Source: Acidobacterium sp. S8 (GTDB lineage: Bacteria; Acidobacteriota; Terriglobia; Terriglobales; Acidobacteriaceae). From it: a stretch of DNA of 64,000 nucleotides. The notes beneath the pieces were generated by a model, which saw only the letters and a program-made list of their open reading frames with translations, had not been told where the DNA came from and ran no database searches. This document shows positions 1-64,000 of the stretch, piece by piece; the first letter of the stretch is position 1, and each line of letters begins with the position of its first letter. The stretch is from NCBI RefSeq assembly GCF_009765985.1, contig NZ_LMUM01000006.1:1-64000 (forward strand), in the 5' to 3' direction. A program made the translations under genes and the position numbers.

Positions 1-343
1 GTGGCAGAGTTAGTCTCGAAAACCCAGGAGGCTGCACTAAGTGGAAAGTACGAACTCTCAAGACGACGGCCCACTTTGATACCACCGCCCGGCATCCGGA
101 CTGGCTAGGCTCTGACAGTCCGGCCGTTCAAAAGCTGGCTCCGCAGCTGCCTGGCTGAGGTCACGTGGCAAGGTTTAACACAGCTGACTTCATTCATGAC
201 CCATCGATCTTGGTTCCTTTTTTCATAGCAATTCGACAGTACATCGATGCAATCGCTAGACAAAATCGACCAGTCGGAAGGTACATCATCGCGGCGGCAG
301 GAGTAAATTAAAACGAATTAATGGTTGTGTCTGTCTGATCTTG
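1..343. other. window-edge region without a supported gene
   Basis: No convincing gene is seen here. One forward frame is open from the window edge to a TGA near base 160 and would encode about 50 residues with no start. It matches nothing I recognise, so it could be the 3' end of a gene cut by the window or chance. The remainder, up to the end of the membrane protein gene on the minus strand, shows no clear hairpin or tRNA. Confidence 0.3.
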
Positions 344-1417
344 TTACATATGCTGCGCAGGTCCTGACTGCGACGAAAGCGGCGACTGCACAGGAATTCG
401 CTTTTCGGCGGCCGCAGCTTCGATTTCACTGTTGATTTCGGCCCCCAGGAGCAGCATAAACCCGGTGAGGTAGAACCAGGTGAGCAGGACGATGACCGCT
501 CCGAGCGATCCATAAGTTATGGAAAAGTTATTGAAGAAGTATAGGTAGGCGCGCAGACCGAGGGAAGCCAAAAGCCAACCTACTATCCCTACAGCTCCTC
601 CCGGAGTGAGCCAATGCCAGTGACGAGTCTTCAAGTCGGGAGCCCAGTAATAGATCACGGCAAATGAGAGGGCTAACAAAGCGGAAGCAAGAGACCAACC
701 TAAAAGTCTCGTGAAGACGGCTGCGATGATCGCTAGAAATCGATTGTAAGGATGTTGAAGAGTTAAGGTGGCAAAATAATCGCCGCCAAGCAGGCAGACC
801 AGGATAAGTGTGAAGATGATGGAGAGGATGATGGTGAGAGCGATCGCATATATGCGCGCTCTGAAATAAGATCGGGTGTCCTCAACTTTATAGACAACAT
901 TCAGCGTGTCCTGGATGGCGGAGATGCCGACAGAGGCAGACCAGATTGCAGCGATAAGACCAAATGTCATCTTGCCTGATGTGACTGCAGCGGTGGTCTC
1001 GTTGAAGGTCGCGAGCACGGTTCCCAGAGCTGCGGTCGGAATCACGAGTGCAAGGTAATTAAGTAGCTTCGTGTAGATCTGGTTAGCAGAACGGGCAGCA
1101 ATACCGAGGATAGAACTGGCGCTCAACAGTGTAGGAAAGAGAGCGAAAAGGAAGTAGAAGCCAAGTTCGGCGGCGTGGCCGAATAGCCTGTCGGCCATCA
1201 CAGATTTCCATGTTCGTTGTGCGATTACACGAACAGAGATTCCCCGAAGGTTCCAGAGTGATGAAAGAGGCGAGCAGGAGACAATCTCCCAGATGCGCTT
1301 CTGCCGCTGGCTGGTAGACGTGTTCGGAAGATGATCGGCACGGATGATTTGGGGGGCCTTAGATTGCCGTATTTGCGCACGATCGAACTGTCGGTATGGA
1401 TGCTCAATCCAACCCAA
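344..1417 (-). CDS. YihY/BrkB-family inner-membrane protein
   Basis: Polytopic inner-membrane protein of the YihY/virulence factor BrkB family; transport substrate and role are not settled for the family. The hallmark block AAELGFYFLFALFP lies at about residues 80-93. Roughly six to seven hydrophobic segments follow (around 82-104, 150-170, 188-211, 230-262, 275-300 and 305-330), ending in the conserved LLGAEINSEIE. The start is uncertain. The longest frame begins with TTG at 1417 and has a poor N-terminus, the first in-frame ATG is at 1198, but family similarity (LWNLRGIS) begins about 20 residues before that ATG. A start between 1417 and about 1265 is therefore needed. The gene appears monocistronic. 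Confidence 0.88.
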   Translation of the reverse strand: MGWIEHPYRQFDRAQIRQSKAPQIIRADHLPNTSTSQRQKRIWEIVSCSPLSSLWNLRGISVRVIAQRTWKSVMADRLFGHAAELGFYFLFALFPTLLSASSILGIAARSANQIYTKLLNYLALVIPTAALGTVLATFNETTAAVTSGKMTFGLIAAIWSASVGISAIQDTLNVVYKVEDTRSYFRARIYAIALTIILSIIFTLILVCLLGGDYFATLTLQHPYNRFLAIIAAVFTRLLGWSLASALLALSFAVIYYWAPDLKTRHWHWLTPGGAVGIVGWLLASLGLRAYLYFFNNFSITYGSLGAVIVLLTWFYLTGFMLLLGAEINSEIEAAAAEKRIPVQSPLSSQSGPAQHM

Positions 1418-1524
1418 CTGGTGGTCTGACCGAGGATTGTCCGGTTCAGTTTCTTGATCTGTCCTTCGAGCGTCCCAAGACAGAAACGGGCGGCTAAGCA
1501 GCCCGTTCAGCTGTGCGAAATCAG

Positions 1525-1725
1525 CTATTTCTTTGCTTTCTCCTGGGATTTCTTATGTGCTGCATTCGTCAGTTCGTGCGCCTTCGTAGAATGTTCATGC
1601 GCCTTCTGCGAATGCTGATGTCCCTCATCGTGACTGCCCTTTTCGTAGAGTTCGGCAGCATTGCGATGCGATTTCGCTGCATTTTCGTGATGTTCCGCGG
1701 CTTGCTTATGTTCCTCGTGTGCCAT
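1525..1725 (-). CDS. small His/Ala/Glu-rich helical protein (66 aa)
   Basis: Encodes 66 residues made almost entirely of Ala, His, Glu, Lys and Ser, with recurring AAEHHENAAKSH-like units. No signal peptide or membrane segment is visible, so a soluble, strongly helical cytoplasmic protein is predicted. Similar short His/Ala-rich proteins occur in many proteobacterial and acidobacterial genomes, usually uncharacterised; metal binding or a stress role is only a guess. A GGAG Shine-Dalgarno sits four to five bases before the ATG at 1725, which supports expression. The opposite-strand frame over the same bases is Arg/Leu/Met-rich and looks like a shadow. Confidence 0.7.
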   Translation of the reverse strand: MAHEEHKQAAEHHENAAKSHRNAAELYEKGSHDEGHQHSQKAHEHSTKAHELTNAAHKKSQEKAKK

Positions 1726-1960
1726 AAATCTCCTTTATCGTGCGTATAATCGTCACTTATGTCATAGGAGTAGGAACGCGGACGCGCGGTTGCCGCCGGC
1801 TCAGGAATAGTTACCGTTTCGAACATATCCATTGGATCCAGGCAGCTAAAGTCTTTCCGCTCCACGTCCAGCGCACTGCGTGCCAGCCGCATGAATACCG
1901 CTCCGGCGAGCGTGCCTTGAAGCGGTGACCCCTGCGCCGCAAGCCCCAATTCCGGTTGAT

Positions 1961-2685
1961 TTATGCTCGCGCGTTTGTTCCATAGGCCAGGGAAGCGTAC
2001 CAATCCCCCCGGCCCTGAGGCGTGAGATCCATAAAGTGCCACACCGGCGCGAGCAAGTCGATGCCGCGCTCCTTGATTTCTGGCGCCATTCTCGGATGCG
2101 TAGTATAGAAATGCCGGACGGTATTGCCGGCATCTTTCGTGAAGACAGAGACGGCGGAATCCTGTTCGCCGCTGGCGTCTTCGCTGCCGAGATCGCACTT
2201 GAATGTATTCGATCCCGTGCTGAGCAAACGTACATCACTCCAGCCGCGTGCGCGTGCGTGATCGCGCAACGCTTGCGGATCCGCTGCCGCGACAACGGCA
2301 AAATCGATGTTCTGAGCGATTGCTGCGTCACACCATTGGCTCCGTCGATCCACATCGTGCACATCGGGCACGGCTTGACCTGTTTCTTGCCGTACATCAA
2401 GTGATAGATCACCAGGGGACGGCCCGCCGTCGTGAAAAGTTCGCTGAGCTTTACGGTGTGTATGGGCTCGTCGCCCTCGTCGAGGGCGATCGGCCCCTCG
2501 AGAAATTCGTAATCCTGCAAAGCTGGGCCTAGAGGTAACGCGCGCCTCAGCGCTGCCACTCTTTCGCAGTGCTGCATGAGTTCAATCTCCGCCAGGCGCA
2601 GCTCTTCGCGTTTTGCAAGATATTCTTCGGACTCACTCGTAAGATTCGTCTGCCGGTAGGTTCCGCTCTGGAATTCGTGGGTCAT
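1961..2685 (-). pseudogene. DUF899 thioredoxin-like protein, frameshifted
   Basis: A DUF899-family (thioredoxin-like fold) gene split over two frames. The 5' part starts at ATG 2685, with an AGGAGG Shine-Dalgarno just upstream, and carries the family's first half: RREL-type N-terminus, ALRRALPLG, LSELF, LVIYHLMYG and the CPMCTMW motif. After IDGANGV the similarity moves to another frame, which holds the second half: FAVVAAADP, RGWSDVRLLS, VFTKDAGNTVRHFYTTH and DLTPQGRGDWY, ending at 1961. The slip lies at about 2320-2335. Whether it is real decay or a one-base sequence error cannot be decided from one sequence; apart from the slip, all family blocks are present. Confidence 0.8.
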
Positions 2686-3370
2686 GTCGTACCTCCTAAG
2701 CCAGCCGGCACGCGCTCGCCCGGCAAATCTCATTGATTGGATGCGTGCACCGATATCGAACGATCATGACAGGAGTGCCTCACTCACCTTTCGATATCGA
2801 GACGAAGACAGCGTCTCCGAGGACAAATTATTTACTGCGAGTGATTACTGCGCGGAGCGGGAGGCTCTATCAGCCAATCGAAATCTGTAGATGTCCTGCG
2901 AAAACCTTTACGGCCTTTTATTGCGTGTCGCGCACATCTAAGATCCTTTGATCTACATCTACGCTAGACACCGGTATGAGTGTGCAGACGAAAGCAAGAA
3001 GGGAACTAATGCTTCCAAGGGAATTCTGCATACCGGGCGCGTGATCTGGCTTCGCGGCGACGCGGCGGAAGGGATTCTCAGCAACAAGTTTCAGCCTATG
3101 CGGACGGGATAGGAATGGTCCTCCTGGATTGACGCTTCATAAAACGCATAAAGTAAACCGATTAGGATGGTTGCCATAAGAAGCGCCACTGGCAAATCCT
3201 TTCGAGTGCTTATCATAGTCCAGCGTTCCATGGTCGGTGATGCTCAGTCAGGCCAATCGGCAGCATTATCCGTATATCCTCTGGAATGCCGCAAGTATGC
3301 CAACTTCCGTCACACTAGGGACTGATGCTCGGACTGATTTCGTTAGCGGAAACGCGCCGCAATCGTGGCA
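2686..3370. other. intergenic region, no supported gene
   Basis: About 685 bases between the DUF899 gene and the small exported protein. It must hold the promoter of the DUF899 gene, whose AGGAGG box lies at about 2692-2697. A short open frame at about 2960-3111 lacks a start and resembles nothing known to me. No strong hairpin, tRNA or repeat was seen. Confidence 0.3.
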
Positions 3371-3691
3371 TTATGGAACGTTAAATTTCGCGCCGACAAC
3401 TATGCCGTCGCCCGTCGTCATAATGTCAATCTTGGAGATGTTGATTGCTTCACCATCTCTTCGTTTTATGGCGAACTTTGTAACCGTCTTCGTGCAGACG
3501 GATGAGCGAGCCTCACCATTCTCGCCAACGAAAAACGGTGCTGTCCCCTTCCCGCTCATGCAAAACATAATACTTACTGGACCGTGAAAATCGTCTGGTA
3601 CAACCACTTTTGGATCGGCGACACAAGAAGCTCCAATCACCATTCCCAGAGTCACAAATCCGAAAGTCCACAGTCGATGTTTTAGGGTCAT
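3371..3691 (-). CDS. small exported protein of unknown function (106 aa)
   Basis: Unrecognised protein with an apparent N-terminal signal: basic start (MTLKHR), a hydrophobic stretch to about residue 20, and a Cys in GASC that could be a weak lipobox, or simply a cleavage region before ADPKVVVPDD. The mature part has two further Cys residues and short beta-rich segments, ending FNVP. The reverse-complement frame is also open but lacks a signal and looks like a shadow. The gene stands alone, divergent from the histidine kinase. No strong Shine-Dalgarno is seen before the ATG, so the gene is plausible rather than proven. Confidence 0.5.
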   Translation of the reverse strand: MTLKHRLWTFGFVTLGMVIGASCVADPKVVVPDDFHGPVSIMFCMSGKGTAPFFVGENGEARSSVCTKTVTKFAIKRRDGEAINISKIDIMTTGDGIVVGAKFNVP

Positions 3692-3898
3692 CCCGCGTTG
3701 ATAATAGCAGACTTAGCCCGCAAGCAGTCTTATATTTAAGCGCGGAAGAACGGAGGGTCGAATTACAAATTACTTGTCACGCTTACTGATGAGTTTTGCT
3801 TCGAACCAAGGTATTCATATTGATTCGACTGACTAGCTATACTCAGATGGAACATAAATTGTTCAGGAATTCACTCTGGGGCGAGTACATTCCCAGAG

Positions 3899-5866
3899 AT
3901 GGCAGGGTTGGGGCTCGTGCTATCGAAGGAACTTTCCGGTAAACAAAATCACTGGCTCTTCGCTAACGGAACTATGGCAGAAACCATCCTTGCGTTCGAT
4001 TGGTCTTCTACTCAACTGGGTTCGATGGGGACGTGGGAGCCACGTCTTCGTTTTGCTCTCGATTCGATGCTTGGCTGCGCCTTCCCAGCGACCCTGCAAT
4101 GGGGCAAGGAGCTAATACTCTTTTACAACGATGCCTATATAGAACTGATAGGTGACCACCATCCAGCAGCTCTTGGAAGGCCGATCCTCGATGTGTTTCC
4201 GGAGATTGGGGAAATCTACGAGCCGATGGCCAGGCGAGTGCTGGCCGGCGAAAGTATTGTGCTCAAAGACCAACGCTATCGCTACATACGACATGGTCGT
4301 CCAGAGGATCGCTGGTTCAACCTGTCGTACAGCCCCATCCATGCCGAAAAGGGGGCGGTTGTAGGCATCTTTGCCGTAGGCTTGGATACGACGCCAAGCG
4401 TGATTGCCGAGCACGCGCGATCCGAGGCCGAAGCCCGCTTGAAGCGGGTGCTGGAGACGGACGCGGTGGGTGTCATATTCTTCGACTACACAGGAAGAGT
4501 CGTCGAGGCGAACGATGTTTTCCTCCGCATGGTTGGCTACACTCGGGAGGAAATCTCCACTCAGAAAATCACATGGCGGACATTCACTCCTCCCGAGTGG
4601 GTCCAGATCAGTGAACAGCAGATGCAGAATTTCGCGAAGACGGGACGCATCGGACCGTACGAAAAAGAATACTTCCTAAAGGACGGAACGAGACGGTGGA
4701 TGCTGTTTGCCGGCCGGGACCTTGGAGACGGAACCATCGCAGAATACTGCATAGACATCAGCGAGCGAAGGCGAGCTGAGGAGGCATCGCGTGCTAGCGA
4801 ACAGCGCTTCCGGGCGCTAGTGCAAGCCACTGCGGATGTGGTGTATCAAATGAGTTCGGACTGGACAGAGATGCGACAGCTCCGTGGGCACGATTTTCTC
4901 GCAGACACTGCAGAGCCAGACCGGAACTGGTTACAGAAATATATCCATCCGGAAGATCATGCGCGGGTCCATGCCGCTGTTGAGGAAGCTATCCGCACAG
5001 AGGCCATCTTCCAATTGGAGCACCGCGTGGTGCAAGCTGATGGTTCGTTTGGGTGGACCGCTTCCCGCGCCGTTCCGCTAAGGAATGATAAGGGTGAAAT
5101 TACAAGTTGGTTTGGCACGGCCAGCGATATTAGCCTGCGCAAGCGCACCGAAGAGGCCCTATTACGCAGTGAAAAGCTGGCCATGCTGGGACGCTTAGCT
5201 GCCACGATCGCGCATGAGATCAACAATCCACTGGAAGCAACAATCAACCTGCTTTATCTCATACAAACCAGCCATGGCCTTCCTGAAGACGTGCTCCAGA
5301 ATGCCAGAGCCGCGGACGCGGAGTTGAAGAGAGTCGCACATATCACTCGACAGTCTCTTGGCTTCTACAGAGAGTCGAGCGGCCCTGTTTTTGTTTCTCT
5401 CTCCGAATTACTGGATTCCTCCATTGATCTACTGAAAGCTAAAATCACGATGAAGAACGCCATCATAAGCAGGGAGTGGAGCGGCGAACTCGTAGTCCGC
5501 GCGGTATCCGGCGAACTTCGCCAAGTCTTCTCCAACCTTATTGCCAACGCCATCGACGCAATGGAGCCCGGAGGACGCCTTCGGATTCGAGGGTCGGTAC
5601 GCCAGTGTGTAAATTCCTCAACGGGACGATGCGTCCGCGTAACATTCGCTGACAGTGGACGCGGCATCAGCCCCGAATTTCGTACCTTAATTTTCGATCC
5701 ATTTTTCAGTACCAAAGGGAGCTTCGGTACTGGTCTTGGTCTTTGGGTGACGAAACAACTCGTTGTAAAACATGGCGGAAGCATCCAAATGCGGAGCCGT
5801 TGTAACGCTACCCGATCCGGTACAGTGTTTAGCGTGATACTTCTCGAAGATTATGCGTCAGCTTGA
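3899..5866 (+). CDS. multi-PAS sensor histidine kinase
   Basis: Soluble hybrid-like sensor histidine kinase without a receiver domain. Three PAS regions precede the kinase core: residues about 25-165 (the FDWSSTQLGS type often found at the head of acidobacterial kinases), about 180-290 (LETDAVGVIFFDYTG) and about 300-420 (RFRALVQATADVVYQ). The HisKA block follows with phospho-acceptor IAHEINNPLEA (His near 438), then an HATPase_c domain with N-box NLIANAIDAM, G1 DSGRGIS and G2 GTGLGLW. There are no membrane helices, so it should sense a cytoplasmic cue. No partner response regulator is adjacent. An internal ATG at 3974 is an alternative start, but residues before it still fit the first PAS family. 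Confidence 0.92.
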   Translation: MAGLGLVLSKELSGKQNHWLFANGTMAETILAFDWSSTQLGSMGTWEPRLRFALDSMLGCAFPATLQWGKELILFYNDAYIELIGDHHPAALGRPILDVFPEIGEIYEPMARRVLAGESIVLKDQRYRYIRHGRPEDRWFNLSYSPIHAEKGAVVGIFAVGLDTTPSVIAEHARSEAEARLKRVLETDAVGVIFFDYTGRVVEANDVFLRMVGYTREEISTQKITWRTFTPPEWVQISEQQMQNFAKTGRIGPYEKEYFLKDGTRRWMLFAGRDLGDGTIAEYCIDISERRRAEEASRASEQRFRALVQATADVVYQMSSDWTEMRQLRGHDFLADTAEPDRNWLQKYIHPEDHARVHAAVEEAIRTEAIFQLEHRVVQADGSFGWTASRAVPLRNDKGEITSWFGTASDISLRKRTEEALLRSEKLAMLGRLAATIAHEINNPLEATINLLYLIQTSHGLPEDVLQNARAADAELKRVAHITRQSLGFYRESSGPVFVSLSELLDSSIDLLKAKITMKNAIISREWSGELVVRAVSGELRQVFSNLIANAIDAMEPGGRLRIRGSVRQCVNSSTGRCVRVTFADSGRGISPEFRTLIFDPFFSTKGSFGTGLGLWVTKQLVVKHGGSIQMRSRCNATRSGTVFSVILLEDYASA

Positions 5867-6455
5867 ACGTGGCGTCGCGCTGAATGCTGGATTCCCATTA
5901 CGGCGGATATCGAATCCGGCTGCGGGCTGTGCTTCCTGCCGCAGAAAAACAAGCAAAACTGAGCGATTCCGACGTAGTGGCAGCTACGCGTAAATGCACC
6001 CGACGATCAAGACTCCTCCATTGAGAGGTCCTGATCGAAATGCTCGAAGACACCTTTTGGAGTGACCCTTGACAAAAACGAATCACGAGCACCACTAAAC
6101 GGTGCCGCAATCTTTCCTCCTAGGAAAGGAACACTGCTCAAGGGCACGCTGAGTGTATGTATAAAATTCCGACGTGTCACATGTGTTGACCATGTGCCCT
6201 CTTACTTCAACATGCTGATCTGGAAAGTGACCTTTCCGATCAGGAACCGTCATTGCTCTCGTTACGCAAGAGAAACCCATTGATGCTGTACATCGTACAG
6301 TTCGCTCGTATGCGGATGTGAGTCGCCCCTATTTCCTTGGGGCACCCAAATGCTTTTGTTCCCAGAAATCACGTAAGGATAAGTATTATCTGGGTATTGG
6401 ATTTCACCAAGATCTCAGTATGTACTCTTGCGGACTCGTGTTTAACTGACTGCCG
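5867..6455. other. intergenic region, no supported gene
   Basis: About 590 bases between the convergent ends of the histidine kinase and a LacI-type regulator. Short open frames occur on both strands, but none has a convincing start, ribosome site or recognisable domain. No tRNA or strong T-tailed hairpin was seen. Confidence 0.3.
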
Positions 6456-7523
6456 TTAGCGTATAGAACGGATTGCGCCGAATCTTTGATTGAGTACCGA
6501 GTTTCGTGGAAATGCCGTACTTTGTCTGACTGTCAAACTAAGATTTATTGCATTTGCTTTGGTTGGATATCCTTTATGCTGTTTGACGGGACAAAGTAAG
6601 CCAATGGCTTGCATAGCTAAATCTTTCTGTGACATCCGAATCGTAGTCAATGGTGGATGCGCGTGGCGCGCCAGATAGACGTCGCCAAAGCCAATAATTG
6701 AAATGTCACCTGGCACTTCCAAATTCTTGGCTTCTATCGCTCGAAGCATCTTCAATGCCACAACATCGTTGGAGCAGACTATCGCCGTAAGAATGGTATC
6801 TCGCTCCAGTAGGTTTTCAAGAACTCTCAAGTCGTCACAATCATCTCTCACGATCCGGTTAGGGCGAACCTCTAATCCAATCTTGTTCATGGCGGCTAAA
6901 AAAGACGACGATGAAATCTCTGGAAAAGTGCTGTTAGGGTGCCCGCCTACAAAGGCTATTTCCCGATGGCCAAGAACTGCGAAATGCTGCACGGACCGGT
7001 CGGCAGCGTCCTTCAGGTCCAGGCAGATTGCATCAATTTGCGGATTCGTTTGCCTTGGTTGCAGAAGAATGAGTCGAATACCGTGCCGAAGAAAAGGATC
7101 AATGGGTAGCTGTTCGATGCTGTTGGTTAAGACCGCTACGCCCTCTACTCCGCGTTGGATCATCTGACGGATAAGGATGTCTGTTCCTCTGCTGGTCGCG
7201 TTTACCGTGCCAATGAGGAGATCGTAGCCATTTAAGAAGGCTGCATCTTCGAAGTGATGCATCAGATGAATGAAACTTGAACCGATCGATTCCGATATTA
7301 TGAGCCCAAGCAGCTTACTGCGAGCAGAACTTAGCGACCGGGCATGGGAGTTTTGAACATAATCCAGTTTTTCGATTGCCCGCCAAACGCGCTTTCTCAA
7401 TTTTGGAGAAACGCTTTCCTTACCATTAATGGTCCGCGAAACCGTTGCAGTCGAAACGCGTGCAGCCTTCGCCACGGAATGAATATCCACTCCATCCTTA
7501 TTGAGACTGCGCTGTCTTGCCAT
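6456..7523 (-). CDS. LacI-family transcriptional regulator
   Basis: LacI/GalR-type repressor: an N-terminal HTH (VDIHSVAKAARVSTATVSRTING, residues about 12-34) with the hinge SHARSLSSARS, followed by a periplasmic-binding-like sugar sensor (LLGLIISESI, TAIVCSNDVVALKMLRAIE, ISIIGFGD). The longer frame begins with TTG at 7544, but ATG at 7523 has GGAG five bases upstream and gives the usual length of about 355 residues. The gene lies downstream of the TonB-dependent receptor on the same strand but is separated from it by a strong terminator, so it has its own promoter. A role in regulating the neighbouring glycan locus is inferred from position only. Confidence 0.9.
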   Translation of the reverse strand: MARQRSLNKDGVDIHSVAKAARVSTATVSRTINGKESVSPKLRKRVWRAIEKLDYVQNSHARSLSSARSKLLGLIISESIGSSFIHLMHHFEDAAFLNGYDLLIGTVNATSRGTDILIRQMIQRGVEGVAVLTNSIEQLPIDPFLRHGIRLILLQPRQTNPQIDAICLDLKDAADRSVQHFAVLGHREIAFVGGHPNSTFPEISSSSFLAAMNKIGLEVRPNRIVRDDCDDLRVLENLLERDTILTAIVCSNDVVALKMLRAIEAKNLEVPGDISIIGFGDVYLARHAHPPLTTIRMSQKDLAMQAIGLLCPVKQHKGYPTKANAINLSLTVRQSTAFPRNSVLNQRFGAIRSIR

Positions 7524-7600
7524 CTTCGCTCCAAGTAAATGCAATGGTGTTTGCGAGGTAGACTGATTCAGTTCTGTGATCTTCTGGCGCGTTTGTGACC

Positions 7601-7662
7601 AAAAAATGAGGCGAATTCGGGAAGGAAAGTTATCATTAAATTCCTCCGCCTGAATTCGCCTC
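7601..7662 (-). terminator. Rho-independent terminator of the TonB-receptor gene
   Basis: An 11-bp perfect inverted repeat (GAGGCGAATTC at 7608-7618 and its complement at 7652-7662), extended by imperfect pairing, is followed on the minus strand by six T (7601-7606). It lies just past the receptor stop at 7672 and before the LacI gene, so it should separate the two transcripts. Confidence 0.75.
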
Positions 7663-7671
7663 TGGGAGAGG

Positions 7672-10600
7672 TCAGAATTCGACTCTGAGAGTTAATTGCC
7701 CGTTTCGCGGACTGTTGTTTGTAGAACCCACTATGCCAAAGCCGCTATCGTACGGATTCCCATCCGGATTCCCAAAAACATGTCGATTAAAAGCGTTGAA
7801 GAACTCTGCGCGAAACTGAAGACCTATCCTTTCTGTAATCGGCGTTCTCTTGATGAGCCCGAAGTCTTCCTCCATGTAAGGAAAACTTCTATCATTTGAT
7901 TGATACGCAGGCTTATTCCCAAAGCTGTAAGGAAGGCCAGAGGCAGCGGTCACATTGGCATTAGGATCGCTGAAAGCTGCCGGGTTGTACCAGATATTCT
8001 GACCTGGCACCGCGGGATTGAACGACTTGTTGCGACGAGCCGCTGACTGGATTTGCTGGCCAGCTACAAGATTCCAACGAATACAGTTGCTGAATCCTGG
8101 CACACCAGTTGCGCAACCAAAACCCAAAGGCTGTCCACTCTGGTAACGCTGAATGCCCGTGACGGACCATCCGCCGACAAAGTAATTCAGAACGTGGTTC
8201 TGGCTGAGAAAGGCCTTATTCTTTCCGAACGGCAAATCGTAAAGGTAGCTGACTACAAATATATGGGGCGTGTCCTCAGGCGAAACCCGCTTTCTCCGCC
8301 TTGAGATTGAATGGATTCTGGATATTGGCCGTATAAGCGCCGCCCAAGCTCCCTCCGATGATATTCCCGGTATCAGTGAGGATCTTTGACCAGGTATAAG
8401 ATGCCAACAGATTCAGACCGTTATGGAAGCGCCGTTCAAGTTTGGCGGTCATCGCGTTATAGCTCAATTGGCCAAGGTTCTCGCCGTATGCTGCCGTATT
8501 GATGAAGGAATATTGGGGATAGGGTCGTAGGGACTGAGCGACAGTTCCAGTGAAGCCAGGATAAGGCAGGTTAGTGGCTTGATCGTTCAGCTTTGCACCC
8601 AAATTGAAATTGGAGGGATTGATGTTATTGACTGACAGCAGGTTTGATCCAAGGTGGGTACCACGAGAACCCAGATAACCAAGTGTAAGGATTAGGTCAG
8701 TTGCTACCTGCTGTTGCACGGTGGCACTCCAGGTTTGGTAGAAGCCAGGACGACCGAAGCCTCGCTGATTCCAGGGGATTGACTGATTGTTTAGTTGGGT
8801 TCGATCAAAGTTGACGGAGTTGCCCGTTGCGGGAACGCCGTACTGGCCAGGATTGACGATGCCTGGGCTGACCGTAGAAGAGGGATCAAGTAATTCAGCA
8901 GCGCCAAAAGGATTGGAAACGTTATTCAGTTGGCCGGTCAGCGAATACCCAGCTGGTATTCCGGCATAAATCTGCTGCCACTCGAAGATTCCGGCGTTAA
9001 GAACGTTGTATGTGGCCGAGAATACGCTCTTGTGGTCAAGCGATGACGGCGACCAGGTGAAGCCGACGCGCGGCTCAATATTCTTGTAATAAACGTTTAC
9101 CCATCGGGAACTGAACCCGTCACGACCCGGTCCGCTGCCCGAGAAAACCAGCGCGCCATCGATTCCTGTGGCTGGATTGATGAAGTTTGGGTCAAATTGA
9201 GATCCGATGTTGTGTCCTTCTTTGAAAGGCAAATCGACATCGTAGCGAAGGCCAAGGGACAAATTCAGGTCGCGGTTGTATTTGAATTCGTCTTGAATAT
9301 AGGTCGCATAATACTGGCCGACATTCCTTACCGTGACAAGGCTGTTCGTGCCATAGACATTCGCAACCTGGCCTAGAAGGAAGCTGGCAACGCCATTGCC
9401 GCTGGCCGACGAGGTACCCACGGTCGCAGCAGTCTGTTCTCTGCCGAAGGAGAAATTGCCGTTTGTCAGACTCACGAAACCCGATATAGACAACTCATAT
9501 CGGTATTCGCCACCAATCGCGAAGTTGTGGCGACCTTTCGTCCAGGAGACACTGTCTCCGAAGTAATAAGAGTTATCAGAGATCTTGGAATTGTAGCCCT
9601 GGTTTGAGAGCGGCTCTATATTTCCGAAGCTTACCGTGCTGCCCTCGCTAATGCCGATACCAGGAAAAAGCGGACCGCTGCCTCCTGGAACTCCCAGCGT
9701 AGTCGGCCAGTCTTTTCCCTGCGTCGCAGTAATGAAGGCTTCCTTATTCAGCACCCGTGTATAGCCTATGAGCATGTGATTAAGGAGCCTGGGCGAGAAG
9801 ATGTGATCATATCCGATGCGGACGATGTGTGTTGGCAGGTCTTGAAAGGTCAGAAAGCTGCTGAGCGGCAACTGCAGCAGACCTCCGATGTTATTGTTGC
9901 GCACATTATCGCGGACGTTGTATGAACCGAACACTTTGTTGTTCTGGCCAAAGGATTGATCGATACGGATGGTTTCTGCGGTGCTGATAATCGGATAACT
10001 TCCGGTGAAGTTGTAGTTATTTGTTAGATTGCCATTCGATGGTTTCGGAATATATTGCGAAATAGACTGGGCGACAGTGCTCAGCGGTCCCGTGATGACG
10101 TTGCCCGGATATGCGGTGCGGCATTGGGTGCCATCAGGCAAGGTGCGAGTCGTTGCCGGATTGAAAATCTGGCCCTGGTAAATTGTCGATCCGTCGCACG
10201 GGTTAATGCCGAGGGAGACGGTTGTCAGATTCTGGCTGAAATCGCCCGCAAGATTGGCTTGAGTAGGAATGGTGATCAGGTTCTGATAGCCCTGGTTTTG
10301 GCGGAACTGCTCCCATGCGAAGAAAAAGAACGTCTTGTTGCGTCCGTCATAGACTTTAGGTATCCAGATCGGACCACCAAGCAGAACTCCATAGTTGTTC
10401 TTCTTGTCTGCCGGAGTTTCGTTGCCAGCATTCGGTCCATTTTGGGCGCGGCTTAAGTTGTTGAACCAGGTGTTCGCGTCTAACGCCGTGTTACGAAAAA
10501 GTTCGAATGCCCCGCCATGAAAATCGTTCGTGCCCGACTTTGAGGAATAGCTTTGGACGCCCCCAGTAGTTCTGCCATACTGCGCGGGAATGCCGCCGAC

Positions 10601-11275
10601 AAGCACTTTGAATTCGCCGGTAGCTTCAACGGACGGCAAAATTTCGTTAGCGAAACCATCACCAAAGCTCTCGACTTGAAGGCTCGCACCATCGAAAAGG
10701 ATTTCGCTCCCGAACGCCTGGCCGCCAGAGACGCCACCTTCGAAGGTGCCCCCGTTTGTCCCCGTGCCATAGGTGGCGGGCGTCAGGAAAACAAAATCCT
10801 GCGAGTTACGAATGGCTGCACCGTTAGTTGACAGAGGAAGATCGAGCACCTGTCTTGGCGTGACGACAGTGCCGACATCCGAACTCTCAGTCTGCAACTG
10901 TGGTGCGTTCGCATTCACTTCGACAGTTTCAGTCGAGGAGCCGACCGTGAGCTGGATGTCGAGAGAGGTCGTGGATTGGATCTGGATGGCGACACCGGTC
11001 CGCTGCACGCTTTTAAAGCCAGGCGCCGCAGCAGTGATGTCATAGGATCCGACCACAAGCACTGGAAAGCGGTAATTGCCTGTCGGTGAGGCTGTTGTCT
11101 TGGAAGATTGACCGGTTGCGGCATTCGCTGCCGTCACGACCGCGTCGGCGACTGCATTGCCGGCAGGATCAGTTACTGTACCCGCCAATGCTCCCTCATT
11201 TGATTGTGCGTGGATCCGGCCTGGGGCTATGCCTAATGCCAAAAAAGCGGCGAATCTGAGAAAACGTTTGCTCAT
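7672..11275 (-). pseudogene. Oar-like TonB-dependent receptor, single frameshift
   Basis: Outer-membrane TonB-dependent receptor of the acidobacterial/Oar type, about 1,200 residues if corrected. Start ATG 11275 has GGAGGT nine bases upstream. In order: signal peptide ending IHAQ (residue about 24), a carboxypeptidase-regulatory-like domain (GALAGTVTDPAGNAVADA), a plug (FKVLVGGIPAQYGRTTGG), then the beta-barrel, ending in an aromatic residue (LTLRVEF). The frame breaks after NLKAEKA: dropping one C from CCC at 8286-8288 restores VSPEDTPHIFVVSYLYDLPFG and joins the 999- and 187-residue parts without gap. The receptor should import oligosaccharides from the neighbouring secreted beta-helix enzymes; the substrate is inferred. 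The break may be a sequencing indel, since the remaining 187 codons are well kept. Confidence 0.9.
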
Positions 11276-11688
11276 TCGAGCCGTACCTCCCGTGAAATTA
11301 GAGCTCTCGGCCGGAATCTTCTCGCTGAGATTCTAAGAAGATCTCAGTTCTCGATAACTTTATTGTTAACTTAACCGAAAGCTGGATCAGAATAAGTCGC
11401 AATCCATAGCCTGTCAAGGTCATTTTGCGGCTGATTTCACAATCCCCCTTTGGACGCCCTGATCGGATTCTCTAACGTGCCCCTAGGTTGCGTTGGCACG
11501 ACAGGCCTCAAGTTCTTGAGACAATTCTCCGTGGCGGCAATTTTCTGCGATCGAAACATAGGCCAACATCGGGCTCAGCATCTATCGTTCCATCCGATCA
11601 GAGCAAATTCAGCACCTTTACTCGTGCCTGGTACTTCTTCCTGTCTGTGCGATATGCAGATCCTTGGCATCCGCTGTATATTTCGCTC
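11276..11688. promoter_or_regulatory. divergent promoter region between receptor and LacI regulator
   Basis: About 410 bases separate the divergently transcribed TonB-receptor gene and the second LacI-type gene. It must hold both promoters. A partly symmetric site, GATAAC then six bases then GTTAAC, lies at about 11354-11371 and has the spacing and look of a LacI-family operator, but it is imperfect. An open frame upstream of the LacI ATG lacks family similarity and is probably untranslated. Confidence 0.4.
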
Positions 11689-12699
11689 ATGGCGACTCGC
11701 ATGAAAGACATTGCCAACGATCTCGGGCTGTCCGTGGTGACTATATCCAAAGTCCTTCGAAATCATCCGGATGTCGGCGAAGAGACAAGAGAACGCGTTC
11801 TCCGGCGTGTCAAGGAACTGAATTATCAACCGAACATTCTGGCGAGAAGCCTTGTGACGGGCCGCAGCTATCTCGTAGGCCTTGTTGTCCCTGACCTTCT
11901 CCACCCATTTTTCGCCGAAGTGGCCAAAGCATTGTCAACCGCAATTCAGAGCAAGGGATACTCACTCATTGTTTCCTCCTCAGAAGAAGATCCGGAGTTG
12001 GAACAGCGGGAAATTCGACAACTGCAGGCCCGCAGGCTCGACGCTATGGTGATCGCCTCGACTCGGACCGGTATCGCGGATTTCGATCAACTGCAAAAAG
12101 AGGAGGTGTTTGTCTTGATTGATCGCGACCTCCCCGGCCTTGCCGCAAACTATATTGGAATCGACGATGAAGCGGCGGGTCGAATTGCAACAAAACACCT
12201 GATTGACATCGGTTGCCGTCGTATTGCGCATATACGGGGACGCGAGAATAGTACCGGAGTTCGCCGCTTTGACGGATATCGCAAAACTCTCATTGCAAAT
12301 GGACTGGAATACCGCGACGAGTACGTCATCGCTCGCAGCCGTGTGGATACTCAAAGCCTGGAACAGGGCGCAGAGGCTATGCGGCTTTTGCTGCACCGTA
12401 ATCCGCGCCCGGACGGTGTCTTCTGCTACAACGATCCGCTCGCAATTGGTGCGATCCGATCCATCATGGACGCTGGACTAAGAATTCCCGAAGACATCGC
12501 TCTCATCGGTTGTGGCAACCTGCATTACGATGACTGTCTGCGTGTGCCGCTTTCAAGCATTGATCAACATAGCCAACAGATAGGCCAACGAGCGGCAGAA
12601 TTGGTGTTGTCTCTGATTGAAGCCAAACAGAGGCCGCTCCCGCGCAGTTATATCCTAAATCCGGAGTTAGTGGTGCGCGCTTCCACTCGGCGGCTATAG
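11689..12699 (+). CDS. LacI-family transcriptional regulator
   Basis: Second LacI/GalR-type regulator, about 336 residues from ATG 11689. The longer open frame from 11488 has 67 extra residues unlike the family and is rejected. It has an HTH (MKDIANDLGLSVVTISKVLR), a hinge region (NILARSLVTGRS), and a sugar-binding core (VGLVVPDLLHPFFAEVAKAL, PDGVFCYNDPLAIGAI, IALIGCGN). Divergent orientation from the TonB receptor makes it the prime candidate for controlling that gene and possibly the convergent GH28-like gene block. It ends 11 bases from the GH28-like stop. The effector is probably a sugar; which one cannot be read from sequence. Confidence 0.92.
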   Translation: MATRMKDIANDLGLSVVTISKVLRNHPDVGEETRERVLRRVKELNYQPNILARSLVTGRSYLVGLVVPDLLHPFFAEVAKALSTAIQSKGYSLIVSSSEEDPELEQREIRQLQARRLDAMVIASTRTGIADFDQLQKEEVFVLIDRDLPGLAANYIGIDDEAAGRIATKHLIDIGCRRIAHIRGRENSTGVRRFDGYRKTLIANGLEYRDEYVIARSRVDTQSLEQGAEAMRLLLHRNPRPDGVFCYNDPLAIGAIRSIMDAGLRIPEDIALIGCGNLHYDDCLRVPLSSIDQHSQQIGQRAAELVLSLIEAKQRPLPRSYILNPELVVRASTRRL

Positions 12700-12710
12700 G
12701 AATTTGCTAT

Positions 12711-14483
12711 TTAAAAAGAGTTCCGAAGATCTTGATTTTCCGGTCTGCCTGACCTCCACGGTACAAGAACTTCCGAATCCAAGCCTGACCGTATTCTCCG
12801 AAACAACTCCGGCTCCGGATCTCTTGTTGCGGCAGCCAGATTTGCTTCAACCTCCGCAGCAGTAGACATACCTACGAGCGTGGTAGAGATGAGACGATGC
12901 GCCAGGCAGAATTGCAGCGCCAAGGCAGCAATATCGACTCCGTAGGTCTGCGTGCCCGGCAACGCACGTGAGTTGGTGATTGATACTCCTGAACCGTTTT
13001 GCAGGGCAATTGCCGCACCGCTGGCAGACTGTGCCTGACGTCCCTGAAAGCTGTCGATGGTGAGATCGTGGAAGTCTTCGACTCGGATGCCCTCGGAAAA
13101 GTAGTAGGGGACTGAATCAGCCCAATCGACTTGAACATCGCGCAGCCTTAGTCCGTTCACCAGCTTTGCATAGAAAGCGGGAACGTCGCTTTTGACGATG
13201 CCATCACGCGGAGTGAGAGCGGTCCAGCGCAGATCAAGATTGCCACCGATAGATTCGCTAAGCGACGGATCGGGAACGAGCATATGGATTTGGACTCCGC
13301 GGAATTCGACTCCGGTGATGGGTGTGCCTTTGCCGCCCCATAGGAGCACTCCGTTTTCTGTTTCGGCGGTAATGTTATTGAAAACTACGTTGCGCACGCG
13401 AACTCCGCACGGAAGGCTGGAGGCACATGGCTGCACTGCAATGTATATTGGCTCGGCCTTGCCCCACCAGCCGCCAGGAATGAGATGTGTCCTGATGACG
13501 ATATTGGAGAATGTAATGTCTTCGGTAGGCCTGCTTTCCTGGCCTACATATCCGTTGGCAAATATGGCTATACCTCGATTCGTGTCCATACTGAGGCCGG
13601 TAAAGGTGCTCAGTTTCGTACTCTCCAGGCGAATGGCTGCCGACCGTGAGGAGATAGAGCAGTTGCTCACATTCACATGCTCGCTGCCTACGATGGCAAA
13701 GCCGTCATCGCCGGTATCGATATTGCAGTTGGAAATCCGTACGTGCTGGCACTTCATGCAGTCGATGCCGTCGTTGTTGGGAATCCTGGGATCGTTGAGG
13801 ATCTGAATATCGGAGATCGCCGCGCCTTCTACATCCTGCAGGTGGAGCGTCCAATTCGGGGCTGACCGGAGCGTGATGCCATGCAGCATCACGTTCGCGC
13901 AATGGAAGAACACCATCATGGTTCCAGGGCGATGGTCTGGTTCGACGGGGCCGTATTCCATGCTGCTCATCGCAGCTTGAAACTTCGCCGGATTGCGTAC
14001 GTACTGCTCCTCATAATCATTGCCTCCATGGGACATGCGCAGCGCCATGAAACTGTCGCCCTGACCATCGATTTCTCCTTGTCCATCAATGGAAATGTCT
14101 TCTGCATCCTTAGCTATGAGCATACCTAGCAATGTACCTTCGCCCGTAATATCGACCCCATAATTGCGAGCGAATCCGAAAGGTGGGCTAGGCAGGTAAT
14201 CATTGATGTTATGGCTTCCCACTAGTGCGGCTCCGCTATCGAGCAGTAGATGAGTGTGGCTGTAGAGCTGCACCGTGCCAATAACGTATCGGCCGGCTGG
14301 AAAGTACACTGTGCCGCCCCCATTCTTCACACAGGCAGCAATAGCAGCAGAAACAGCCGTCGTATCGAGCGTGAGGCCGTCACCTTTCGCGCCAAAACTT
14401 CTGATGTTATAAAACTGTGCGGGCTGCGCAGATACACAGGTTGGCAATAAAAGAAAGATCAGCGCAAACAACAATTTCTTCAA
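12711..14483 (-). CDS. secreted GH28-like (polygalacturonase-type) beta-helix hydrolase
   Basis: Exported pectin-type glycoside hydrolase of the GH28/pectate-lyase-3 superfamily, 590 residues. A signal peptide (MKKLLFALIFLLLPTCVSAQ) is followed by the pectate-lyase-3 entry FGAKGDGLTLDTTAVSAAI and a right-handed beta-helix. Catalytic-type blocks NDGIDC and TGDDGFAI match the GH28 Asp motifs, and GWWGKAEPIYI is typical of a GH28 subgroup. The usual Gly-His-Gly motif is not visible; the place reads SSRSAAIRLES, so substrate or mechanism may differ from classical endo-polygalacturonase. The start is TTG 14483, with AGGA seven bases upstream. It lies 37 bases after the larger beta-helix gene, so it is probably the last gene of that operon. 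Confidence 0.85.
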   Translation of the reverse strand: MKKLLFALIFLLLPTCVSAQPAQFYNIRSFGAKGDGLTLDTTAVSAAIAACVKNGGGTVYFPAGRYVIGTVQLYSHTHLLLDSGAALVGSHNINDYLPSPPFGFARNYGVDITGEGTLLGMLIAKDAEDISIDGQGEIDGQGDSFMALRMSHGGNDYEEQYVRNPAKFQAAMSSMEYGPVEPDHRPGTMMVFFHCANVMLHGITLRSAPNWTLHLQDVEGAAISDIQILNDPRIPNNDGIDCMKCQHVRISNCNIDTGDDGFAIVGSEHVNVSNCSISSRSAAIRLESTKLSTFTGLSMDTNRGIAIFANGYVGQESRPTEDITFSNIVIRTHLIPGGWWGKAEPIYIAVQPCASSLPCGVRVRNVVFNNITAETENGVLLWGGKGTPITGVEFRGVQIHMLVPDPSLSESIGGNLDLRWTALTPRDGIVKSDVPAFYAKLVNGLRLRDVQVDWADSVPYYFSEGIRVEDFHDLTIDSFQGRQAQSASGAAIALQNGSGVSITNSRALPGTQTYGVDIAALALQFCLAHRLISTTLVGMSTAAEVEANLAAATRDPEPELFRRIRSGLDSEVLVPWRSGRPENQDLRNSF

Positions 14484-14520
14484 AAGAAATTCCTCGTAAA
14501 ATGCTCGACTCTTTATATTC

Positions 14521-16659
14521 TTATTTGCGCGCCACGCCAGTAATAGCTGTGTGGAAGAGCGCAGTCTCAGGCACTAGCCGCATTGACAATTCCGGTCCTT
14601 GCCAGAGCAGAAATGGATGATCCGAAGCGACGTCCGCATTCTCTATTTCTGGTTCCCGCATGATTTGAATGCGATGAAGCCCACGAGCAAGCGCTAGGCT
14701 CAAACGCACAGGCTGCACAGCATTCCCAGGTGAACCGCAGACCTGCGGACGCAGTACAGGGCTGTGAGCGCGCACACCATCGATCATGAGCGACGCTGTA
14801 GTGCTCGTCAGAAGAGTAAACGCGTATCCACCATCTGCAGGGACACGGATAAAACCTTCAACGCTTTTCTTATTCCCATCGACCGGTATCAGGCCCTGCT
14901 GAAGACTTCTATCGCCGTTCTCCTGTGCTGCGCGCAATGAATCGGAAATCACAACTATCTGCGAATACCATGCTTCTCTACCGATGCCATCGCTGCTATA
15001 AAGCAGTATGCGGAAGCTCCCACTGCCCTCGAGCAAGGTACCGTCTGCATCTGGAAAAGCATGTTTCACAGTCTGGCCTTCAGCTGTCGTTCCATCGCCA
15101 AACAACCATCGATAATGCAGATTGGACAGCCCACTGGCAGTGAACGTAATTTCCATGCCGGGACGCAGAAGCCCTGGCGTATAAGAAAATCCGATATCGA
15201 GATCATTCTTCTCGTACTGCGGGCTTTTCGCATCGTTCAGGACTTCGAGCGGCAATTCGCTGTCCTGATCTACTTCGCCCTGTCCCAGATTTACTCCCTG
15301 CAATGAAACTCCGGCAACATCCCCCTTCAAAGCTGACGGAACCATCCCTGGACCATTCATTGCCCAGATATGCGTGAAGGTCACGTCTCGGATTTTCGGG
15401 TTCGGCTGACGAAGCTGTGCCAGCGAATACCAATCTTCCAAACGGATGTTGTCGAAGTGGTAGCCAGAATGACTGCCTTTACCGCCAGGATCAGCCCATA
15501 TTTCAAAGAGCGCAAACGGAATTCCGCAGCCTCCAAAGCCTGCATGAATCACATCCGAATTCCGCAGCGTAAAATTATGGCTGTCGAAAATTTTCCTCGG
15601 CCACCCCACTCGGACGACATTTGAAATGCTGGTAGAGAGAATGCTGTTGTCGATGGTGATGTTGCTAACCTCGTGGCCGGGTGTGGTCAGTGCTGCCTCG
15701 CTATAACCATCCCAGTTGCCATACATCGCGAAGATGTCGTCTGACGCTCGAAAGAATGAGTCTTGCACCAGCGTGTCGCCGCCACCCAGCCAGTCCATGC
15801 CGTCCTGGTTTGCGTTGCCGGGACAGTTGCCGATAATCTTCACATTGCGAAACGTGATCTGGCGCGAGTCTCGCATCTGAACCATCCATGTGCGGCTGCG
15901 CACAATGCCGGTAATACCCTCGATATCAATGTTGCGCGCATTGTCCATCACAATGACGTGCCAGTTCGGCTTGTGCATCCAGCCTTCATCGTGACTCGGG
16001 TTCTGAGGGCCATCGTAAATGATTGTGCCGCGTCCAGAGACATGCACATCGTGTACCTGCCAGATATTGAGTGAGCCGAAGATGACTGCTCCCGCCGCGA
16101 GGTAAATATTGTCGCCACTATGAGCGTCGATGTTTTCGCGGTGCACTCCCGGCCCGTAATAGCGCACATTTGAAGTCGCAGCAGTAATACCGGAGCGGTC
16201 AGCCGCATTGGCAAAGAGGAATAGCATCTCCGAGTCGCCGAAGTGCTCTCCCGGACGCGTAATGGATAGCTTCGTGGGTCCGTCAAGCGGGAATGTAATC
16301 GATGCTCCTTCGCGATGCGGGCGAATGCCGAGCCGCATTGGCTGAACTTCGACACCCGCGTCCCAGTAGTGTGTATCGCTCGCTGTCACCGTGATCTGTG
16401 CAGGACCGTCCAGATCGAAATTCAAAAGGTAGTAGCCGCCCGCTGCGTGCATCACCGGCGAATGGCTCGCGTTGACACTCACGATAAAGTGATTGGAGCT
16501 TACTTCTGCCGGAATTGGTGCAATCTTAGCATCCAATGCAGCGTAGGCGCGGAGGACAGGTACGTAAGCCAGCAACATACAACATAGACATAGCTGTCGA
16601 AATCTTTGGCGAGAAACAAAGCTGAATGGAAACAACAAACGAGAGGTTCGGGCGAACAA
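14521..16659 (-). CDS. secreted beta-helix glycan-active protein with PKD-like and carbohydrate-binding-like C-terminus
   Basis: Exported protein of 712 residues with a signal/anchor at residues about 22-42. A beta-sandwich N-domain (about 45-165) leads into a parallel beta-helix (about 175-460) resembling GH49/GH28-type enzymes: DNIYLAAGAVIFGSLNI, GRGTIIYDG, NQDGMDWLGG, RASDDIFAMYGNWDGY. A PKD-like segment (YRWLFGDGTTAEGQTVKHAF) and a PA14-like module (about 590-700) follow. The Asp pairs in DGMD and SDD are the likely acidic catalytic residues by analogy. The start TTG 16659 has AGGAAGG about nine bases upstream; the first internal ATG would cut the signal. It sits 28 bases after the TPR frame and 37 before the GH28-like gene, forming a same-strand cluster. 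The exact substrate is unknown. Confidence 0.75.
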   Translation of the reverse strand: MFARTSRLLFPFSFVSRQRFRQLCLCCMLLAYVPVLRAYAALDAKIAPIPAEVSSNHFIVSVNASHSPVMHAAGGYYLLNFDLDGPAQITVTASDTHYWDAGVEVQPMRLGIRPHREGASITFPLDGPTKLSITRPGEHFGDSEMLFLFANAADRSGITAATSNVRYYGPGVHRENIDAHSGDNIYLAAGAVIFGSLNIWQVHDVHVSGRGTIIYDGPQNPSHDEGWMHKPNWHVIVMDNARNIDIEGITGIVRSRTWMVQMRDSRQITFRNVKIIGNCPGNANQDGMDWLGGGDTLVQDSFFRASDDIFAMYGNWDGYSEAALTTPGHEVSNITIDNSILSTSISNVVRVGWPRKIFDSHNFTLRNSDVIHAGFGGCGIPFALFEIWADPGGKGSHSGYHFDNIRLEDWYSLAQLRQPNPKIRDVTFTHIWAMNGPGMVPSALKGDVAGVSLQGVNLGQGEVDQDSELPLEVLNDAKSPQYEKNDLDIGFSYTPGLLRPGMEITFTASGLSNLHYRWLFGDGTTAEGQTVKHAFPDADGTLLEGSGSFRILLYSSDGIGREAWYSQIVVISDSLRAAQENGDRSLQQGLIPVDGNKKSVEGFIRVPADGGYAFTLLTSTTASLMIDGVRAHSPVLRPQVCGSPGNAVQPVRLSLALARGLHRIQIMREPEIENADVASDHPFLLWQGPELSMRLVPETALFHTAITGVARK

Positions 16660-16687
16660 TCGTGTAGCCTTCCTTATTATTGGAGAT

Positions 16688-17440
16688 TCATTGGTTGGTT
16701 CTCTGCGGGTTTAAAGCTGTTGTCTCACGAATAGCAATCGTAGCGCTGACCAGCCGTGCATTGGCAAGAGCCTGTGCTTCGACAGTCGCCTTCTGAGCGC
16801 GAGCCGTATCGCCGCTCTTTCGATAAAGACGTGAAAGCTGGTAGTGGAGACTGCCATCTTTGTCGCTTGGAAGCGCCAGTTCCAATTGCTGAATAGCTGA
16901 TGAAGTCTTTCCTTCCGCCGCATCTACGCGGCCCAGCAATCCATGTACTTGTGGTAACAAATCAGCTGGCGCGTCGAGGCATTTTTCCAGATATGATTTA
17001 GCCTCTGTATATTGATGGCTGGCTACTAAGGCCTCCGACATCATCAGATTCAGTTGTAAATCCTGTGGACGATCAGCGAGAGCAGCCTGTGCCAGCAATA
17101 CAGCCTGTTCAGGATGCCCCTCTGACAACTGGATCGCAGCCATCCCCAATTGCGCCGCAGGATCATGTGAGTCGATGGCGAGTGCCTTAGCATACTCACT
17201 CATCGCGTTGTCAGGCTGGCATTGATGGCGGTAGAGATCGCCCACCATGTCGTAGGTTGCAGGTGAATGGGGCGCAAGATCTTCGAAATGAGAAAGCGCT
17301 GCGATTGCGCGGCGCTCATTCGCTTTTATCGACCAATAGAGAGCTTCAGAATTGTGGGCAGATTGCCGAAGTGCTTTTTCCGCCTGTAACGCGCTGCGTT
17401 CATAATCATTTGCCCAATAAGCGCATGAGACTGCTTGCGC
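16688..17440 (-). pseudogene. TPR-repeat protein, 5'-truncated
   Basis: Tetratricopeptide-repeat protein lacking its start. The first ATG (17248) gives 186 residues, but recognisable TPR sequence continues upstream in frame for over 60 residues (WANDYERSALQAEKAL, EALYWSIKANERRAIAAL, DLAPHSPATYDM), stopping only at TGA 17441-17443. No ATG, GTG or TTG start is present in that stretch, which lies inside the 3' end of the LysR gene in a different frame. The sequence fits a common acidobacterial TPR family, so the gene appears to have lost its 5' part at a junction near 17440. Translation from 17248 could still yield a short TPR protein. It lies 28 bases before the beta-helix gene. Confidence 0.65.
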
Positions 17441-18336
17441 TCAACACTCAGATCGTTCTCTCTCAGATATTTCTCCACAAATGGAAGCGCTATATGCGAT
17501 GCTTCTTTACTCGTTACGAATGCTGTGTCCGCTGTCCAACTAAGGCCTGCAAGAGGACGCGTAACTACTCCGAAATCCAAGGGAGCAAGCTGGTCAATCA
17601 GCGCCAACCCGCCTGTCTCCTTAATCATCCATTGCATGTCAGAGGGTGTGGCTGCTGAATTTGCTAGTTCTAGTGAAATTCCCACTTCTGCGAACAGCTC
17701 AATCAATCGGACATGGGCAGAAGGATGCAATTCTGGATCGCGAAAGATTCTGATTCGCGGTGCTGCCTGACGGATGTCTACCTGCGTCTGACAGGCGAGA
17801 TGATCGTCTCTGTGCATACATAGGACGAGCGGAGATTGCGCAACTTGTAATACGTTCCATAGGTCCCTATCTATGGGCATTGGAAGGACGGCGCAATCCA
17901 AAGAACCATGATTCAGTCGCTGCGGCGAATGCGTCGTATGCCCGCTCGAGAGTTGAATTCCGCATTCGGGAAAGAGCGCACCGTAGGCGGCGCGAAAAGC
18001 CTGAAGGAGAAGGGGATTTACAAAAGGGGAGAATCCGAGCTTGAATGGTGGTACATCTCCATTATGAATCGCGAGGGCAGTGATGACGATCTCACGGCGC
18101 TCCGCCAACACTTTTCGGGCCCAGTTAAGAATGAGTTGACCAGCAGGGGTGGGGGAAACTCCATCCCGTCCCCCGCGCACAAAGATCGGAAAACCTATGT
18201 CGTCTTCTAGCGCACGGATTTGTTGACTCACAGCAGGCTGCGAACGAAAGACGCGTTCCGCGCCTTTTGTAAAATTCTTCCCCTCGTGAATTGCTACGAG
18301 GTACTCAAGATGGCGGAAATCCACTGAATCCGACAT
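17326..18336 (-). CDS. LysR-family transcriptional regulator
   Basis: LysR-type regulator: N-terminal winged HTH (FRHLEYLVAIHEGKNFTKGAERVFRSQPAVSQQIRALE, split here as two adjacent motifs FRHLEYLVAIHEG and SQPAVSQQIRALEDD) and a substrate-binding domain from about residue 90. ATG 18336 (MSDSVDF) is preferred; the 21 residues encoded upstream are not family-like. Family similarity ends at about LPFVEKYLREN. The last 35-40 residues (KKHFGNLPTILKLSIGR) are unusual and are encoded on top of the TPR reading frame. This suggests the original 3' end was replaced when the two genes were joined. It is the first gene on the strand leading into the TPR and beta-helix genes and may regulate them. Confidence 0.87.
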   Translation of the reverse strand: MSDSVDFRHLEYLVAIHEGKNFTKGAERVFRSQPAVSQQIRALEDDIGFPIFVRGGRDGVSPTPAGQLILNWARKVLAERREIVITALAIHNGDVPPFKLGFSPFVNPLLLQAFRAAYGALFPECGIQLSSGHTTHSPQRLNHGSLDCAVLPMPIDRDLWNVLQVAQSPLVLCMHRDDHLACQTQVDIRQAAPRIRIFRDPELHPSAHVRLIELFAEVGISLELANSAATPSDMQWMIKETGGLALIDQLAPLDFGVVTRPLAGLSWTADTAFVTSKEASHIALPFVEKYLRENDLSVERKQSHALIGQMIMNAARYRRKKHFGNLPTILKLSIGR

Positions 18337-18550
18337 AGCATTGATGCTCCGTGGCCAAAATGGCAAGACAGGAACCACATGAAACCGTAGACAGTTCAAT
18401 CGTTCCTGTTTATGTAGCGAGCGTCAATTAGGAACCTCAGAGTATTCGTGAACATCTGTGTATCCGGAAACCTTTCAGTTCCTGCTTCCGAACGACGTCC
18501 ATAAATAGAATCTTGGCTCTTATTGGTAAGAAGTATTGGACGTGAGTCTC

Positions 18551-18579
18551 TCTCCACTTCACTCTCGATGAAGTGGAGA
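18551..18579 (+). promoter_or_regulatory. hairpin covering the excisionase ribosome-binding site
   Basis: Perfect 11-bp inverted repeat: TCTCCACTTCA at 18551-18561 and its complement at 18569-18579, with a seven-base loop. The right arm contains GTGGAG, which is the Shine-Dalgarno for ATG 18585. The fold could mask the ribosome site, or the palindrome could be a protein operator; the sequence alone does not tell which. Confidence 0.5.
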
Positions 18580-18584
18580 TGCCA

Positions 18585-18878
18585 ATGGACGACAGATCTA
18601 CAACACCTCCTTCTCTTGCTGATGTCGTGAGGTCGGAGGACCTTATCAGAAAGCCGCCAAAGAGATCACCCGAACTAGAACCGCTTCTTACCGCAGAAGA
18701 TGTGGCGAAGCGTCTCAATGTCAGCACGGACTGGGTCTGGGATCACTCGTCGCGCAAGAAACCTCTTCTCCCCGTCATTCGCATGGGAGATGGAACACTC
18801 CGTTATCGTGCTAGCGGCATTGAGTTGTTCATCGATGAGCATGAGCGGCTGTCGGCACTTCGGCGGCGTGCCGTCTAG
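18585..18878 (+). CDS. excisionase-like helix-turn-helix protein
   Basis: Small DNA-binding protein of about 97 residues with a MerR-like excisionase HTH at about residues 33-80: LLTAEDVAKRLNVSTDWVWDHS, then a beta-wing (LLPVIRMGDGTLRYRASGIELFI). It lies 44 bases before the integrase and is probably its directionality factor or regulator. ATG 18585 is preferred because GGAG is six bases upstream; GTG 18573 and ATG 18579 are also in frame but lie inside the hairpin arm. The first 30 residues are Pro/Ser-rich and unconserved-looking. Confidence 0.8.
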   Translation: MDDRSTTPPSLADVVRSEDLIRKPPKRSPELEPLLTAEDVAKRLNVSTDWVWDHSSRKKPLLPVIRMGDGTLRYRASGIELFIDEHERLSALRRRAV

Positions 18879-18922
18879 AATAGGAGTGCCCACTTCTTTC
18901 CCCCGCAGAAATTGAGGAATCG

Positions 18923-20220
18923 ATGGGTAAATCGCATCAAGCAGGTTGGGTTTCGTTACGCGGGAAGCAGTGGTTCGGCTACTTCCGGCAAACGGTCCTC
19001 GATCCTGAAACCGGCGAGGAGCGAGTCAAGAAAGTTTGCGTCAAGCTCGCCCTCAAAACCAAAATGACCAAGCTCCAGGCGCGTGAAGCGCTGCGAGTAG
19101 AAGTCACCAAACGCACGGGTCAAAACCTTGGAGGGCGTGTCCTCAAGGACAGCTCTGTCACCTTCGAATGGTTTGTGCTCAATCGCTACTTTCCGCTTCG
19201 CAAGGGGACTGGCGGCCAGAAACGGCGAAAGAAAAGATTTCTCAGATTCAGCTCGATCTCGTAAATCGATTCGGAGCGTACCCGCTCGATTCGTTTGACA
19301 AGTTTGCGCTGCAGACACACCTGAACAGTCTTGCGGAGCGATACTCGCAGGACCGAGTGAAGCAGGCGCGCTCCTATCTGAAGTCCATCTTCGACGAAGC
19401 GATCGAGCAGGAATATCTGATGAAGGATCCAAGCCGGAAGCTCAGGATCCCTAAGAACCTCCGGCCTAAGGATAAGCAGGTGCTGAGTTGGGAACAGCTG
19501 TGGCTGATCCTGGCGAACGCAGGCAGACGGGATCGCCTGTTGCTCATGCTCGACATGACGGAGGCGCTTCGCCCCAGCGAGTTGTTCGCGCTGCGATGGA
19601 GATCCTTCGATGACCAGAACACGCTAACCCTGACTGAAACCGTCTATCGCAGGAAACTCAGGTCGTTCGGCAAAACACCCGGCAGTCTCACTAAAGTTCA
19701 CCTGCCGAATGGTCTGGCGGATGAGCTGCTGCGCTGGAAGATGGAATGCAAGAAGGCCTCCTGTGAGAACGGCTCCTGTACGAAGCCGGAGCACCGGAAG
19801 GCGTCTTCGGAGGAGTTTATCTTCCCAAACGCCGACTGCGGATTCATGGATGCGGACAACTACCGTTTTCGGGTTCTGAAGCCGCTGGCGGAGTCATTGG
19901 GTGTCCCGAAGCTGAACTTCCAGGTCATGCGACGGACGATGGCGACGCAGGCGCAGAAGATGGGATCGGTCAAAGACATCCAGGCCCACCTCCGGCATTC
20001 ACGGCCTGATACGACAGCCAACGAATACATGCAGGAGTTGCCAGATAGCGTACAGGCGATGGTCGGATCGGTGTATGCAATGTTGATGAAAGGAGGAGAA
20101 AATCAGTCTTCCGACGATTTGCCACAAAAAGCCGCAAACGCTTCGACCGTCACAGTGCCTAAGTTGTTGAAAGAATTGGTGGGCACAGCAGGATTCGAAC
20201 CTACGACTTCCACCGTGTGA
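18923..20220 (+). pseudogene. tyrosine site-specific integrase, single frameshift, at tRNA-Val
   Basis: Phage-type tyrosine recombinase. The 5' frame (18923 on) gives the N-terminal arm-binding part (VSLRGKQWFGYFRQTVLDPETG and so on) and then runs into garbage after FPLRKG. The second frame resumes at GDWRPETAKEKISQIQ and carries the SAM-like and catalytic domains: box I EALRPSELFALRW, then QVMRRT in place of the usual H-x-x-R, HLRHSRPDTT, and the Tyr in NEYMQ. One base added to the GGGG run at 19204-19207 restores one frame of about 430 residues. The last 13 residues (GTAGFEPTTSTV tail) are encoded by the complement of tRNA-Val. Note the Gln replacing the first catalytic His. Active only if the frameshift is a sequence error. 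Confidence 0.82.
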
Positions 20221-20251
20221 AGGTGGCACTCTACCGCTGAGTTATGCGCCC
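20180..20251 (-). tRNA. tRNA-Val (anticodon CAC)
   Basis: A complete cloverleaf can be drawn on the minus strand: acceptor GGGCGCA/TGTGCCC, D-arm ACTC-GAGT, anticodon stem CCACC/GGTGG with loop TTCACAC (anticodon CAC, reading GUG), and T-arm GTAGG-TTCGAAT-CCTGC. The CCA is not encoded. The 3' half overlaps the end of the integrase frame on the other strand, marking it as an integration target. Confidence 0.93.
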
Positions 20252-20373
20252 TTTCGGGAAGGAAAACCACACTTAGAGTATCATCCACGAACCGCTCTGC
20301 CAACATTCTGATCGAAGCGTCCGCTCCTCATGTATGTTCTTTCGCATCTGTTTACAATCAGGGAGACGATTGG

Positions 20374-21219
20374 ATGATCGACCGCCGCCCAGATCCGTTT
20401 CCCGATGAAACCATCCACCCCTCTACTGACGAGGATGGTTTCCACGATGAAGCTCCTGGCGATTTTGACGATACCGATGCAGATGCCCCGGAAGACGATG
20501 CGGAAAACGAATCTTCCCCGCAACCTGAGGGACATTCCCGTGTTCGTACAGGTATGGCGACCATGGCTCTGGACCGGGTTTTAGACCGACCGTTGTTACA
20601 GGGTGTCCGCGCGGAAGTTGTAAGCGCCGAGCGCGTTTCCGACTGGAACGCTCTTACCGACGCGGAGATCATGCTGCGGGTGCGTGACGGCGACGATCAG
20701 GGCTTCAATTATCTGATCGAAAAATACCGTAAGCCTATCATCCATTTCATGTTCCGCATGGTTCACAACCAGGCTATTGCAGAGGAATTGGCACAGGAAG
20801 TTTTTCTAAGAGTCTATCGTTCGCGGCAGACCTATCGGGCTGAGGCCCGGTTTACGACTTGGCTCTACCGCATCGCCACGAATCTCGGCGTCAATTACGC
20901 CCGGGATACGAAACATGAGCGGGCCGCGCAAAACGTCTACCTCGACCAGCCTGATCCCGAAACTGGAACGACGCCGGACGTGGCCGACACAACGCCGTTG
21001 GTTGAGCAGGATCTGGTCCGCGATGAGCGCATGCACGCCATCCGCCAGCACGTTATGGCTTTGCCAGAGCGACAGAGGACGGCAGTCCTGATGCACAAGT
21101 ATCAGGGTATGGACTATAAGCAAATCGGCGAAGTTTTAAAGCTGAGCGAGTCCGCCACCAAGTCGCTACTCTTTCGCGCCTATCAGACATTGCGCGAAAA
21201 GCTTAAAGATTTTGTTTAA
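20374..21219 (+). CDS. ECF RNA polymerase sigma factor (RpoE-like)
   Basis: ECF-type sigma-70 factor of 281 residues. An acidic, low-complexity N-extension (residues 1-60) precedes region 2 (LTDAEIMLRVRDGDDQGFNYL, AEELAQEVFLRVYR, RFTTWLYRIATNLGVNY; residues about 90-180) and region 4 (LPERQRTAVLMHKYQGMDYKQIGEVLKLSESATKSLL; about 225-275). It directs RNA polymerase to a stress-type regulon. The gene following, 21 bases on, encodes its likely zinc-finger anti-sigma factor, and a small exported DUF3106 protein follows, making a three-gene module. The long Asp/Glu-rich N-terminus is longer than in typical RpoE. Confidence 0.92.
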   Translation: MIDRRPDPFPDETIHPSTDEDGFHDEAPGDFDDTDADAPEDDAENESSPQPEGHSRVRTGMATMALDRVLDRPLLQGVRAEVVSAERVSDWNALTDAEIMLRVRDGDDQGFNYLIEKYRKPIIHFMFRMVHNQAIAEELAQEVFLRVYRSRQTYRAEARFTTWLYRIATNLGVNYARDTKHERAAQNVYLDQPDPETGTTPDVADTTPLVEQDLVRDERMHAIRQHVMALPERQRTAVLMHKYQGMDYKQIGEVLKLSESATKSLLFRAYQTLREKLKDFV

Positions 21220-21240
21220 GGTTTAAGTAATGAGGGAATT

Positions 21241-21744
21241 ATGATCTGCCGGAAAATTAAAGCGAATCTTGCCGACCTGCTCCTGGACCCGGAGTCGGTT
21301 CCTGCTGAGGTGCGCAGCCACGTAAAAGACTGCACCGAATGCAGCAGGGAACTGGCTTCGCTCGAGGCGACCATGAACCTGATGGAAGATTGGCAGGCGC
21401 CCGAGCCGTCACAGTATTTCGATTCCAAGCTGGCTGTGCGCCTGCGTGAGGAGCAGCGCGCCGAGCCAGCCGGATTGGTCGAGCGCCTGCGCGCCCGCCT
21501 GCTCTTTAACAGCAATGTTCATCTCCGTCCCATCGCAGTCGGCGCTTTGGCGCTCCTGATTCTTATTGGCGGAGGCACCTACGCGGACTTGATGTCCTCG
21601 CATTCTGGAACTCCGGCCAAGACCTCGGCCACCGTCGAAGATCTTAAGTCGCTCGATGACAACGCACAGGTTTTCCAGCAGTTGAATGCTCTCGATCAGG
21701 GCGATCAGAATGATAACAGCGGCTCGTCAAACAACGATTTGTAA
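21241..21744 (+). CDS. zinc-finger anti-sigma factor, single membrane span
   Basis: Putative anti-sigma factor of 167 residues. The N-terminal zf-HC2-type zinc-binding motif is visible as HVKDCTECSREL (residues about 30-41), with a Cys at position 3. A cytoplasmic helical stretch follows, then one transmembrane segment at about 99-118 (IAVGALALLILIGGGTY) and a short periplasmic Ser/Asn/Asp-rich tail. It lies 21 bases after the ECF sigma gene and should bind and hold that sigma factor at the membrane. The signal that releases it is not evident; the neighbouring exported DUF3106 protein is a candidate partner by position only. Confidence 0.88.
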   Translation: MICRKIKANLADLLLDPESVPAEVRSHVKDCTECSRELASLEATMNLMEDWQAPEPSQYFDSKLAVRLREEQRAEPAGLVERLRARLLFNSNVHLRPIAVGALALLILIGGGTYADLMSSHSGTPAKTSATVEDLKSLDDNAQVFQQLNALDQGDQNDNSGSSNNDL

Positions 21745-21841
21745 GACGGGTAATGAGAATGCAAACTTGCGCAGAGGCTACGGTATTTCCAGCAGATAGC
21801 ACTGTCGCGTACAAATTAACAGACGAGCCTTGGAAACGATT

Positions 21842-22555
21842 ATGCAAGTACGGAAACAGCACAGGACGGCGAGCCGCGGATCACGGGGCATGCGTACTCT
21901 TCTGTCTGTAGCCTTCACTCTTGCGCTCGCATTTCCGCCCGTCACTGCCTTTGCCGGACAGCACGGCTCGCATGCCGCGCCCGCGCCACATATGCAGCCG
22001 CCACCGCGTCCTTCTCAGCCGCACCAGCAACCGATGCCGCAGCAGCAGTTTCATCCCCAACCCGGATCCGAACAGCAGCACTTCAACACGCCCCAGCAGT
22101 ATCGTGCCGGGCAGCCGGGACACCTGCCTGACTGGCTTAACAAGCATCAGAACATGACGCCGCAGCAGCGGGAAAACGCCCTTCGCCAGGAGCCCGGATT
22201 CAATCACCTGCCTCAGGAGCAGCAGCAGCGCCTCATCAATCGCATGCACCAGCTCAACAGCGCCCCGCCGGAGGAGCGTCAACGCATGCTGCAGCGCAAT
22301 GAAATGTTCGAGCACCTCAACCCGGAGCAGAGAGCCGGTGTGCGGGGAGCTTCGCAGGCCTTCCACCAGATGCCTGCCGATCGTCAGACCGAAGTCCGCC
22401 GCGCCTTTCAGGATCTCCGCGGAGTTCCTCCCGATCAGCGCCAGTCCATTCTGAATTCAGCGCGCTTCCAGAACCAGTTCTCACCGCAGGAGCGCACCGT
22501 GCTCGGCAATATGCTCTCAGTTGAACCCTACCAGCAACATTCGCCGCAGCCGTAG
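21842..22555 (+). CDS. exported DUF3106 protein, Gln/Pro/His-rich
   Basis: Secreted or periplasmic protein of about 237 residues. The signal peptide is GMRTLLSVAFTLALAFPPVTAFA, preceded by a basic N-terminus. After cleavage there is a Pro/Gln/His-rich linker (residues about 40-90), then repeated helical units typical of DUF3106: LNKHQNMTPQQRENALRQ, LPQEQQQRLINRMHQLNS, PPEERQRMLQRNEMF, LNPEQRAGVRGASQAF, and so on. Each resembles a Lx(P)xxRxxxL module, possibly comparable with CpxP/Spy-like or zinc-resistance helical proteins; that comparison is speculative. ATG 21842 (GGAA eight bases upstream) is preferred over TTG 21830. It follows the sigma/anti-sigma pair on the same strand. Confidence 0.85.
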   Translation: MQVRKQHRTASRGSRGMRTLLSVAFTLALAFPPVTAFAGQHGSHAAPAPHMQPPPRPSQPHQQPMPQQQFHPQPGSEQQHFNTPQQYRAGQPGHLPDWLNKHQNMTPQQRENALRQEPGFNHLPQEQQQRLINRMHQLNSAPPEERQRMLQRNEMFEHLNPEQRAGVRGASQAFHQMPADRQTEVRRAFQDLRGVPPDQRQSILNSARFQNQFSPQERTVLGNMLSVEPYQQHSPQP

Positions 22556-22694
22556 TTCTATCCGCCTCATTCCAGAACGTTACTAACGCTCGCTCCTCAC
22601 GCGAAAAGTCGTGTATAAGCCGCTCCCGCGGTGCTATAACCATGCGATATCCCCTCTGCTCTCAGGTCATTTGACACGGATTAGAAAGGCATCC

Positions 22695-23573
22695 ATGAAG
22701 CTGTTGACCAAGTTCAATCTCATCCTGCTGGTTATTTTTGCCGCAGGAGGCGTCCTTATCTCCCAACTTGCCTATAGCTTCCTCATCGGCAACGCCCGTC
22801 GCGAGGTTTTAGAGGAGGCCCAGCTCATGATGGCCAGTGCCACATCTGTCCGCGACTATACGGCCAACGACCTCTCTCCGCTTCTGCAGCAGAATCCCAG
22901 GCACCGTGTCCATTTCCTCGCAGAAACCATCCCCTTCTACGGAGCTACCACTACCTTCAACAACCTCCGCAAATCCTATCCCGACTATGCATACAAGGAA
23001 GCCGCTCTCAATCCCACCAACCCCGAAGATCGCGCGTCCGACTGGGAAGCCGATATCATTCACGATTTACGCGATCACCCTAACGAAACGCAGAAAGTCG
23101 GCGAGCGCGAAACCCCCAATGGCGCCGCGCTCTACCTCGCCAATCCCATCAAAGTGAACCACGAATGTCTCGAATGTCACAGCACCCCATCGGCTGCGCC
23201 CACGGCGATGCTCGCCGTCTACGGAAACGCCAACGGCTTCGGCTGGAAGAACGATGAGATCGTGGGCGCGCAGATCATCTCTGTCCCCATGTCGGTCCCG
23301 ATTGCCATTGCCGACCGCGCCTACCATCGCCTGCTGTTCTTTCTGATCCTCATCCTGGTCGTCACCATTCTTGCTCTCGACGCAGGGGTCTACTTCTTTG
23401 TCATCCGTCCGCTGAAACTCGTCTCCGATACCGCCGACCGGGTAAGCCGCGGCGAGAAAGATGTGCCTCCGATCAAGTTCAAAGGGAAAGATGAGATAGC
23501 CGTCGTCGCTTCGTCCTTCAATCGCATGCAAGTGAGTTTGACGAAGGCATTCAAGATGCTTGAAGAACAGTAA
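22695..23573 (+). CDS. DUF3365 (Tll0287-like) haem-binding sensor with HAMP domain
   Basis: Membrane protein of about 292 residues. An N-terminal membrane segment (LILLVIFAAGGVLISQLAYSF) leads into a periplasmic DUF3365/Tll0287-like domain with a single c-type haem-like motif CLECHS (about residues 165-170) preceded by NPIKVNHE. A second membrane helix (LLFFLILILVVTILALDAGVYFFVI) follows, then a HAMP domain (RPLKLVSDTADRVSRGEKDVPPIKFKGKDEIAVVASSFNRM) ending at residue 292. There is no kinase, cyclase or methyl-accepting domain after HAMP, so the output partner must be another protein, or the protein is truncated relative to relatives that carry one. The ATG at 22695 has AGG about nine bases upstream. 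Confidence 0.88.
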   Translation: MKLLTKFNLILLVIFAAGGVLISQLAYSFLIGNARREVLEEAQLMMASATSVRDYTANDLSPLLQQNPRHRVHFLAETIPFYGATTTFNNLRKSYPDYAYKEAALNPTNPEDRASDWEADIIHDLRDHPNETQKVGERETPNGAALYLANPIKVNHECLECHSTPSAAPTAMLAVYGNANGFGWKNDEIVGAQIISVPMSVPIAIADRAYHRLLFFLILILVVTILALDAGVYFFVIRPLKLVSDTADRVSRGEKDVPPIKFKGKDEIAVVASSFNRMQVSLTKAFKMLEEQ

Positions 23574-23650
23574 TCGCGGGTGGGCCGCAAATAAACAAGC
23601 CGTCATTCTGAGGGCCAGAATGACGGCAGCCTGGTAAGTGCGAATCCATT

Positions 23651-24403
23651 CTAAAACCGGCAAGCCTTCAAAAATTTGGCTCGATCCGAGTCAGATTCAA
23701 TCTCCTGGGAAACTCTTCCGCAAAGCTCCTCAACCGATGAGCACCGCTTCGCAGCCTGTTTCACAATCACTTCAGAGATCGGCCCGATATAAGCCGCCAG
23801 TTCTTTACTGATCTTTTCTATCTTTTGCGCGCCAAGCGCCTGCTTCTGAGTGGCGCTGGTGGTTGCAGAATCAGGCGCCGCCGCCGCGCCGTTTCCCGCC
23901 GCCCGAACCTCTCGCAAGCCCGTTGTATCGGCATTGACCGCTGCGCCCATATGCGGCCTCAGCGCACGAATCAGCACCTGTACGTCCGACTTCCAGCGGG
24001 CATGTGTCAGCTCTACCGCGTTCCTGTAATGCAACTCCTTCAGATCATCCGGAAGCTGTTCTGCCAACGGCATCCTCGCGCCGCGCACCAATACCGGAAT
24101 CACCGGAATATCCCGCTTCAGCGCCGACGCCAGCTCGATTCGCACAAAGTCGTTTGCATTCTCCAGCCGCTTGTTACCCAGCGAATCTTTCGATTCCAGC
24201 CAGTCCCGCCCAATGAGCGCCAGCAAAACGCCGCAACTGGTCACGCTCTGATCGATTGCCTTTCTGAAATCTCGTCCCGGCTCAATCGCCGCCACATCCA
24301 TAAATATCGAATCGTGATGAAAGTGTGAGGTCAGGTCATCGAACAGGCGGCCAGCTTCACCCTCCGAATCACTCCTTCGATAATTGATGAAAATAGAACT
24401 CAG
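23651..24403 (-). CDS. TIR-domain protein with conserved C-terminal helical domain
   Basis: TIR-domain protein. The domain starts SSIFINYRRSDSEGEAGRLF and runs through IFMDVAAIEPGRDF and LLALIGRDWL, covering about residues 1-130. After an Ala-rich linker comes a C-terminal module (LAAYIGPISEVIVKQAAKRCSSVEELC to the end) like the tail found on some bacterial Ser/Thr kinases (DUF8082-type). The longest frame begins with GTG 24580, but that codon lies inside the terminator hairpin of the ADOP gene. CTG 24403 follows GGAGG at ideal spacing and starts exactly at the TIR fold, so it is preferred, giving 250 residues. Such TIR proteins may hydrolyse NAD or act in signalling or defence; no defence partner genes are adjacent. 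Confidence 0.78.
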   Translation of the reverse strand: MSSIFINYRRSDSEGEAGRLFDDLTSHFHHDSIFMDVAAIEPGRDFRKAIDQSVTSCGVLLALIGRDWLESKDSLGNKRLENANDFVRIELASALKRDIPVIPVLVRGARMPLAEQLPDDLKELHYRNAVELTHARWKSDVQVLIRALRPHMGAAVNADTTGLREVRAAGNGAAAAPDSATTSATQKQALGAQKIEKISKELAAYIGPISEVIVKQAAKRCSSVEELCGRVSQEIESDSDRAKFLKACRF

Positions 24404-24561
24404 AGTAGACCTCCAGAGGCAAAAAACCGCAAATCCAGAATCCGGAATCAGTGCCGATTCCTTATGAAAAAACTCAGGAATTGAGTGTACTCCGGCGCTT
24501 TGCACCCATTCAATCATTCTCGGAGTAAGCTCGGCTCGAGCGCGATAACTTGCCTCAACGC

Positions 24562-24603
24562 AAAAAATATGCGCCGCCACCAGCTATGGTGACGACGCAT
24601 ATT
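24562..24603 (-). terminator. terminator of the ADOP permease gene
   Basis: Long imperfect inverted repeat (AATATGCG at 24566-24573 pairing with CGCATATT at 24596-24603, inner CACCA/TGGTG) followed on the minus strand by six T (24562-24567). It lies just after the permease stop and overlaps the longest-frame start of the TIR gene. Confidence 0.7.
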
Positions 24604-24634
24604 CTCCCTCCGACAAGAGGGATTGGGACCAAAC

Positions 24635-27271
24635 CTACTCGGCCCGAAGAGCCTCCACCGGATTGACCGAAGCCGCGCGTCGCGCCGGAAGGAAACTGGC
24701 CAGCAGCGCTGCAACGCCCAGCACCATCGCTACGCCTGTCAACGTCGGTACATCCCACGACCGCACTCCGAAGAGCATCTTGTCCATCAACCTTGCCGCG
24801 GCAATTGAACAGACGAGTCCGGTCACAATTCCTGCTACTATCAGCCATCCTGCCTCTTTCAGAATCATGCGGTAGACGGTGCCGCGCTGCGCGCCCAGTG
24901 CAATGCGCACGCCAATCTCACGCGTCCTCTGGCTGACGGAATAAGCGATCACCCCATAAAGTCCTACCACGCTCAGCAGCAGCGCCAGAGCCGCGAAACC
25001 ACCCACCAGCCACGCCGCCGAGCGATGCATGTACGCCGTCTGCGAGCTGTTGATCTGCTGCATCATTGTCGCCTCATCCCGTACGCCCAGGTTCGGATCG
25101 ATCTGACGCACAGTCGCCGCCATCGCTGGAAGTAATGAGGCCGGATCCTGCCCGGCGTGCGCCACGATATACATCTCTGAGTCCGGGCCTTGCTTGAATG
25201 GGTAGTACACCGCCGGACGAATCTCCTGATCCAGCCCTCCCTCGCGAATATCGTCGACTATTCCTACAATCTGTCGCATTGATTTCGGATCGAGATCGGT
25301 ATCGCCGATCATCTTGCCAATTGGATTTTCGCCCGGGAAAAATTGCTTCGCCAGAGTCTGATTGATGATGGCGACCTGTGCCGATGACGCGTCATCCGCC
25401 TCGGTAAAGAAGCGGCCTTGCATCAGCTTCGCCTGAATTGTCTTAAAGTAGCCGGCGCTTACCTCGCGCTCCGGAGCGTCGTTATGTTCACCGTGGTAGG
25501 GATGTCCCAGGATCCGGAACCATGTCGTGTTGCAGTTGCAACTCACCGGAACCATACTCGTCTGCCCCACGGACAAAACACCCGGCATGCTCGAAACCCG
25601 GTCCATCACACGCTGCGAAAGCGCAATCTGCTGCGTGTCTTTTGCATACGTCGCAGGCGGAGCGTCGATCCCCAGAGTCGCTAGATGCTCCGGCTCAAAA
25701 TTCAAATCCACATGCAACAGTCGATAAAAGCTTTTGCCCAGCAGTCCGGCGCCTGCCAGCAGCACCATCGCAATCGCCAGCTCCAGTGCCACAAGATTCG
25801 AGCCCAGCCGCTTCCATGTCGTTCCCGCTGAGCTTCGTCCGCCCTCGGTGAGATCGTCGCGCAGCCGCGAAACCGAAAGCCGCAATGTCGGCGTGAGCGA
25901 AAACACCACGACGGCAAGCATCGCAAGCAGCAATGCAAAGCCCAGCACGTGAGCATGCAGCCCCACATTCCGCAGATAGGGCATGTTGTCCAGCATGTCG
26001 GTTGGGATCAACCGGATCAACAGCTGCATGGCTCCGTATGCGGCTGCAAGTCCGCAAAGGGTCGCTGCCGCCACAAGTGCCAGTCCTTCCGTCACAAACT
26101 GCCGCACCAGTCGTCCATGCGATGCTCCCAGTGCGCCGCGCACTGCCATCTCCCGTTTGCGGCTTTCCGCTCGCACCAGCAGCAGGCTGGCTACATTCAC
26201 GCAGGCAATCAGTAAAAGCAGTGCTGCCCCGCCTAGCAGCACCAGCAGAATAGGGCGAATATCGCCGAGAATCGAATCGCTCAGCGTCATTACCAGCGCA
26301 CCCTGTCCAAGGTTCGAGCCGGGATATTCCTTTTCGAGGCGCGCCGCAATCGTCTGCGTATCCGCCAGCGCCTGCTGAACGGTCACGCCGTCTTTCAGTC
26401 TTGCCACTGCAAACAGGTTGTGGCAGCTCCGCCTCTTCTCGCACGAATTTGGGTCGTGAATCGTCGTCCAGAACTCGGCGCCTCCGCGTGGCGCAAAGTG
26501 AAACTCACGCGGCAGCACTCCGATCACCGTGTAGGCGTTGTCATCCAGTGACACCGTCTGGCCGACAATATCCTTCTTGCCGCCGAAACGCTTCTGCCAT
26601 GTGCTGTAAGGCAGTAGCACCGTGTGCGGAGCACCGGGCGTATCGTCGCTGAGATTGAAAACTCTCCCCAGTAACGGCCTGACGCCAAGCGTATGAAAAA
26701 AATTACCGCTCACCCGCACTGAAGGAATGGGCAGTACGCCTGCGGGCCCCTTCCACAGATAACTGGCAAAATTCCACGCATCCATTGAACTGAATACCTG
26801 GTTGTCCTTCCTCCAGTCCAGAAAATCCTCGTACGACAAATTGCAATGCGGGCAAAAGCTTGCAGTCTCGTACACCGCCGCCAGCCGCGAAGGATTTTCA
26901 TAGGGAAGCGGTTTCAGCAGCGCCGCATCGACAAAAGTAAAGATGGCGATGCTCGCCGCCATTCCCAGCGTCAGTACCAGAACCGCGGTTATTGCAAAGC
27001 CCGGATTCCGGCGCAGCTGCCGTATCGCAAAACGAAAATCCTGCCAGATGCTCTCCATCTGGAAGCCCACCACTTCGTGACTCTGTTCCTTCAGCCGCGT
27101 GTCGTTGCCAAACTGCCGGCGCGCAGCTCGTTCTGCAGCGTCGTGGGCCAGCCCCTCCGATTGCATCTCGTTCACTGCCTGTTCGCGATGAAAAGCCATC
27201 TCTTCCTCCAACTCACTGCGAAAGCGGTCGCGGCGAAGAAGAATTTGCAATTTTCTGAAGAAACGCGTCAT
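24635..27271 (-). CDS. ADOP-type ABC transporter permease (MacB/FtsX duplicated)
   Basis: Inner-membrane permease of 878 residues belonging to the acidobacterial duplicated orphan permease group. It has the typical N-terminal prefix (RFRSELEEEMAFHREQAVNEM), then MacB-type periplasmic core 1 after a first helix (FAITAVLVLTLGMAASIAIFTF), an FtsX domain (about 370-480), a second periplasmic core (about 510-740) and a second FtsX domain (about 760-870) ending ARRAASVNPVEALRAE. No ATPase is adjacent, which is usual for this group; the partner and substrate are unknown. ATG 27271 is followed by family-like sequence. The upstream region carries palindromes of the sort bound by PadR-type regulators. 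Confidence 0.93.
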   Translation of the reverse strand: MTRFFRKLQILLRRDRFRSELEEEMAFHREQAVNEMQSEGLAHDAAERAARRQFGNDTRLKEQSHEVVGFQMESIWQDFRFAIRQLRRNPGFAITAVLVLTLGMAASIAIFTFVDAALLKPLPYENPSRLAAVYETASFCPHCNLSYEDFLDWRKDNQVFSSMDAWNFASYLWKGPAGVLPIPSVRVSGNFFHTLGVRPLLGRVFNLSDDTPGAPHTVLLPYSTWQKRFGGKKDIVGQTVSLDDNAYTVIGVLPREFHFAPRGGAEFWTTIHDPNSCEKRRSCHNLFAVARLKDGVTVQQALADTQTIAARLEKEYPGSNLGQGALVMTLSDSILGDIRPILLVLLGGAALLLLIACVNVASLLLVRAESRKREMAVRGALGASHGRLVRQFVTEGLALVAAATLCGLAAAYGAMQLLIRLIPTDMLDNMPYLRNVGLHAHVLGFALLLAMLAVVVFSLTPTLRLSVSRLRDDLTEGGRSSAGTTWKRLGSNLVALELAIAMVLLAGAGLLGKSFYRLLHVDLNFEPEHLATLGIDAPPATYAKDTQQIALSQRVMDRVSSMPGVLSVGQTSMVPVSCNCNTTWFRILGHPYHGEHNDAPEREVSAGYFKTIQAKLMQGRFFTEADDASSAQVAIINQTLAKQFFPGENPIGKMIGDTDLDPKSMRQIVGIVDDIREGGLDQEIRPAVYYPFKQGPDSEMYIVAHAGQDPASLLPAMAATVRQIDPNLGVRDEATMMQQINSSQTAYMHRSAAWLVGGFAALALLLSVVGLYGVIAYSVSQRTREIGVRIALGAQRGTVYRMILKEAGWLIVAGIVTGLVCSIAAARLMDKMLFGVRSWDVPTLTGVAMVLGVAALLASFLPARRAASVNPVEALRAE

Positions 27272-27327
27272 AGCGAGTTCCTGCCTGTCTGGGATACGGC
27301 GATCTGTGGACGTATGATTTCCAGCCC

Positions 27328-27375
27328 ATCTACGATCTGATTCGTAGATATAGATTATCTATGGATAGATTGTCA
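27328..27375 (-). promoter_or_regulatory. palindromic operator-like sites upstream of the ADOP gene
   Basis: ATCTACGA at 27328-27335 and its perfect complement at 27342-27349 are separated by six bases. A near-palindrome built on ATCTA/TAGAT steps follows to about 27375. ADOP permease genes are often preceded by PadR-regulated sites of this type; no padR gene is adjacent here, so the binding protein is inferred. Confidence 0.45.
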
Positions 27376-27453
27376 ATGATGAAGAAGAGCACCCAACTTA
27401 GTCAATGAGTTTCAATTAGGAACGGCAGTTTTTCACCATCGTGGATGCTCTCA

Positions 27454-28797
27454 TCAGGGCAGCAGTGCAGGATTTGCCCTCTGCGCCAGATCCAGAGCCT
27501 GCTGTGGGAACCAGGCTCCCGCGATCGGATCGTCGAGGCCCCATAACGGATCGAAGACCGCTTGACCGGCACTGTTGGTTGGCCATCCCGGCTGCGAATA
27601 CACCTGGTAGTCCCATGCCCGCGCCCCGCCGGCGGCATCACATGTGCCATCTGACTGGCCTGGTGTCTTTACCCATAGATAAGCGTCCAACAGCGGAACC
27701 TTTGTATTCGCAGTGGGATGAGTGCCCAACCCACGTGCCGGAGGATTGCACCAGTTGCCGTTAGTCAGTGTCTGGACTACCGAAACTGGCTGAGTATACG
27801 GAGCATTCGCGTAGATACTGGCGTCGAGCGGTCCCTGGCCATTGCGGCTGGTGTCGATAACGAAATGCGTCGTAGGTACGGCTATTCCCATGTTTTGCTG
27901 ATACCACTCGTCGGTGTAGATCCAGGTTGCAATGTTGTCCGGATCGACTGTTCCGAGGGGCGAATAATATTGGCTCGCGCAGTACGAGTAATTGCCCAGT
28001 CGCCAGCCACCCTGCTCCGCATCTTGCCCGAACGCAATGCAATCGGAGACCCAGGTATCGTAGGTCGATTCGTAGTTGTTCAAATTGAAGTTCGATACGT
28101 TCGTGAAAAATCCCTGTGCCTGCTGAATGCCGGCCTGGACAAGCCGTTGCGCCATTATCGGCACCGCCTGCCAGTGACTATTGCCCGCGTCAAGGTAGAC
28201 CAGTGTCTGCGGTCCGGTTTCTAGCGTAGTGACTGCATAGTTGATCTGCGTAAAGCGGTCAGCGGTCGCCTGTGCAATGTTTACCTTCGTAGGATCGTAT
28301 CCGCAATCGCTGGGCAGGTCCGCCAGAGCGTCCGGCTCCAGGATGATCACCGCTTTCTTGCTGCCGATCGCCGCGGCAATTGCATCAATCCACGTCTCAT
28401 AATCCGCAGTATTCTCCGCGCCGCCGGCCGAGTAGCTTCCGCAGTCGCGGCCGGGGATGTTGTAGAGCGTGAACACCGGTATGGCCCGCTCAAACGCTGC
28501 TTGCCGTAGAGTCGATGCCACGGTAGTGCTCACCTCGGCAGGCGTGCCGCTGGTGAGCCACACCGCCTGCGGGATCGTTTCCATCGCCGCGATGAGCAGG
28601 GCGTCCTTCAACTTACCCTGCCGGAGTAGACTCTCCACCTGCGGAACGGCTCCGCTGGGCGGTTCGGTGACAAAGAATCGAGTATTGGGCGGTAGAGTCT
28701 TCGACTGCCCGTGCGCCGCTGCGATTGATATCAGCAACAGTGCTATCGCTGTGACAAATCCGCGTAGAGTGCGCCAGTGAAGGTTCGAAGCGGGCAT
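27454..28797 (-). CDS. secreted glycoside hydrolase family 6 (cellulase)
   Basis: Exported GH6 enzyme (endoglucanase or cellobiohydrolase acting on beta-1,4-glucan), 447 residues. The signal peptide is at about 12-30 (FVTAIALLLISIAAAHGQS). Family blocks in order: VWLTSGTPAEV, FTLYNIPGRDCGSYSAGG (GH6 site with the conserved Asp), VIILEPDALADL, LVYLDAGNSHW, FVIDTSRNGQGPL, and LWVKTPGQSDGTCD near the C-terminus. The Asp in EPDAL is the usual proton-donor position. No carbohydrate-binding module is seen. AGGAG lies nine bases before ATG 28797. The gene is single, between the ADOP permease and proline dehydrogenase, and broadens the plant-polymer-degrading theme. Confidence 0.93.
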   Translation of the reverse strand: MPASNLHWRTLRGFVTAIALLLISIAAAHGQSKTLPPNTRFFVTEPPSGAVPQVESLLRQGKLKDALLIAAMETIPQAVWLTSGTPAEVSTTVASTLRQAAFERAIPVFTLYNIPGRDCGSYSAGGAENTADYETWIDAIAAAIGSKKAVIILEPDALADLPSDCGYDPTKVNIAQATADRFTQINYAVTTLETGPQTLVYLDAGNSHWQAVPIMAQRLVQAGIQQAQGFFTNVSNFNLNNYESTYDTWVSDCIAFGQDAEQGGWRLGNYSYCASQYYSPLGTVDPDNIATWIYTDEWYQQNMGIAVPTTHFVIDTSRNGQGPLDASIYANAPYTQPVSVVQTLTNGNWCNPPARGLGTHPTANTKVPLLDAYLWVKTPGQSDGTCDAAGGARAWDYQVYSQPGWPTNSAGQAVFDPLWGLDDPIAGAWFPQQALDLAQRANPALLP

Positions 28798-28942
28798 GTT
28801 GAGAACTCCTAGGGGTAGTCGCGTTCAGCTATCCGCCCACCTTATAGAGCGGCCCATTACGAGTTGTCAACTTTCGCAGCGACTGTAGCGCTCGAGCACA
28901 TGTCCCGTACAAAAGGGAAGGGGTACCCCTGCAATCCACGAA

Positions 28943-29869
28943 CTATTGCTTTAATAGGTTTCTGGCGATGAAGAGGGCATTTGCAGGCCGTTCTGCGAGT
29001 CGCCGCATGAAATACGGATACCACTCGGCACCGAAAGGAACGTAGATCCTCATCCGAAATCCCTCGCGTACCAGCGATTTCTGCAGATCGCGCCGGATTC
29101 CGTAGAGCATCTGGAACTCAAAACTCGCCGGATCAATGGCTTGTTGGCGAACGAACTTCTTTGTCGCGTCTATCATCTGCTCATCGTGCGTAGCCATGCC
29201 GTGGTAGACGCCGCTCGTTAGCAACTGCTGCATCAGCTTCACGTAGTTCGCATCTACGTCCTTTTTCTCCGGGAAAGCGAGATTGGCCGGCTCCTTATAA
29301 GCGCCTTTGCAAAGCCGGATACGAATCCCCTCAGCGGTCAGAGTGCGGATGTCGTCTTCGCTCCGGTACAGGTAAGACTGGATCACGATACCGACGTGAC
29401 CGCGGTTCCCCGGGCGAGCATGTAGCCTGCGCACCATGTCGATGGTGGCCTGGGTATATTCGCTGCCCTCCATATCGACCCGGACAAAGGTATTTGCCGC
29501 CGCCGCATGATCGACCAGCTCGGCGACAATCTCCTCCGCTAAGCCCGGATCGAGGTCCATTCCCATCTGGGTCAGCTTCAGGCTGACATTGGCGTCAAGC
29601 TTGCGTGTCTGAATCGCATCGAGCAGCCGATGATAGATGTCAGCGGAGTGGTGTGCCTCGGCCGGGGTGGAGACGTTCTCGCCCAGGCTGTCCAGGGTGG
29701 AAGCGATGCCCGATTTCTGCAGCGACTCCGCCGAACGGAGAACCTCGTCGACCGTCATCCCGGCAACAAAGCGGGAGGACATACGGCGGCCCATGGCCGA
29801 CCGTTCGGAAAAGTTTCGAAGGGTTGTATTACGGGACAAGGCAATAAAAGCAGAGCGCAGAATGGGCAT
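28943..29869 (-). CDS. proline dehydrogenase
   Basis: FAD-dependent proline dehydrogenase, monofunctional (about 308 residues), converting proline to pyrroline-5-carboxylate and feeding electrons to quinones. Seen motifs: RVDMEGSEYTQATIDM, VGIVIQSYLYRSEDD, RIRLCKGAYKEP, GMATHDEQMI, FEFQMLYGIRRDLQ and the ending RRLAERPANALFIARNLL. The start at ATG 29869 (MPILRSAF) has AAGGA nine bases upstream; the frame is open for 45 more residues upstream, but these look random. No P5C dehydrogenase gene is next to it. Confidence 0.93.
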   Translation of the reverse strand: MPILRSAFIALSRNTTLRNFSERSAMGRRMSSRFVAGMTVDEVLRSAESLQKSGIASTLDSLGENVSTPAEAHHSADIYHRLLDAIQTRKLDANVSLKLTQMGMDLDPGLAEEIVAELVDHAAAANTFVRVDMEGSEYTQATIDMVRRLHARPGNRGHVGIVIQSYLYRSEDDIRTLTAEGIRIRLCKGAYKEPANLAFPEKKDVDANYVKLMQQLLTSGVYHGMATHDEQMIDATKKFVRQQAIDPASFEFQMLYGIRRDLQKSLVREGFRMRIYVPFGAEWYPYFMRRLAERPANALFIARNLLKQ

Positions 29870-30135
29870 ATCTTCCTTGAAAATGGTCGAACTTATTATT
29901 TTCGCACAACAATACTCGAGCCTTGGAAGAGTCTCTTTCCAGATCGGCGTTAAGTGGCGATGAAAATTCATCGCGGTTTTATGAAGGCAAGTAACGAAAG
30001 CCATACAAACCGCATCAGAACTTTATAGATCAGAGTAGAGCTGCGGTTCTCCAAAAACCGCAGTGGTTCGCAAACAACAAATATGTGAACAGCACCTGAA
30101 CGGTACGACCGTTGCAGGCGCAGTGGAGAATTCTC

Positions 30136-30414
30136 ATGGTGAACAACTGCGCAAATCCTCAATGTGCCAAGCCTTTGCACTACCTCCGGGAGGGCCGAAT
30201 CTTTGTATTCGAAGCTCAGACCGTATGCCGAGGCGGTGAGATGCCCGGTCATCATCTGGAACATTTCTGGTTGTGTGGAGACTGCTCCCGGATTTTCCGG
30301 ATTGAGCGCGGAACCGATTCCGCCGCACGTTTGGTCCCTCGTTACACGCCACGCCTTCCTGTCAGACGCGAAACCAGGGAAGAGCCTGCCGCGACCACCG
30401 CGCTTGCTTCGTAA
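30136..30414 (+). CDS. small Cys-rich zinc-ribbon-like protein
   Basis: Protein of about 92 residues with NNCANPQCAKPLHYL near the start and LCGDCSRIFRI at about residues 45-55. This gives two Cys pairs (C-x4-C and C-x2-C) spaced like a zinc ribbon. Between them is GRIFVFE and HHLEHFWLC. The C-terminal 30 residues are basic and disordered-looking. ATG 30136 has GGAGA about nine bases upstream, better than the earlier in-frame start at 30112. Similar short proteins are common in Acidobacteria; the function is unknown. The gene is followed by a strong bidirectional terminator. Confidence 0.7.
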   Translation: MVNNCANPQCAKPLHYLREGRIFVFEAQTVCRGGEMPGHHLEHFWLCGDCSRIFRIERGTDSAARLVPRYTPRLPVRRETREEPAATTALAS

Positions 30415-30432
30415 CGCTGGCAGTCCAAAATC

Positions 30433-30461
30433 AAAAAGCGCCCTGTGAGGGGCGCTTTTTT
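30433..30461. terminator. bidirectional Rho-independent terminator
   Basis: AAAAAGCGCCC at 30433-30443 pairs with the complementary arm at 30450-30460 around a six-base loop, giving A-runs and T-runs on both sides. It sits between the converging zinc-ribbon and glycosyltransferase genes and should stop both. Confidence 0.85.
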
Positions 30462-30480
30462 GTGCAAAAATGCCTGTTGA

Positions 30481-31251
30481 TTAACTTCGACTGACAGGAA
30501 CTTCAGGCTTCAGATTTTTCACCGTCCGGCTATAAACTCCCGTAATTGCATTCCAGCGAATGTACAGTAATTCTTCCAACATCTTTATGCCATCTTTCAG
30601 ATAGCTGATGCGGGACCGCTCATCGTGTCCCCACGTGACCGGAACCTCGCGGACTATATAACCGCGCTTGATCGCGATAAAGAGAATTTCGGGATCGAAT
30701 CCCCAGCGCTCGATACGCTGCAGCCGAAAAACCGTCTGAGCCGCATCGCGCGTGAATGCCTTGAAGCCGCATTGCGTATCGGCGAACGGCAAACCCATGA
30801 TCATACGTGTCACGGCATTGAAGCACCGGCCGAAAAAGCGCCGGTAAAGCGGCTGCTTGAGGGTCTGTCGTTTCCGCTCCAGCCACCGTGAACCGATCGC
30901 AATATCCGCGCCCTCGCGGATGGCCGCAAAGAGTCGTTCCGCCTCTTCCATCGGCGACGACAGATCAGCATCAGTAAACATCACGATGCCGCCGGAAGCC
31001 TCCAGCATTCCGTTGCGCACGCTGTAGCCCTTGCCGCGATTTCCGGGATTTTGAATGATCCGCAACGGAGGGTAGTCGGAGATGAACTTCGCGACAACAT
31101 CTGCTGTATTATCGGTCGAACCATCGTTGACCACCAGCACTTCAGCGCTCCAGCTGCGTTCGCGAATGGTGCTCAGCACACTTTCCAGGGTGGCTCCTAT
31201 CCGTGCGCTCTCGTTATAGGCAGGAATGACGATACTGTAATCAGGATTCAC
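30481..31251 (-). CDS. family 2 glycosyltransferase (dolichyl-phosphate glucosyltransferase-like)
   Basis: GT-A fold glycosyltransferase of 256 residues, resembling polyprenyl/dolichyl-phosphate beta-glucosyltransferases. Motifs: SIVIPAYNESARIGATL, VLVVNDGSTDNTADVV, GNRGKGYSVRNGM, the DXD-like metal site FTDADLSSP, GSRWLERKRQ, and DTQCGFKAFTRDAA. No membrane anchor is seen apart from a moderately hydrophobic C-terminus. The product is likely a lipid-linked sugar for envelope glycan synthesis. The start codon is GTG at 31251 (VNPDYSIVIPA read as M). The gene stands alone, converging on the zinc-ribbon gene. Confidence 0.9.
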   Translation of the reverse strand: MNPDYSIVIPAYNESARIGATLESVLSTIRERSWSAEVLVVNDGSTDNTADVVAKFISDYPPLRIIQNPGNRGKGYSVRNGMLEASGGIVMFTDADLSSPMEEAERLFAAIREGADIAIGSRWLERKRQTLKQPLYRRFFGRCFNAVTRMIMGLPFADTQCGFKAFTRDAAQTVFRLQRIERWGFDPEILFIAIKRGYIVREVPVTWGHDERSRISYLKDGIKMLEELLYIRWNAITGVYSRTVKNLKPEVPVSRS

Positions 31252-31349
31252 CCAGACAACCGTAATGCTTGAATTGAAGTGCTCTTACCCGTATCATACT
31301 CCTGCGCCAACAGCTAACTGCACAGCCAGAGTATCCATCCAAAGGGGCC

Positions 31350-32687
31350 TCAATCTTCGATAGCCAGCGCTGCTGATGTCCAGAAATCGAGACAAACATT
31401 TGGAGGATTGGAAGAAGACCATGCGCGTTGTGTCAGCAGAATGGTCGTCATGCCATCCTTTGGATCCACTCTCCATGACGTGCCGAGGCCGCCATTCCAG
31501 CCGAAGGTCCCGACATTCCCGGCAATATCGGTTCGCTTGGTGATGATAGATATACAGAAGCCCCAGCCATTGACATCAAAATAACCCGGCATAAGGCCTG
31601 AAATGGATTTTTGCTCCGGGGTTAGCTGGTCAGTTCTCATCAAATCAATCGACCGCTGGGACAGGATGCGGGGGCCACTGCGCTTGCCGGTACTCAGCAT
31701 CATTTCGCTGAACGCGAAATAGTCGTCGACTGTAGAAACCAGGCCGCCAGATCCAGATGAGAAAGCTGGCGGGTGACTCCACTGACCACTTTCCGCGTCG
31801 TCAAAAACATCGAGCTTTGTTGTTTGCGGATTGAGCCAGTAGCTGGTTGCAAATCGGTTCATCTTTGCCGCAGGCACGCTGAAATCGGTGTCCTTCATTC
31901 CTAGCGGTCCAAAAATCCGTTCGCGAAGGAAGACCTCAAACGGCTGACCGGAGGCGCGCGCGACTAAAACGCTGAGAACATCGGCGCCTGTGTTATACAT
32001 CCACATCTCGCCAGGCTGGTGCATGAGCGGCAGTGTTCCAAGGCGACGAATCCACTCGTCCGGAGCGGGCATAGATGCAGGAATTGGAGCTCCCATCCCG
32101 ATCTGGAGTTCGTTTGCTGCTTTCAGAATTGGGCACGTGTCGGGCGATGTAAACACCAGGCCAAAACCCATGCGGAAAGTCAGTAGATCGCGGACAGTAA
32201 TGGGCCGTTTTGCGGGCACGGTATCGTCGAGCTTTGCGTCGATTTTTTTCAAAACTCGACGATTGGCCAACTCAGGTAAAAGGCGTTCTACCGGTTCGTC
32301 TAGCCGCAGCGCACACTCTTCAACGAGGAGCATGGTGGCCGCAGCCGTAATTGGTTTTGTCATGGAAGCGATACGGAAGATGGTGTCGCGCTGCATCGGC
32401 GCATTGTCGCCGAGTTTCTTAACCCCGATCGTATTTACTTCGACTTGTCCGCGCCGGCTGACCAGACTGACGATTCCCGGTATCTCGCCATCGTCCACGT
32501 AACCGGTGAGAATGCCCGACATCCGGGTGAGTCCCCGTTGTGATAACCCGGCAGGAGGCAGCGTTTTCTTCGCCGTTTCAGGGCCGTTTCCGCTAACAGC
32601 AAACGCTTCGGCATTAGAGGGTGCCGCAACCGCAGCAGAGGCGGCAGCGACTTTTAGAAATGTACGTCGATCTACACCTGTCGTCAT
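31350..32687 (-). CDS. Tat-exported serine hydrolase (class C beta-lactamase-like)
   Basis: Beta-lactamase/esterase-family serine hydrolase of 445 residues. A twin-arginine signal (DRRTFLKVAAASAAVAA) marks Tat export. The catalytic S-x-x-K is visible as RIASMTKPITAA (about residue 110), the second-box Tyr as MYNTGADVLS (about 215), and the third box as FGWNGGLGT near the C-terminus. Such enzymes act as esterases, D-aminopeptidases or beta-lactamases; the sequence does not discriminate among them. ATG 32687 starts directly with the signal. It is divergent from the SppA gene. Confidence 0.9.
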   Translation of the reverse strand: MTTGVDRRTFLKVAAASAAVAAPSNAEAFAVSGNGPETAKKTLPPAGLSQRGLTRMSGILTGYVDDGEIPGIVSLVSRRGQVEVNTIGVKKLGDNAPMQRDTIFRIASMTKPITAAATMLLVEECALRLDEPVERLLPELANRRVLKKIDAKLDDTVPAKRPITVRDLLTFRMGFGLVFTSPDTCPILKAANELQIGMGAPIPASMPAPDEWIRRLGTLPLMHQPGEMWMYNTGADVLSVLVARASGQPFEVFLRERIFGPLGMKDTDFSVPAAKMNRFATSYWLNPQTTKLDVFDDAESGQWSHPPAFSSGSGGLVSTVDDYFAFSEMMLSTGKRSGPRILSQRSIDLMRTDQLTPEQKSISGLMPGYFDVNGWGFCISIITKRTDIAGNVGTFGWNGGLGTSWRVDPKDGMTTILLTQRAWSSSNPPNVCLDFWTSAALAIED

Positions 32688-32957
32688 ATGAGCCAGCCTT
32701 CGCTATATCTCTTCTGGAACAGGCAACAGCGCGCAAACGCCTGCTTTGTCTCTACGAGGGAAACCCTAGTGAACCGGTGGGCAAAAAGCAACTGCTTTTA
32801 AGCCGGATGTATTTCGATGATTCGGCACTTGATCCATTGTTGAGGAGAGAGTTTTCAAACTGGAAACCTGCCAATAACGGAAAAGGAAACGCTATATTTT
32901 GTTACTAGAATCCAGGAGGCTCTCACTCATACCAAGGGAAGTGCTAAACTCGCCGCT

Positions 32958-33863
32958 ATGACAGATGAAAAACGCCGTTCGGCATGGTTCTGGATTTTTT
33001 TAGGCGGCGGGCTTTTTGTGGCCTTCATCGTAGTTGTGGGAGTACTCGCCTATTTCGCTGTGCAGGCCATGGGTGGCGGCACGAATTTCGGCTCGAATAT
33101 CGGGGTAATCGATGTAGACGGGGTGATTCTTTCCGCTGACAGCACAGTCGATAATCTACGCAAATTTGAGCAGGACGACTCCATTAAGGCCATCATCCTG
33201 CATATTGACTCGCCCGGTGGCGGGGCAGCGGCCTCGCAGGAAATTTATAACGAAGTGCGACATATCCGCGATGAGAAGAAGAAGCCGATCATTGCGTCGA
33301 TTGAGAGTGTAGGTGCCAGTGGCGCCTATTACATCGCTTCCGGAACCAATAAGATTTACGCCAACGATGCCAGCATTGTCGGATCCATCGGTGTCATTAT
33401 GGAGTGGACCAATTATGGCGACCTGCTGAAGTGGGCGAAATTGAAGCCAGAAGTCCTGAAGGCCGGATCGTTGAAAGATGCCGGTTCACCCACTCGGGAG
33501 ATGACTCCTGAAGAACGTGCCTACTTTCAGAGCCTCGTGGACAATATGCACACGCAGTTCATCAGGGACGTTTCGGCTGGTCGCACGATCAGCGTAGATA
33601 AGCTTACGCCGCTGGCGACCGGACAGGTCTGGACGGGCCAGCAAGCCTTGCCGCTGCATCTAATTGATAAACAAGGTGGTTTTCGCGATGCATTGTTAGA
33701 CACGGCGAAACAGGTTGGAATTTCCGGTGAGCCAAGTGTGGTAAAACCGCCCAAAAAGAAGAATTCTATCCTCGATTTCATTACTTCGGATACGGATGAT
33801 CTGTGGCCGAATCCCTCACGCCTCTTAGAAAAACACGCCGGCTTCTACTTTCTTTGGCGCTAA
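32958..33863 (+). CDS. sppA: signal peptide peptidase SppA (short form)
   Basis: Membrane-anchored serine protease of 301 residues that clears cleaved signal peptides. One N-terminal helix (WFWIFLGGGLFVAFIVVVGVLAYFA) anchors a ClpP-like domain. The substrate/nucleophile region includes IILHIDSPGGGAAASQ, and the catalytic Ser is in SVGASGAYYIAS. The general-base Lys is in GSLKDAGSPTREMT. Length fits the single-domain (Bacillus-like) form, not the double E. coli form. ATG 32958 begins with the charged TDEKRR. HU/IHF lies 64 bases downstream on the same strand. Confidence 0.93.
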   Translation: MTDEKRRSAWFWIFLGGGLFVAFIVVVGVLAYFAVQAMGGGTNFGSNIGVIDVDGVILSADSTVDNLRKFEQDDSIKAIILHIDSPGGGAAASQEIYNEVRHIRDEKKKPIIASIESVGASGAYYIASGTNKIYANDASIVGSIGVIMEWTNYGDLLKWAKLKPEVLKAGSLKDAGSPTREMTPEERAYFQSLVDNMHTQFIRDVSAGRTISVDKLTPLATGQVWTGQQALPLHLIDKQGGFRDALLDTAKQVGISGEPSVVKPPKKKNSILDFITSDTDDLWPNPSRLLEKHAGFYFLWR

Positions 33864-33927
33864 AGGTGAAATTTGTTGCATCTATTATGGTTAACAAGCG
33901 TAACCTAGGTACGGAGCAGAACTTGCC

Positions 33928-34257
33928 ATGACCAAAGCAGACTTGGTGGAGGAAGTGACCCAACTCGGCGACCTGACGCGGCGCGATGGAGAGGTGATCG
34001 TAGATACTATCTTCGATTCCGTTATTCATGCTCTCAAGACAGGCGACAAGATAGAAATACGCGGTTTCGGCAGTTTCCGCATCCGGCAGCGCAAGCCCCG
34101 GATCGGCCGCAATCCTAAGACAGGCGCGAAAGTCGAAGTTCCGGCCAAACGCGTTCCTTATTTCAAGCCCAGCAAAGAATTACGGGATTTAGTCAATCCA
34201 AAAGATCCAGCTTCGGAACCTGCTTCCGAAAATGGTCCGGAGACACATTCGGCCTGA
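33928..34257 (+). CDS. HU/IHF-family DNA-binding protein
   Basis: Nucleoid protein of 109 residues. The HU/IHF core covers residues 1-90: MTKADLVEEVTQ, VIVDTIFDSVIHALKTGDKIEIRGFGSFRIRQRKPRIGRNPKTGAKVEVPAKRVPYFKPSKELRDLVN. The Gly-Arg-Asn-Pro arm that intercalates DNA is present. A Pro/Glu-rich tail of about 18 residues extends beyond the usual 90-95-residue length. It binds and bends DNA as a dimer; HU-like versus IHF-like sub-type is not resolved, though the sequence is nearer the IHF-alpha/beta type used in Acidobacteria. A strong terminator follows. Confidence 0.95.
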   Translation: MTKADLVEEVTQLGDLTRRDGEVIVDTIFDSVIHALKTGDKIEIRGFGSFRIRQRKPRIGRNPKTGAKVEVPAKRVPYFKPSKELRDLVNPKDPASEPASENGPETHSA

Positions 34258-34281
34258 AAATCCAATGAGTTTTCAGTAGTG

Positions 34282-34309
34282 GGCATGGAGTTAACTCCAT
34301 GCCTTTTTA
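34282..34309 (+). terminator. terminator after the HU/IHF gene
   Basis: Perfect palindrome centred at 34291-34294 (GGCATGGAG at 34282-34290 with its complement to 34303, TTAA in the middle), followed by TTTTTAT. It should end the HU/IHF transcript; it also lies close to the end of the opposing PgeF gene. Confidence 0.85.
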
Positions 34310-35197
34310 TTTGCGGATTCCGATGACGGAAAGGCTGCGGCCTGTAAAGCCGTGCTCTGCCCGATGGGAAAAGTAGCGGTCTGTCCTGCAGCTGGTGCAA
34401 TCGCCCTGGATGAAGATGTTTTCCGCCTTAAGCCCGGCATCGACAAGTTGGCGGCGATTTGCTTCCACCAGATCCAGGTGCATGCTCGGTCCGAGATTGC
34501 TATGTCCTGGTGCCCGTGCTGTGAGAAAGAGCATCGGATACTTTTCCTTGACCGGATCGGAATCGTAGACCTCCGAGAACAGTTCCGGTGCATAGCGGAA
34601 CTGAGACTCAAATTCTGACCGGACTTCGTCACCAACCGCATAACAACATGCACCGATGCCTGGACCGATCGCCGCGACGAGGTCTTCCGTGCGGCTGCTG
34701 AACTCGACACGCATTCGACCCACCCCGTGTTCGACAATGCGTTTGACGGTTCCGCGCCATCCCGCGTGGAAGGCAGCCACGGCACGTCTGCCTGGATCGG
34801 CAACGAGAACGGGAATGCAGTCGGCCGTCTGGATGCCCAGCAAAACGCCCGGCTCGTTTGTCATCAGGCCATCGCCTTTTCGGAAGGCATCCTCACCGGC
34901 ATCCACAGGTGCTGCGCAGTGGATGATTGAAGAATGAATCTGCTGCAGCGTGACCAGTGGATGTGTATATCCAACAACTGCTGAAATAAAGAGCTCACGA
35001 TTGGCGACTACGGTTTCCCTTTGATCCGAGGCGGTGAAACCCAGGTTCAATTCACTGGTTTGTTCGTCCTGACTGTAGAGCGTAGTTTTGCCGCCCCTGC
35101 GGGTGCTGAAGCCATGCATCAGCCACGGCAACCTAGACCAAGCAGGTATCTGTACGACTTCCAGTTTGGTCAGTGGGCGAGTATTTGGTATCACCAT
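34307..35197 (-). CDS. pgeF: peptidoglycan editing factor PgeF (polyphenol oxidase family)
   Basis: Multicopper-oxidase-superfamily-like (DUF152/YfiH) protein of 296 residues. Conserved blocks: WLMHGFSTRRGGKTTL, LLGIQTADCIPVLVAD, AAFHAGWRGTVKRIVE, IGPGIGACCYAVGDEV, CTSCRTDRYFSHRAE and the ending FTGRSLSVIG. The His/Cys residues in these motifs form the family's metal site. In E. coli, YfiH/PgeF removes wrongly incorporated L-serine from muropeptide precursors; some relatives deaminate adenosine. The start ATG 35197 is followed by a 30-residue N-terminal stretch before the conserved start of the fold. The gene is convergent with HU/IHF. Confidence 0.92.
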   Translation of the reverse strand: MVIPNTRPLTKLEVVQIPAWSRLPWLMHGFSTRRGGKTTLYSQDEQTSELNLGFTASDQRETVVANRELFISAVVGYTHPLVTLQQIHSSIIHCAAPVDAGEDAFRKGDGLMTNEPGVLLGIQTADCIPVLVADPGRRAVAAFHAGWRGTVKRIVEHGVGRMRVEFSSRTEDLVAAIGPGIGACCYAVGDEVRSEFESQFRYAPELFSEVYDSDPVKEKYPMLFLTARAPGHSNLGPSMHLDLVEANRRQLVDAGLKAENIFIQGDCTSCRTDRYFSHRAEHGFTGRSLSVIGIRK

Positions 35198-35567
35198 GCA
35201 GTTTCATTGTAGGGCACAAAAGCATAGGGCCCGCTTTCCAGCGGGCCCGCTTTAGAGGCATATAGGAAGGGAGCCAATGGGTAGTGTAACTGAGGTTCCG
35301 CTTACGCGGACAATTCAAGAATGTTACTCACAAGGTGAGAATACTGACTGAAGTTGCCTCTTGCTATTGGTTACTATGAACGCAAACACGGCTCCAAAAG
35401 TTGCCTGTCGATACTTTGATTTTCTTAAGATATTTGGTAAATCGATCAAGTTAGATTCAGAGTCGAGAATATCTACAATTAATGAACTTAGGTCTGCATC
35501 CTTTCGATTCGCTTCGCGTGCTCAATGCAGTTCCAAATTACGGCACGGATTTTCGAATTAAGAAGTT
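35198..35567. other. intergenic region with a GC-rich hairpin
   Basis: About 370 bases between the PgeF gene and the end of the flavin reductase gene. GGGCCCGCT at 35227-35235 pairs perfectly with AGCGGGCCC at 35240-35248 around TTCC. No T-run follows on either side, so this may be a structural hairpin rather than a terminator. The rest is AT-rich and has no supported gene. Confidence 0.4.
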
Positions 35568-36347
35568 CTAATCGTAACGCTCAAAAATAATCTGTTTTCT
35601 CTGCCAGCCGAGTTCTGTCAGCTTGCTGCGATTGGCCGACACCATATCATTCAGTCCGCAGATGTAGGCGTGCACGTCGAAGCCTGCCGGCTCTGCTACG
35701 GTGATGACCGGAGCAGAATGATTTTGATTGGCGCGCGCCGTCACAATTTCTCCGACATGCTGCTGGACATAGCCGCGCAAACCCTCCCATCCCTCATGTG
35801 GACGGCTAAGCGTGGAAAGGTAGTGGAAGTTGTGCCGCTCGGCGGCCACTTTCTGGAAATACTTTTGATAATAGATTTCGGTTTCGTGGCGCGTTCCGTA
35901 GACTAGCCAGATGGTACGTCCCTGGCTGCGATCGTCGCCGCTTTCGGGGAAGAGCCATTCGACAAATCCACGCAAGGGCGCAATGCCGGTGCCGGTGGCG
36001 ATGAAGATGGCATCTGTAAGCGGCTGTCGCAGAGTGAAGAGACCGTGAGGTCCATGGAACGGGATCGTTTGTCCGGGCTCAAGATCGCACAGCAGATTTG
36101 AGAAGAAGCCGCCTTCGACACGATTCACGCAGAGATCGAATTGGTTAGCGCGAGGCGCGGATGCGACGGAGTATGCGCGCGTCTGCGATTTGCCTCTTTC
36201 ATCAACGGCGACGCAGGAAACAAACTGGCCGGGCGCGAAATCAAAATGCGAAAGCTCATCAATCGAGAATTCGAGATGGTAGCACTCTGCCGGAGCGGAG
36301 AGCATTAGCTTTTGCTGAAGCCGGGCAGTAAAGAGTGGTCTATCCAA
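35568..36347 (-). CDS. ferredoxin/flavodoxin-NADP reductase-type oxidoreductase
   Basis: FNR-superfamily flavoprotein of 259 residues. The FAD-binding block RAYSVASAP (residues about 57-65) and the NAD(P)-site GTGIAPLRGF (about 118-127) are present, and IWLVYGTRHETEIYY and YICGLNDMV mark the pyridine-nucleotide domain. No ferredoxin domain is fused, so electrons must be passed to a separate acceptor. The start is TTG 36347 with AAGGA eight bases before it. It is divergent from a CysJ-like reductase 129 bases away, so two FNR-type enzymes share one promoter region; whether they act together is unknown. Confidence 0.88.
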   Translation of the reverse strand: MDRPLFTARLQQKLMLSAPAECYHLEFSIDELSHFDFAPGQFVSCVAVDERGKSQTRAYSVASAPRANQFDLCVNRVEGGFFSNLLCDLEPGQTIPFHGPHGLFTLRQPLTDAIFIATGTGIAPLRGFVEWLFPESGDDRSQGRTIWLVYGTRHETEIYYQKYFQKVAAERHNFHYLSTLSRPHEGWEGLRGYVQQHVGEIVTARANQNHSAPVITVAEPAGFDVHAYICGLNDMVSANRSKLTELGWQRKQIIFERYD

Positions 36348-36476
36348 AGTTGTAATCCTTTTCTTTTCAAATTATCGCTTGCGCGTCGCGGCAACAGCAA
36401 TCGTGACGTGCGAGCGAAGTTCTTCTGGAAGAGGCTTGCAATATACTCAAATTCACAAGAAACCTGAACGACTTTT

Positions 36477-37631
36477 ATGAGCACACAACCGCAAAAATAC
36501 ACCCGGAACAATCCATATATTTCGCGCATGCTCGTCAACGTATTGATGACGATGCCCGACTCAGAAAAACAGACACGTCATATTGAGCTGGAGCTTGAGC
36601 CGGGCATGGACTATACGCCGGGCGATGCTGTGGGCATTGTGCCGGAAAACCGCCCTTCGGAGGTAGCCGAGGTACTGGAGCGGCTCAACTTTAAGGGTGA
36701 TGAGCGGGTGTTGGATCACTACAAGGTCGAGATCAGCCTGGAAGAAGCGCTGCGCACGCGCCTGGCGATCGGCAAGCTCACTCGGAGTTCTGTGAATGCG
36801 TACGCGAAGATTGCTCCGGGATCGGTGCCGCGGATCGAAGCTTTGAAGTCGCTGACGTTGCCGGAGAATCGCCCTGTAGCGGAGGAGTACGTCTGGGGCC
36901 GCGAGCTCATCGATCTGATTACGGAATATCCGGGCGGAATCACGGAGCCGCAACAGTTATTTACTGTGGTGGCGCGCCTTACTCCGCGCATGTATTCGAT
37001 TGCCTCATCGCAAGCCTCTGTGAAAGATGCGGTGCATACGATCGTGCGCGTTGTCTACTATTCGAGCCATCAACGTGATAGGCAGGGGCTGTGTTCCGGT
37101 CACTTGGGGGAACGCGCACCCGAAGGCTCCGCGATGCCGATCTTTCTGCACGCGAACAACAACTTCCGTCTTCCGGAAAACACCGACACGCCGGTGATTA
37201 TGGTAGGTCCGGGTACAGGAATCGCACCGTTCCGTGCGTTTCTGCAGCACCGCAAGGCACACGGCCACAAGGGCGACAACTGGCTTTTCTTCGGCGAGCA
37301 GCGCCGTGTCTCGGATTTTCTTTATCAGGAAGACCTGGAAGGAATGTTCAAGGACGGTATTCTGACGCGGTTCGATACGGCTTTTTCCCGCGACCAAGCG
37401 CACAAAATTTATGTACAAGACCGCATGCGGGAGAATGATGCGGAGCTATATCGCTGGCTGGAACGAGGAGCACATTTCTATGTGTGCGGCGACGCAAATC
37501 GCATGGCGAAAGATGTAGAGACCGCGCTGCTGGATGCCATTGCCAATGGAAAGAACTGCACGCCGGACGCGGCGCAGGAATATCTTGCCAATATGAAGAA
37601 GACGAGGCGCTATCAAACGGACGTTTATTAG
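36477..37631 (+). CDS. CysJ-like FAD/NADPH reductase without flavodoxin domain
   Basis: Diflavin-reductase-like protein of 384 residues that has the FAD-binding and NADPH-binding halves of sulfite reductase alpha subunit but lacks the N-terminal FMN flavodoxin. Motifs: ELEPGMDYTPGDAVGI, RMYSIASSQ (FAD), the cysteine-containing GLCSGHLGER, GPGTGIAPFRAFLQHRKA, NWLFFGEQRR, FLYQEDLEGMF, and YVCGDANRMAKDVETAL with the terminal aromatic in YQTDVY. It should accept hydride from NADPH and pass electrons to a separate flavodoxin, ferredoxin or sulfite reductase. No cysI or flavodoxin gene is adjacent. ATG 36477 has no strong Shine-Dalgarno. Confidence 0.9.
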   Translation: MSTQPQKYTRNNPYISRMLVNVLMTMPDSEKQTRHIELELEPGMDYTPGDAVGIVPENRPSEVAEVLERLNFKGDERVLDHYKVEISLEEALRTRLAIGKLTRSSVNAYAKIAPGSVPRIEALKSLTLPENRPVAEEYVWGRELIDLITEYPGGITEPQQLFTVVARLTPRMYSIASSQASVKDAVHTIVRVVYYSSHQRDRQGLCSGHLGERAPEGSAMPIFLHANNNFRLPENTDTPVIMVGPGTGIAPFRAFLQHRKAHGHKGDNWLFFGEQRRVSDFLYQEDLEGMFKDGILTRFDTAFSRDQAHKIYVQDRMRENDAELYRWLERGAHFYVCGDANRMAKDVETALLDAIANGKNCTPDAAQEYLANMKKTRRYQTDVY

Positions 37632-37747
37632 GCACTTGTGCCAAGAGCGAACCAGGTCCTTCACCATATTCAGGGTTAGGGACGACAAGCTCTTCTCTTA
37701 GACTGACCGGTTCGCTATCAGCCTGGCTATGGGCTGGCGTTGCAGCC

Positions 37748-39628
37748 CTACTCGACGGTTACTGATTTGGCCAGATTGCGCGGCTGATCTACATCGCATC
37801 CTCGCCTCACAGCAATGTGGTAGGCGAGCAGCTGAAGCGGAACGACATCGAGAACGGGGAGCAGAAGTTCGGGGGCATGCGGCACATAAAGGACGTGATC
37901 GACGAGCTGACCAATCTCATCATCTCCTTCGATGGCAACGGCAATCACTTTACCCGAGCGGGCAGTAACTTCCTGAATATTCGACAGCGTTTTTTCATAT
38001 CGCAGCTTTGAGTCGCGGTTGTTTTTGTCCTTGGTGGCCAGGACGACAACGGGTAGCGATTCATCGATGAGCGCGTTAGGCCCATGCTTCATCTCGCCCG
38101 CAGGATAGCCTTCGGCGTGAATGTAGGAGATTTCTTTGAGCTTGAGTGCGCCCTCGAGCGCGATAGGGTAGTGAATACCTCGTCCAAGAAAGAGAAAATC
38201 ACTGGCGTTGGAATAGATCCGGGCAAGTTTTTCGCATTCACTATCAACAGTGCGGAGAATTTCTTCGACCTTGCCAGGAAGAAGTGTCAGCTCTTCAAGC
38301 AATGCGCGGCTTTCCTGTTCGTTGATCGTCTGGCGCGTTTGCGCGAGATGTACTGCGAAGAGGAAGAGCGCAACTAACTGGGCTGTGAAGGCTTTTGTGG
38401 AAGCGACGCCGATTTCGGGGCCAGCGTGGGTATAAATGGTGCCATGGGCTTCTCGCGCAATCATCGCACCTACAACATTGCAGATGGCGATGGTCTTCGA
38501 GCCTTTGGCGATCATCTCGCGCTGTGCAGCGAGCGTATCGGCGGTTTCGCCCGATTGCGTGATGAGGAGCCCGAGAGCCGTGGAGTCCGGAATGGGATCA
38601 CGGTAACGATATTCGCTGGCGTAGTCGACTTCGACCGGCACGCGCGCGAGGCGCTCGATCATGAACTTACCCGCTGTTGCGGCGTGCCAGCTGGTTCCGC
38701 AAGCGGCGATATTTATTTTGGTGGCGTGGCGGAAGTCTTCATCGCTGATCTTCATCTCGCTGAGAAAAACTTTGCCAGTGTCGAGCGAGATGCGCCCAAG
38801 GGTCGTATCGCGGATAGCGCGCGGCTGCTCAAAGACTTCCTTGAGCATGAAGTGCTTGTAGCCGCCCTTTTCCGCCTGAATCGGGTCCCACTGAATGCGC
38901 TGTACCGGCCTCTCGATGATGTTGCCCTCAAAGTCTGTCAGGCAGACGCCAGATGGAGTGAGAATTGCCATGTCGCCATCTGCGAGAAAATACAGATTGC
39001 GCGTGTGATGCAAAATGCCGGGAACATCGGAGGCGACGAAATATTCGCCCTCGCCTAAACCGATCACGGCAGGCGGGCCGAAACGTGCCGCAACAATCTT
39101 GTCCGGTTCATCAGCGGAGATGACGACAATGGCGAAGGCGCCTGTCAGTCGAGCCACCGAACGGCGTATGGCTTCTTCGAGGGGCATCGTTTTTCCGGAT
39201 TCGGCCGCAGATTTCAGCTCCTGCTCGATGAGGTGGGCGATGATTTCTGTATCAGTTTCAGTTACAAATTTGTGCCCTTCGGTGGTCAACTCATGCTTGA
39301 GAGCCAGGTAGTTCTCGACAATGCCGTTATGGACGACGACGATGCGACCGGAACAGTCGCGGTGTGGGTGGGCATTTTCTTCGGTGGGGCGGCCGTGAGT
39401 GGCCCACCGAGTATGGCCAATGCCATACGTTCCCGTGATAGGGCGGTCGTGCAGGACTTCTTCAAGTTTCTTCAGCTTGCCCGGGGCGCGGCGTAATTGC
39501 AGGCCGTCGCCATTGCCGCCGACTGCAATTCCAGCCGAATCGTAGCCGCGGTATTCGAGGCGTCGCAGGCCCTCAATAATGACCGGGACGACCTCCTTCT
39601 TGCCCACATAACCGACAATCCCACACAT
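37748..39628 (-). CDS. glmS: glutamine-fructose-6-phosphate aminotransferase (isomerizing)
   Basis: GlmS, 626 residues, makes glucosamine-6-phosphate, the first step to UDP-GlcNAc for peptidoglycan and LPS. It has the N-terminal Ntn glutaminase with catalytic Cys just after Met ([13 protein letters not shown]), [16 protein letters not shown], and two SIS isomerase domains (about 300-440 and 470-610) with [24 protein letters not shown], and [26 protein letters not shown]. It ends [11 protein letters not shown], the family C-terminus. It lies 34 bases downstream of purS on the same strand, too close for a glmS ribozyme, and none is visible. Confidence 0.97.
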
Positions 39629-39662
39629 GCTCCGATTGTACGGCTAGTGTCAATATCGAAAG

Positions 39663-39914
39663 CTATGCGCCTTCTTCCAATTTGTAAGTGAACTCTTCAA
39701 TAACGGGATTGGTTAAAACATCCTTCGCGATGCGCTCTACTTCCGCTTTGGCGGCTGCGGCATCGAGCGATCCGTCGAGTTCCAGGACAAAATATTTTCC
39801 CTGGCGTACGTCTTTCACGCCCTGGTACTGCATCTTCCTGAGTGCATTCTGGATGGTCTGGCCCTGGGGGTCAAGTACCGTCCTCTTGAGTGTCACGTAG
39901 ACATGAGCCTTCAT
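39663..39914 (-). CDS. purS: phosphoribosylformylglycinamidine synthase subunit PurS
   Basis: Small PurS subunit of 83 residues, the bridging subunit of the three-part FGAM synthase (PurS-PurQ-PurL) in purine synthesis. It shows the full family pattern: KAHVYVTLKRTVLDPQGQTIQNALRKMQY, VKDVRQGKYFVLELDG, and AKDVLTNPVIEEFTYKLEE. PurQ and PurL are not in this window. It precedes glmS by 34 bases on the same strand, so the two may be co-transcribed; it is divergent from ppa. Confidence 0.95.
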   Translation of the reverse strand: MKAHVYVTLKRTVLDPQGQTIQNALRKMQYQGVKDVRQGKYFVLELDGSLDAAAAKAEVERIAKDVLTNPVIEEFTYKLEEGA

Positions 39915-39994
39915 TATGCCCGATTATAAACGGTGCTTATACGGTCGCGGGTCTTGTTCCGGGATTCATAGAGATTGCGTACACTAGGAAGCGA

Positions 39995-40543
39995 ATGGTT
40001 AATTATTTAGAACTACCGATTGGCGAGAAAGTGCCCGAGGTAATCAACGGCGTTATCGAGATTCCGTTCGAGGGCATTAACAAGTACGAGTACGACAAGC
40101 AGCTGCATGTCTTCCGGCTCGACCGCAACCTGTACTCTCCAGTGCACTATCCCGGAGATTACGGCTTCATCCCTTCGACATTGAGCGATGACGGCGATCC
40201 TCTCGACGTTCTGGTGCTGGTGGATGCCCCGAGCTTTCCCGGCTGCGTGATGCAGGTGCGTCCGATAGGTCTGCTCGAAATGCTCGATCAGGGTGTTCTG
40301 GACGAGAAGGTGCTTGCGGTGGGCAAGAACAATCCGCGCTACACCGATGTGTGGAATTATTCGGAGATCTATCCGCACATGCTCAAGGAAATTACGCATT
40401 TCTTCTCGATCTATAAAGATCTTGAGGGAAAACGTGTTGAAGTTCGTGGATGGCATGATGCTGCTTATGCGCGCGACCGTGTCCTGTATGCCGCGAGAAA
40501 CTTTACAGAAAACAAAGAGAAAAAGCAGGCTGCTAAGAAGTAG
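39995..40543 (+). CDS. ppa: inorganic pyrophosphatase (family I)
   Basis: Soluble family I pyrophosphatase of about 182 residues, hydrolysing PPi to phosphate to drive biosynthesis. Metal-binding signature DDGDPLDVLVL is present, with KYEYDKQLHVFRLDR and SPVHYPGDYGFIP ahead of it, and the ending HDAAYARDRVLYAA. The ATG at 39995 has AGGAAG four to five bases upstream and begins with the family-like MVNYLELPIG; a longer frame to 39890 lacks family sequence. It converges on the AsmA-like gene, with a strong hairpin between them. Confidence 0.95.
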   Translation: MVNYLELPIGEKVPEVINGVIEIPFEGINKYEYDKQLHVFRLDRNLYSPVHYPGDYGFIPSTLSDDGDPLDVLVLVDAPSFPGCVMQVRPIGLLEMLDQGVLDEKVLAVGKNNPRYTDVWNYSEIYPHMLKEITHFFSIYKDLEGKRVEVRGWHDAAYARDRVLYAARNFTENKEKKQAAKK

Positions 40544-40560
40544 CTCGGAAGAGTGCGAAA

Positions 40561-40593
40561 AGATTTGGCCCCGGATTGTCCGGGGCCAAATCT
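40561..40593. terminator. 15-bp perfect hairpin between ppa and the AsmA-like gene
   Basis: AGATTTGGCCCCGGA at 40561-40575 and its complement at 40579-40593 with a three-base loop. It lies between two converging stops and should terminate transcription from one or both sides, though T-runs are short. Confidence 0.75.
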
Positions 40594-40594
40594 G

Positions 40595-43090
40595 TTATTG
40601 CGGTTGAGTTCTGGCAACCCGGGTAGGCTGGTTTTCTTCAGTCCCTACAGCCAGGTCCGGTTTTCCTGCAAATGAAATCGTTCCGGAGACGGCTTGCTTG
40701 AGCGGACCCTGCGTTATCTGCGATTGCCCAATCACAAGCTTCGTTTTCTCGATGGTGCCGTCGGCGCTCCAGTGGTCAAAATGCGGAGGAAGCGAGGCAG
40801 AGTCGAGCTTTCCATTCGTCCAATCCCAGTGAAATGTACCATGCGCGGAAGTGGCGAGGTCGCTGCGGGAGTATCCAGCAAGTTCTACGTGGGCGTTCGC
40901 ACTTACTACGCCGGAAGTCGTGTCATCCTGCCCCAGACTGGTGAGCCCTCCGGCATTTGCATGGAGAAGCTGCGCGTCCAAACTGTATTTCGGGGCGCTT
41001 CCGGTTACATCCATCGTTCCAGTGGCATGAAGCAGGCCATTCAGCGCGTGTCCATCAATGGAGGTGAAACGAACATTGCGGCCTTCGATGTGAAGTGAGG
41101 TGCTGGCGTCATGGAGTGCCAGCGGACCGAGATTGAAAACGCCGGTATGGATGGTTCCGTTTAAAGCAGGCCACTGCACCTTGTTCCGGTCGAGACGGGC
41201 GAGTATCTGCTGCAGAAACTCGCCGTGTTCACCTGCGCCCATCAGCGTAGATTGCAGGGCGGCTGCATCAAGTTGCGGCGTCACAAGTGAAAATTCACGG
41301 ATACAGGGATCTGCGCAGGGAATCGGCGTCGTAATCGAAAGAGTTGCCGGAAGCTTGTGAAAGACGATTGAAACCGGATTCCATACGATCTGAGCTGGAG
41401 TGAGGATGGCTTGTGCGGACGGAATTTCTACGGGATCCGGCAGGAATTGTGCTTGATAGCTCGCATTTCTGAGAGTAAAAGTGCCCTCGGCAACTGCAGC
41501 AGGCGGCGGGTTTCCGAAGATATTGGTCTGCGGCAGCCAAGGACCATGAACTGTAAGAGCGAAGCTTGCCTCTCCCTCCGGTGCCAGCGACGCGGCGGCA
41601 TTTGTTAGGAGAGGCCCAAAGGTAGCAGCCAGGGGCTTTACACGTGCGATCGCCGCATCCCCGGTCAGGTGCAAGAGGAAGCTTTGGCGGGTGAAATCCC
41701 CGGAGAGTGAAAGTGGTCCGTCGCCGCCGAGACCTATATCGACATTTTCGAGATGGAGCGATGGGACGGTCGGCTTTTGCGGGGGTCTGGCCTTCGGGGA
41801 TTTGTGCAAGGCCGGAGTGCCCGGTGTGCTGATGAGGTGCAGGGTGGGGAAGACAAGCGGTGCATCCATGCCTGACGTGCGAAGGGCCAAGCCGGTGATT
41901 GCGACATCTCCGTTCAGGGGGGCTACGGCTGCCCGATGCCACGAGAGGGTCCCCTGCATGGCGCCGGCGACCTTAGCTGAATCGGCGAAGCCGTTCCGGA
42001 CAAGGCGAACGGCGGAAAGCGCGAAGCTGGCGGGAACATTCTCTATCCGAAGCGTGAGAGCGGGATCAGGATGCTCGATGTCTCCGATAGTCCCAGTTAG
42101 GAGAAAGTGGCCGTTCTGTATGGGCCAGAGGCAGGTCAGATCCTCCACCGAGCGCGCATTGTGGCGGTAGCTGCCCTGGCATGTGGCGTCTACGTTAAAG
42201 GCATCAAGAGGCGCAAACTCCTGACGGTGCATTCCGGCGATTTGAATCCGTGTCTTGAACTGCGGGTTGAAAACATCTCCCTTAATGGTGCCGTCCATGG
42301 CTAGATTGCCGCGCCACCCGCTGTCTTCCCCTATCAGGAGCCGGCCAATCTGGCCGAGCGGCGCGTTAGACCACTCGGTCTCAAGATCGATCGGCATGTT
42401 TCCGAGAGCAGAGGCGCGGTGAATAGAGCCTTGAACGCGCACGGTTCCTGTATCCGAGAGGCCGAGGTCGATGTCTGTGCGGACGGGCTGCGCTTCGAGG
42501 CGGAGGCGCCACTCCTCGGGATTGGCGAGCCACATGGCGAAATCTGCGTTGAATAGGGAAAAAGGCTTCTTTTCGTTGCCGATTTTGAAATTTACACGGG
42601 CGCTGCTGGCTTCAATGTAGGGGAAGCGAGGAGCACTGCTGGCGCGACGTTGTCCGGTGGGGGCGTTAGGGATGCGCGATGCCTGCAGTAGAACTGTGCC
42701 GATATTCCAGCGGCCTTCATTGTTGCGGACGAGATTGAAGCTGGGCTGGTCGAGGCTGATCTGGCCGATTTCCAGGCGTCCACGCCATAAGGAGCTGAGG
42801 CGGATGGAGGCGGTGACACTCTGGGCCCGCAGGGTAGGCTCATCGCCGAAGGCGGGGTCTTCTTCAACGAGGAAGTCGCTGAGCTCGAGACCGGGAAGAG
42901 GCAGCAGGCGTAGCGTGACCGAGGACAGGTGCACGTGGCGGCCAAGCGCGCTGCCGACGGCGTCGGCGATACGACGCTGATAGCGGTTGATATTGATGAG
43001 CGGAGGCAGGATGAGAGCCACAGCCAGCAGGAACAGGGCGGTGAAGAGAATCCAGTATTTTTTTTGAGATTTGCGCGGGTTTTCGCTCAT
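40595..43090 (-). CDS. AsmA-family envelope protein
   Basis: Large AsmA-like protein of about 831 residues. A single N-terminal membrane helix (WILFTALFLLAVALILPPLI) is followed by the AsmA domain (INRYQRRIADAVGSALGRHVHLSSVTLRLLPLPGLELSDFLVEED), then a long repetitive beta-rich periplasmic region, with the C-terminal AsmA_2-like half (DVTGSAPKYSLDAQLLHANAGGL and so on). AsmA-type proteins are thought to move phospholipids or aid outer-membrane assembly. ATG 43090 (MSENPRKS) has GTGGAA nine bases upstream; GTG 43099 is three residues longer. Monocistronic. Confidence 0.88.
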   Translation of the reverse strand: MSENPRKSQKKYWILFTALFLLAVALILPPLININRYQRRIADAVGSALGRHVHLSSVTLRLLPLPGLELSDFLVEEDPAFGDEPTLRAQSVTASIRLSSLWRGRLEIGQISLDQPSFNLVRNNEGRWNIGTVLLQASRIPNAPTGQRRASSAPRFPYIEASSARVNFKIGNEKKPFSLFNADFAMWLANPEEWRLRLEAQPVRTDIDLGLSDTGTVRVQGSIHRASALGNMPIDLETEWSNAPLGQIGRLLIGEDSGWRGNLAMDGTIKGDVFNPQFKTRIQIAGMHRQEFAPLDAFNVDATCQGSYRHNARSVEDLTCLWPIQNGHFLLTGTIGDIEHPDPALTLRIENVPASFALSAVRLVRNGFADSAKVAGAMQGTLSWHRAAVAPLNGDVAITGLALRTSGMDAPLVFPTLHLISTPGTPALHKSPKARPPQKPTVPSLHLENVDIGLGGDGPLSLSGDFTRQSFLLHLTGDAAIARVKPLAATFGPLLTNAAASLAPEGEASFALTVHGPWLPQTNIFGNPPPAAVAEGTFTLRNASYQAQFLPDPVEIPSAQAILTPAQIVWNPVSIVFHKLPATLSITTPIPCADPCIREFSLVTPQLDAAALQSTLMGAGEHGEFLQQILARLDRNKVQWPALNGTIHTGVFNLGPLALHDASTSLHIEGRNVRFTSIDGHALNGLLHATGTMDVTGSAPKYSLDAQLLHANAGGLTSLGQDDTTSGVVSANAHVELAGYSRSDLATSAHGTFHWDWTNGKLDSASLPPHFDHWSADGTIEKTKLVIGQSQITQGPLKQAVSGTISFAGKPDLAVGTEENQPTRVARTQPQ

Positions 43091-43361
43091 CGATTCCACT
43101 GCTGATTGAACATATCACTTGAGGATTTGAGAGGCAGGCCCCCTCTCCTGTTTTGACGGAGATTGTTTGTTTTCAGCAGGTTATGACATCATGCCTGTAT
43201 GGACATCGTTTATTTTCAATGGTTTAGCGCGTAGACGTATTTTCCTGCTTTTCCCGCTACTTCCATTATAGCGGTTTAAGAGGTAATTTTCGGCACCTCC
43301 GCTCGTTCCGCAAATCATTCAATCTAAATAGCTTGTGTGGATGATTACGTCTGCGAGGGCT
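43091..43361. other. intergenic region, no supported gene
   Basis: The stretch between the AsmA-like gene start and the end of the signal peptidase gene. It should hold the AsmA promoter; the lepB terminator hairpin follows immediately. No open frame here has a convincing start or domain. Confidence 0.3.
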
Positions 43362-43404
43362 TGACAAAGAAATACCCATCTTCGCATTTGCGAAGATGGG
43401 TATT
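43362..43404 (-). terminator. terminator of the signal peptidase operon
   Basis: A 16-bp perfect inverted repeat (AATACCCATCTTCGCA at 43371-43386 with its complement at 43389-43404, two-base loop) followed on the minus strand by a T-rich tail (TTTCTTTGTC). It should end the rnc-lepB-lepB transcript. Confidence 0.85.
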
Positions 43405-43416
43405 TTGTCTTGCGGA

Positions 43417-44205
43417 CTACTTCACCAGGTGCAGTGTTCGATTCCAGCGGGTCTGGTCGAAGAAGTGGATGACGATGTGGAAGATAAAGCCGACGCGGTC
43501 AGCCATCGAGGTCTTGTCGATCTGGTCTTCCGGGGTGACAAAGGACCAATAGACGAGGAGGGGACGACCGACGATGTTTTCGCGCGGCACGAAACCCCAG
43601 TAACGGCTGTCGAGGCTGACGGGACGGTTGTCGCCCATGGCGAAGTAGTGGCCATCGGGGACAACCAGATCATCGCCCTGGATATGGCTCGGCAGGTCCA
43701 CGGACCATTCGGCGGTTACGTCCGCCGCCTGTGAAGGCGGAACCGCAGGAAAATCATCACGATAGGGGAAGTATCCATCTTCGCCCGGCTTGGCGGCCAG
43801 AGGCTCGACCTGGGGCTGCCCGTTGAGGTAGACGGTTCCGTTGCGCAGATGAATGCGATCTCCGGGGATACCGACGACACGCTTGACGAGGAAAATGTGA
43901 TCGCCGTTCGGCTCGGCTACAGGCTTGTAGAAGACGATGATGTCGCCGCGACGAATATTGCGGTAATGCTCAAAGAAGGCCCATTTTGCCGGAGGAGCAA
44001 GGGTCATGCGATCGACGAGGACGTGATCGCCGATGAGCAGAGTCTTCTCCATGGAGGCAGAAGGTATCTCAAAATTCTGGAAGATGAAGGTGAGAGCGAA
44101 GAGGCCCAGCACAAGCACGCTGCAGATGGAGGCGATGAACTCGAGAGGTGTTTCCTCGTGGTGAGCTTGTTTATTTTCCGACTGTTTTTCGAGAATCTGT
44201 TCCAT
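43417..44205 (-). CDS. lepB: signal peptidase I (second copy)
   Basis: Type I signal peptidase of 262 residues. One N-terminal membrane helix (FIASICSVLVLGLFALTFIFQ) precedes the catalytic domain with Ser in IPSASMEKTLLIGD and Lys in FLVKRVVGIPGDR; box E reads MGDNRPVSLDSRYWG. It cleaves signal peptides of exported proteins at the outer face of the inner membrane. It follows a paralogue and rnc on the same strand, separated from the first copy by 175 bases that carry two GGGCTAAAGCCC-type hairpins. Why two copies are kept is unknown; substrate preference may differ. Confidence 0.95.
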   Translation of the reverse strand: MEQILEKQSENKQAHHEETPLEFIASICSVLVLGLFALTFIFQNFEIPSASMEKTLLIGDHVLVDRMTLAPPAKWAFFEHYRNIRRGDIIVFYKPVAEPNGDHIFLVKRVVGIPGDRIHLRNGTVYLNGQPQVEPLAAKPGEDGYFPYRDDFPAVPPSQAADVTAEWSVDLPSHIQGDDLVVPDGHYFAMGDNRPVSLDSRYWGFVPRENIVGRPLLVYWSFVTPEDQIDKTSMADRVGFIFHIVIHFFDQTRWNRTLHLVK

Positions 44206-44242
44206 ATTTTAGTCTTGCTGCGGTAATTATTCAGTCTGAAAT

Positions 44243-44310
44243 CCGCTGAATTTTCCAGGGCTAAAGCCCTCTTTGTCTTGTCTTGCATTCACCGGGCTAA
44301 AGCCCGGTGC
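44243..44310. repeat. two GGGCTAAAGCCC-type palindromes between the lepB genes
   Basis: Two short palindromes sharing the core GGGCTAAAGCCC lie in the 175-base gap: one at about 44258-44273 flanked by A/T, the second at about 44291-44310 flanked by CC and GG. Such units are repetitive in many Acidobacteria genomes and behave like REP/attenuator hairpins; here they could adjust relative expression of the two peptidases. Confidence 0.6.
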
Positions 44311-44380
44311 TTCTACCTGAAAACCTTTGATATTCAAGTCGCGGCCAGAAGCCGATCCAATCAAATCTCCAGCTGACCTT

Positions 44381-45235
44381 TCACCACACCACGCGGAACA
44401 TGCGGTCCCAGCGGGCGAAATCTACGATGCTGTTTACAGGGTCCTTATCGTGTCCGAGTCTATCATCCGGCAGGTCGGGAACACTTGTGGTAGATGGCTG
44501 GCGCAGCGAGAAGTAGATGACGAAGGGACGGCCCACGATGTTCTGTTGTGGCACGAAGCCCCAATAGCGACTATCGCGGCTATGGTTGCGGTTGTCGCCC
44601 AGAGCGAAATAGCGGCCGGGCGGGACGATCAGGTCACCGTTCTGGATGTCGTGACGCATTTCCATCCACCAATGGGTGTCGACGCCGGGATCTGTATAGA
44701 GCGTGGTGGGGAACTGGTCGCGAAAGTTGTCAGCGTACGAGGTTTCGTAGGCGGCGTAGGGCTCGTTTAGCTGCTGAGCATTAAGAAAGACAACGCCATC
44801 GTGAAGATGGACCCGGTCGCCGGGAATGGCTACGACGCGCTTGACGACGTGATCGGTTGGATCGAGCGGGAAGTGGAAGACGACGATATCGCCGCGTTTC
44901 ACTGGCTCATAGGGGAGCACCCGTTTCCAGACACCGGCGGGAGCATAGATCATCTTGTTGACGAGGAGGAAGTCGCCGACGAGGAGTGTGTGCTCCATGG
45001 ATTCCGATGGGATGCGAAAGGGCTGCACGATAAAAGTGAGTACGAAGAGGGCAAAGATAATGACTGAAAGCAGCGAGCGAACGGTATCGAGCACCGTGGG
45101 GTAGACAACATGATGCCGGTGAGGCGCGGGTAAAGCTGCAGGACGAATAGCAGCATAGGCAGCCACCGTGGTCTCTGCGACCACGGCGGGAGGGCTGACG
45201 ACCGGGGTGGCAAGCGTCGGCTGAGGTTCACTCAC
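44381..45235 (-). CDS. lepB: signal peptidase I (first copy)
   Basis: Type I signal peptidase of 284 residues with a longer N-terminus than its neighbour. After an Ala/Pro-rich stretch (about 1-50) and one membrane helix (LLSVIIFALFVLTFIVQPF), the catalytic Ser is in IPSESMEHTLLVGD, the Lys in HVVKRVVAIPGDR, and box E reads LGDNRNHSRDSRYWG. The GTG start at 45235 overlaps the rnc stop (GTGAGTGA), a classic translational coupling. The paralogue follows downstream. Confidence 0.95.
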   Translation of the reverse strand: MSEPQPTLATPVVSPPAVVAETTVAAYAAIRPAALPAPHRHHVVYPTVLDTVRSLLSVIIFALFVLTFIVQPFRIPSESMEHTLLVGDFLLVNKMIYAPAGVWKRVLPYEPVKRGDIVVFHFPLDPTDHVVKRVVAIPGDRVHLHDGVVFLNAQQLNEPYAAYETSYADNFRDQFPTTLYTDPGVDTHWWMEMRHDIQNGDLIVPPGRYFALGDNRNHSRDSRYWGFVPQQNIVGRPFVIYFSLRQPSTTSVPDLPDDRLGHDKDPVNSIVDFARWDRMFRVVW

Positions 45236-46019
45236 CGGCTGTCTCCTTGACTACGGCTACTATGGTGGCAGCGGTCAGCTTTTCCATAGCGCGGCGGGCA
45301 GCTTCCTGCTCGGCTTTTTTCTTGGTGGTGCCCATGCCGCGTGCCAGGGCTTTGCCGGCCGTGCCGTTGTCGGCGACGCGGACTTCGACGGTGAAGCGCT
45401 TGCGATGGTCGGGGCCGCTCTCGCCTTTCACAATATAGACGGGCTGGCTGCCTTTATTGGCCTGCAGATACTCCTGCAGAGCGGATTTGTGGTCGCCAAT
45501 GCTGCGGCCTTCGAGCAGCTCTTTCTGGAGATCCATAACGGATGGCTCAAGGACTTCGCGTTCGACGAAGGCCCGGGCAATTTCCAAGCCGGCATCGAGG
45601 TAGAGCGCTGCGATGACCGCTTCAATACCGTTGGCGAGCAGGGCGGATTTTTTGCGTCCACCGCTGCGCTCCTCGCCCTTGCCAAGGAGCAGGTACTTGC
45701 CCAGCTTGAGCCGCGCACCGACCTGCCCAAGATGTTTGCGGCTGACGAGGGCGGAACGCAGGCGGGTAAGCTCGCCTTCGCTGAGCTCGGGAAAGCGCTT
45801 GAAGAGGGATTCGGCCACCAGGAGGCCGATGACGGCGTCGCCGAGGAATTCGAGCTGCTCGTTGTCTTCCGGGGGCGCCTCGTCACCGGCGATTTCGGAG
45901 AGATGGTGCTCATGGGCGAGCGAGCTGTGGGTGAGGGCCTGGACAAGCAGGTGCTCCCGCTCGAACTTATGCCCGAGCGCGCGCTCCAGCGGTTGAAATG
46001 CCGGTTGCCCCATTTCCAA
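45228..46019 (-). CDS. rnc: ribonuclease III
   Basis: RNase III, 263 residues, cutting double-stranded RNA in rRNA and mRNA processing. The catalytic endonuclease domain (about 1-165) has the signature NEQLEFLGDAVIGLLVAE and a second acidic site near IEAVIAALYLDAG; the dsRNA-binding domain follows (DHKSALQEYLQANKGSQPVY, KKKAEQEAARRAMEKL). The start may be TTG 46019 (AGAGGG five bases upstream) or ATG 46013. It is the first gene of the rnc-lepB-lepB operon. Confidence 0.96.
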   Translation of the reverse strand: MEMGQPAFQPLERALGHKFEREHLLVQALTHSSLAHEHHLSEIAGDEAPPEDNEQLEFLGDAVIGLLVAESLFKRFPELSEGELTRLRSALVSRKHLGQVGARLKLGKYLLLGKGEERSGGRKKSALLANGIEAVIAALYLDAGLEIARAFVEREVLEPSVMDLQKELLEGRSIGDHKSALQEYLQANKGSQPVYIVKGESGPDHRKRFTVEVRVADNGTAGKALARGMGTTKKKAEQEAARRAMEKLTAATIVAVVKETAGE

Positions 46020-46176
46020 TGCAGCCCTCTTTTACTGTAGACGATTTATTGGACGCTATTCAAAGCATTGAGGCTTAGAGCGGGCGTTCTTTCTGCCGAA
46101 AGAATGATTTTGGCGGGTGGGCTGCCGGGGCTATGTTGTTGACCCAGCTTTTCGGGGGGGGAAGCTGTGCCAGTCT

Positions 46177-47931
46177 TTATCGATGGGGAGCAGGCGCGGG
46201 AGGCTGTTGCTGGGCCTCCGGTTTGCTGTCGTCGCCTCCGTCCTGGTCCTGCTGGGCATGGTGTGGTGGTTCGAAGGGCTGCTGGATTCCTTTTTCGGCG
46301 GCCGCTTTAGTATCGGGCTGGCCGTCGCGGACGGTGAGAGCGGTTTTGTATTCGGTAACAGCCTCATCGCGTTCCTCGCGGATATCGTGGATGCGGCCCA
46401 GATAGATGTGTGACCAGGCGAGAAGACGGGGGTCTTTGGAGAGGCGAATGGTCTCATTGAAGTTCTTTTCGGCGTCGTCCATGCGGCCCTGCATGACGCT
46501 GGTGAGGGCGAGGATGTAGTCGGCTCGGCCGGGATCGGGCGTGTGCTCTTTGAGCGCTGTTTCCGCGAGTTGCTGCGCTCCGGCGGTGTCACCCTGATGC
46601 AGCCGGGAGAGCGCGAGGTCGAGCCCATGCTGGGCGTGGGTAGCGTGCCGGATGACGTCAGAGGAGCCTTCTTCTGCGAAATGGATATCGCGGGCGCGAT
46701 GAGTCTGCTGATCGACATCCATGCCATAAACCATGGGGCCGATGGCTTCCTTGAGACTGTCCGGTGTGTGCTCGAAATTGATGAGCTGGTCGTAGAAATA
46801 TTGTGTGAGGACGAAGCCGGCCGTCATGCTCCTGGTAACGGAGTCCTGGCGCACAGCGGCGATGCGCTGCAATGAAGCGTTATGCTTCTGTGTCTCGCGT
46901 TCAAGGTCGGCGCGGCGCACATCGGCGGGAATTTTGTATTCGGCAATGCCGGTATCCATAGTGCGCGCTTCGATGGCGCGGATGAGGCATTCGATGACGA
47001 GCGAGACGATGTCGCTGCGGTATTGAAAGTCGAGAGGCGCGTCACGCACGGCTTTGAGGATGGGCAGCAGGCGGTCCATGGACGAGGCGTGCGAGTAGAG
47101 CAGCGGCTCGATCATGTAGTGCAGATACGTGTGGCGAGCTTCCTGCATGCTGATAGTGCCATTGACGGGCGAGGCTACGACTACGTAGTCCGTTCCATAG
47201 ACACGGGCATTCGTTTCAACCGGCGAGAGCATGGGTTCGAGCACGACAAGAAAACGGCTGCCGGCATAGGTGCTAGTCGGCATTTTCAGATAGACGTTCG
47301 TGCTGACAATCATCTTGGTCAGCGGATCGTGCAGCTTTTCGACCTGCTCTTCGTAGGCGGTGTGGTTGGCGAGCCAGACGAGGTGCAGCTGGGTGGCGTC
47401 GACGAAGCTGTGCAGGATGGGGAGGATGTCGTCGACCTGAGTGGAGTCGGGCGGCATGTCGTCCTGATCGACACTGAGGGCCAGCTCCGGTGGAGGCGTG
47501 AGGTAGAGGGCGAGCGAGACATACTGCGCGAGGTCGCGGCTGGCGTCTTCTGATAGGCGATGCTGGTTGACATAGACGCAGAGCTTGTCGCGTGCTTCGC
47601 GTGCGGCTTCAGACTGCTGTGTGACCTGGTTGACCTGGTCGCGCACGCGCTGGCGCACGGGGTCGGAGTCGGCGAGGCCATTGTCATAGCCGCAGGCGTT
47701 GAGGGCCACGGCGATATCGAAGAGCGCTTCGCTGGTCTGCAGGCTTACGGTTGGGCCTGCTGGATCGACGAGCGCGGGCGGCTTTTCCCGGCGCGGCGGT
47801 TGCTGCGGCGTTGGCAGTTTAGCGGTCTGCTGGGCGATGGCCGGATGAGCGGCGACAATGCCGGAAAGTAACAGGGAAGCGAGGACGGTTGGCGAACAGG
47901 CACTGAGGCGCAGGTTAAGGCAGAACGACAT
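46177..47931 (-). CDS. exported TPR-domain protein of unknown function
   Basis: Protein of 584 residues with a signal peptide (about 9-35, VLASLLLSGIVAAHPAIAQQ), a Pro-rich linker, a central part without recognised domain (about 60-440), and TPR-like repeats near the C-terminus (GADIAGAQ-type helices: LSRLHQGDTAGAQQLAETALKEHTP, MDDAEKNFNETIRLSKDP, REERDEAVTEYKTALTVRD). It ends in a Gln/Pro-rich low-complexity tail. The central segment carries repeated hydrophobic/acidic helices (YVSLALYLTPPPEL and so on) seen in acidobacterial proteins of unknown role. The signal indicates the periplasm. It is a single gene between rnc and the APC permease. Confidence 0.8.
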   Translation of the reverse strand: MSFCLNLRLSACSPTVLASLLLSGIVAAHPAIAQQTAKLPTPQQPPRREKPPALVDPAGPTVSLQTSEALFDIAVALNACGYDNGLADSDPVRQRVRDQVNQVTQQSEAAREARDKLCVYVNQHRLSEDASRDLAQYVSLALYLTPPPELALSVDQDDMPPDSTQVDDILPILHSFVDATQLHLVWLANHTAYEEQVEKLHDPLTKMIVSTNVYLKMPTSTYAGSRFLVVLEPMLSPVETNARVYGTDYVVVASPVNGTISMQEARHTYLHYMIEPLLYSHASSMDRLLPILKAVRDAPLDFQYRSDIVSLVIECLIRAIEARTMDTGIAEYKIPADVRRADLERETQKHNASLQRIAAVRQDSVTRSMTAGFVLTQYFYDQLINFEHTPDSLKEAIGPMVYGMDVDQQTHRARDIHFAEEGSSDVIRHATHAQHGLDLALSRLHQGDTAGAQQLAETALKEHTPDPGRADYILALTSVMQGRMDDAEKNFNETIRLSKDPRLLAWSHIYLGRIHDIREERDEAVTEYKTALTVRDGQPDTKAAAEKGIQQPFEPPHHAQQDQDGGDDSKPEAQQQPPAPAPHR

Positions 47932-47977
47932 TGGTTGGAAACTCTTTCAAAAGTCTATTGAACGGTAATCGCCATGG

Positions 47978-49291
47978 TCAATCGCCGCTGGGTGCGAGAG
48001 CGGATTGGTTTAGGGAATTGTGGCCCCAGCGCTTGCGGGATATCCAGTAGAAAAATGGCCCGGCGATGGCGATGAGCAGGCCAAAAAGAAGAGCCGGCAT
48101 GTGCGCCATGCGCTCGTCGCGGGCTGCGTACATAACGTATCCGATGAGAATGGCTGGTGGAATGCCGAGTGTGCAGGCCATGAAGAGGTTGCCGGCGCGG
48201 AAGGGACGCGGCAAATCCGGCTCCTTGAAACGAAGAACGGCGAGGGCGACGAATTCGAGAATGAGGCTGCTGCCATAGAGGATGAGGTCTATGGAAATCA
48301 GTTCCTCAAAGCGGAAGCCGAGCGCCACGGCCCAGGCAATGCCACAAGCTATGATTGCTGCCCAGGGAACGCCGCGCTTGTTGCGTAACGTAAGCCATTG
48401 TGGAAGCATGCCGTCCTGAGCGAGCACCATGGGCAGGCGGGTATAGGAAAGCACCAGCGCGTTGAACATTCCGAGTCCATTAAAGGTTCCGCAGAGGACG
48501 ATCGCCCAGCCCAAGATAGGGCCGCCGAGCATGCGCCCGGCGTCGGTCCATGAGCCGGTGGAGAATTGCTGGACTGAGATGCCGGCATACGCGAGAGCCG
48601 CGACGGGCAGGATGTAAGAGACGGCGACGACGATGGCAGTCGTGATCATGGCGAGCGGGTAAGTACGGGCTGGATTTTCTACTTCACCTGCGATGGTCGA
48701 GGCATTGTCCCAGCCCATGTAATTCCAGAGGGCGACAATGACGGCGGTGCTGATGCTGCCTCCGCTGAAGGAACCGGCGGCGTGGCTCCAATGTGAGCCA
48801 TGCAGGAGGCCGAGGATGATGAGCACGACGAAGGGGGCCATCAGGAGCACGAAGAGGGTCACAGAGCCTTTACCTATGGCAGGCGCTCCACACAAATTCC
48901 AAAGACAACACGCAATCACCAAGGCCAGTTCCCACCAGACACTGCGGGGTCCCGCTGTCCACGCGGGAAAAAGCTTCCCGAGATAGAGCACGAAGATGGT
49001 CGGGTAGATGGCCATGTCGAAGATGCTGGCCGTAAGCGAGAGCCACGCTTCCTGATATCCCCAGAAAGGACCCAGAGCGCGGCGCACCCAGACGTAGAAT
49101 CCGCCTTCGGCAGGAATAGCGGCGGAGAGTTCGCCCAGCATGAGCGTAGTGGGAAAACTCCACAGAAAAGGAAAGAGCAATAAGATCAGAAGCGCTTTAC
49201 CGTAGCCAGCACCGCCGAGAATATCTTCAATTCCGTAGGGGCCGCCGGAAACCATGAAATACGTCGCGGCAATAAGAGGGACAAGGCGCAT
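47978..49291 (-). CDS. APC-family amino acid permease
   Basis: Amino acid/polyamine-type transporter of 437 residues with about 12 membrane helices. The start region is MRLVPLIAATYFMVSGGPYGIEDILGGAG (the conserved GG-P-G-I-E-D of the first helix), followed by LWSFPTTLMLGELSAAIPAEGGFYVWVRRALG and a fifth-sixth helix block ALWNYMGWDNASTIAGEVENP. The in-frame sequence upstream of ATG 49291 continues for about 29 codons to a TAG with no start codon, so the ATG is the only usable start even though the first few residues look like the middle of a longer tail. The substrate is not predictable. Confidence 0.92.
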   Translation of the reverse strand: MRLVPLIAATYFMVSGGPYGIEDILGGAGYGKALLILLLFPFLWSFPTTLMLGELSAAIPAEGGFYVWVRRALGPFWGYQEAWLSLTASIFDMAIYPTIFVLYLGKLFPAWTAGPRSVWWELALVIACCLWNLCGAPAIGKGSVTLFVLLMAPFVVLIILGLLHGSHWSHAAGSFSGGSISTAVIVALWNYMGWDNASTIAGEVENPARTYPLAMITTAIVVAVSYILPVAALAYAGISVQQFSTGSWTDAGRMLGGPILGWAIVLCGTFNGLGMFNALVLSYTRLPMVLAQDGMLPQWLTLRNKRGVPWAAIIACGIAWAVALGFRFEELISIDLILYGSSLILEFVALAVLRFKEPDLPRPFRAGNLFMACTLGIPPAILIGYVMYAARDERMAHMPALLFGLLIAIAGPFFYWISRKRWGHNSLNQSALAPSGD

Positions 49292-49410
49292 ACGTCGCGC
49301 GCGCGATTTCGATTTCGATAATGCGGCTGTGGCGGTGACTTCGGGTTCCTCCGGCGAGATAAGAGGATACTCGAAACTCTAAAGGAAACCAGGAAAAATT
49401 TTGCAAGAAA

Positions 49411-49448
49411 ATATGACGGCCTTTCGAGCATGCGAAAGGCCGTCAAAG
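49411..49448 (-). terminator. terminator after the stress-protein gene
   Basis: A 13-bp perfect inverted repeat (TGACGGCCTTTCG at 49414-49426 and its complement at 49433-49445, six-base loop) followed on the minus strand by an AT-rich tail with T-runs. It ends the 17M-like gene before the APC permease. Confidence 0.8.
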
Positions 49449-49466
49449 GGTCGGTGCAGGTGATTG

Positions 49467-50351
49467 TCAGGAAGCCTTGCGTTGAGGCGTTCCGCTGCCG
49501 GAAAGGAAGCCGGGATATGCGCGGGATAGCTCGCCGTAGACTCGTACACGTTGTCCGGCGCCATCTTCTCCCCGAACCGGTTCCAACGCCTCATAGCGGA
49601 CCCGGCCACCATTGCGATGCAGGCATTGCTCGGCGTCTGTGATTCTGCCGGCTGTATTCACGGAGACAATAGCGCCGCCTCCCCGCAGCGAGTTGACAAT
49701 GGAAGTAGCATGGGTGGAAGCAACGCCCATTCCGGCGAAAGCGCCTTCGAAAGCTGAGCCGGAGTAGTCGTAATCATTGGTGTCAGGATAGGTCGCCAGA
49801 TGGCCTTCGCCAGTACCAAAGTTCATGCTGCTGTCATTGGCGATGCCTTCACGCTTGCTGTCTTTCTTCGTGTCGCTACTGAACACATTTTTCAGCTTTT
49901 CCCACCAGCTATTTTCTTCGGGAGATTCGTGGAAGCCACCTGTGGCAGGCAATGGATTGGCTACTGGGGTCGTTCCGACAGTGCTGGAGGAACGATGGTG
50001 AGGAATGTCTGAACCGGGGATGGGACCGGGGCGGCCTGCGCCGCTGATGACGCTGCCGGAGCCGGTGGAAAGGCCGGACGGCGTAACCGCACGTGTATCG
50101 GATGCTGGACCTGAACCGACAGTATCCGAATCCATCGCGGTGTGGACGGCGCTGCTGCCGACTCCTCCTGTTTCTCCTGCACCCGCTGTTGTTCCAGTGG
50201 AGCTGCCGCTGCGAAATGCAGCGCCAATCTGACGGGCTTCAAAGCCTTCTGCGAGCAGATCGTCGATGGCCCGCTGGGCATCTGCTCCGTTGGAAAAGTA
50301 CGCAATTACGACATCCTGCTGTGGTGTGGTGGAGCGTGTTTCGGGAACCAT
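49467..50351 (-). CDS. general stress protein 17M-like, Ser/Gly-rich
   Basis: Protein of 294 residues with an N-terminal region like the YflT/17M stress fold (VVIAYFSNGADAQRAIDDLLAEGFEARQIGAAF), a long Ser/Gly/Thr-rich low-complexity middle (about 48-170), and a C-terminal segment DYSGSAFEGAFAGMGVASTHATSIVNSLRGGGAIVSVN resembling the second half of the same fold (the motif AxxYxxxVxxGGxLVxV). It lacks a signal, so it is cytoplasmic. GGAGG lies nine bases before ATG 50351. Its role is unknown; relatives respond to general stress. Confidence 0.78.
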   Translation of the reverse strand: MVPETRSTTPQQDVVIAYFSNGADAQRAIDDLLAEGFEARQIGAAFRSGSSTGTTAGAGETGGVGSSAVHTAMDSDTVGSGPASDTRAVTPSGLSTGSGSVISGAGRPGPIPGSDIPHHRSSSTVGTTPVANPLPATGGFHESPEENSWWEKLKNVFSSDTKKDSKREGIANDSSMNFGTGEGHLATYPDTNDYDYSGSAFEGAFAGMGVASTHATSIVNSLRGGGAIVSVNTAGRITDAEQCLHRNGGRVRYEALEPVRGEDGAGQRVRVYGELSRAYPGFLSGSGTPQRKAS

Positions 50352-50545
50352 AAAACGAAACCTCCGCTTTCTGATGTAAGGCTCTACGAAGCGTCCTTAT
50401 TAAATACGATGCCCGGTGATTTTGTTCGGGTATCCGCGAAAATAGAAAAGAATCCACCATTGAAATGGTTGTCTTATGTTGCGGTGCGCTTGCGGAGATA
50501 GGCGAGACTCGAGGCGGGCCATGCTAAACTACTGAAAGAAATTGC

Positions 50546-50638
50546 GGAGAGATGGCCGAGTGGCTGAAGGCGGCGGTTTGCTAAACCGTTATAGGGTCAA
50601 AAGCTCTATCGGGGGTTCGAATCCCCCTCTCTCCGCCA
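50546..50638 (+). tRNA. tRNA-Ser (anticodon GCT)
   Basis: Complete class II tRNA: acceptor GGAGAGA/TCTCTCC, anticodon loop TTGCTAA (GCT), a long variable arm (AGGGTCAAAAGCTCT region) and T-arm GGGGGTTCGAATCCCCC, with CCA encoded at 50636-50638. The 3' part is repeated at 52920-52982, showing integration at this gene. Confidence 0.97.
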
Positions 50639-50640
50639 GA
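50578..50640 (+). repeat. attL: tRNA-Ser 3' direct repeat
   Basis: A 63-base stretch starting in the anticodon loop and running two bases past the CCA. It recurs at 52920-52982 with one mismatch (A at 50591, C at 52933). It forms the functional half of tRNA-Ser here and marks the left end of a small integrated element. Confidence 0.9.
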
Positions 50641-50665
50641 TTCCTAAATCTAAATCACTTACAAC

Positions 50666-51208
50666 CTATTGAATTGTTGAGGCACCAAAGACCGACAAGG
50701 GCTCTAGTGTCCCATTAGTGTCCGCTTGAGCTTGCCCTACCGCTGCGATGTGATTCTCTAGCTTTGTCATCGCGCTGCGGACATCTGCTGCGGCTGTCTT
50801 GATGTAGTAGGGTGCCGTTGTGCTTACGTTCGCATGACGAAGAATTCGTTGAATCACCATATCCGACACACCCAGATGGTAGAGATTGCTCCCAAGGCCA
50901 TGCCTGGCTGCGTGCAAGCCATGCCACTCGGGAATGCGGTAGTCCCGCTTGTATTCGTGATCTGCCTTCTGATGAGCTGTCTGAGGGTTCCCGCAATGCC
51001 CGCAGCGGTTCAGTGGTGGGAAGATGAGCCGATTCGTTAGGCTGACGATGGCGAGTGGCTTTCCCTTCGCATTGGCAAAGATCGGGCCAGTTTGAGGATT
51101 ACCGCAGCGAAGCCGATGCATTTCGAGCCCGCAGCATCCCCGGCAAATTCCCCGGTATTTCCGCTCGCCGCTTGCCGTGGAGAAAGATCTGGTACCTGGC
51201 AGATTCAA
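50666..51208 (-). pseudogene. tyrosine integrase, C-terminal fragment
   Basis: Catalytic C-terminal part of a tyrosine recombinase related to the acidobacterial tRNA-Ser integrase type: GPIFANAKGKPLAIVSLTNR, RCGHCGNPQTAHQKADHEYKRD, then WHGLHAARHGLGSNLYHLG (H-x-x-R), ILRHANVSTTAPYYIK (second His and Tyr nucleophile). The N-terminal arm-binding and box I Arg region are missing: the frame starts at TTG 51208 without a proper start or fitting sequence. The fragment lies 28 bases inside attL, the normal position of an integrase next to its target. Confidence 0.85.
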
Positions 51209-51241
51209 CCTCGCCCAGTTGCGACAACACTGGGCGAGGTT
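51207..51241 (-). terminator. hairpin after the island exported-protein gene
   Basis: A 13-bp perfect inverted repeat (AACCTCGCCCAGT at 51207-51219 and its complement at 51229-51241) around a nine-base loop. It sits just past the stop of the exported protein gene. No T-run follows, so terminator function is likely but not certain. It also lies where the integrase fragment breaks. Confidence 0.5.
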
Positions 51242-51280
51242 GAGCCTTAATCTTCCATCTGCCTAGGGAATAACCGACTT

Positions 51281-51880
51281 CTAAAGCGTAACGTCGAACA
51301 CGAAGCTCGAGGTAGATGCATCGCTCGGGAGGTTTTCGATTCCATCGACCTGGAAGGTGGAGCGCGATACTTCTTTCTCTTTGCCGCCAAAGTCGACTGC
51401 CCGTGCCCCAAAGGCGATGACCAGACCTGTGTCAGCTGAAGGGGCACTAGGCAATGACCAGGCAAATGGGATTGTAAAGGTGCAGGTTGCTGTGCCCGCA
51501 CCCGTACGTCTGGCAAAGCCGTTGGCGGTTTCAAGTCCGCCTGCCACCAAGCCGGAATCCGTGTCGAGTTCGCCGCCAACAAACAACGCCGAGCAGTGAT
51601 ATAAAGTACCCGGCCTGAAGTTACTGGCGATCTTGATGTTAATCGTTACATTGACGGTACCAGTGTAGGACGGGGCGCTGGTGCTCGCAATGGGGGTTGC
51701 CTTGTTTTGCGTGCCGGTAGCGCTAATCATGCCGTGTTCGGCGTCGTAGCTAAAAGTCATGCCGGCGGGAGCCTGATTCGTCCGTGTGTGAGGCGGGGCG
51801 GGTATTGCGTTTTGGGCTTGCGCAGTAGTGAGCGATGCCGCACAGAGAGCGAGTGCGAATAACGTTGGGGGAAACCGCAT
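51281..51880 (-). CDS. exported beta-rich protein of unknown function (island cargo)
   Basis: Protein of 199 residues from ATG 51880 (MRFPPTLFALALCAASLTTAQAQ is a clear signal peptide; GGAG lies about nine bases upstream). A longer frame to 51946 adds residues before the signal and is rejected. The mature protein is a single beta-rich domain: TVNVTINIKIASNFRPGTLYHCSALFVGGELD, TCTFTIPFAWSLPS, TGLVIAFGARAVDF, with two Cys residues likely forming a disulphide. I do not recognise the family. It is the only clearly intact, secreted cargo of the tRNA-Ser element. Confidence 0.75.
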   Translation of the reverse strand: MRFPPTLFALALCAASLTTAQAQNAIPAPPHTRTNQAPAGMTFSYDAEHGMISATGTQNKATPIASTSAPSYTGTVNVTINIKIASNFRPGTLYHCSALFVGGELDTDSGLVAGGLETANGFARRTGAGTATCTFTIPFAWSLPSAPSADTGLVIAFGARAVDFGGKEKEVSRSTFQVDGIENLPSDASTSSFVFDVTL

Positions 51881-52307
51881 TTTTAGACTCCGTTTCTCTA
51901 GGGGGATTTGGCCAGCCCGCTGCCAGCCAGAAAACGAGCGTTCCATACAGTCGGAAATTTAGCAATCATTTATCGGGCCAATTGCGATTCGAGATTGACT
52001 ACATTGAAATGGCTTTCTGCAAAATCCGCGCGTCCTAAAGCTCCTCGGAATCTAAGTGGATTTACCTCAGTTCCTTCGAAACATCGGTCGATGGCATGCT
52101 TTGCAACGCCAAGGATACCCTCCCTGCTCCCTAACTACATCAGAAGATCATTCGGAAGTATCTGCGCCGCTGATCAACCCCTCAATCGTTTCCGGGTCAC
52201 ATCGGCGGCCTGGGGATGGTGCTGATGATCTGGGTTAGACATTGCCCGTCCATATTCGCCTCGATAGACTGGCGAGCCTTTCATAGGCTAGATCAGTGTG
52301 ATATTTC
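51881..52307. other. island intergenic region, no supported gene
   Basis: About 425 bases between two divergent cargo genes. It should hold their promoters. Short frames exist on both strands, but none has a domain I recognise. A minus-strand frame at 52235-52453 overlaps the primase-like gene and is treated as its shadow. Confidence 0.3.
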
Positions 52308-52691
52308 ATGGTCTCCAGCACAATCCGTTCATCGGTCGAGTTGGCCCATCTTGTGGGAGGCGGCCAAGCACAGATTCCGATGATGGATTTCATGTGCTCT
52401 CCGTCACCGCGAAACAAGGAGCGGCTTACGCGTCTTCTGCAGAGCCTTTGCATGGGAAAAGGATTCCTTTTGGAGTCGGGAAGGTCTTATCACTACTACG
52501 GTACGCGGATTTTTGCAGAAGTTGAATGGAGAGCTTTCCTAGGCAAATGTCTTCTGATGTCAGGTTGTGCCGATGAAAGGTACATCGGGCACCAACTGGT
52601 CAATGGATTTTGCGTGCTCCGGCTTTCATCAGGAAGGATCAAGAATCGAGTGCCGACTATAGTTGCGGAAATTTCTGCTGCGGAAAATTGA
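52308..52691 (+). CDS. primase-like orphan protein (island cargo)
   Basis: Protein of 127 residues. The recognisable part is QIPMMDFMCSPS, then FLLESGRSYHYYGTRIF, EVEWRAFLGKCLLMSG, DERYIGHQLVNGFCVLRLSSG and RVPTIVAEIS. The pattern of SGRSYH-Y-G, E-W-x-x-FLG and D-x-R-Y-I-G-H resembles small primase-type catalytic domains found as orphans in some genomes, but I could not confirm this by a search. The frame opens three codons before ATG 52308 after a TGA, so the N-terminus may be truncated relative to relatives. No helicase or other replication gene accompanies it in the element. Confidence 0.55.
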   Translation: MVSSTIRSSVELAHLVGGGQAQIPMMDFMCSPSPRNKERLTRLLQSLCMGKGFLLESGRSYHYYGTRIFAEVEWRAFLGKCLLMSGCADERYIGHQLVNGFCVLRLSSGRIKNRVPTIVAEISAAEN

Positions 52692-52919
52692 CAACCAGTC
52701 TCCTGATCGAACCGTCGCCGTCCTTTAATTCCAGTGCGGGAAAGGTCGGGCGGTAGAGAAAAAGAGGCTCGAGGGGCGAGGACGAGAGCGACAGCAACCA
52801 TTTCGAGTGTCCCGAGCGATGTCCTGTAACTGACGATTGAGGTCGCATTGGCTGCCCTCACGGGGGCCAGCACGACTGTAAGCGGTTGAAATCATGTAAG
52901 GACAGCGAGAGAAAGAGAA
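52692..52919. other. island right-flank non-coding region
   Basis: Between the primase-like gene and attR. A minus-strand open frame covers it but matches nothing and overlaps the cargo gene. Nothing else is supported. Confidence 0.3.
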
Positions 52920-52982
52920 TTGCTAAACCGTTCTAGGGTCAAAAGCTCTATCGGGGGTTCGAATCCCCCTCTCTCCGCCAGA
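52920..52982 (+). repeat. attR: second copy of the tRNA-Ser 3' repeat
   Basis: 63 bases identical to 50578-50640 except one position (C at 52933). It contains the variable arm, T-arm, acceptor 3' strand and CCA but no 5' half, so it is not a functional tRNA. It marks the right end of the element. Confidence 0.9.
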
Positions 52983-53326
52983 AACAAGACTGAACCCAGA
53001 CCTTGTGGACTCCCGCGTGATTTCTGCTGAACCCCTGTCGTTTTAGACCATCCGTTCTCGCAATATCGAATATTCGTACCCAGAATCCAAGAGCGAAATC
53101 GTCAGCTATTGGCCGGAGCGTCTCATGCCTTCGCTGATTACCTTCGTAACTGGCTAGCGGGAAAACTGGAATCATGGATCAGTGCATCTTTATGCGAAAT
53201 GTTCCTATTCCGCAGAGACCGCGAATCAGACGTGAGAAATCACCTCCTACTTCAAGTTATTTGGCAGGCCTCTTGGACCCGCTGTTCTGTGGCGCTGGAA
53301 ATCTTATCGATTTAAGTTTTTCGCGC
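52983..53326. other. intergenic region downstream of attR
   Basis: About 345 bases of chromosomal flank with no supported gene. Open frames here begin in attR or lack starts and domains. Before integration this sequence lay directly after tRNA-Ser. Confidence 0.3.
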
Positions 53327-53470
53327 ATGAGTGATGTGGTGATTGTGCATGCCGGAGAGTCGGGAATGGATGGGCATTTTCGGGAGGCGCTCAGCGTGGC
53401 GCTGGAAGATCTGCTACGTCATCGCCGTGAATGCCCGAAGTGTTCGCAATTTTTTCAACCGCGAACCTGA
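53327..53470 (+). CDS. possible small Cys-containing protein (47 aa)
   Basis: Short frame from ATG 53327: MSDVVIVHAGESGMDGHF, helical middle (REALSVALEDLLRHRR), then ECPKCSQFF with a C-x2-C pair. The compact alpha-plus-CxxC form is reminiscent of small uncharacterised acidobacterial proteins, though I cannot name a family. The longer frame to 53174 adds sequence that looks random. Its reality is uncertain. Confidence 0.4.
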   Translation: MSDVVIVHAGESGMDGHFREALSVALEDLLRHRRECPKCSQFFQPRT

Positions 53471-53647
53471 TTCGCGCGGTTACTTAGGGACATAGACCCC
53501 AATCGGTATTTTCTGACGACAGATTTCTTACCCCGCCAGAAAATGAGACAATCCTGCGCCATCGTTCATCGCGTACAAAAATTCTGGCATGAGCCATTCC
53601 ATAATTGCGACGGGATCGGTGCGAGTGTGCCTATCGATAGCTTCTGC

Positions 53648-55612
53648 CTAAGAGCGGGCGGCCCAGAAGGCTTCGGGGATAGTCTCACAGGGCGGGGCGG
53701 ACTGTACGGCCTGGGCGAGGCTCACGACCACGGCGTCGGGGCGAACCATGCTGAATCGCTCATGCAGTATGTCGCTGTCTTCGCTGGTTCCCCATAAACC
53801 AATGAGAATACGGTTGTCTGGGAGACGCTCGCGGATACGAGAAGTGAGCTCACGAGCGTGTACGAATGCAAATGGCGGGAGTGCTGAAATGCAGATCGTC
53901 GTAGAAGGTTCTTCTGCCAGGCGGTCAAGAACTTCCGGCGTAAGCGTCGAGGAATGGAGGACTATGGTCTTGTGTCCACGATGCTCCAGGAGCTGGGCGA
54001 GCATGGTGGCAGCAATTTCATCGGCCTGATCGCTTGAAGAAATGCAAACGACCGGGCAGATCTTGTGAGTATCGAGGCTGCCTTCTGATGCCTCCTCGGA
54101 TGAGGTCTCAGACGAGGGCGAACGGTATGAGCTGAGTTCAGCGATTAATTCCGTTGCGCTCTGGAAGAGAAACGCGGTTCGGGATTCATCGAGAAAGCCC
54201 TTGTGACGATCTTGTTCGGCAAGGGCAAGCGCAGGGAGAACAACATCATCGTAGAGAGCGACGAGCTTGTGATCTTCAAGGAAGTGATCGGCAATGCGCC
54301 GGGCTTCGGTTTGATCCAACGCAAGGAGGCGCTCATAAAAATGTGCTTCCGGTGTAAGTTGGGCCTCGTCGCCCAGGAGAATGTGCAGGAAGGACATCTG
54401 TGGCACATAGCGCCCCATGACGATGAGGCAGACGGTGAGGGGGGTGGAGAGGATCAATCCTGGAATGCCCCATAGAAGCGTCCACACCATTGCGGTTGTT
54501 ACTAGCGCGAGCGCTGATATGCCGGTATGGCTTCCGTATAACCAGGGCTCAATGAAGTTGCTTACAGCTATCTCCAGAACAACAAACAAGAGCAGTACAA
54601 AAAAGGGCGGCCACCAGCCGGGGAAGACGGCAAAGGCAAAGCCGATGGGAAGCGCTCCGCCGATAGCCATGCCCGCGTAGGGCACCATGCGAAGGAGGCC
54701 CAGTATGACTCCCCATAAAGTCGCGTTGGGAACGTGCAGCAGAAACAGGCCCACGCCGAAGACAAGTCCGTAGCTCGCGTTGATGAGCACGTTCATGAGC
54801 AGATATTTGCTGACGCGGCGGGCGGCATCATTCAGAGCCTGCGTCATAACATTCAGGCGACCCATGCCGGCAAGCAACAAAAGCCGGTTGCGCAGGTCTT
54901 CGCGCTTGATGAGCATATAAATGGTGAAGACAATGACCATTCCAAGCATGCCAAGCGGCTTGAGGATTGGTCTTAGCAGCTGTTGCGCATAAGCCCTGTT
55001 GCTGATGGGTGGTTGTACGAGAATGACGGGAGCGGGATTCGGATTCGTCTGCTCTTTCTGCCGTTCCAACTCGCGCTCACGACGCGTGAGCGACTTGCCT
55101 GATTCCGGCGTGGGAAGGGGCTGAGGCGCGGGTGTTCCGGAGAGATCCTGAGCCAAAATTTTGACTCCCCGAAGCGCATTGCCGAGCGGGCCCGTAGTGG
55201 GTGCGTGGATAGTAGCGAGTTTTTCGTCGATATTCTGTTGATAGCTGGGCAGATCGCTGGCCACATCGATCAATTGGCGCGCTACAACCCAACCAACTAT
55301 AAGCAGGAATGAAGTAGCCAGTAATACGACCAGCACGACCGAGGGTACGCGCGGTACGCGCAGGCGCTCCAGCTGAATGACAGCAGGGGCCAGCAGGAAG
55401 TTAAGCGTGAGGGCCATCGCAAACGGGATGAATAAATCCCGAGCGAAATAAAGAGTCAGGAGAACCAGACCCAATACCAGAATCGGCTCGTTGCTGAGCC
55501 ATCCTCGTCTGTTCTTACTGACACTGCCAGTGCTGAGATCGAAGCCGTTCAAATGCTGATGCCTTGCATGTAGATTGTTGGACCAGGTTGCGGCTGGAGT
55601 ATAGCGCAACAC
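53648..55612 (-). CDS. AI-2E family transporter fused to a C-terminal cobalamin-binding-like domain
   Basis: Protein of 654 residues. The N-terminal 400 residues are an AI-2E/PerM transporter with about eight membrane helices (WLSNEPILVLGLVLLTLYF, FIPFAMALTLNFLLAPAVIQLERLRVPR, VPYAGMAIGGALPIGFAFAVFPGWW, ILSTPLTVCLIVMGRYV, with the usual PxxE-like FIEPWLYG). The C-terminal 200 residues include a helical stretch and then a Rossmann-like block CPVVCISSSDQADEIAATMLAQLLEHRGHKTIVLHSS, ICISALPPFAFVHARELTSRIRE and RILIGLWG, resembling the fold of B12-binding domains but without the His ligand motif. The start is GTG 55612. The role of the sensor-like tail is unknown; it is cytoplasmic by topology. 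Confidence 0.88.
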   Translation of the reverse strand: MLRYTPAATWSNNLHARHQHLNGFDLSTGSVSKNRRGWLSNEPILVLGLVLLTLYFARDLFIPFAMALTLNFLLAPAVIQLERLRVPRVPSVVLVVLLATSFLLIVGWVVARQLIDVASDLPSYQQNIDEKLATIHAPTTGPLGNALRGVKILAQDLSGTPAPQPLPTPESGKSLTRRERELERQKEQTNPNPAPVILVQPPISNRAYAQQLLRPILKPLGMLGMVIVFTIYMLIKREDLRNRLLLLAGMGRLNVMTQALNDAARRVSKYLLMNVLINASYGLVFGVGLFLLHVPNATLWGVILGLLRMVPYAGMAIGGALPIGFAFAVFPGWWPPFFVLLLFVVLEIAVSNFIEPWLYGSHTGISALALVTTAMVWTLLWGIPGLILSTPLTVCLIVMGRYVPQMSFLHILLGDEAQLTPEAHFYERLLALDQTEARRIADHFLEDHKLVALYDDVVLPALALAEQDRHKGFLDESRTAFLFQSATELIAELSSYRSPSSETSSEEASEGSLDTHKICPVVCISSSDQADEIAATMLAQLLEHRGHKTIVLHSSTLTPEVLDRLAEEPSTTICISALPPFAFVHARELTSRIRERLPDNRILIGLWGTSEDSDILHERFSMVRPDAVVVSLAQAVQSAPPCETIPEAFWAARS

Positions 55613-55675
55613 TCGGTCAGATGCACGGTAAACGGATTTTGACTGGATGGAGAATTACGACGACCGGCTGGGCGT

Positions 55676-55704
55676 AAAAAAGGCTTCCTGGCGGAAGCCT
55701 TTTT
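55676..55704 (-). terminator. terminator of the DUF4142 gene
   Basis: AAAAAGGCTTCC at 55677-55688 pairs with its complement at 55693-55704 around TGGC, giving a T-run on the minus strand after the stem. It separates the DUF4142 gene from the AI-2E gene. Confidence 0.85.
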
Positions 55705-55716
55705 CGCCGCGGAGTG

Positions 55717-56364
55717 TTACTTGCTTGCGGTTACGCTGTGACTTTGAGCAATCTGTTCAATCGCCTGTAAGTGCTGCGAGATAACTGTGGAACCCTGCTG
55801 CGTCGCTTGTTTCAAAGCAGGATTCTGAGTGGTTTGGGCCTCATCTTTAAAGTCGTTGAGGTCTTTCTTGTGATCTTTCACCATTGCCTGGATATAGGCT
55901 TCGTCAAACTGAGGGCCGGATAGAGCCTGGAGCTTTGTCATCAACTCCTTGTCCTTTTTCGAAGGTCCATCGGGCGGTTTTACGCCAAGCTGCTGAGCTA
56001 TGGGCTTCATCTGTTCGCCAAGCTGGGTATGGTCCTGCACCATTTTTTGACCAAACTGCTTCACGTCTTCGCTTTGCGACTTTTGCTGAGCGAGCTGACC
56101 TAGTTGAATCTCGGCTTCGCCGCCTTCAAGAGCCTTCTTCACGAATGCTCGATCGGCCATGTTCTGCTGCATTCCATTCGCAGCTGGATTACCGGTCGCG
56201 TCGGCCTGGGACTGTTGCTGCATTTGAGTTTGAGGCGATTGCTGTTGTTGCATGCTGCCGCCACTGGCGCCCCCAGATGGAGCTTGCGCGAAAGCCGTCG
56301 CGCTTGCGAGCAGCATGGAAGCTGAGCCTAACAAGAGTTTGCTGCAGATTCGTTTCGAAATCAT
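55717..56364 (-). CDS. DUF4142 exported protein
   Basis: Periplasmic protein of about 215 residues from ATG 56364 (MISKRICSKLLLGSASMLLASATAFAQ is the signal peptide; the frame open 15 residues upstream is rejected). After a Gln/Ser-rich linker (QQQQSPQTQMQQQSQ), the DUF4142 domain follows: ADRAFVKKALEGGEAEIQLGQLAQQKSQSEDVKQFGQKMVQDHTQLGEQM, split here as motifs AFVKKALEGG and KQFGQKMVQDH, ending AIEQIAQSHSVTASK. This ferritin-like four-helix family is common in Acidobacteria and Bacteroidetes; the function is unknown. Confidence 0.9.
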   Translation of the reverse strand: MISKRICSKLLLGSASMLLASATAFAQAPSGGASGGSMQQQQSPQTQMQQQSQADATGNPAANGMQQNMADRAFVKKALEGGEAEIQLGQLAQQKSQSEDVKQFGQKMVQDHTQLGEQMKPIAQQLGVKPPDGPSKKDKELMTKLQALSGPQFDEAYIQAMVKDHKKDLNDFKDEAQTTQNPALKQATQQGSTVISQHLQAIEQIAQSHSVTASK

Positions 56365-56563
56365 GGGAGATTTACCTTTCCTGAAAGATTTGGGAATTGC
56401 AGCGTTCATTCATTATCCCTATAGAGGAATGCTTTTCGGGATTGAGAAGTTGCCTGCAGGAGCTCGGGATGAACTGTGCGCCATCACACGCAGATATTGG
56501 GCCTCGCGATAACCTTATAATTTTCTGTTGTTTGCGCCGAAGGAAGCCTTTAAGCTTGCGACA

Positions 56564-58630
56564 ATGATGCTTTCTCGAATTTCTTTGCTTGTTTTGGCTG
56601 CGGCATTTGCGCTTCCAGATTTCGCTCAACAACCGGCAGCTGCTACTGCCTCCGCGGCGCCGAGTGCTCCTCACGGCATGACACTGGACGATCTTTTTCG
56701 CTTCCAGGATGTGGGGGATCCGGAAGTTTCGCCTGATGGGAAATGGGTTGCCTATACGGTAAGCACTATCGATACGACTGCCGACAAGCGCCTGACGGAT
56801 ATCTGGATGGTGAACTGGGATGGCTCGCAGGATATTCGACTGACCTATGCCGATGCGGAGTCATCGAGCACTCCGCGATGGAGTCCGGATGGGAAATATA
56901 TTTCCTTTACATCAGGGCGACCGGGTAAGACCAAAGGCTCGCAGGTGTGGGTTCTGGACCGACGTGGTGGCGAGGCCCGCCAGCTTACCGATGTGAAGAA
57001 TCATCTGTCGTTCTATGCATGGTCTCCTGATGCGAAAAAGTTGTTACTGAGCATTGCAGAAGACAAAGACGCTGAAGCAAAGGAAAAGGATAAGGACAAG
57101 GAGAAAGAAAAACCGAAGCCGATCGTGATCGATCGCTACCACTTCAAACAGGATATCGAGGGCTATATTTCGTCGGAGACGACGCCGACGCTGCTCTACC
57201 TGTTCGATGTGGAGACGCACAAGCTGGAAAAGCTGACGACAGATACGAAATACAACGAAGAGAATCCCACCTGGTCGCCTGATGGGACGCAGATCGCGTA
57301 TGTGAGCAATCATAATGTCGATCCGGATCGGACGACGAATACGGATGTATTTGTCGTCGACGCCAAACTGAACAGCGCACCGAGGAAGCTGACAACCTTC
57401 AACGGGCCGGATGGCGGCCACATGGCGTGGAGTCCGGACAGCAAGCTGATTGCGTATCTGCACGGCAGCGAGCCGAAATATCTGGAATATAACCAGAGCC
57501 AGTTGGCGGTGGTTCCGGCAGCAGGCGGAGAGCCGCGGGTACTGACGGCGAAGCTGGATCGAGCGGTCTCGTCGCCGATTTTTGCGGCGGATGGGCAATC
57601 TGTAACTGTATTAGTTACGGATGACAGGTCGGAATATCCGGCAGCAGTTTCCTTGAGCGACGGCACGGTGAAGCGATTAGTAGACACGCCTGGTACCGTG
57701 ATGCGGCAGGATGCCGCTGCCGGCCATACCGCAATGGTGTGGACGACTGATACAGCACCGGGCGAGGTGTATGCCTTCGATGATGGAAAGCTGCGTAAGC
57801 TGACAACGCACAACGATGCGTTGCTGGCTCAGCTGAAGCTGGGTGAGACTCGCGATTTGCAGGCAAAAACCAAAGATGGCGCAGATGTGCATGCGTTGCT
57901 GACGTTGCCGGTGGGCTACCAGGCTGGGCAAAAGTTTCCAATGCTGTTACGGATTCATGGTGGCCCGGATGCGCAGGACGCACATGCATTTGTAACGGAG
58001 CGGCAGCTTTTTGCCGCGCGTGGATATGCCGTACTGAATGTGAACTACCGTGGCAGCGCCGGACGCAGCGCAGCTTACCAGCAGATTATTTTTGCGGACT
58101 GGGGCGATAAGGAAGTCATCGACCTGCTGGCGTGCGTCGACGAGGCGGTAAAAGAAGGCGTAGCTGATCCGGACCGGCTGGGTGTCGGCGGCTGGAGTTA
58201 CGGCGGCATCTCTACGGACTACACGATTGCCAGCACCAATCGCTTCAAGGCAGCGATCAGCGGTGCGGGCATGGGTAATCCGCTGGGATTCTATGGAGTG
58301 GATCAGTACATCGTTCAATACGATCAGGAACTCGGTCCACCGTGGAAGGCTCTCGATACCTACTTGAAGCTGGGCTATCCGCTGCTGCATGCGGACCGGA
58401 TTCATACGCCTACGCTTTTCATGGGAGGCGATAAGGACTTCAATGTACCTCTGGTTGGTGGTGAGCAGATGTACCAGGCACTTCGCAGCTTAAATGTGCC
58501 TACTGAGCTGGTGGTGTATCCGGGACAGTTTCATGGATTCACGCGGCCCAGCTTTATTCGTGACCGGTATCAAAGATATTTTGCCTGGTATGACAAGTAC
58601 CTGATGCCTGCGAGTGGTACCAAGAAGTAA
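56564..58630 (+). CDS. S9-family (prolyl oligopeptidase-like) exported peptidase
   Basis: Secreted serine peptidase of about 688 residues with signal peptide MMLSRISLLVLAAAFALPDFAQQ from ATG 56564; the 12 residues upstream are not signal-like. A seven-bladed WD40-like beta-propeller (about 45-420, repeats of W-S-P-D-G) is interrupted by a Lys/Glu-rich insertion (EDKDAEAKEKDKDKEKEKPK region), then the alpha/beta-hydrolase catalytic domain with nucleophile GGWSYGG, the Asp in GDKDFNVPLV, and His in GQFHGF. It is the dipeptidyl/acylaminoacyl-peptidase type. A hairpin terminator follows. Confidence 0.93.
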   Translation: MMLSRISLLVLAAAFALPDFAQQPAAATASAAPSAPHGMTLDDLFRFQDVGDPEVSPDGKWVAYTVSTIDTTADKRLTDIWMVNWDGSQDIRLTYADAESSSTPRWSPDGKYISFTSGRPGKTKGSQVWVLDRRGGEARQLTDVKNHLSFYAWSPDAKKLLLSIAEDKDAEAKEKDKDKEKEKPKPIVIDRYHFKQDIEGYISSETTPTLLYLFDVETHKLEKLTTDTKYNEENPTWSPDGTQIAYVSNHNVDPDRTTNTDVFVVDAKLNSAPRKLTTFNGPDGGHMAWSPDSKLIAYLHGSEPKYLEYNQSQLAVVPAAGGEPRVLTAKLDRAVSSPIFAADGQSVTVLVTDDRSEYPAAVSLSDGTVKRLVDTPGTVMRQDAAAGHTAMVWTTDTAPGEVYAFDDGKLRKLTTHNDALLAQLKLGETRDLQAKTKDGADVHALLTLPVGYQAGQKFPMLLRIHGGPDAQDAHAFVTERQLFAARGYAVLNVNYRGSAGRSAAYQQIIFADWGDKEVIDLLACVDEAVKEGVADPDRLGVGGWSYGGISTDYTIASTNRFKAAISGAGMGNPLGFYGVDQYIVQYDQELGPPWKALDTYLKLGYPLLHADRIHTPTLFMGGDKDFNVPLVGGEQMYQALRSLNVPTELVVYPGQFHGFTRPSFIRDRYQRYFAWYDKYLMPASGTKK

Positions 58631-58651
58631 TTCTGATCTCGGATTCTGGAT

Positions 58652-58684
58652 CCCATCCTTTCGCAAAATGCGCGAAAGGATGGG
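58652..58684 (+). terminator. hairpin after the S9 peptidase gene
   Basis: A 13-bp perfect inverted repeat (CCCATCCTTTCGC at 58652-58664 with its complement at 58672-58684). A related but imperfect unit with GAAAGGGTGGG occurs near 63690. The T-run is weak; the unit may be an acidobacterial dispersed hairpin doing double duty as a terminator. Confidence 0.55.
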
Positions 58685-58812
58685 GCACTCCATTGCATGC
58701 TCGTCGACGCAGAGAAGCGTATCTTCGCTCCCGCGCAGGGACGACAACTTTGTAAGTTGTGGCTGCTGCGGGAAACAGCATGGAGATGCTACCCTCAAGG
58801 GTGATCTCCGAC

Positions 58813-59898
58813 ATGCAGGAAAATTCTCAAAACACACAGATTGTGACGGAAACGCTTGTGCCGGGAACACGCTTTGTGCGCGCGTGTTTGCGTAAGCCGG
58901 TGGACCGGACACCCGTATGGTTTTTGCGTCAGGCTGGACGCTATATGCCGGAGTATCAGGCGGTGCGGAAGCATCATTCTTTACTCGAAATTTGTAAGAA
59001 GCCGGAACTGGCGGCAGAGGTGACGATCACCGCGGCAGAAAAGCTGGACGTAGATGCGGCGATAATTTTTGCCGATCTGCTGTTGCCTTTTACGCCGATG
59101 GGGCTTGATTTTGAGTTTCAGGCGGGCGAGGGTCCGGTGGTCCACAAGCCGGTACGTACGCCAGAAGACGTGGCGCGACTGCGCACGGATCGAGCTTCTG
59201 AACTGGGGTACGTGGCCGAGGCTATTTCGAAAGTGGTATCGCATTTCAAGGATCGCATCGGCATCATCGGATTCTGCGGCGCCCCATTTACGCTCGCGAG
59301 CTACATGATCGAAGGCGGCAGCTCGCGTAATTATGTGGCAACAAAGACGATGATGTATCGCCAGCCGGATGCGTGGCGGCTGTTGCTGGAGAAGCTCGTT
59401 ACCGTGCTGCGCGAATATGCGCGGCAGCAGGTAGAAGCCGGCGCGGATGTGATCCAGATATTCGACAGCTGGGTGGGTGTGCTGAGCGTTGAGGATTATC
59501 GCGACTTCGTGCTGCCGATTACGAAGACGCTGATCCGTGAGGTGCAGTCGCTGGGCGTGCCGGTGATTTACTTCGGTGTGGAGACGGCGAGTCTTCTGCT
59601 CGCGATGCGCGAGACGGGGGCAGATGTTCTGGGGCTGGACTGGCGAACGCCGCTTGGAGAAACGTGGAAGTCGCTTGATTACTCCTGCGCGGTGCAGGGC
59701 AATCTCGATCCGATTACGCTGTTTGCCGAGCCAGAGTTGATTCGGGAACGGGTGGAGCAGATCCTTACCCAGGCCGGTGGACGTGCGGGGCATATCTTCA
59801 ACCTGGGGCATGGCATTGTGCCCGGCACACCGGTCGAGAACGTGCAGCACGTGGTGCGGTTTGTACGGGAGCTATCGGCTGGGGTGAAGCGTGGCTGA
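58813..59898 (+). CDS. hemE: uroporphyrinogen decarboxylase
   Basis: HemE, about 361 residues, converting uroporphyrinogen III to coproporphyrinogen III. Motifs: TPVWFLRQAGRYMPEYQ, the catalytic-site AAIIFADLLLPFTPMGLDFEF, GFCGAPFTLASYMIEGGSSRN, IQIFDSWVGVLS, and GHIFNLGHGIVPGTP. ATG 58813 (MQENSQNTQ) fits family length; earlier in-frame starts at 58759 and 58780 add 18 or 11 residues. It overlaps hemH by eight bases, opening a hemE-hemH-hemY operon like that of Bacillus. Confidence 0.96.
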   Translation: MQENSQNTQIVTETLVPGTRFVRACLRKPVDRTPVWFLRQAGRYMPEYQAVRKHHSLLEICKKPELAAEVTITAAEKLDVDAAIIFADLLLPFTPMGLDFEFQAGEGPVVHKPVRTPEDVARLRTDRASELGYVAEAISKVVSHFKDRIGIIGFCGAPFTLASYMIEGGSSRNYVATKTMMYRQPDAWRLLLEKLVTVLREYARQQVEAGADVIQIFDSWVGVLSVEDYRDFVLPITKTLIREVQSLGVPVIYFGVETASLLLAMRETGADVLGLDWRTPLGETWKSLDYSCAVQGNLDPITLFAEPELIRERVEQILTQAGGRAGHIFNLGHGIVPGTPVENVQHVVRFVRELSAGVKRG

Positions 59899-60835
59899 AC
59901 GGCTGGCAGTGCTTCTGCTGGCGCATGGCACGCCGGATGCGCTGGATGAGATTCCTGCCTACCTGAGCAATGTGACAGGCGGGCGGGCGATGCCGGATGC
60001 GGTGATCGAGGAGATACGGCACCGGTATTCGCTGATCGGGACGAGTCCGCTGACGCGATTGACGCTGGAGCAGGGGCGGCTCCTGGGTGCGGAGCTGGAT
60101 GTTCCGGTTTACGTGGGCATGCGCAACTGGAAGCCTTACATCAAGGACACGGTGGAGCAGATGATTGGGGACGGTATCACTGCCGTCGTAGTGATCTGCA
60201 TGGCTCCGCAGAACTCGCGTACCAGCGTTGGCCTATATAAGCGCGCGGTGCTGGCGGCTGCGGGTGAGCGGCTGCGGATCGACTTCGTGGAAGGATGGGC
60301 GGATCATCCGCTGCTGGCGAAGGCATTTGCCGAGAAGCTGCGGCCTTTGTGGCAAAGTCTTTCGGGCGAAGTGGGTTCTTCGGTTCCAGTGCTGTTTACT
60401 GCACATAGCGTTCCTTGCCGAACGATTCAGACGGCGCTTGCGAGCGATGGAGCGCCGGCGCAGAATCCGGATCCTTACGCAGTGGATGCGAAGCACACGG
60501 CCGAGACAGTAGCCGACTGCGGTCCCGGGTTGAAGGAGTGGTATTTCGCCTTCCAGAGTCAGGGGATGTCAGGCGGTCCGTGGATTGGGCCGACGGTAGA
60601 AGAGACACTCAGGGCATTGCATGAGGAAGGACACAAGGTGGTGCTCATCGATCCGATTGGGTTCCTGTGTGACCATGTGGAGATTCTCTATGACATTGAT
60701 ATCGCCTTCCGCGAGTACGGCAGGAATCTTGGACTTCGCGTCGAGAGGCCGCAGTCGCTCAACGCTTCACCAGTGCTGATTGCGGCGCTCGCCGATATCG
60801 CGCGGCGCGGCCTGGCGCGGCTTTCGCAGCCATGA
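59891..60835 (+). CDS. hemH: ferrochelatase
   Basis: HemH, 314 residues, inserting Fe2+ into the porphyrin. The active-site His is in LFTAHSVP (about residue 180) and the Glu in GFLCDHVEILYDID (about 260). Other conserved blocks: LLAHGTPDALDEIPAYLSNV, RYSLIGTSPLTRLTLEQ, YVGMRNWKPYIKDTVEQM. The GTG start at 59891 lies within the hemE stop region and the end overlaps hemY by four bases (ATGA). Whether it uses protoporphyrin or coproporphyrin cannot be read; the following hemY-like oxidase leaves both routes open. Confidence 0.95.
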   Translation: MAERLAVLLLAHGTPDALDEIPAYLSNVTGGRAMPDAVIEEIRHRYSLIGTSPLTRLTLEQGRLLGAELDVPVYVGMRNWKPYIKDTVEQMIGDGITAVVVICMAPQNSRTSVGLYKRAVLAAAGERLRIDFVEGWADHPLLAKAFAEKLRPLWQSLSGEVGSSVPVLFTAHSVPCRTIQTALASDGAPAQNPDPYAVDAKHTAETVADCGPGLKEWYFAFQSQGMSGGPWIGPTVEETLRALHEEGHKVVLIDPIGFLCDHVEILYDIDIAFREYGRNLGLRVERPQSLNASPVLIAALADIARRGLARLSQP

Positions 60836-62226
60836 AGGTGGCTGTGATCGGCGGCGGCATAGCCGGTGTCTCGGCGGCATACGAGCTGGCTCGCGCGGGT
60901 GTTGACTTTACGCTGTATGAGGCTTCGCATCGGCTGGGCGGGATTATCGAGACGGTGCGGCGCGATGGCTTCGTGATTGAGTGCGGTCCTGATTCGTGGG
61001 TGACCGAGAAGCCCTGGGCGCGTGAACTGGCTGTTGAGCTGGGGCTGGAGAGCGAGATCATTCCGTCGAATGACCAGCAGCGTCGGACCTACATTGTGCA
61101 AAGCGGGGAAATGGTAGCGATGCCGGATGGTATGCGCATGATGGTTCCTACGCAATGGGAGCCGCTGCTCAGCTCGCCCTTGTTCAGTGCTGAAGCGAAG
61201 CGGGATTATTTGCGCGAGCCGGATCAGGCTGACGAGTTGAAGGCTGCTGTTCCAGAAAGCGACGAGTCAGTAGCGAGCTTTGTTCGGCGGCACTTTGGCG
61301 ACGAGGTCGCTGCCACGATTGCCGCTCCTTTGCTCTCCGGGGTCTTTGGCGGGAGCGTGGAGCGGCTGAGCGTGCGCGCTGTGATGCCTGCGTTTGTGAA
61401 GATGGAGCGCGAACAAGGAAGCCTGATCCAAGCCATGAGAAAGGTGGCGCAGGAATCAAGCGCGGCGGTTTTTACTACGCTCAAATCGGGTTTAGGGACG
61501 CTGGTCGATTGCATGGTTGCGACGCTGCCTGCTGCGTCGGTAAGATTGGGCGATGCTGTCGCGGGAATCGCTCGCAGTGGCAAAAATTGGCAGATTTCCG
61601 CCTCTTCCGGAGCTACTGAGTTCGATGCGGTGCTGGTTGCTACCCCGGCGGATGTGACGCGCGGGCTGCTTGCGCCGCTCGATGCTGGCTGCGATGAGTT
61701 GCTGGCGATGGAGGCTTCTTCGGCGATTGTGGTCGCGCTGGCCTTTGCGCCGGAGGCTGCGGCAACGCTGCGGATTCCGCATGGATTTGGGTTTCTTGTG
61801 CCGCAGAGTTTTGAACGCGAGGCTGAGCCGCAGCTGCTGGCTTGTACTTTTGTCGATCAGAAATTTGCGCATCGTGCTCCGCGTGATGGGGTACTGTTGC
61901 GGGCATTTTTCGGCGGCGAAGCCGCTCCGCGTTTACTGGATTCGCCGGATGATGGGTTGGTCGAGCTGGCGCGGCAGCAGCTCTCCGCATTGCTGGGATC
62001 TTTGCCGGAGGCTTCGTTTTCCGTCGTACGGCGTTGGCCGCGTTCCTTGCCTCAGTATGCCGTGGGACATCTGGAGCGGATGGCTCGGCTGGAAGAGCGG
62101 CTGCGGGGCCTGCCGGGGCTCAAATTGATTGGGAATGCCTATTACGGAGTTGGACTTCCGGACCTGATTCGGCAGGGGCGTGCGGCTGTACGCGGGTTGG
62201 TATTCCCCTCCCTCCTTTCTCGATGA
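60832..62226 (+). CDS. hemY: protoporphyrinogen/coproporphyrinogen oxidase (HemY-type)
   Basis: FAD-dependent oxidase of 464 residues. The N-terminal FAD-binding motif reads VAVIGGGIAGVSAAYELARAG; RLGGIIETVRRDGFVIECGPDSW is the second conserved block, then SVASFVRRHFGDEVAATIAAPLLSGVFGG and the C-terminal GNAYYGVGLPDLIRQGRAAVRGL. It oxidises the porphyrinogen six electrons to the porphyrin. It begins at ATGA overlapping the hemH stop and is the last gene of the operon. The type (protoporphyrinogen HemY or coproporphyrinogen CgoX) is undetermined. Confidence 0.95.
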   Translation: MKVAVIGGGIAGVSAAYELARAGVDFTLYEASHRLGGIIETVRRDGFVIECGPDSWVTEKPWARELAVELGLESEIIPSNDQQRRTYIVQSGEMVAMPDGMRMMVPTQWEPLLSSPLFSAEAKRDYLREPDQADELKAAVPESDESVASFVRRHFGDEVAATIAAPLLSGVFGGSVERLSVRAVMPAFVKMEREQGSLIQAMRKVAQESSAAVFTTLKSGLGTLVDCMVATLPAASVRLGDAVAGIARSGKNWQISASSGATEFDAVLVATPADVTRGLLAPLDAGCDELLAMEASSAIVVALAFAPEAAATLRIPHGFGFLVPQSFEREAEPQLLACTFVDQKFAHRAPRDGVLLRAFFGGEAAPRLLDSPDDGLVELARQQLSALLGSLPEASFSVVRRWPRSLPQYAVGHLERMARLEERLRGLPGLKLIGNAYYGVGLPDLIRQGRAAVRGLVFPSLLSR

Positions 62227-62307
62227 ATGGAATGCAACATACCCGTCAATCGGTACCTATGCAACCCTTGCACTAAATCGTTTTATCAATTAAAAAAGAA
62301 TGCGCAC

Positions 62308-63567
62308 ATGAATCGCATGCTCAACGTTCTCTTTCTGCTCGCCGCCCTCGGCGCCGCTCCAGCGCAAACAACCAACGGCAATGGAGCCTTTGCCACCGGA
62401 CACTACCGCAACCTCTTCGCCGAAGCCGGCCACTCTAAAAAACAAATCCAGACCAAGATCGACGCCGCCTACCAGCAGCTCTTCCACGGCGACTCGCAAA
62501 CCCAATCCGTCTACTTCGCCACCGGCAAAAACGCGAACGGCCCGCTCGCCTACATCACCGACTGGAACAACCACGATGTCCGCACCGAAGGCATGTCCTA
62601 CGGCATGATGATCTCGGTCCAGCTCAACCACAAAGCGGAATTCGACGCGCTCTGGAACTGGGCCAAGACCTACATGTACATCAGCGACCCCAAACATCCG
62701 TCCTACGGATACTTCTCCTGGTCCTCGAAAACCGACGGCACCCCCAACGAAGAAACTCCCGCCCCTGACGGCGAAGAATACTTTGTCATGTCGCTTTACT
62801 TCGCATCCGCGAGATGGGGCAACGGCAGCGGCATCTACAACTACAAGCAGCAGGCCGACCAGCTTCTCACCAACATGCGTCACCGCGAAATCATCAGCGG
62901 GCCCACAAAATTCGGCTCGCGCACCGTCGGCCCCGAAACCGAAGAAACCCACAAGATGGTCCGCTTTGTCCCCGGCGTCGAGCGCGGCAACTTCACAGAT
63001 CCCTCCTACCACCTGCCAGCCTTCTACGAACTCTGGGCACGCTGGGGTCCGCCGGCGGACCGCCAGTTTTGGGCCGAAGCCGCCGAAGCCAGCCGCAAGT
63101 TCTTCGCCCAGACCACCAACCTCGAAACCGGTCTCGCGCCTGACTACGCGAATTTCGACGGAACGCCCATGCAGACTCGCTTCCCGCAATCCGCCATCTT
63201 CGGCTACGACGCCTTTCGCGTAGCCAGCAACTGGTCTGTCGACTGGTCATGGTGGCAGAAAGCCCCCGAAGAACAGACCCTCAGCGACCGCATCCAGAAT
63301 TTTTTCCTCTCTCAGGGCATCGACACCTATGGCGATCAGTACACCCTCGACGGCAAAGAACTTGAGAAGACACATGCACCTGGACTCGTCGCCACTAACG
63401 CCGTCGCCAGCCTCGCCGCCACCGGCCCACAGGCAAAGCAATTCGTAGACGCCCTATGGAACGCGCCGATCCCTTCCGGCCAGTTCCGCTACTACGACGG
63501 CATGCTCTACCTCATGAGCCTCATGCACGTCAGCGGCAACTTCCGCATCTGGACGCCGAAGCAATAG
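62308..63567 (+). CDS. secreted glycoside hydrolase family 8 (exo-oligoxylanase-like)
   Basis: Exported GH8 enzyme of 419 residues, similar to reducing-end xylose-releasing exo-oligoxylanases (Rex). A signal peptide (MLNVLFLLAALGAAPAQ) is followed by an (alpha/alpha)6 barrel. The general acid is the Glu in RTEGMSYGMMISV, the base region includes PDGEEYFVMSLYFAS, and YGDQYTLDGK and PNAE-type turns follow. ATG 62308 is preferred; the upstream frame to 62227 lacks signal-like sequence. The gene's codons are strongly C-ending, unlike the G-ending hem genes just before it. Its position after the hem operon looks unrelated in function. Confidence 0.93.
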   Translation: MNRMLNVLFLLAALGAAPAQTTNGNGAFATGHYRNLFAEAGHSKKQIQTKIDAAYQQLFHGDSQTQSVYFATGKNANGPLAYITDWNNHDVRTEGMSYGMMISVQLNHKAEFDALWNWAKTYMYISDPKHPSYGYFSWSSKTDGTPNEETPAPDGEEYFVMSLYFASARWGNGSGIYNYKQQADQLLTNMRHREIISGPTKFGSRTVGPETEETHKMVRFVPGVERGNFTDPSYHLPAFYELWARWGPPADRQFWAEAAEASRKFFAQTTNLETGLAPDYANFDGTPMQTRFPQSAIFGYDAFRVASNWSVDWSWWQKAPEEQTLSDRIQNFFLSQGIDTYGDQYTLDGKELEKTHAPGLVATNAVASLAATGPQAKQFVDALWNAPIPSGQFRYYDGMLYLMSLMHVSGNFRIWTPKQ

Positions 63568-63743
63568 AGCAGTTTGCCATTCTGAGATGTATCGAATCGC
63601 ATGAACGGATGCCCCAGGTTCGCGAAGCTAGCCTAGGTGCTTTCCACCCCATGTCATCACAAAATCGGGTGCCGCATCTTTCGCGCACTTTGTGAAAGGG
63701 TGGGAAAGAATATCAACACCCTGTACTCATCAAATCCAGAACC

Positions 63744-64000
63744 CTACTCAATCGGCTCGTTTCCCGCATGTACCGCCGACTCCTTCGGACGATCCTTAAC
63801 CCCGACTCCCGGTACCACCCAAACCACAGTCACTAGCGCATTGATCGCCAGCGAGAGCCATGGCTTATAAAACGCCACCGCAATCGATATCAGATAAATC
63901 GCGTGGCTCACGCCATGCTTCCACAGCTCTGACTCGTCGCTCCGCCGCAGCGACCCGGCATACCATTGCCGCCGCATCACCGCCCACCGCAGCGCAAAGA
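63744..64000 (-). CDS. TMEM175/DUF1211-like membrane protein (C-terminal part, cut by window)
   Basis: The frame stays open to the window edge at 64000, so only the C-terminal part is present. Two hydrophobic helices (AIYLISIAVAFY and LSLAINALVTVVWVVPGVG) follow LRRSDESELWKHG, resembling the last helices of TMEM175-type potassium channels. The N-terminal pore motifs lie outside the window, so the assignment is tentative. An internal ATG at 63980 is probably not the real start. Confidence 0.6.
   Translation of the reverse strand, partial: FALRWAVMRRQWYAGSLRRSDESELWKHGVSHAIYLISIAVAFYKPWLSLAINALVTVVWVVPGVGVKDRPKESAVHAGNEPIE

Follow-up and report, generated by a model that had tools for sequence, protein, structure and literature searches.

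A Small, Probably Decayed Mosaic Integrative Element Keeps Both Attachment Sites in a tRNA-Ser(GCT) Gene of Acidobacterium sp. S8

Is an insert of little more than 2 kb, flanked by nearly perfect copies of a tRNA 3' half and holding a broken integrase, still a mobile unit, or is it what remains of one? The question is raised by a tRNA-Ser(GCT) gene of Acidobacterium sp. S8 and the DNA behind it, in the first 64,000 nucleotides of contig NZ_LMUM01000006.1 (assembly GCF_009765985.1), a stretch that was analyzed as a whole and is referred to here as the window. An earlier note, made from the letters alone, had described an island at this position and had offered two accounts of its small size, a satellite-like unit or a deletion remnant. 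The island reading and the second of these accounts are supported by the att pair, the proposed arm sites, the truncated integrase, and the patchwork interior (Table 1). We consider it highly likely that the insert is an integrative element at tRNA-Ser(GCT) that deletion and recombination have reduced to a mosaic, of the kind of a cis-mobilizable element (CIME), which the sections of PMC5704250 used here define as a decay product of an ICE or an IME.

TABLE 1. Target gene, attachment sites, and interior features of the insert (positions in the window)
Feature	Position	Strand	Basis
tRNA-Ser(GCT) gene, integration target restored by the element	50546..50638	+	ARAGORN; joined flanks
attL core, tRNA 3' half, anticodon loop to end	50578..50640	+	direct repeat
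Left proposed arm-type repeat pair GTGTCC-N5-GTGTCC	50707..50723	+	pairs in relatives' left ends
Tyrosine integrase remnant, C-terminal 153 aa	50666..51127	-	PF00589 2e-7; alignment to relatives
Block common to congener G002, 96% nucleotide identity	51128..52086	.	other location, beside IS-like ORFs
Exported-protein gene, 199 aa from ATG 51880	51281..51880	-	signal-peptide-like start by eye
88-nt stretch resembling part of a small gene (81% identity)	52258..52345	-	three other genomes
ORF, C-terminal half of a PF24387 (AEP-like) protein	52308..52691	+	PF24387 2.6e-25
Right-end module, 112 nt	52807..52918	+	conserved in other genomes, profile
Proposed right arm repeats GTGTCC-N6-ATGTCC	113 and 101 nt before core		within 52807..52918
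CGACTGTAAG box	47 nt before attR core		within 52807..52918
attR core, tRNA-Ser 3' half (proposed to be displaced), 62/63	52920..52982	+	direct repeat

RESULTS

The Repeat Is an Attachment Pair at a tRNA Gene

The 63-bp direct repeat of the tRNA-Ser 3' half that had been claimed at this locus is confirmed; its copies lie at an offset of 2,342 bp and are identical at 62 of 63 positions, the sole mismatch being A50591 against C52933. When the left flank is joined to the right copy, an intact tRNA-Ser(GCT) results, and because the joined flanks restore the gene in this way we read the repeat as an attL/attR pair. By the workings of tRNA islands set out in the cited sections of the Islander paper (PMC4383910), the element would have brought the left copy and displaced the original 3' half, which is now the right copy. 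In the host assembly (5.44 Mb, 99.99% complete), matches to the repeat at E 0.001 or better comprise the two att copies and the genes for tRNA-Ser GGA, CGA, and TGA.

The tRNA-Ser(GCT) loci of 48 of 60 relatives were fetched, the 12 weakest matches being left out. None of the 48 holds a second copy of at least 60 nt in the downstream stretch fetched, which reaches at least 5 kb in 38 of them, and the repeat in the window is thus more than chance. Partial tRNA pieces of 27–42 nt occur at four of the 48 loci, and an integrase of the window's family lies on the 3' side at four (G004, G009, G031, and G035). Farther copies were seen in G035 (two half copies 48 kb off) and in G008 (one on another contig, 62 nt, 89%).

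An empty-site allele was also sought by synteny, and this approach was set aside, the left flank matching congeners G001 and G003 and not G002, and the right flank being rearranged relative to all three; the AI-2E gene of the right flank is located elsewhere in each of them. The empty site is one that we would reconstruct from the tRNA alone. In the AI-2E type transporter itself (window 53648-55612, minus strand) a C-terminal stretch weakly resembles a B12-binding domain (24.7 bits, cut-off 32.1).

Instead of integration, local duplication of a segment at the tRNA end might have produced the second 63-nt copy, and congener G002 provides an example of such a process: a decayed 42-nt second tRNA piece (86%) sits 291 bp downstream of its tRNA-Ser(GCT). 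An insert-free relative that keeps the second 63-bp copy had been named in advance as an argument against an island; the G002 piece is a weak instance of it, but one that belongs to a local tandem duplication (L125 333-771) in which about 100 bp of non-tRNA flank are included, and G002 has no match to the right-end pattern described below. The repeat in the window, in contrast, stops at the tRNA end, and its right copy is preceded by a module that is conserved before seven other tRNA-Ser(GCT) half copies. A segmental duplication is in our judgment extremely improbable.

A Conserved Module Precedes the Right Core

The module was recognized by comparing right ends, where the stretch common to the window and G251 scores 33 against a maximum of 28 in 1000 shuffles. 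Five right ends were compared. Four of them (window, G251, G268, and G133) have CGACTGTAAG exactly 47 nt ahead of the core, and three (window, G251, and G268) have a GTGTCC-like pair whose repeats precede the core by 113 and 101 nt; G133 shows no such pair, and G031 neither the pair nor the box. The more distant G035 element carries right ends with a different repeat word and without a box of the CGACTGTAAG type.

A search pattern containing no tRNA letters, whose design drew in part on the right end of the window (G251 and G268 were originally found through their integrases), gave eight matches in the 398 sampled family genomes, the window included, and the reversed control gave none in 398. 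All eight, seven besides the window, run into the 3' half of a tRNA-Ser(GCT) gene. The distance from box to core is 47 nt in all eight, that from the first arm repeat to the core is 113 nt in seven and 114 nt in one, and letters between the pattern positions are conserved as well. A profile built from six of the seven other right ends (the seventh, with a one-base insertion, was dropped) scores the window site at 59 bits and the runner-up in the 64 kb, on either strand, at -27, a result that is not fully independent as the pattern was partly designed on the window. Taken without its surroundings, the N6 form of the repeat pair with one mismatch allowed has one match in the window where 0.17 are expected, and 16 of 100 shuffles had one. 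In viral contigs the right-end 16-mer has 22 matches; no tRNA half follows any of them within 120 nt, and they were taken as chance.

On the left, relatives carry repeat pairs with the same 11-nt period, close relatives sharing the GTGTCC-N5-GTGTCC form that is present in the window. With one mismatch allowed this form has two matches in the window where 0.21 are expected, the second at 44439 and away from the element. By themselves, repeat-pair patterns derived from relatives are weak evidence. The consensus of the box at the relatives' left ends is not matched in the window when up to three mismatches are allowed. An inverted box shared by left and right ends, perfect in G251 (17/17), scores 15 in the window, which is below the 95% shuffle level of 21 and not significant. 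By eye, the layout is the same for more distant integrases, whose repeat words differ (GGTGTCA, GGTGCAT, GGAGCAC, GTTGCAC). We suggest that the conserved repeat pairs beside both cores are putative arm-type integrase sites. In G021 (L136 19498-19514) tRNA-Ser(GCT) is immediately followed by the family's left-end box, with one mismatch, and the box side has no integrase; this perhaps marks an even more decayed remnant.

The Integrase Is a C-terminal Stump

Homology to full-length relatives (419–433 aa) covers the last ~153 residues of the integrase and ends at 51127, while the open frame (50666-51208) continues past this point into the next block. The N-terminal half had been reported lost; the damage is in fact larger, about 275 of 430 residues or the front two thirds being gone. 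With 153 of about 430 aa remaining, the insert contains no intact tyrosine integrase. The remnant keeps HxxR and Tyr and lacks the box I Arg and the N-terminal domains. Loss of the N-terminal two thirds would be expected to abolish activity.

Nor was a cognate integrase found in the host, where one assembly was searched: the one further match to the fragment (35% over 60 aa) lies beside tRNA-Ala, out of 28 PF00589 matches in all. Because the integrase is without its box I Arg and N-terminal domains and no cognate enzyme was found in the host, the element is probably immobile at present; excision could follow if a related integrase arrived. From the well kept repeats it had been concluded that the element is either recent or mobilized in trans. 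This alternative does not follow: near-identical repeats are to be expected for a while in any case, one of the two belonging to a functional tRNA gene and the other departing from it at 1 of 63 positions, and no resident helper was found in the host.

Relatives of the Integrase Favor tRNA Genes

Integrase relatives at E 1e-12 or better are present in 66 of the 398 sampled family genomes, the window's own included. At 23 of the best 30 loci, again counting the window, a tRNA gene lies ~130 bp or less from the matched end, the tRNAs being Ser(GCT), Ser(TGA), Arg(CCT), Arg(TCT), Lys, Met, and Thr. The other seven have no whole tRNA within 1.5 kb and include two of the closest full-length relatives (G283 and G268). 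Full-length relatives are 60–76% identical and mostly beside tRNA genes, and those that the earlier note had proposed to look for exist at tRNA-Ser(GCT) itself, in L185 (76%, 431 aa) and G251 (426 aa).

Named genomes were scanned as well, and the titles of the 49 loci obtained are Acidobacteria, Acidobacteriaceae, Terriglobia, or Candidatus Sulfotelmatobacter, Korobacter, or Acidiferrum, these three candidates being Acidobacteria. In 10 of the 49 the C terminus of the integrase faces the 3' end of tRNA-Ser(GCT); five of these integrases are full-length (399–454 aa stop to stop, with L199 starting at a contig edge) and five are cut or broken, a count that excludes L227, where integrase pieces lie on both sides of the tRNA. 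At four further loci (L192, L195, L196, and L202) a tRNA-Arg(CCT) gene stands between convergent integrases of the same family.

The Interior Is a Patchwork

The homology of the integrase stops exactly one base before the start of the block shared with G002. In that congener the block lies on contig C193 and adjoins IS30-like transposase ORFs (named by eye). Its identity of 96% is to be compared with only 71% at the nucleotide level for the AI-2E gene of the two genomes, and the block has therefore probably moved between species.

The exported-protein gene inside the block (221 aa if started at the first ATG, 51946) is patchy, occurring in 11 of the 250 family genomes sampled, its own included, and none of five homologue contexts holds an integrase of the window's family. 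The window and G002 copies differ by 5 synonymous and 14 nonsynonymous changes (dN/dS 0.93), so that the gene looks nearly neutral, with no sign of constraint on this small count of 19 changes. The 199-codon frame is nevertheless open in both genomes, as would be the case if the gene were a domesticated host gene that holds the remnant in place, an idea that is compatible with our main reading. Its rarity and the absence of any sign of constraint on these few changes speak against domestication, which we regard as highly unlikely.

The second ORF of the insert had been called a primase-like orphan. An AEP-like match (PF24387) is indeed present, but the gene is not complete: homology begins about 52350, full-length relatives have 246–258 aa, and the window retains the C-terminal part. 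Of the two cargo genes that had been counted, one is thus entire (the exported protein) and the other has lost its first half. PF24387 is found in 3 of 398 sampled family genomes, its own included, and with the patchiness of the exported-protein gene this contradicts the view, raised as a possible objection to an island, that the cargo might be fixed chromosomal genes. The contexts of two full-length AEP homologues contain no integrase of the window's family. Searches with the AEP protein gave no relative in viral contigs, a best E of 0.89 to an unrelated protein among PDB sequences, and two weak matches (about 31% identity) among plasmids. In G357 (L122 1099-2710) a full-length PF24387 gene overlaps the beginning of an ORF of the Mom family (PF25680), which hints at the context of this orphan family.

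When the five ORFs of the insert were compared with PHROGs, the integrase alone fell below E 0.3, and no packaging or phage-hijacking gene was detected; none of the insert ORFs scanned is a transfer gene. The small gene that the 88-nt fragment matches in part has weak PHROGs matches, a terminase small subunit (E 0.01–0.08) among them. The 10 ORFs around it in two genomes include an integrase and a helicase and no packaging gene, and the terminase reading was rejected. The interior is thus a patchwork in which two genes, the integrase and PF24387, have lost their fronts. The satellite-like unit suggested earlier finds no backing in these data: the integrase is the one clear PHROGs match, one cargo ORF is truncated, and the other shows no sign of purifying selection.

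Is the Insert a Small Unit Moved in trans?

Eight elements at tRNA-Ser(GCT) have two copies of the half gene, spanning 1.6–48 kb: G251 (1,646 bp, cores 64/64), the window (2,342 bp), G229 (7.6 kb), G031 (about 12.2 kb, right copy of 26 nt only), G268 (15.2 kb), G429 (16.4 kb, second copy only 78% to the query), G239 (36.1 kb), and G035 (48 kb). The window's element is the second smallest in this list, from which G426 (second copy on another contig) and G133 (half copy alone, before the integrase) are omitted. The G251 element (L173 8341-10050, same contig as L190) has both repeat pairs, and its 426-aa integrase takes up 1,278 of 1,582 interior bp; it is possibly a minimal autonomous unit.

In an alternative account, the insert is a live, non-autonomous, satellite-like mini-element that carries the exported-protein gene and is moved in trans by full-length integrases of its subfamily, encountered at other times or in other hosts, which would explain why the att arms were kept. 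Both cores and the proposed arms do look intact while the integrase is not, the G251 element shows that little besides an integrase can stand between perfect att copies, relatives of the integrase are common in the family, and the exported block has probably moved between species. However, no cognate integrase was found in the host, the interior consists of broken genes with a cargo that looks neutral, and the contig with the G002 block carries neither an integrase of the family nor a tRNA half. Moreover, in the 398 family genomes, with two candidates scored in each, no match to the whole unit was found, the longest other match being the 959-nt G002 block. We consider the mini-element unlikely and retain the reduced mosaic as the better account. 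The wider proposition, that the acidobacterial tRNA-Ser integrase family forms units of 1.6–2.4 kb with complete att cores and arms that are moved in trans, appears unlikely to us; if true, such units would be the tyrosine-integrase counterpart of non-autonomous miniature transposons.

DISCUSSION

In the course of events that we favor, an ancestor with a full-length tyrosine integrase would have entered the anticodon-loop half of the tRNA gene. As the att pair and the conserved ends suggest, this insertion would have replaced the tRNA 3' half and pushed the original 3' half rightward. Foreign gene pieces and deletions would later have replaced the interior at the breakpoints seen in the window, in an order that we infer, and the deletions would have taken the front two thirds of the integrase along with the front half of the PF24387 gene, while both attachment sites with their proposed arm sites stayed.

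This outcome resembles the CIMEs of PMC5704250, which in the sections used here likewise arise by decay of an integrated element, with integration genes lost or broken and attL and attR kept. The window's element differs in that it keeps a C-terminal integrase stump, is only 2.3 kb long, and reveals no transfer-gene ancestor. The label would fit only if the ancestor was an ICE or an IME, and we call the element CIME-like. With the tRNA and tmRNA islands of Islander (PMC4383910, in the sections cited) it shares a tyrosine integrase, a regenerated tRNA with a displaced 3' fragment, and a crossover of the anticodon-loop type; unlike these, its integrase is truncated and its size lies far below their peaks at 13.6 and 39.9 kbp. 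The ssrA islands of Dehalococcoides, as presented in the parts of PMC3146451 consulted, likewise make up an island family that targets a single RNA gene and has a common motif at the repeats, and some are without an integration module and possibly cis-mobilizable; they use a serine recombinase and a tmRNA gene, unlike the element studied here.

Decayed islands in tRNA genes are common, and the window's element is therefore ordinary in kind. What appears new here, as far as sequence comparison can tell, is that both proposed integrase-binding arms survive. From its ends one can read where an acidobacterial tRNA-Ser(GCT) integrase family integrates, its proposed arm sites, and its 1.6–48 kb size range; among the papers listed by a search, judged by titles and abstract openings, none had a title dedicated to such a family. 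An acidobacterial genome paper (PMC3174227) describes, in the portions cited and in general terms, numerous phage integrase genes as well as candidate islands close to tRNA genes; those portions report no attachment sites. The two smallest members offer a simple system for asking whether an integrase stump flanked by intact att sites marks a dead element or one still moved in trans, and the intact ends make trans mobilization of the window's element testable.

Other tRNA genes of this host also have integrases beside them. The gene for tRNA-Ser CGA (G000:C7, near 17490-17891) is adjoined by a stop-ridden integrase piece, and that for tRNA-Ser TGA (G000:C2, near 83674-84536) by an integrase with a 392-aa open frame. 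In the window itself, an integrase ORF (PF00589) at 19168-20220 on the plus strand reaches into the 3' end of tRNA-Val(CAC) (20177-20251, minus strand) and is perhaps part of a second tRNA-targeting element.
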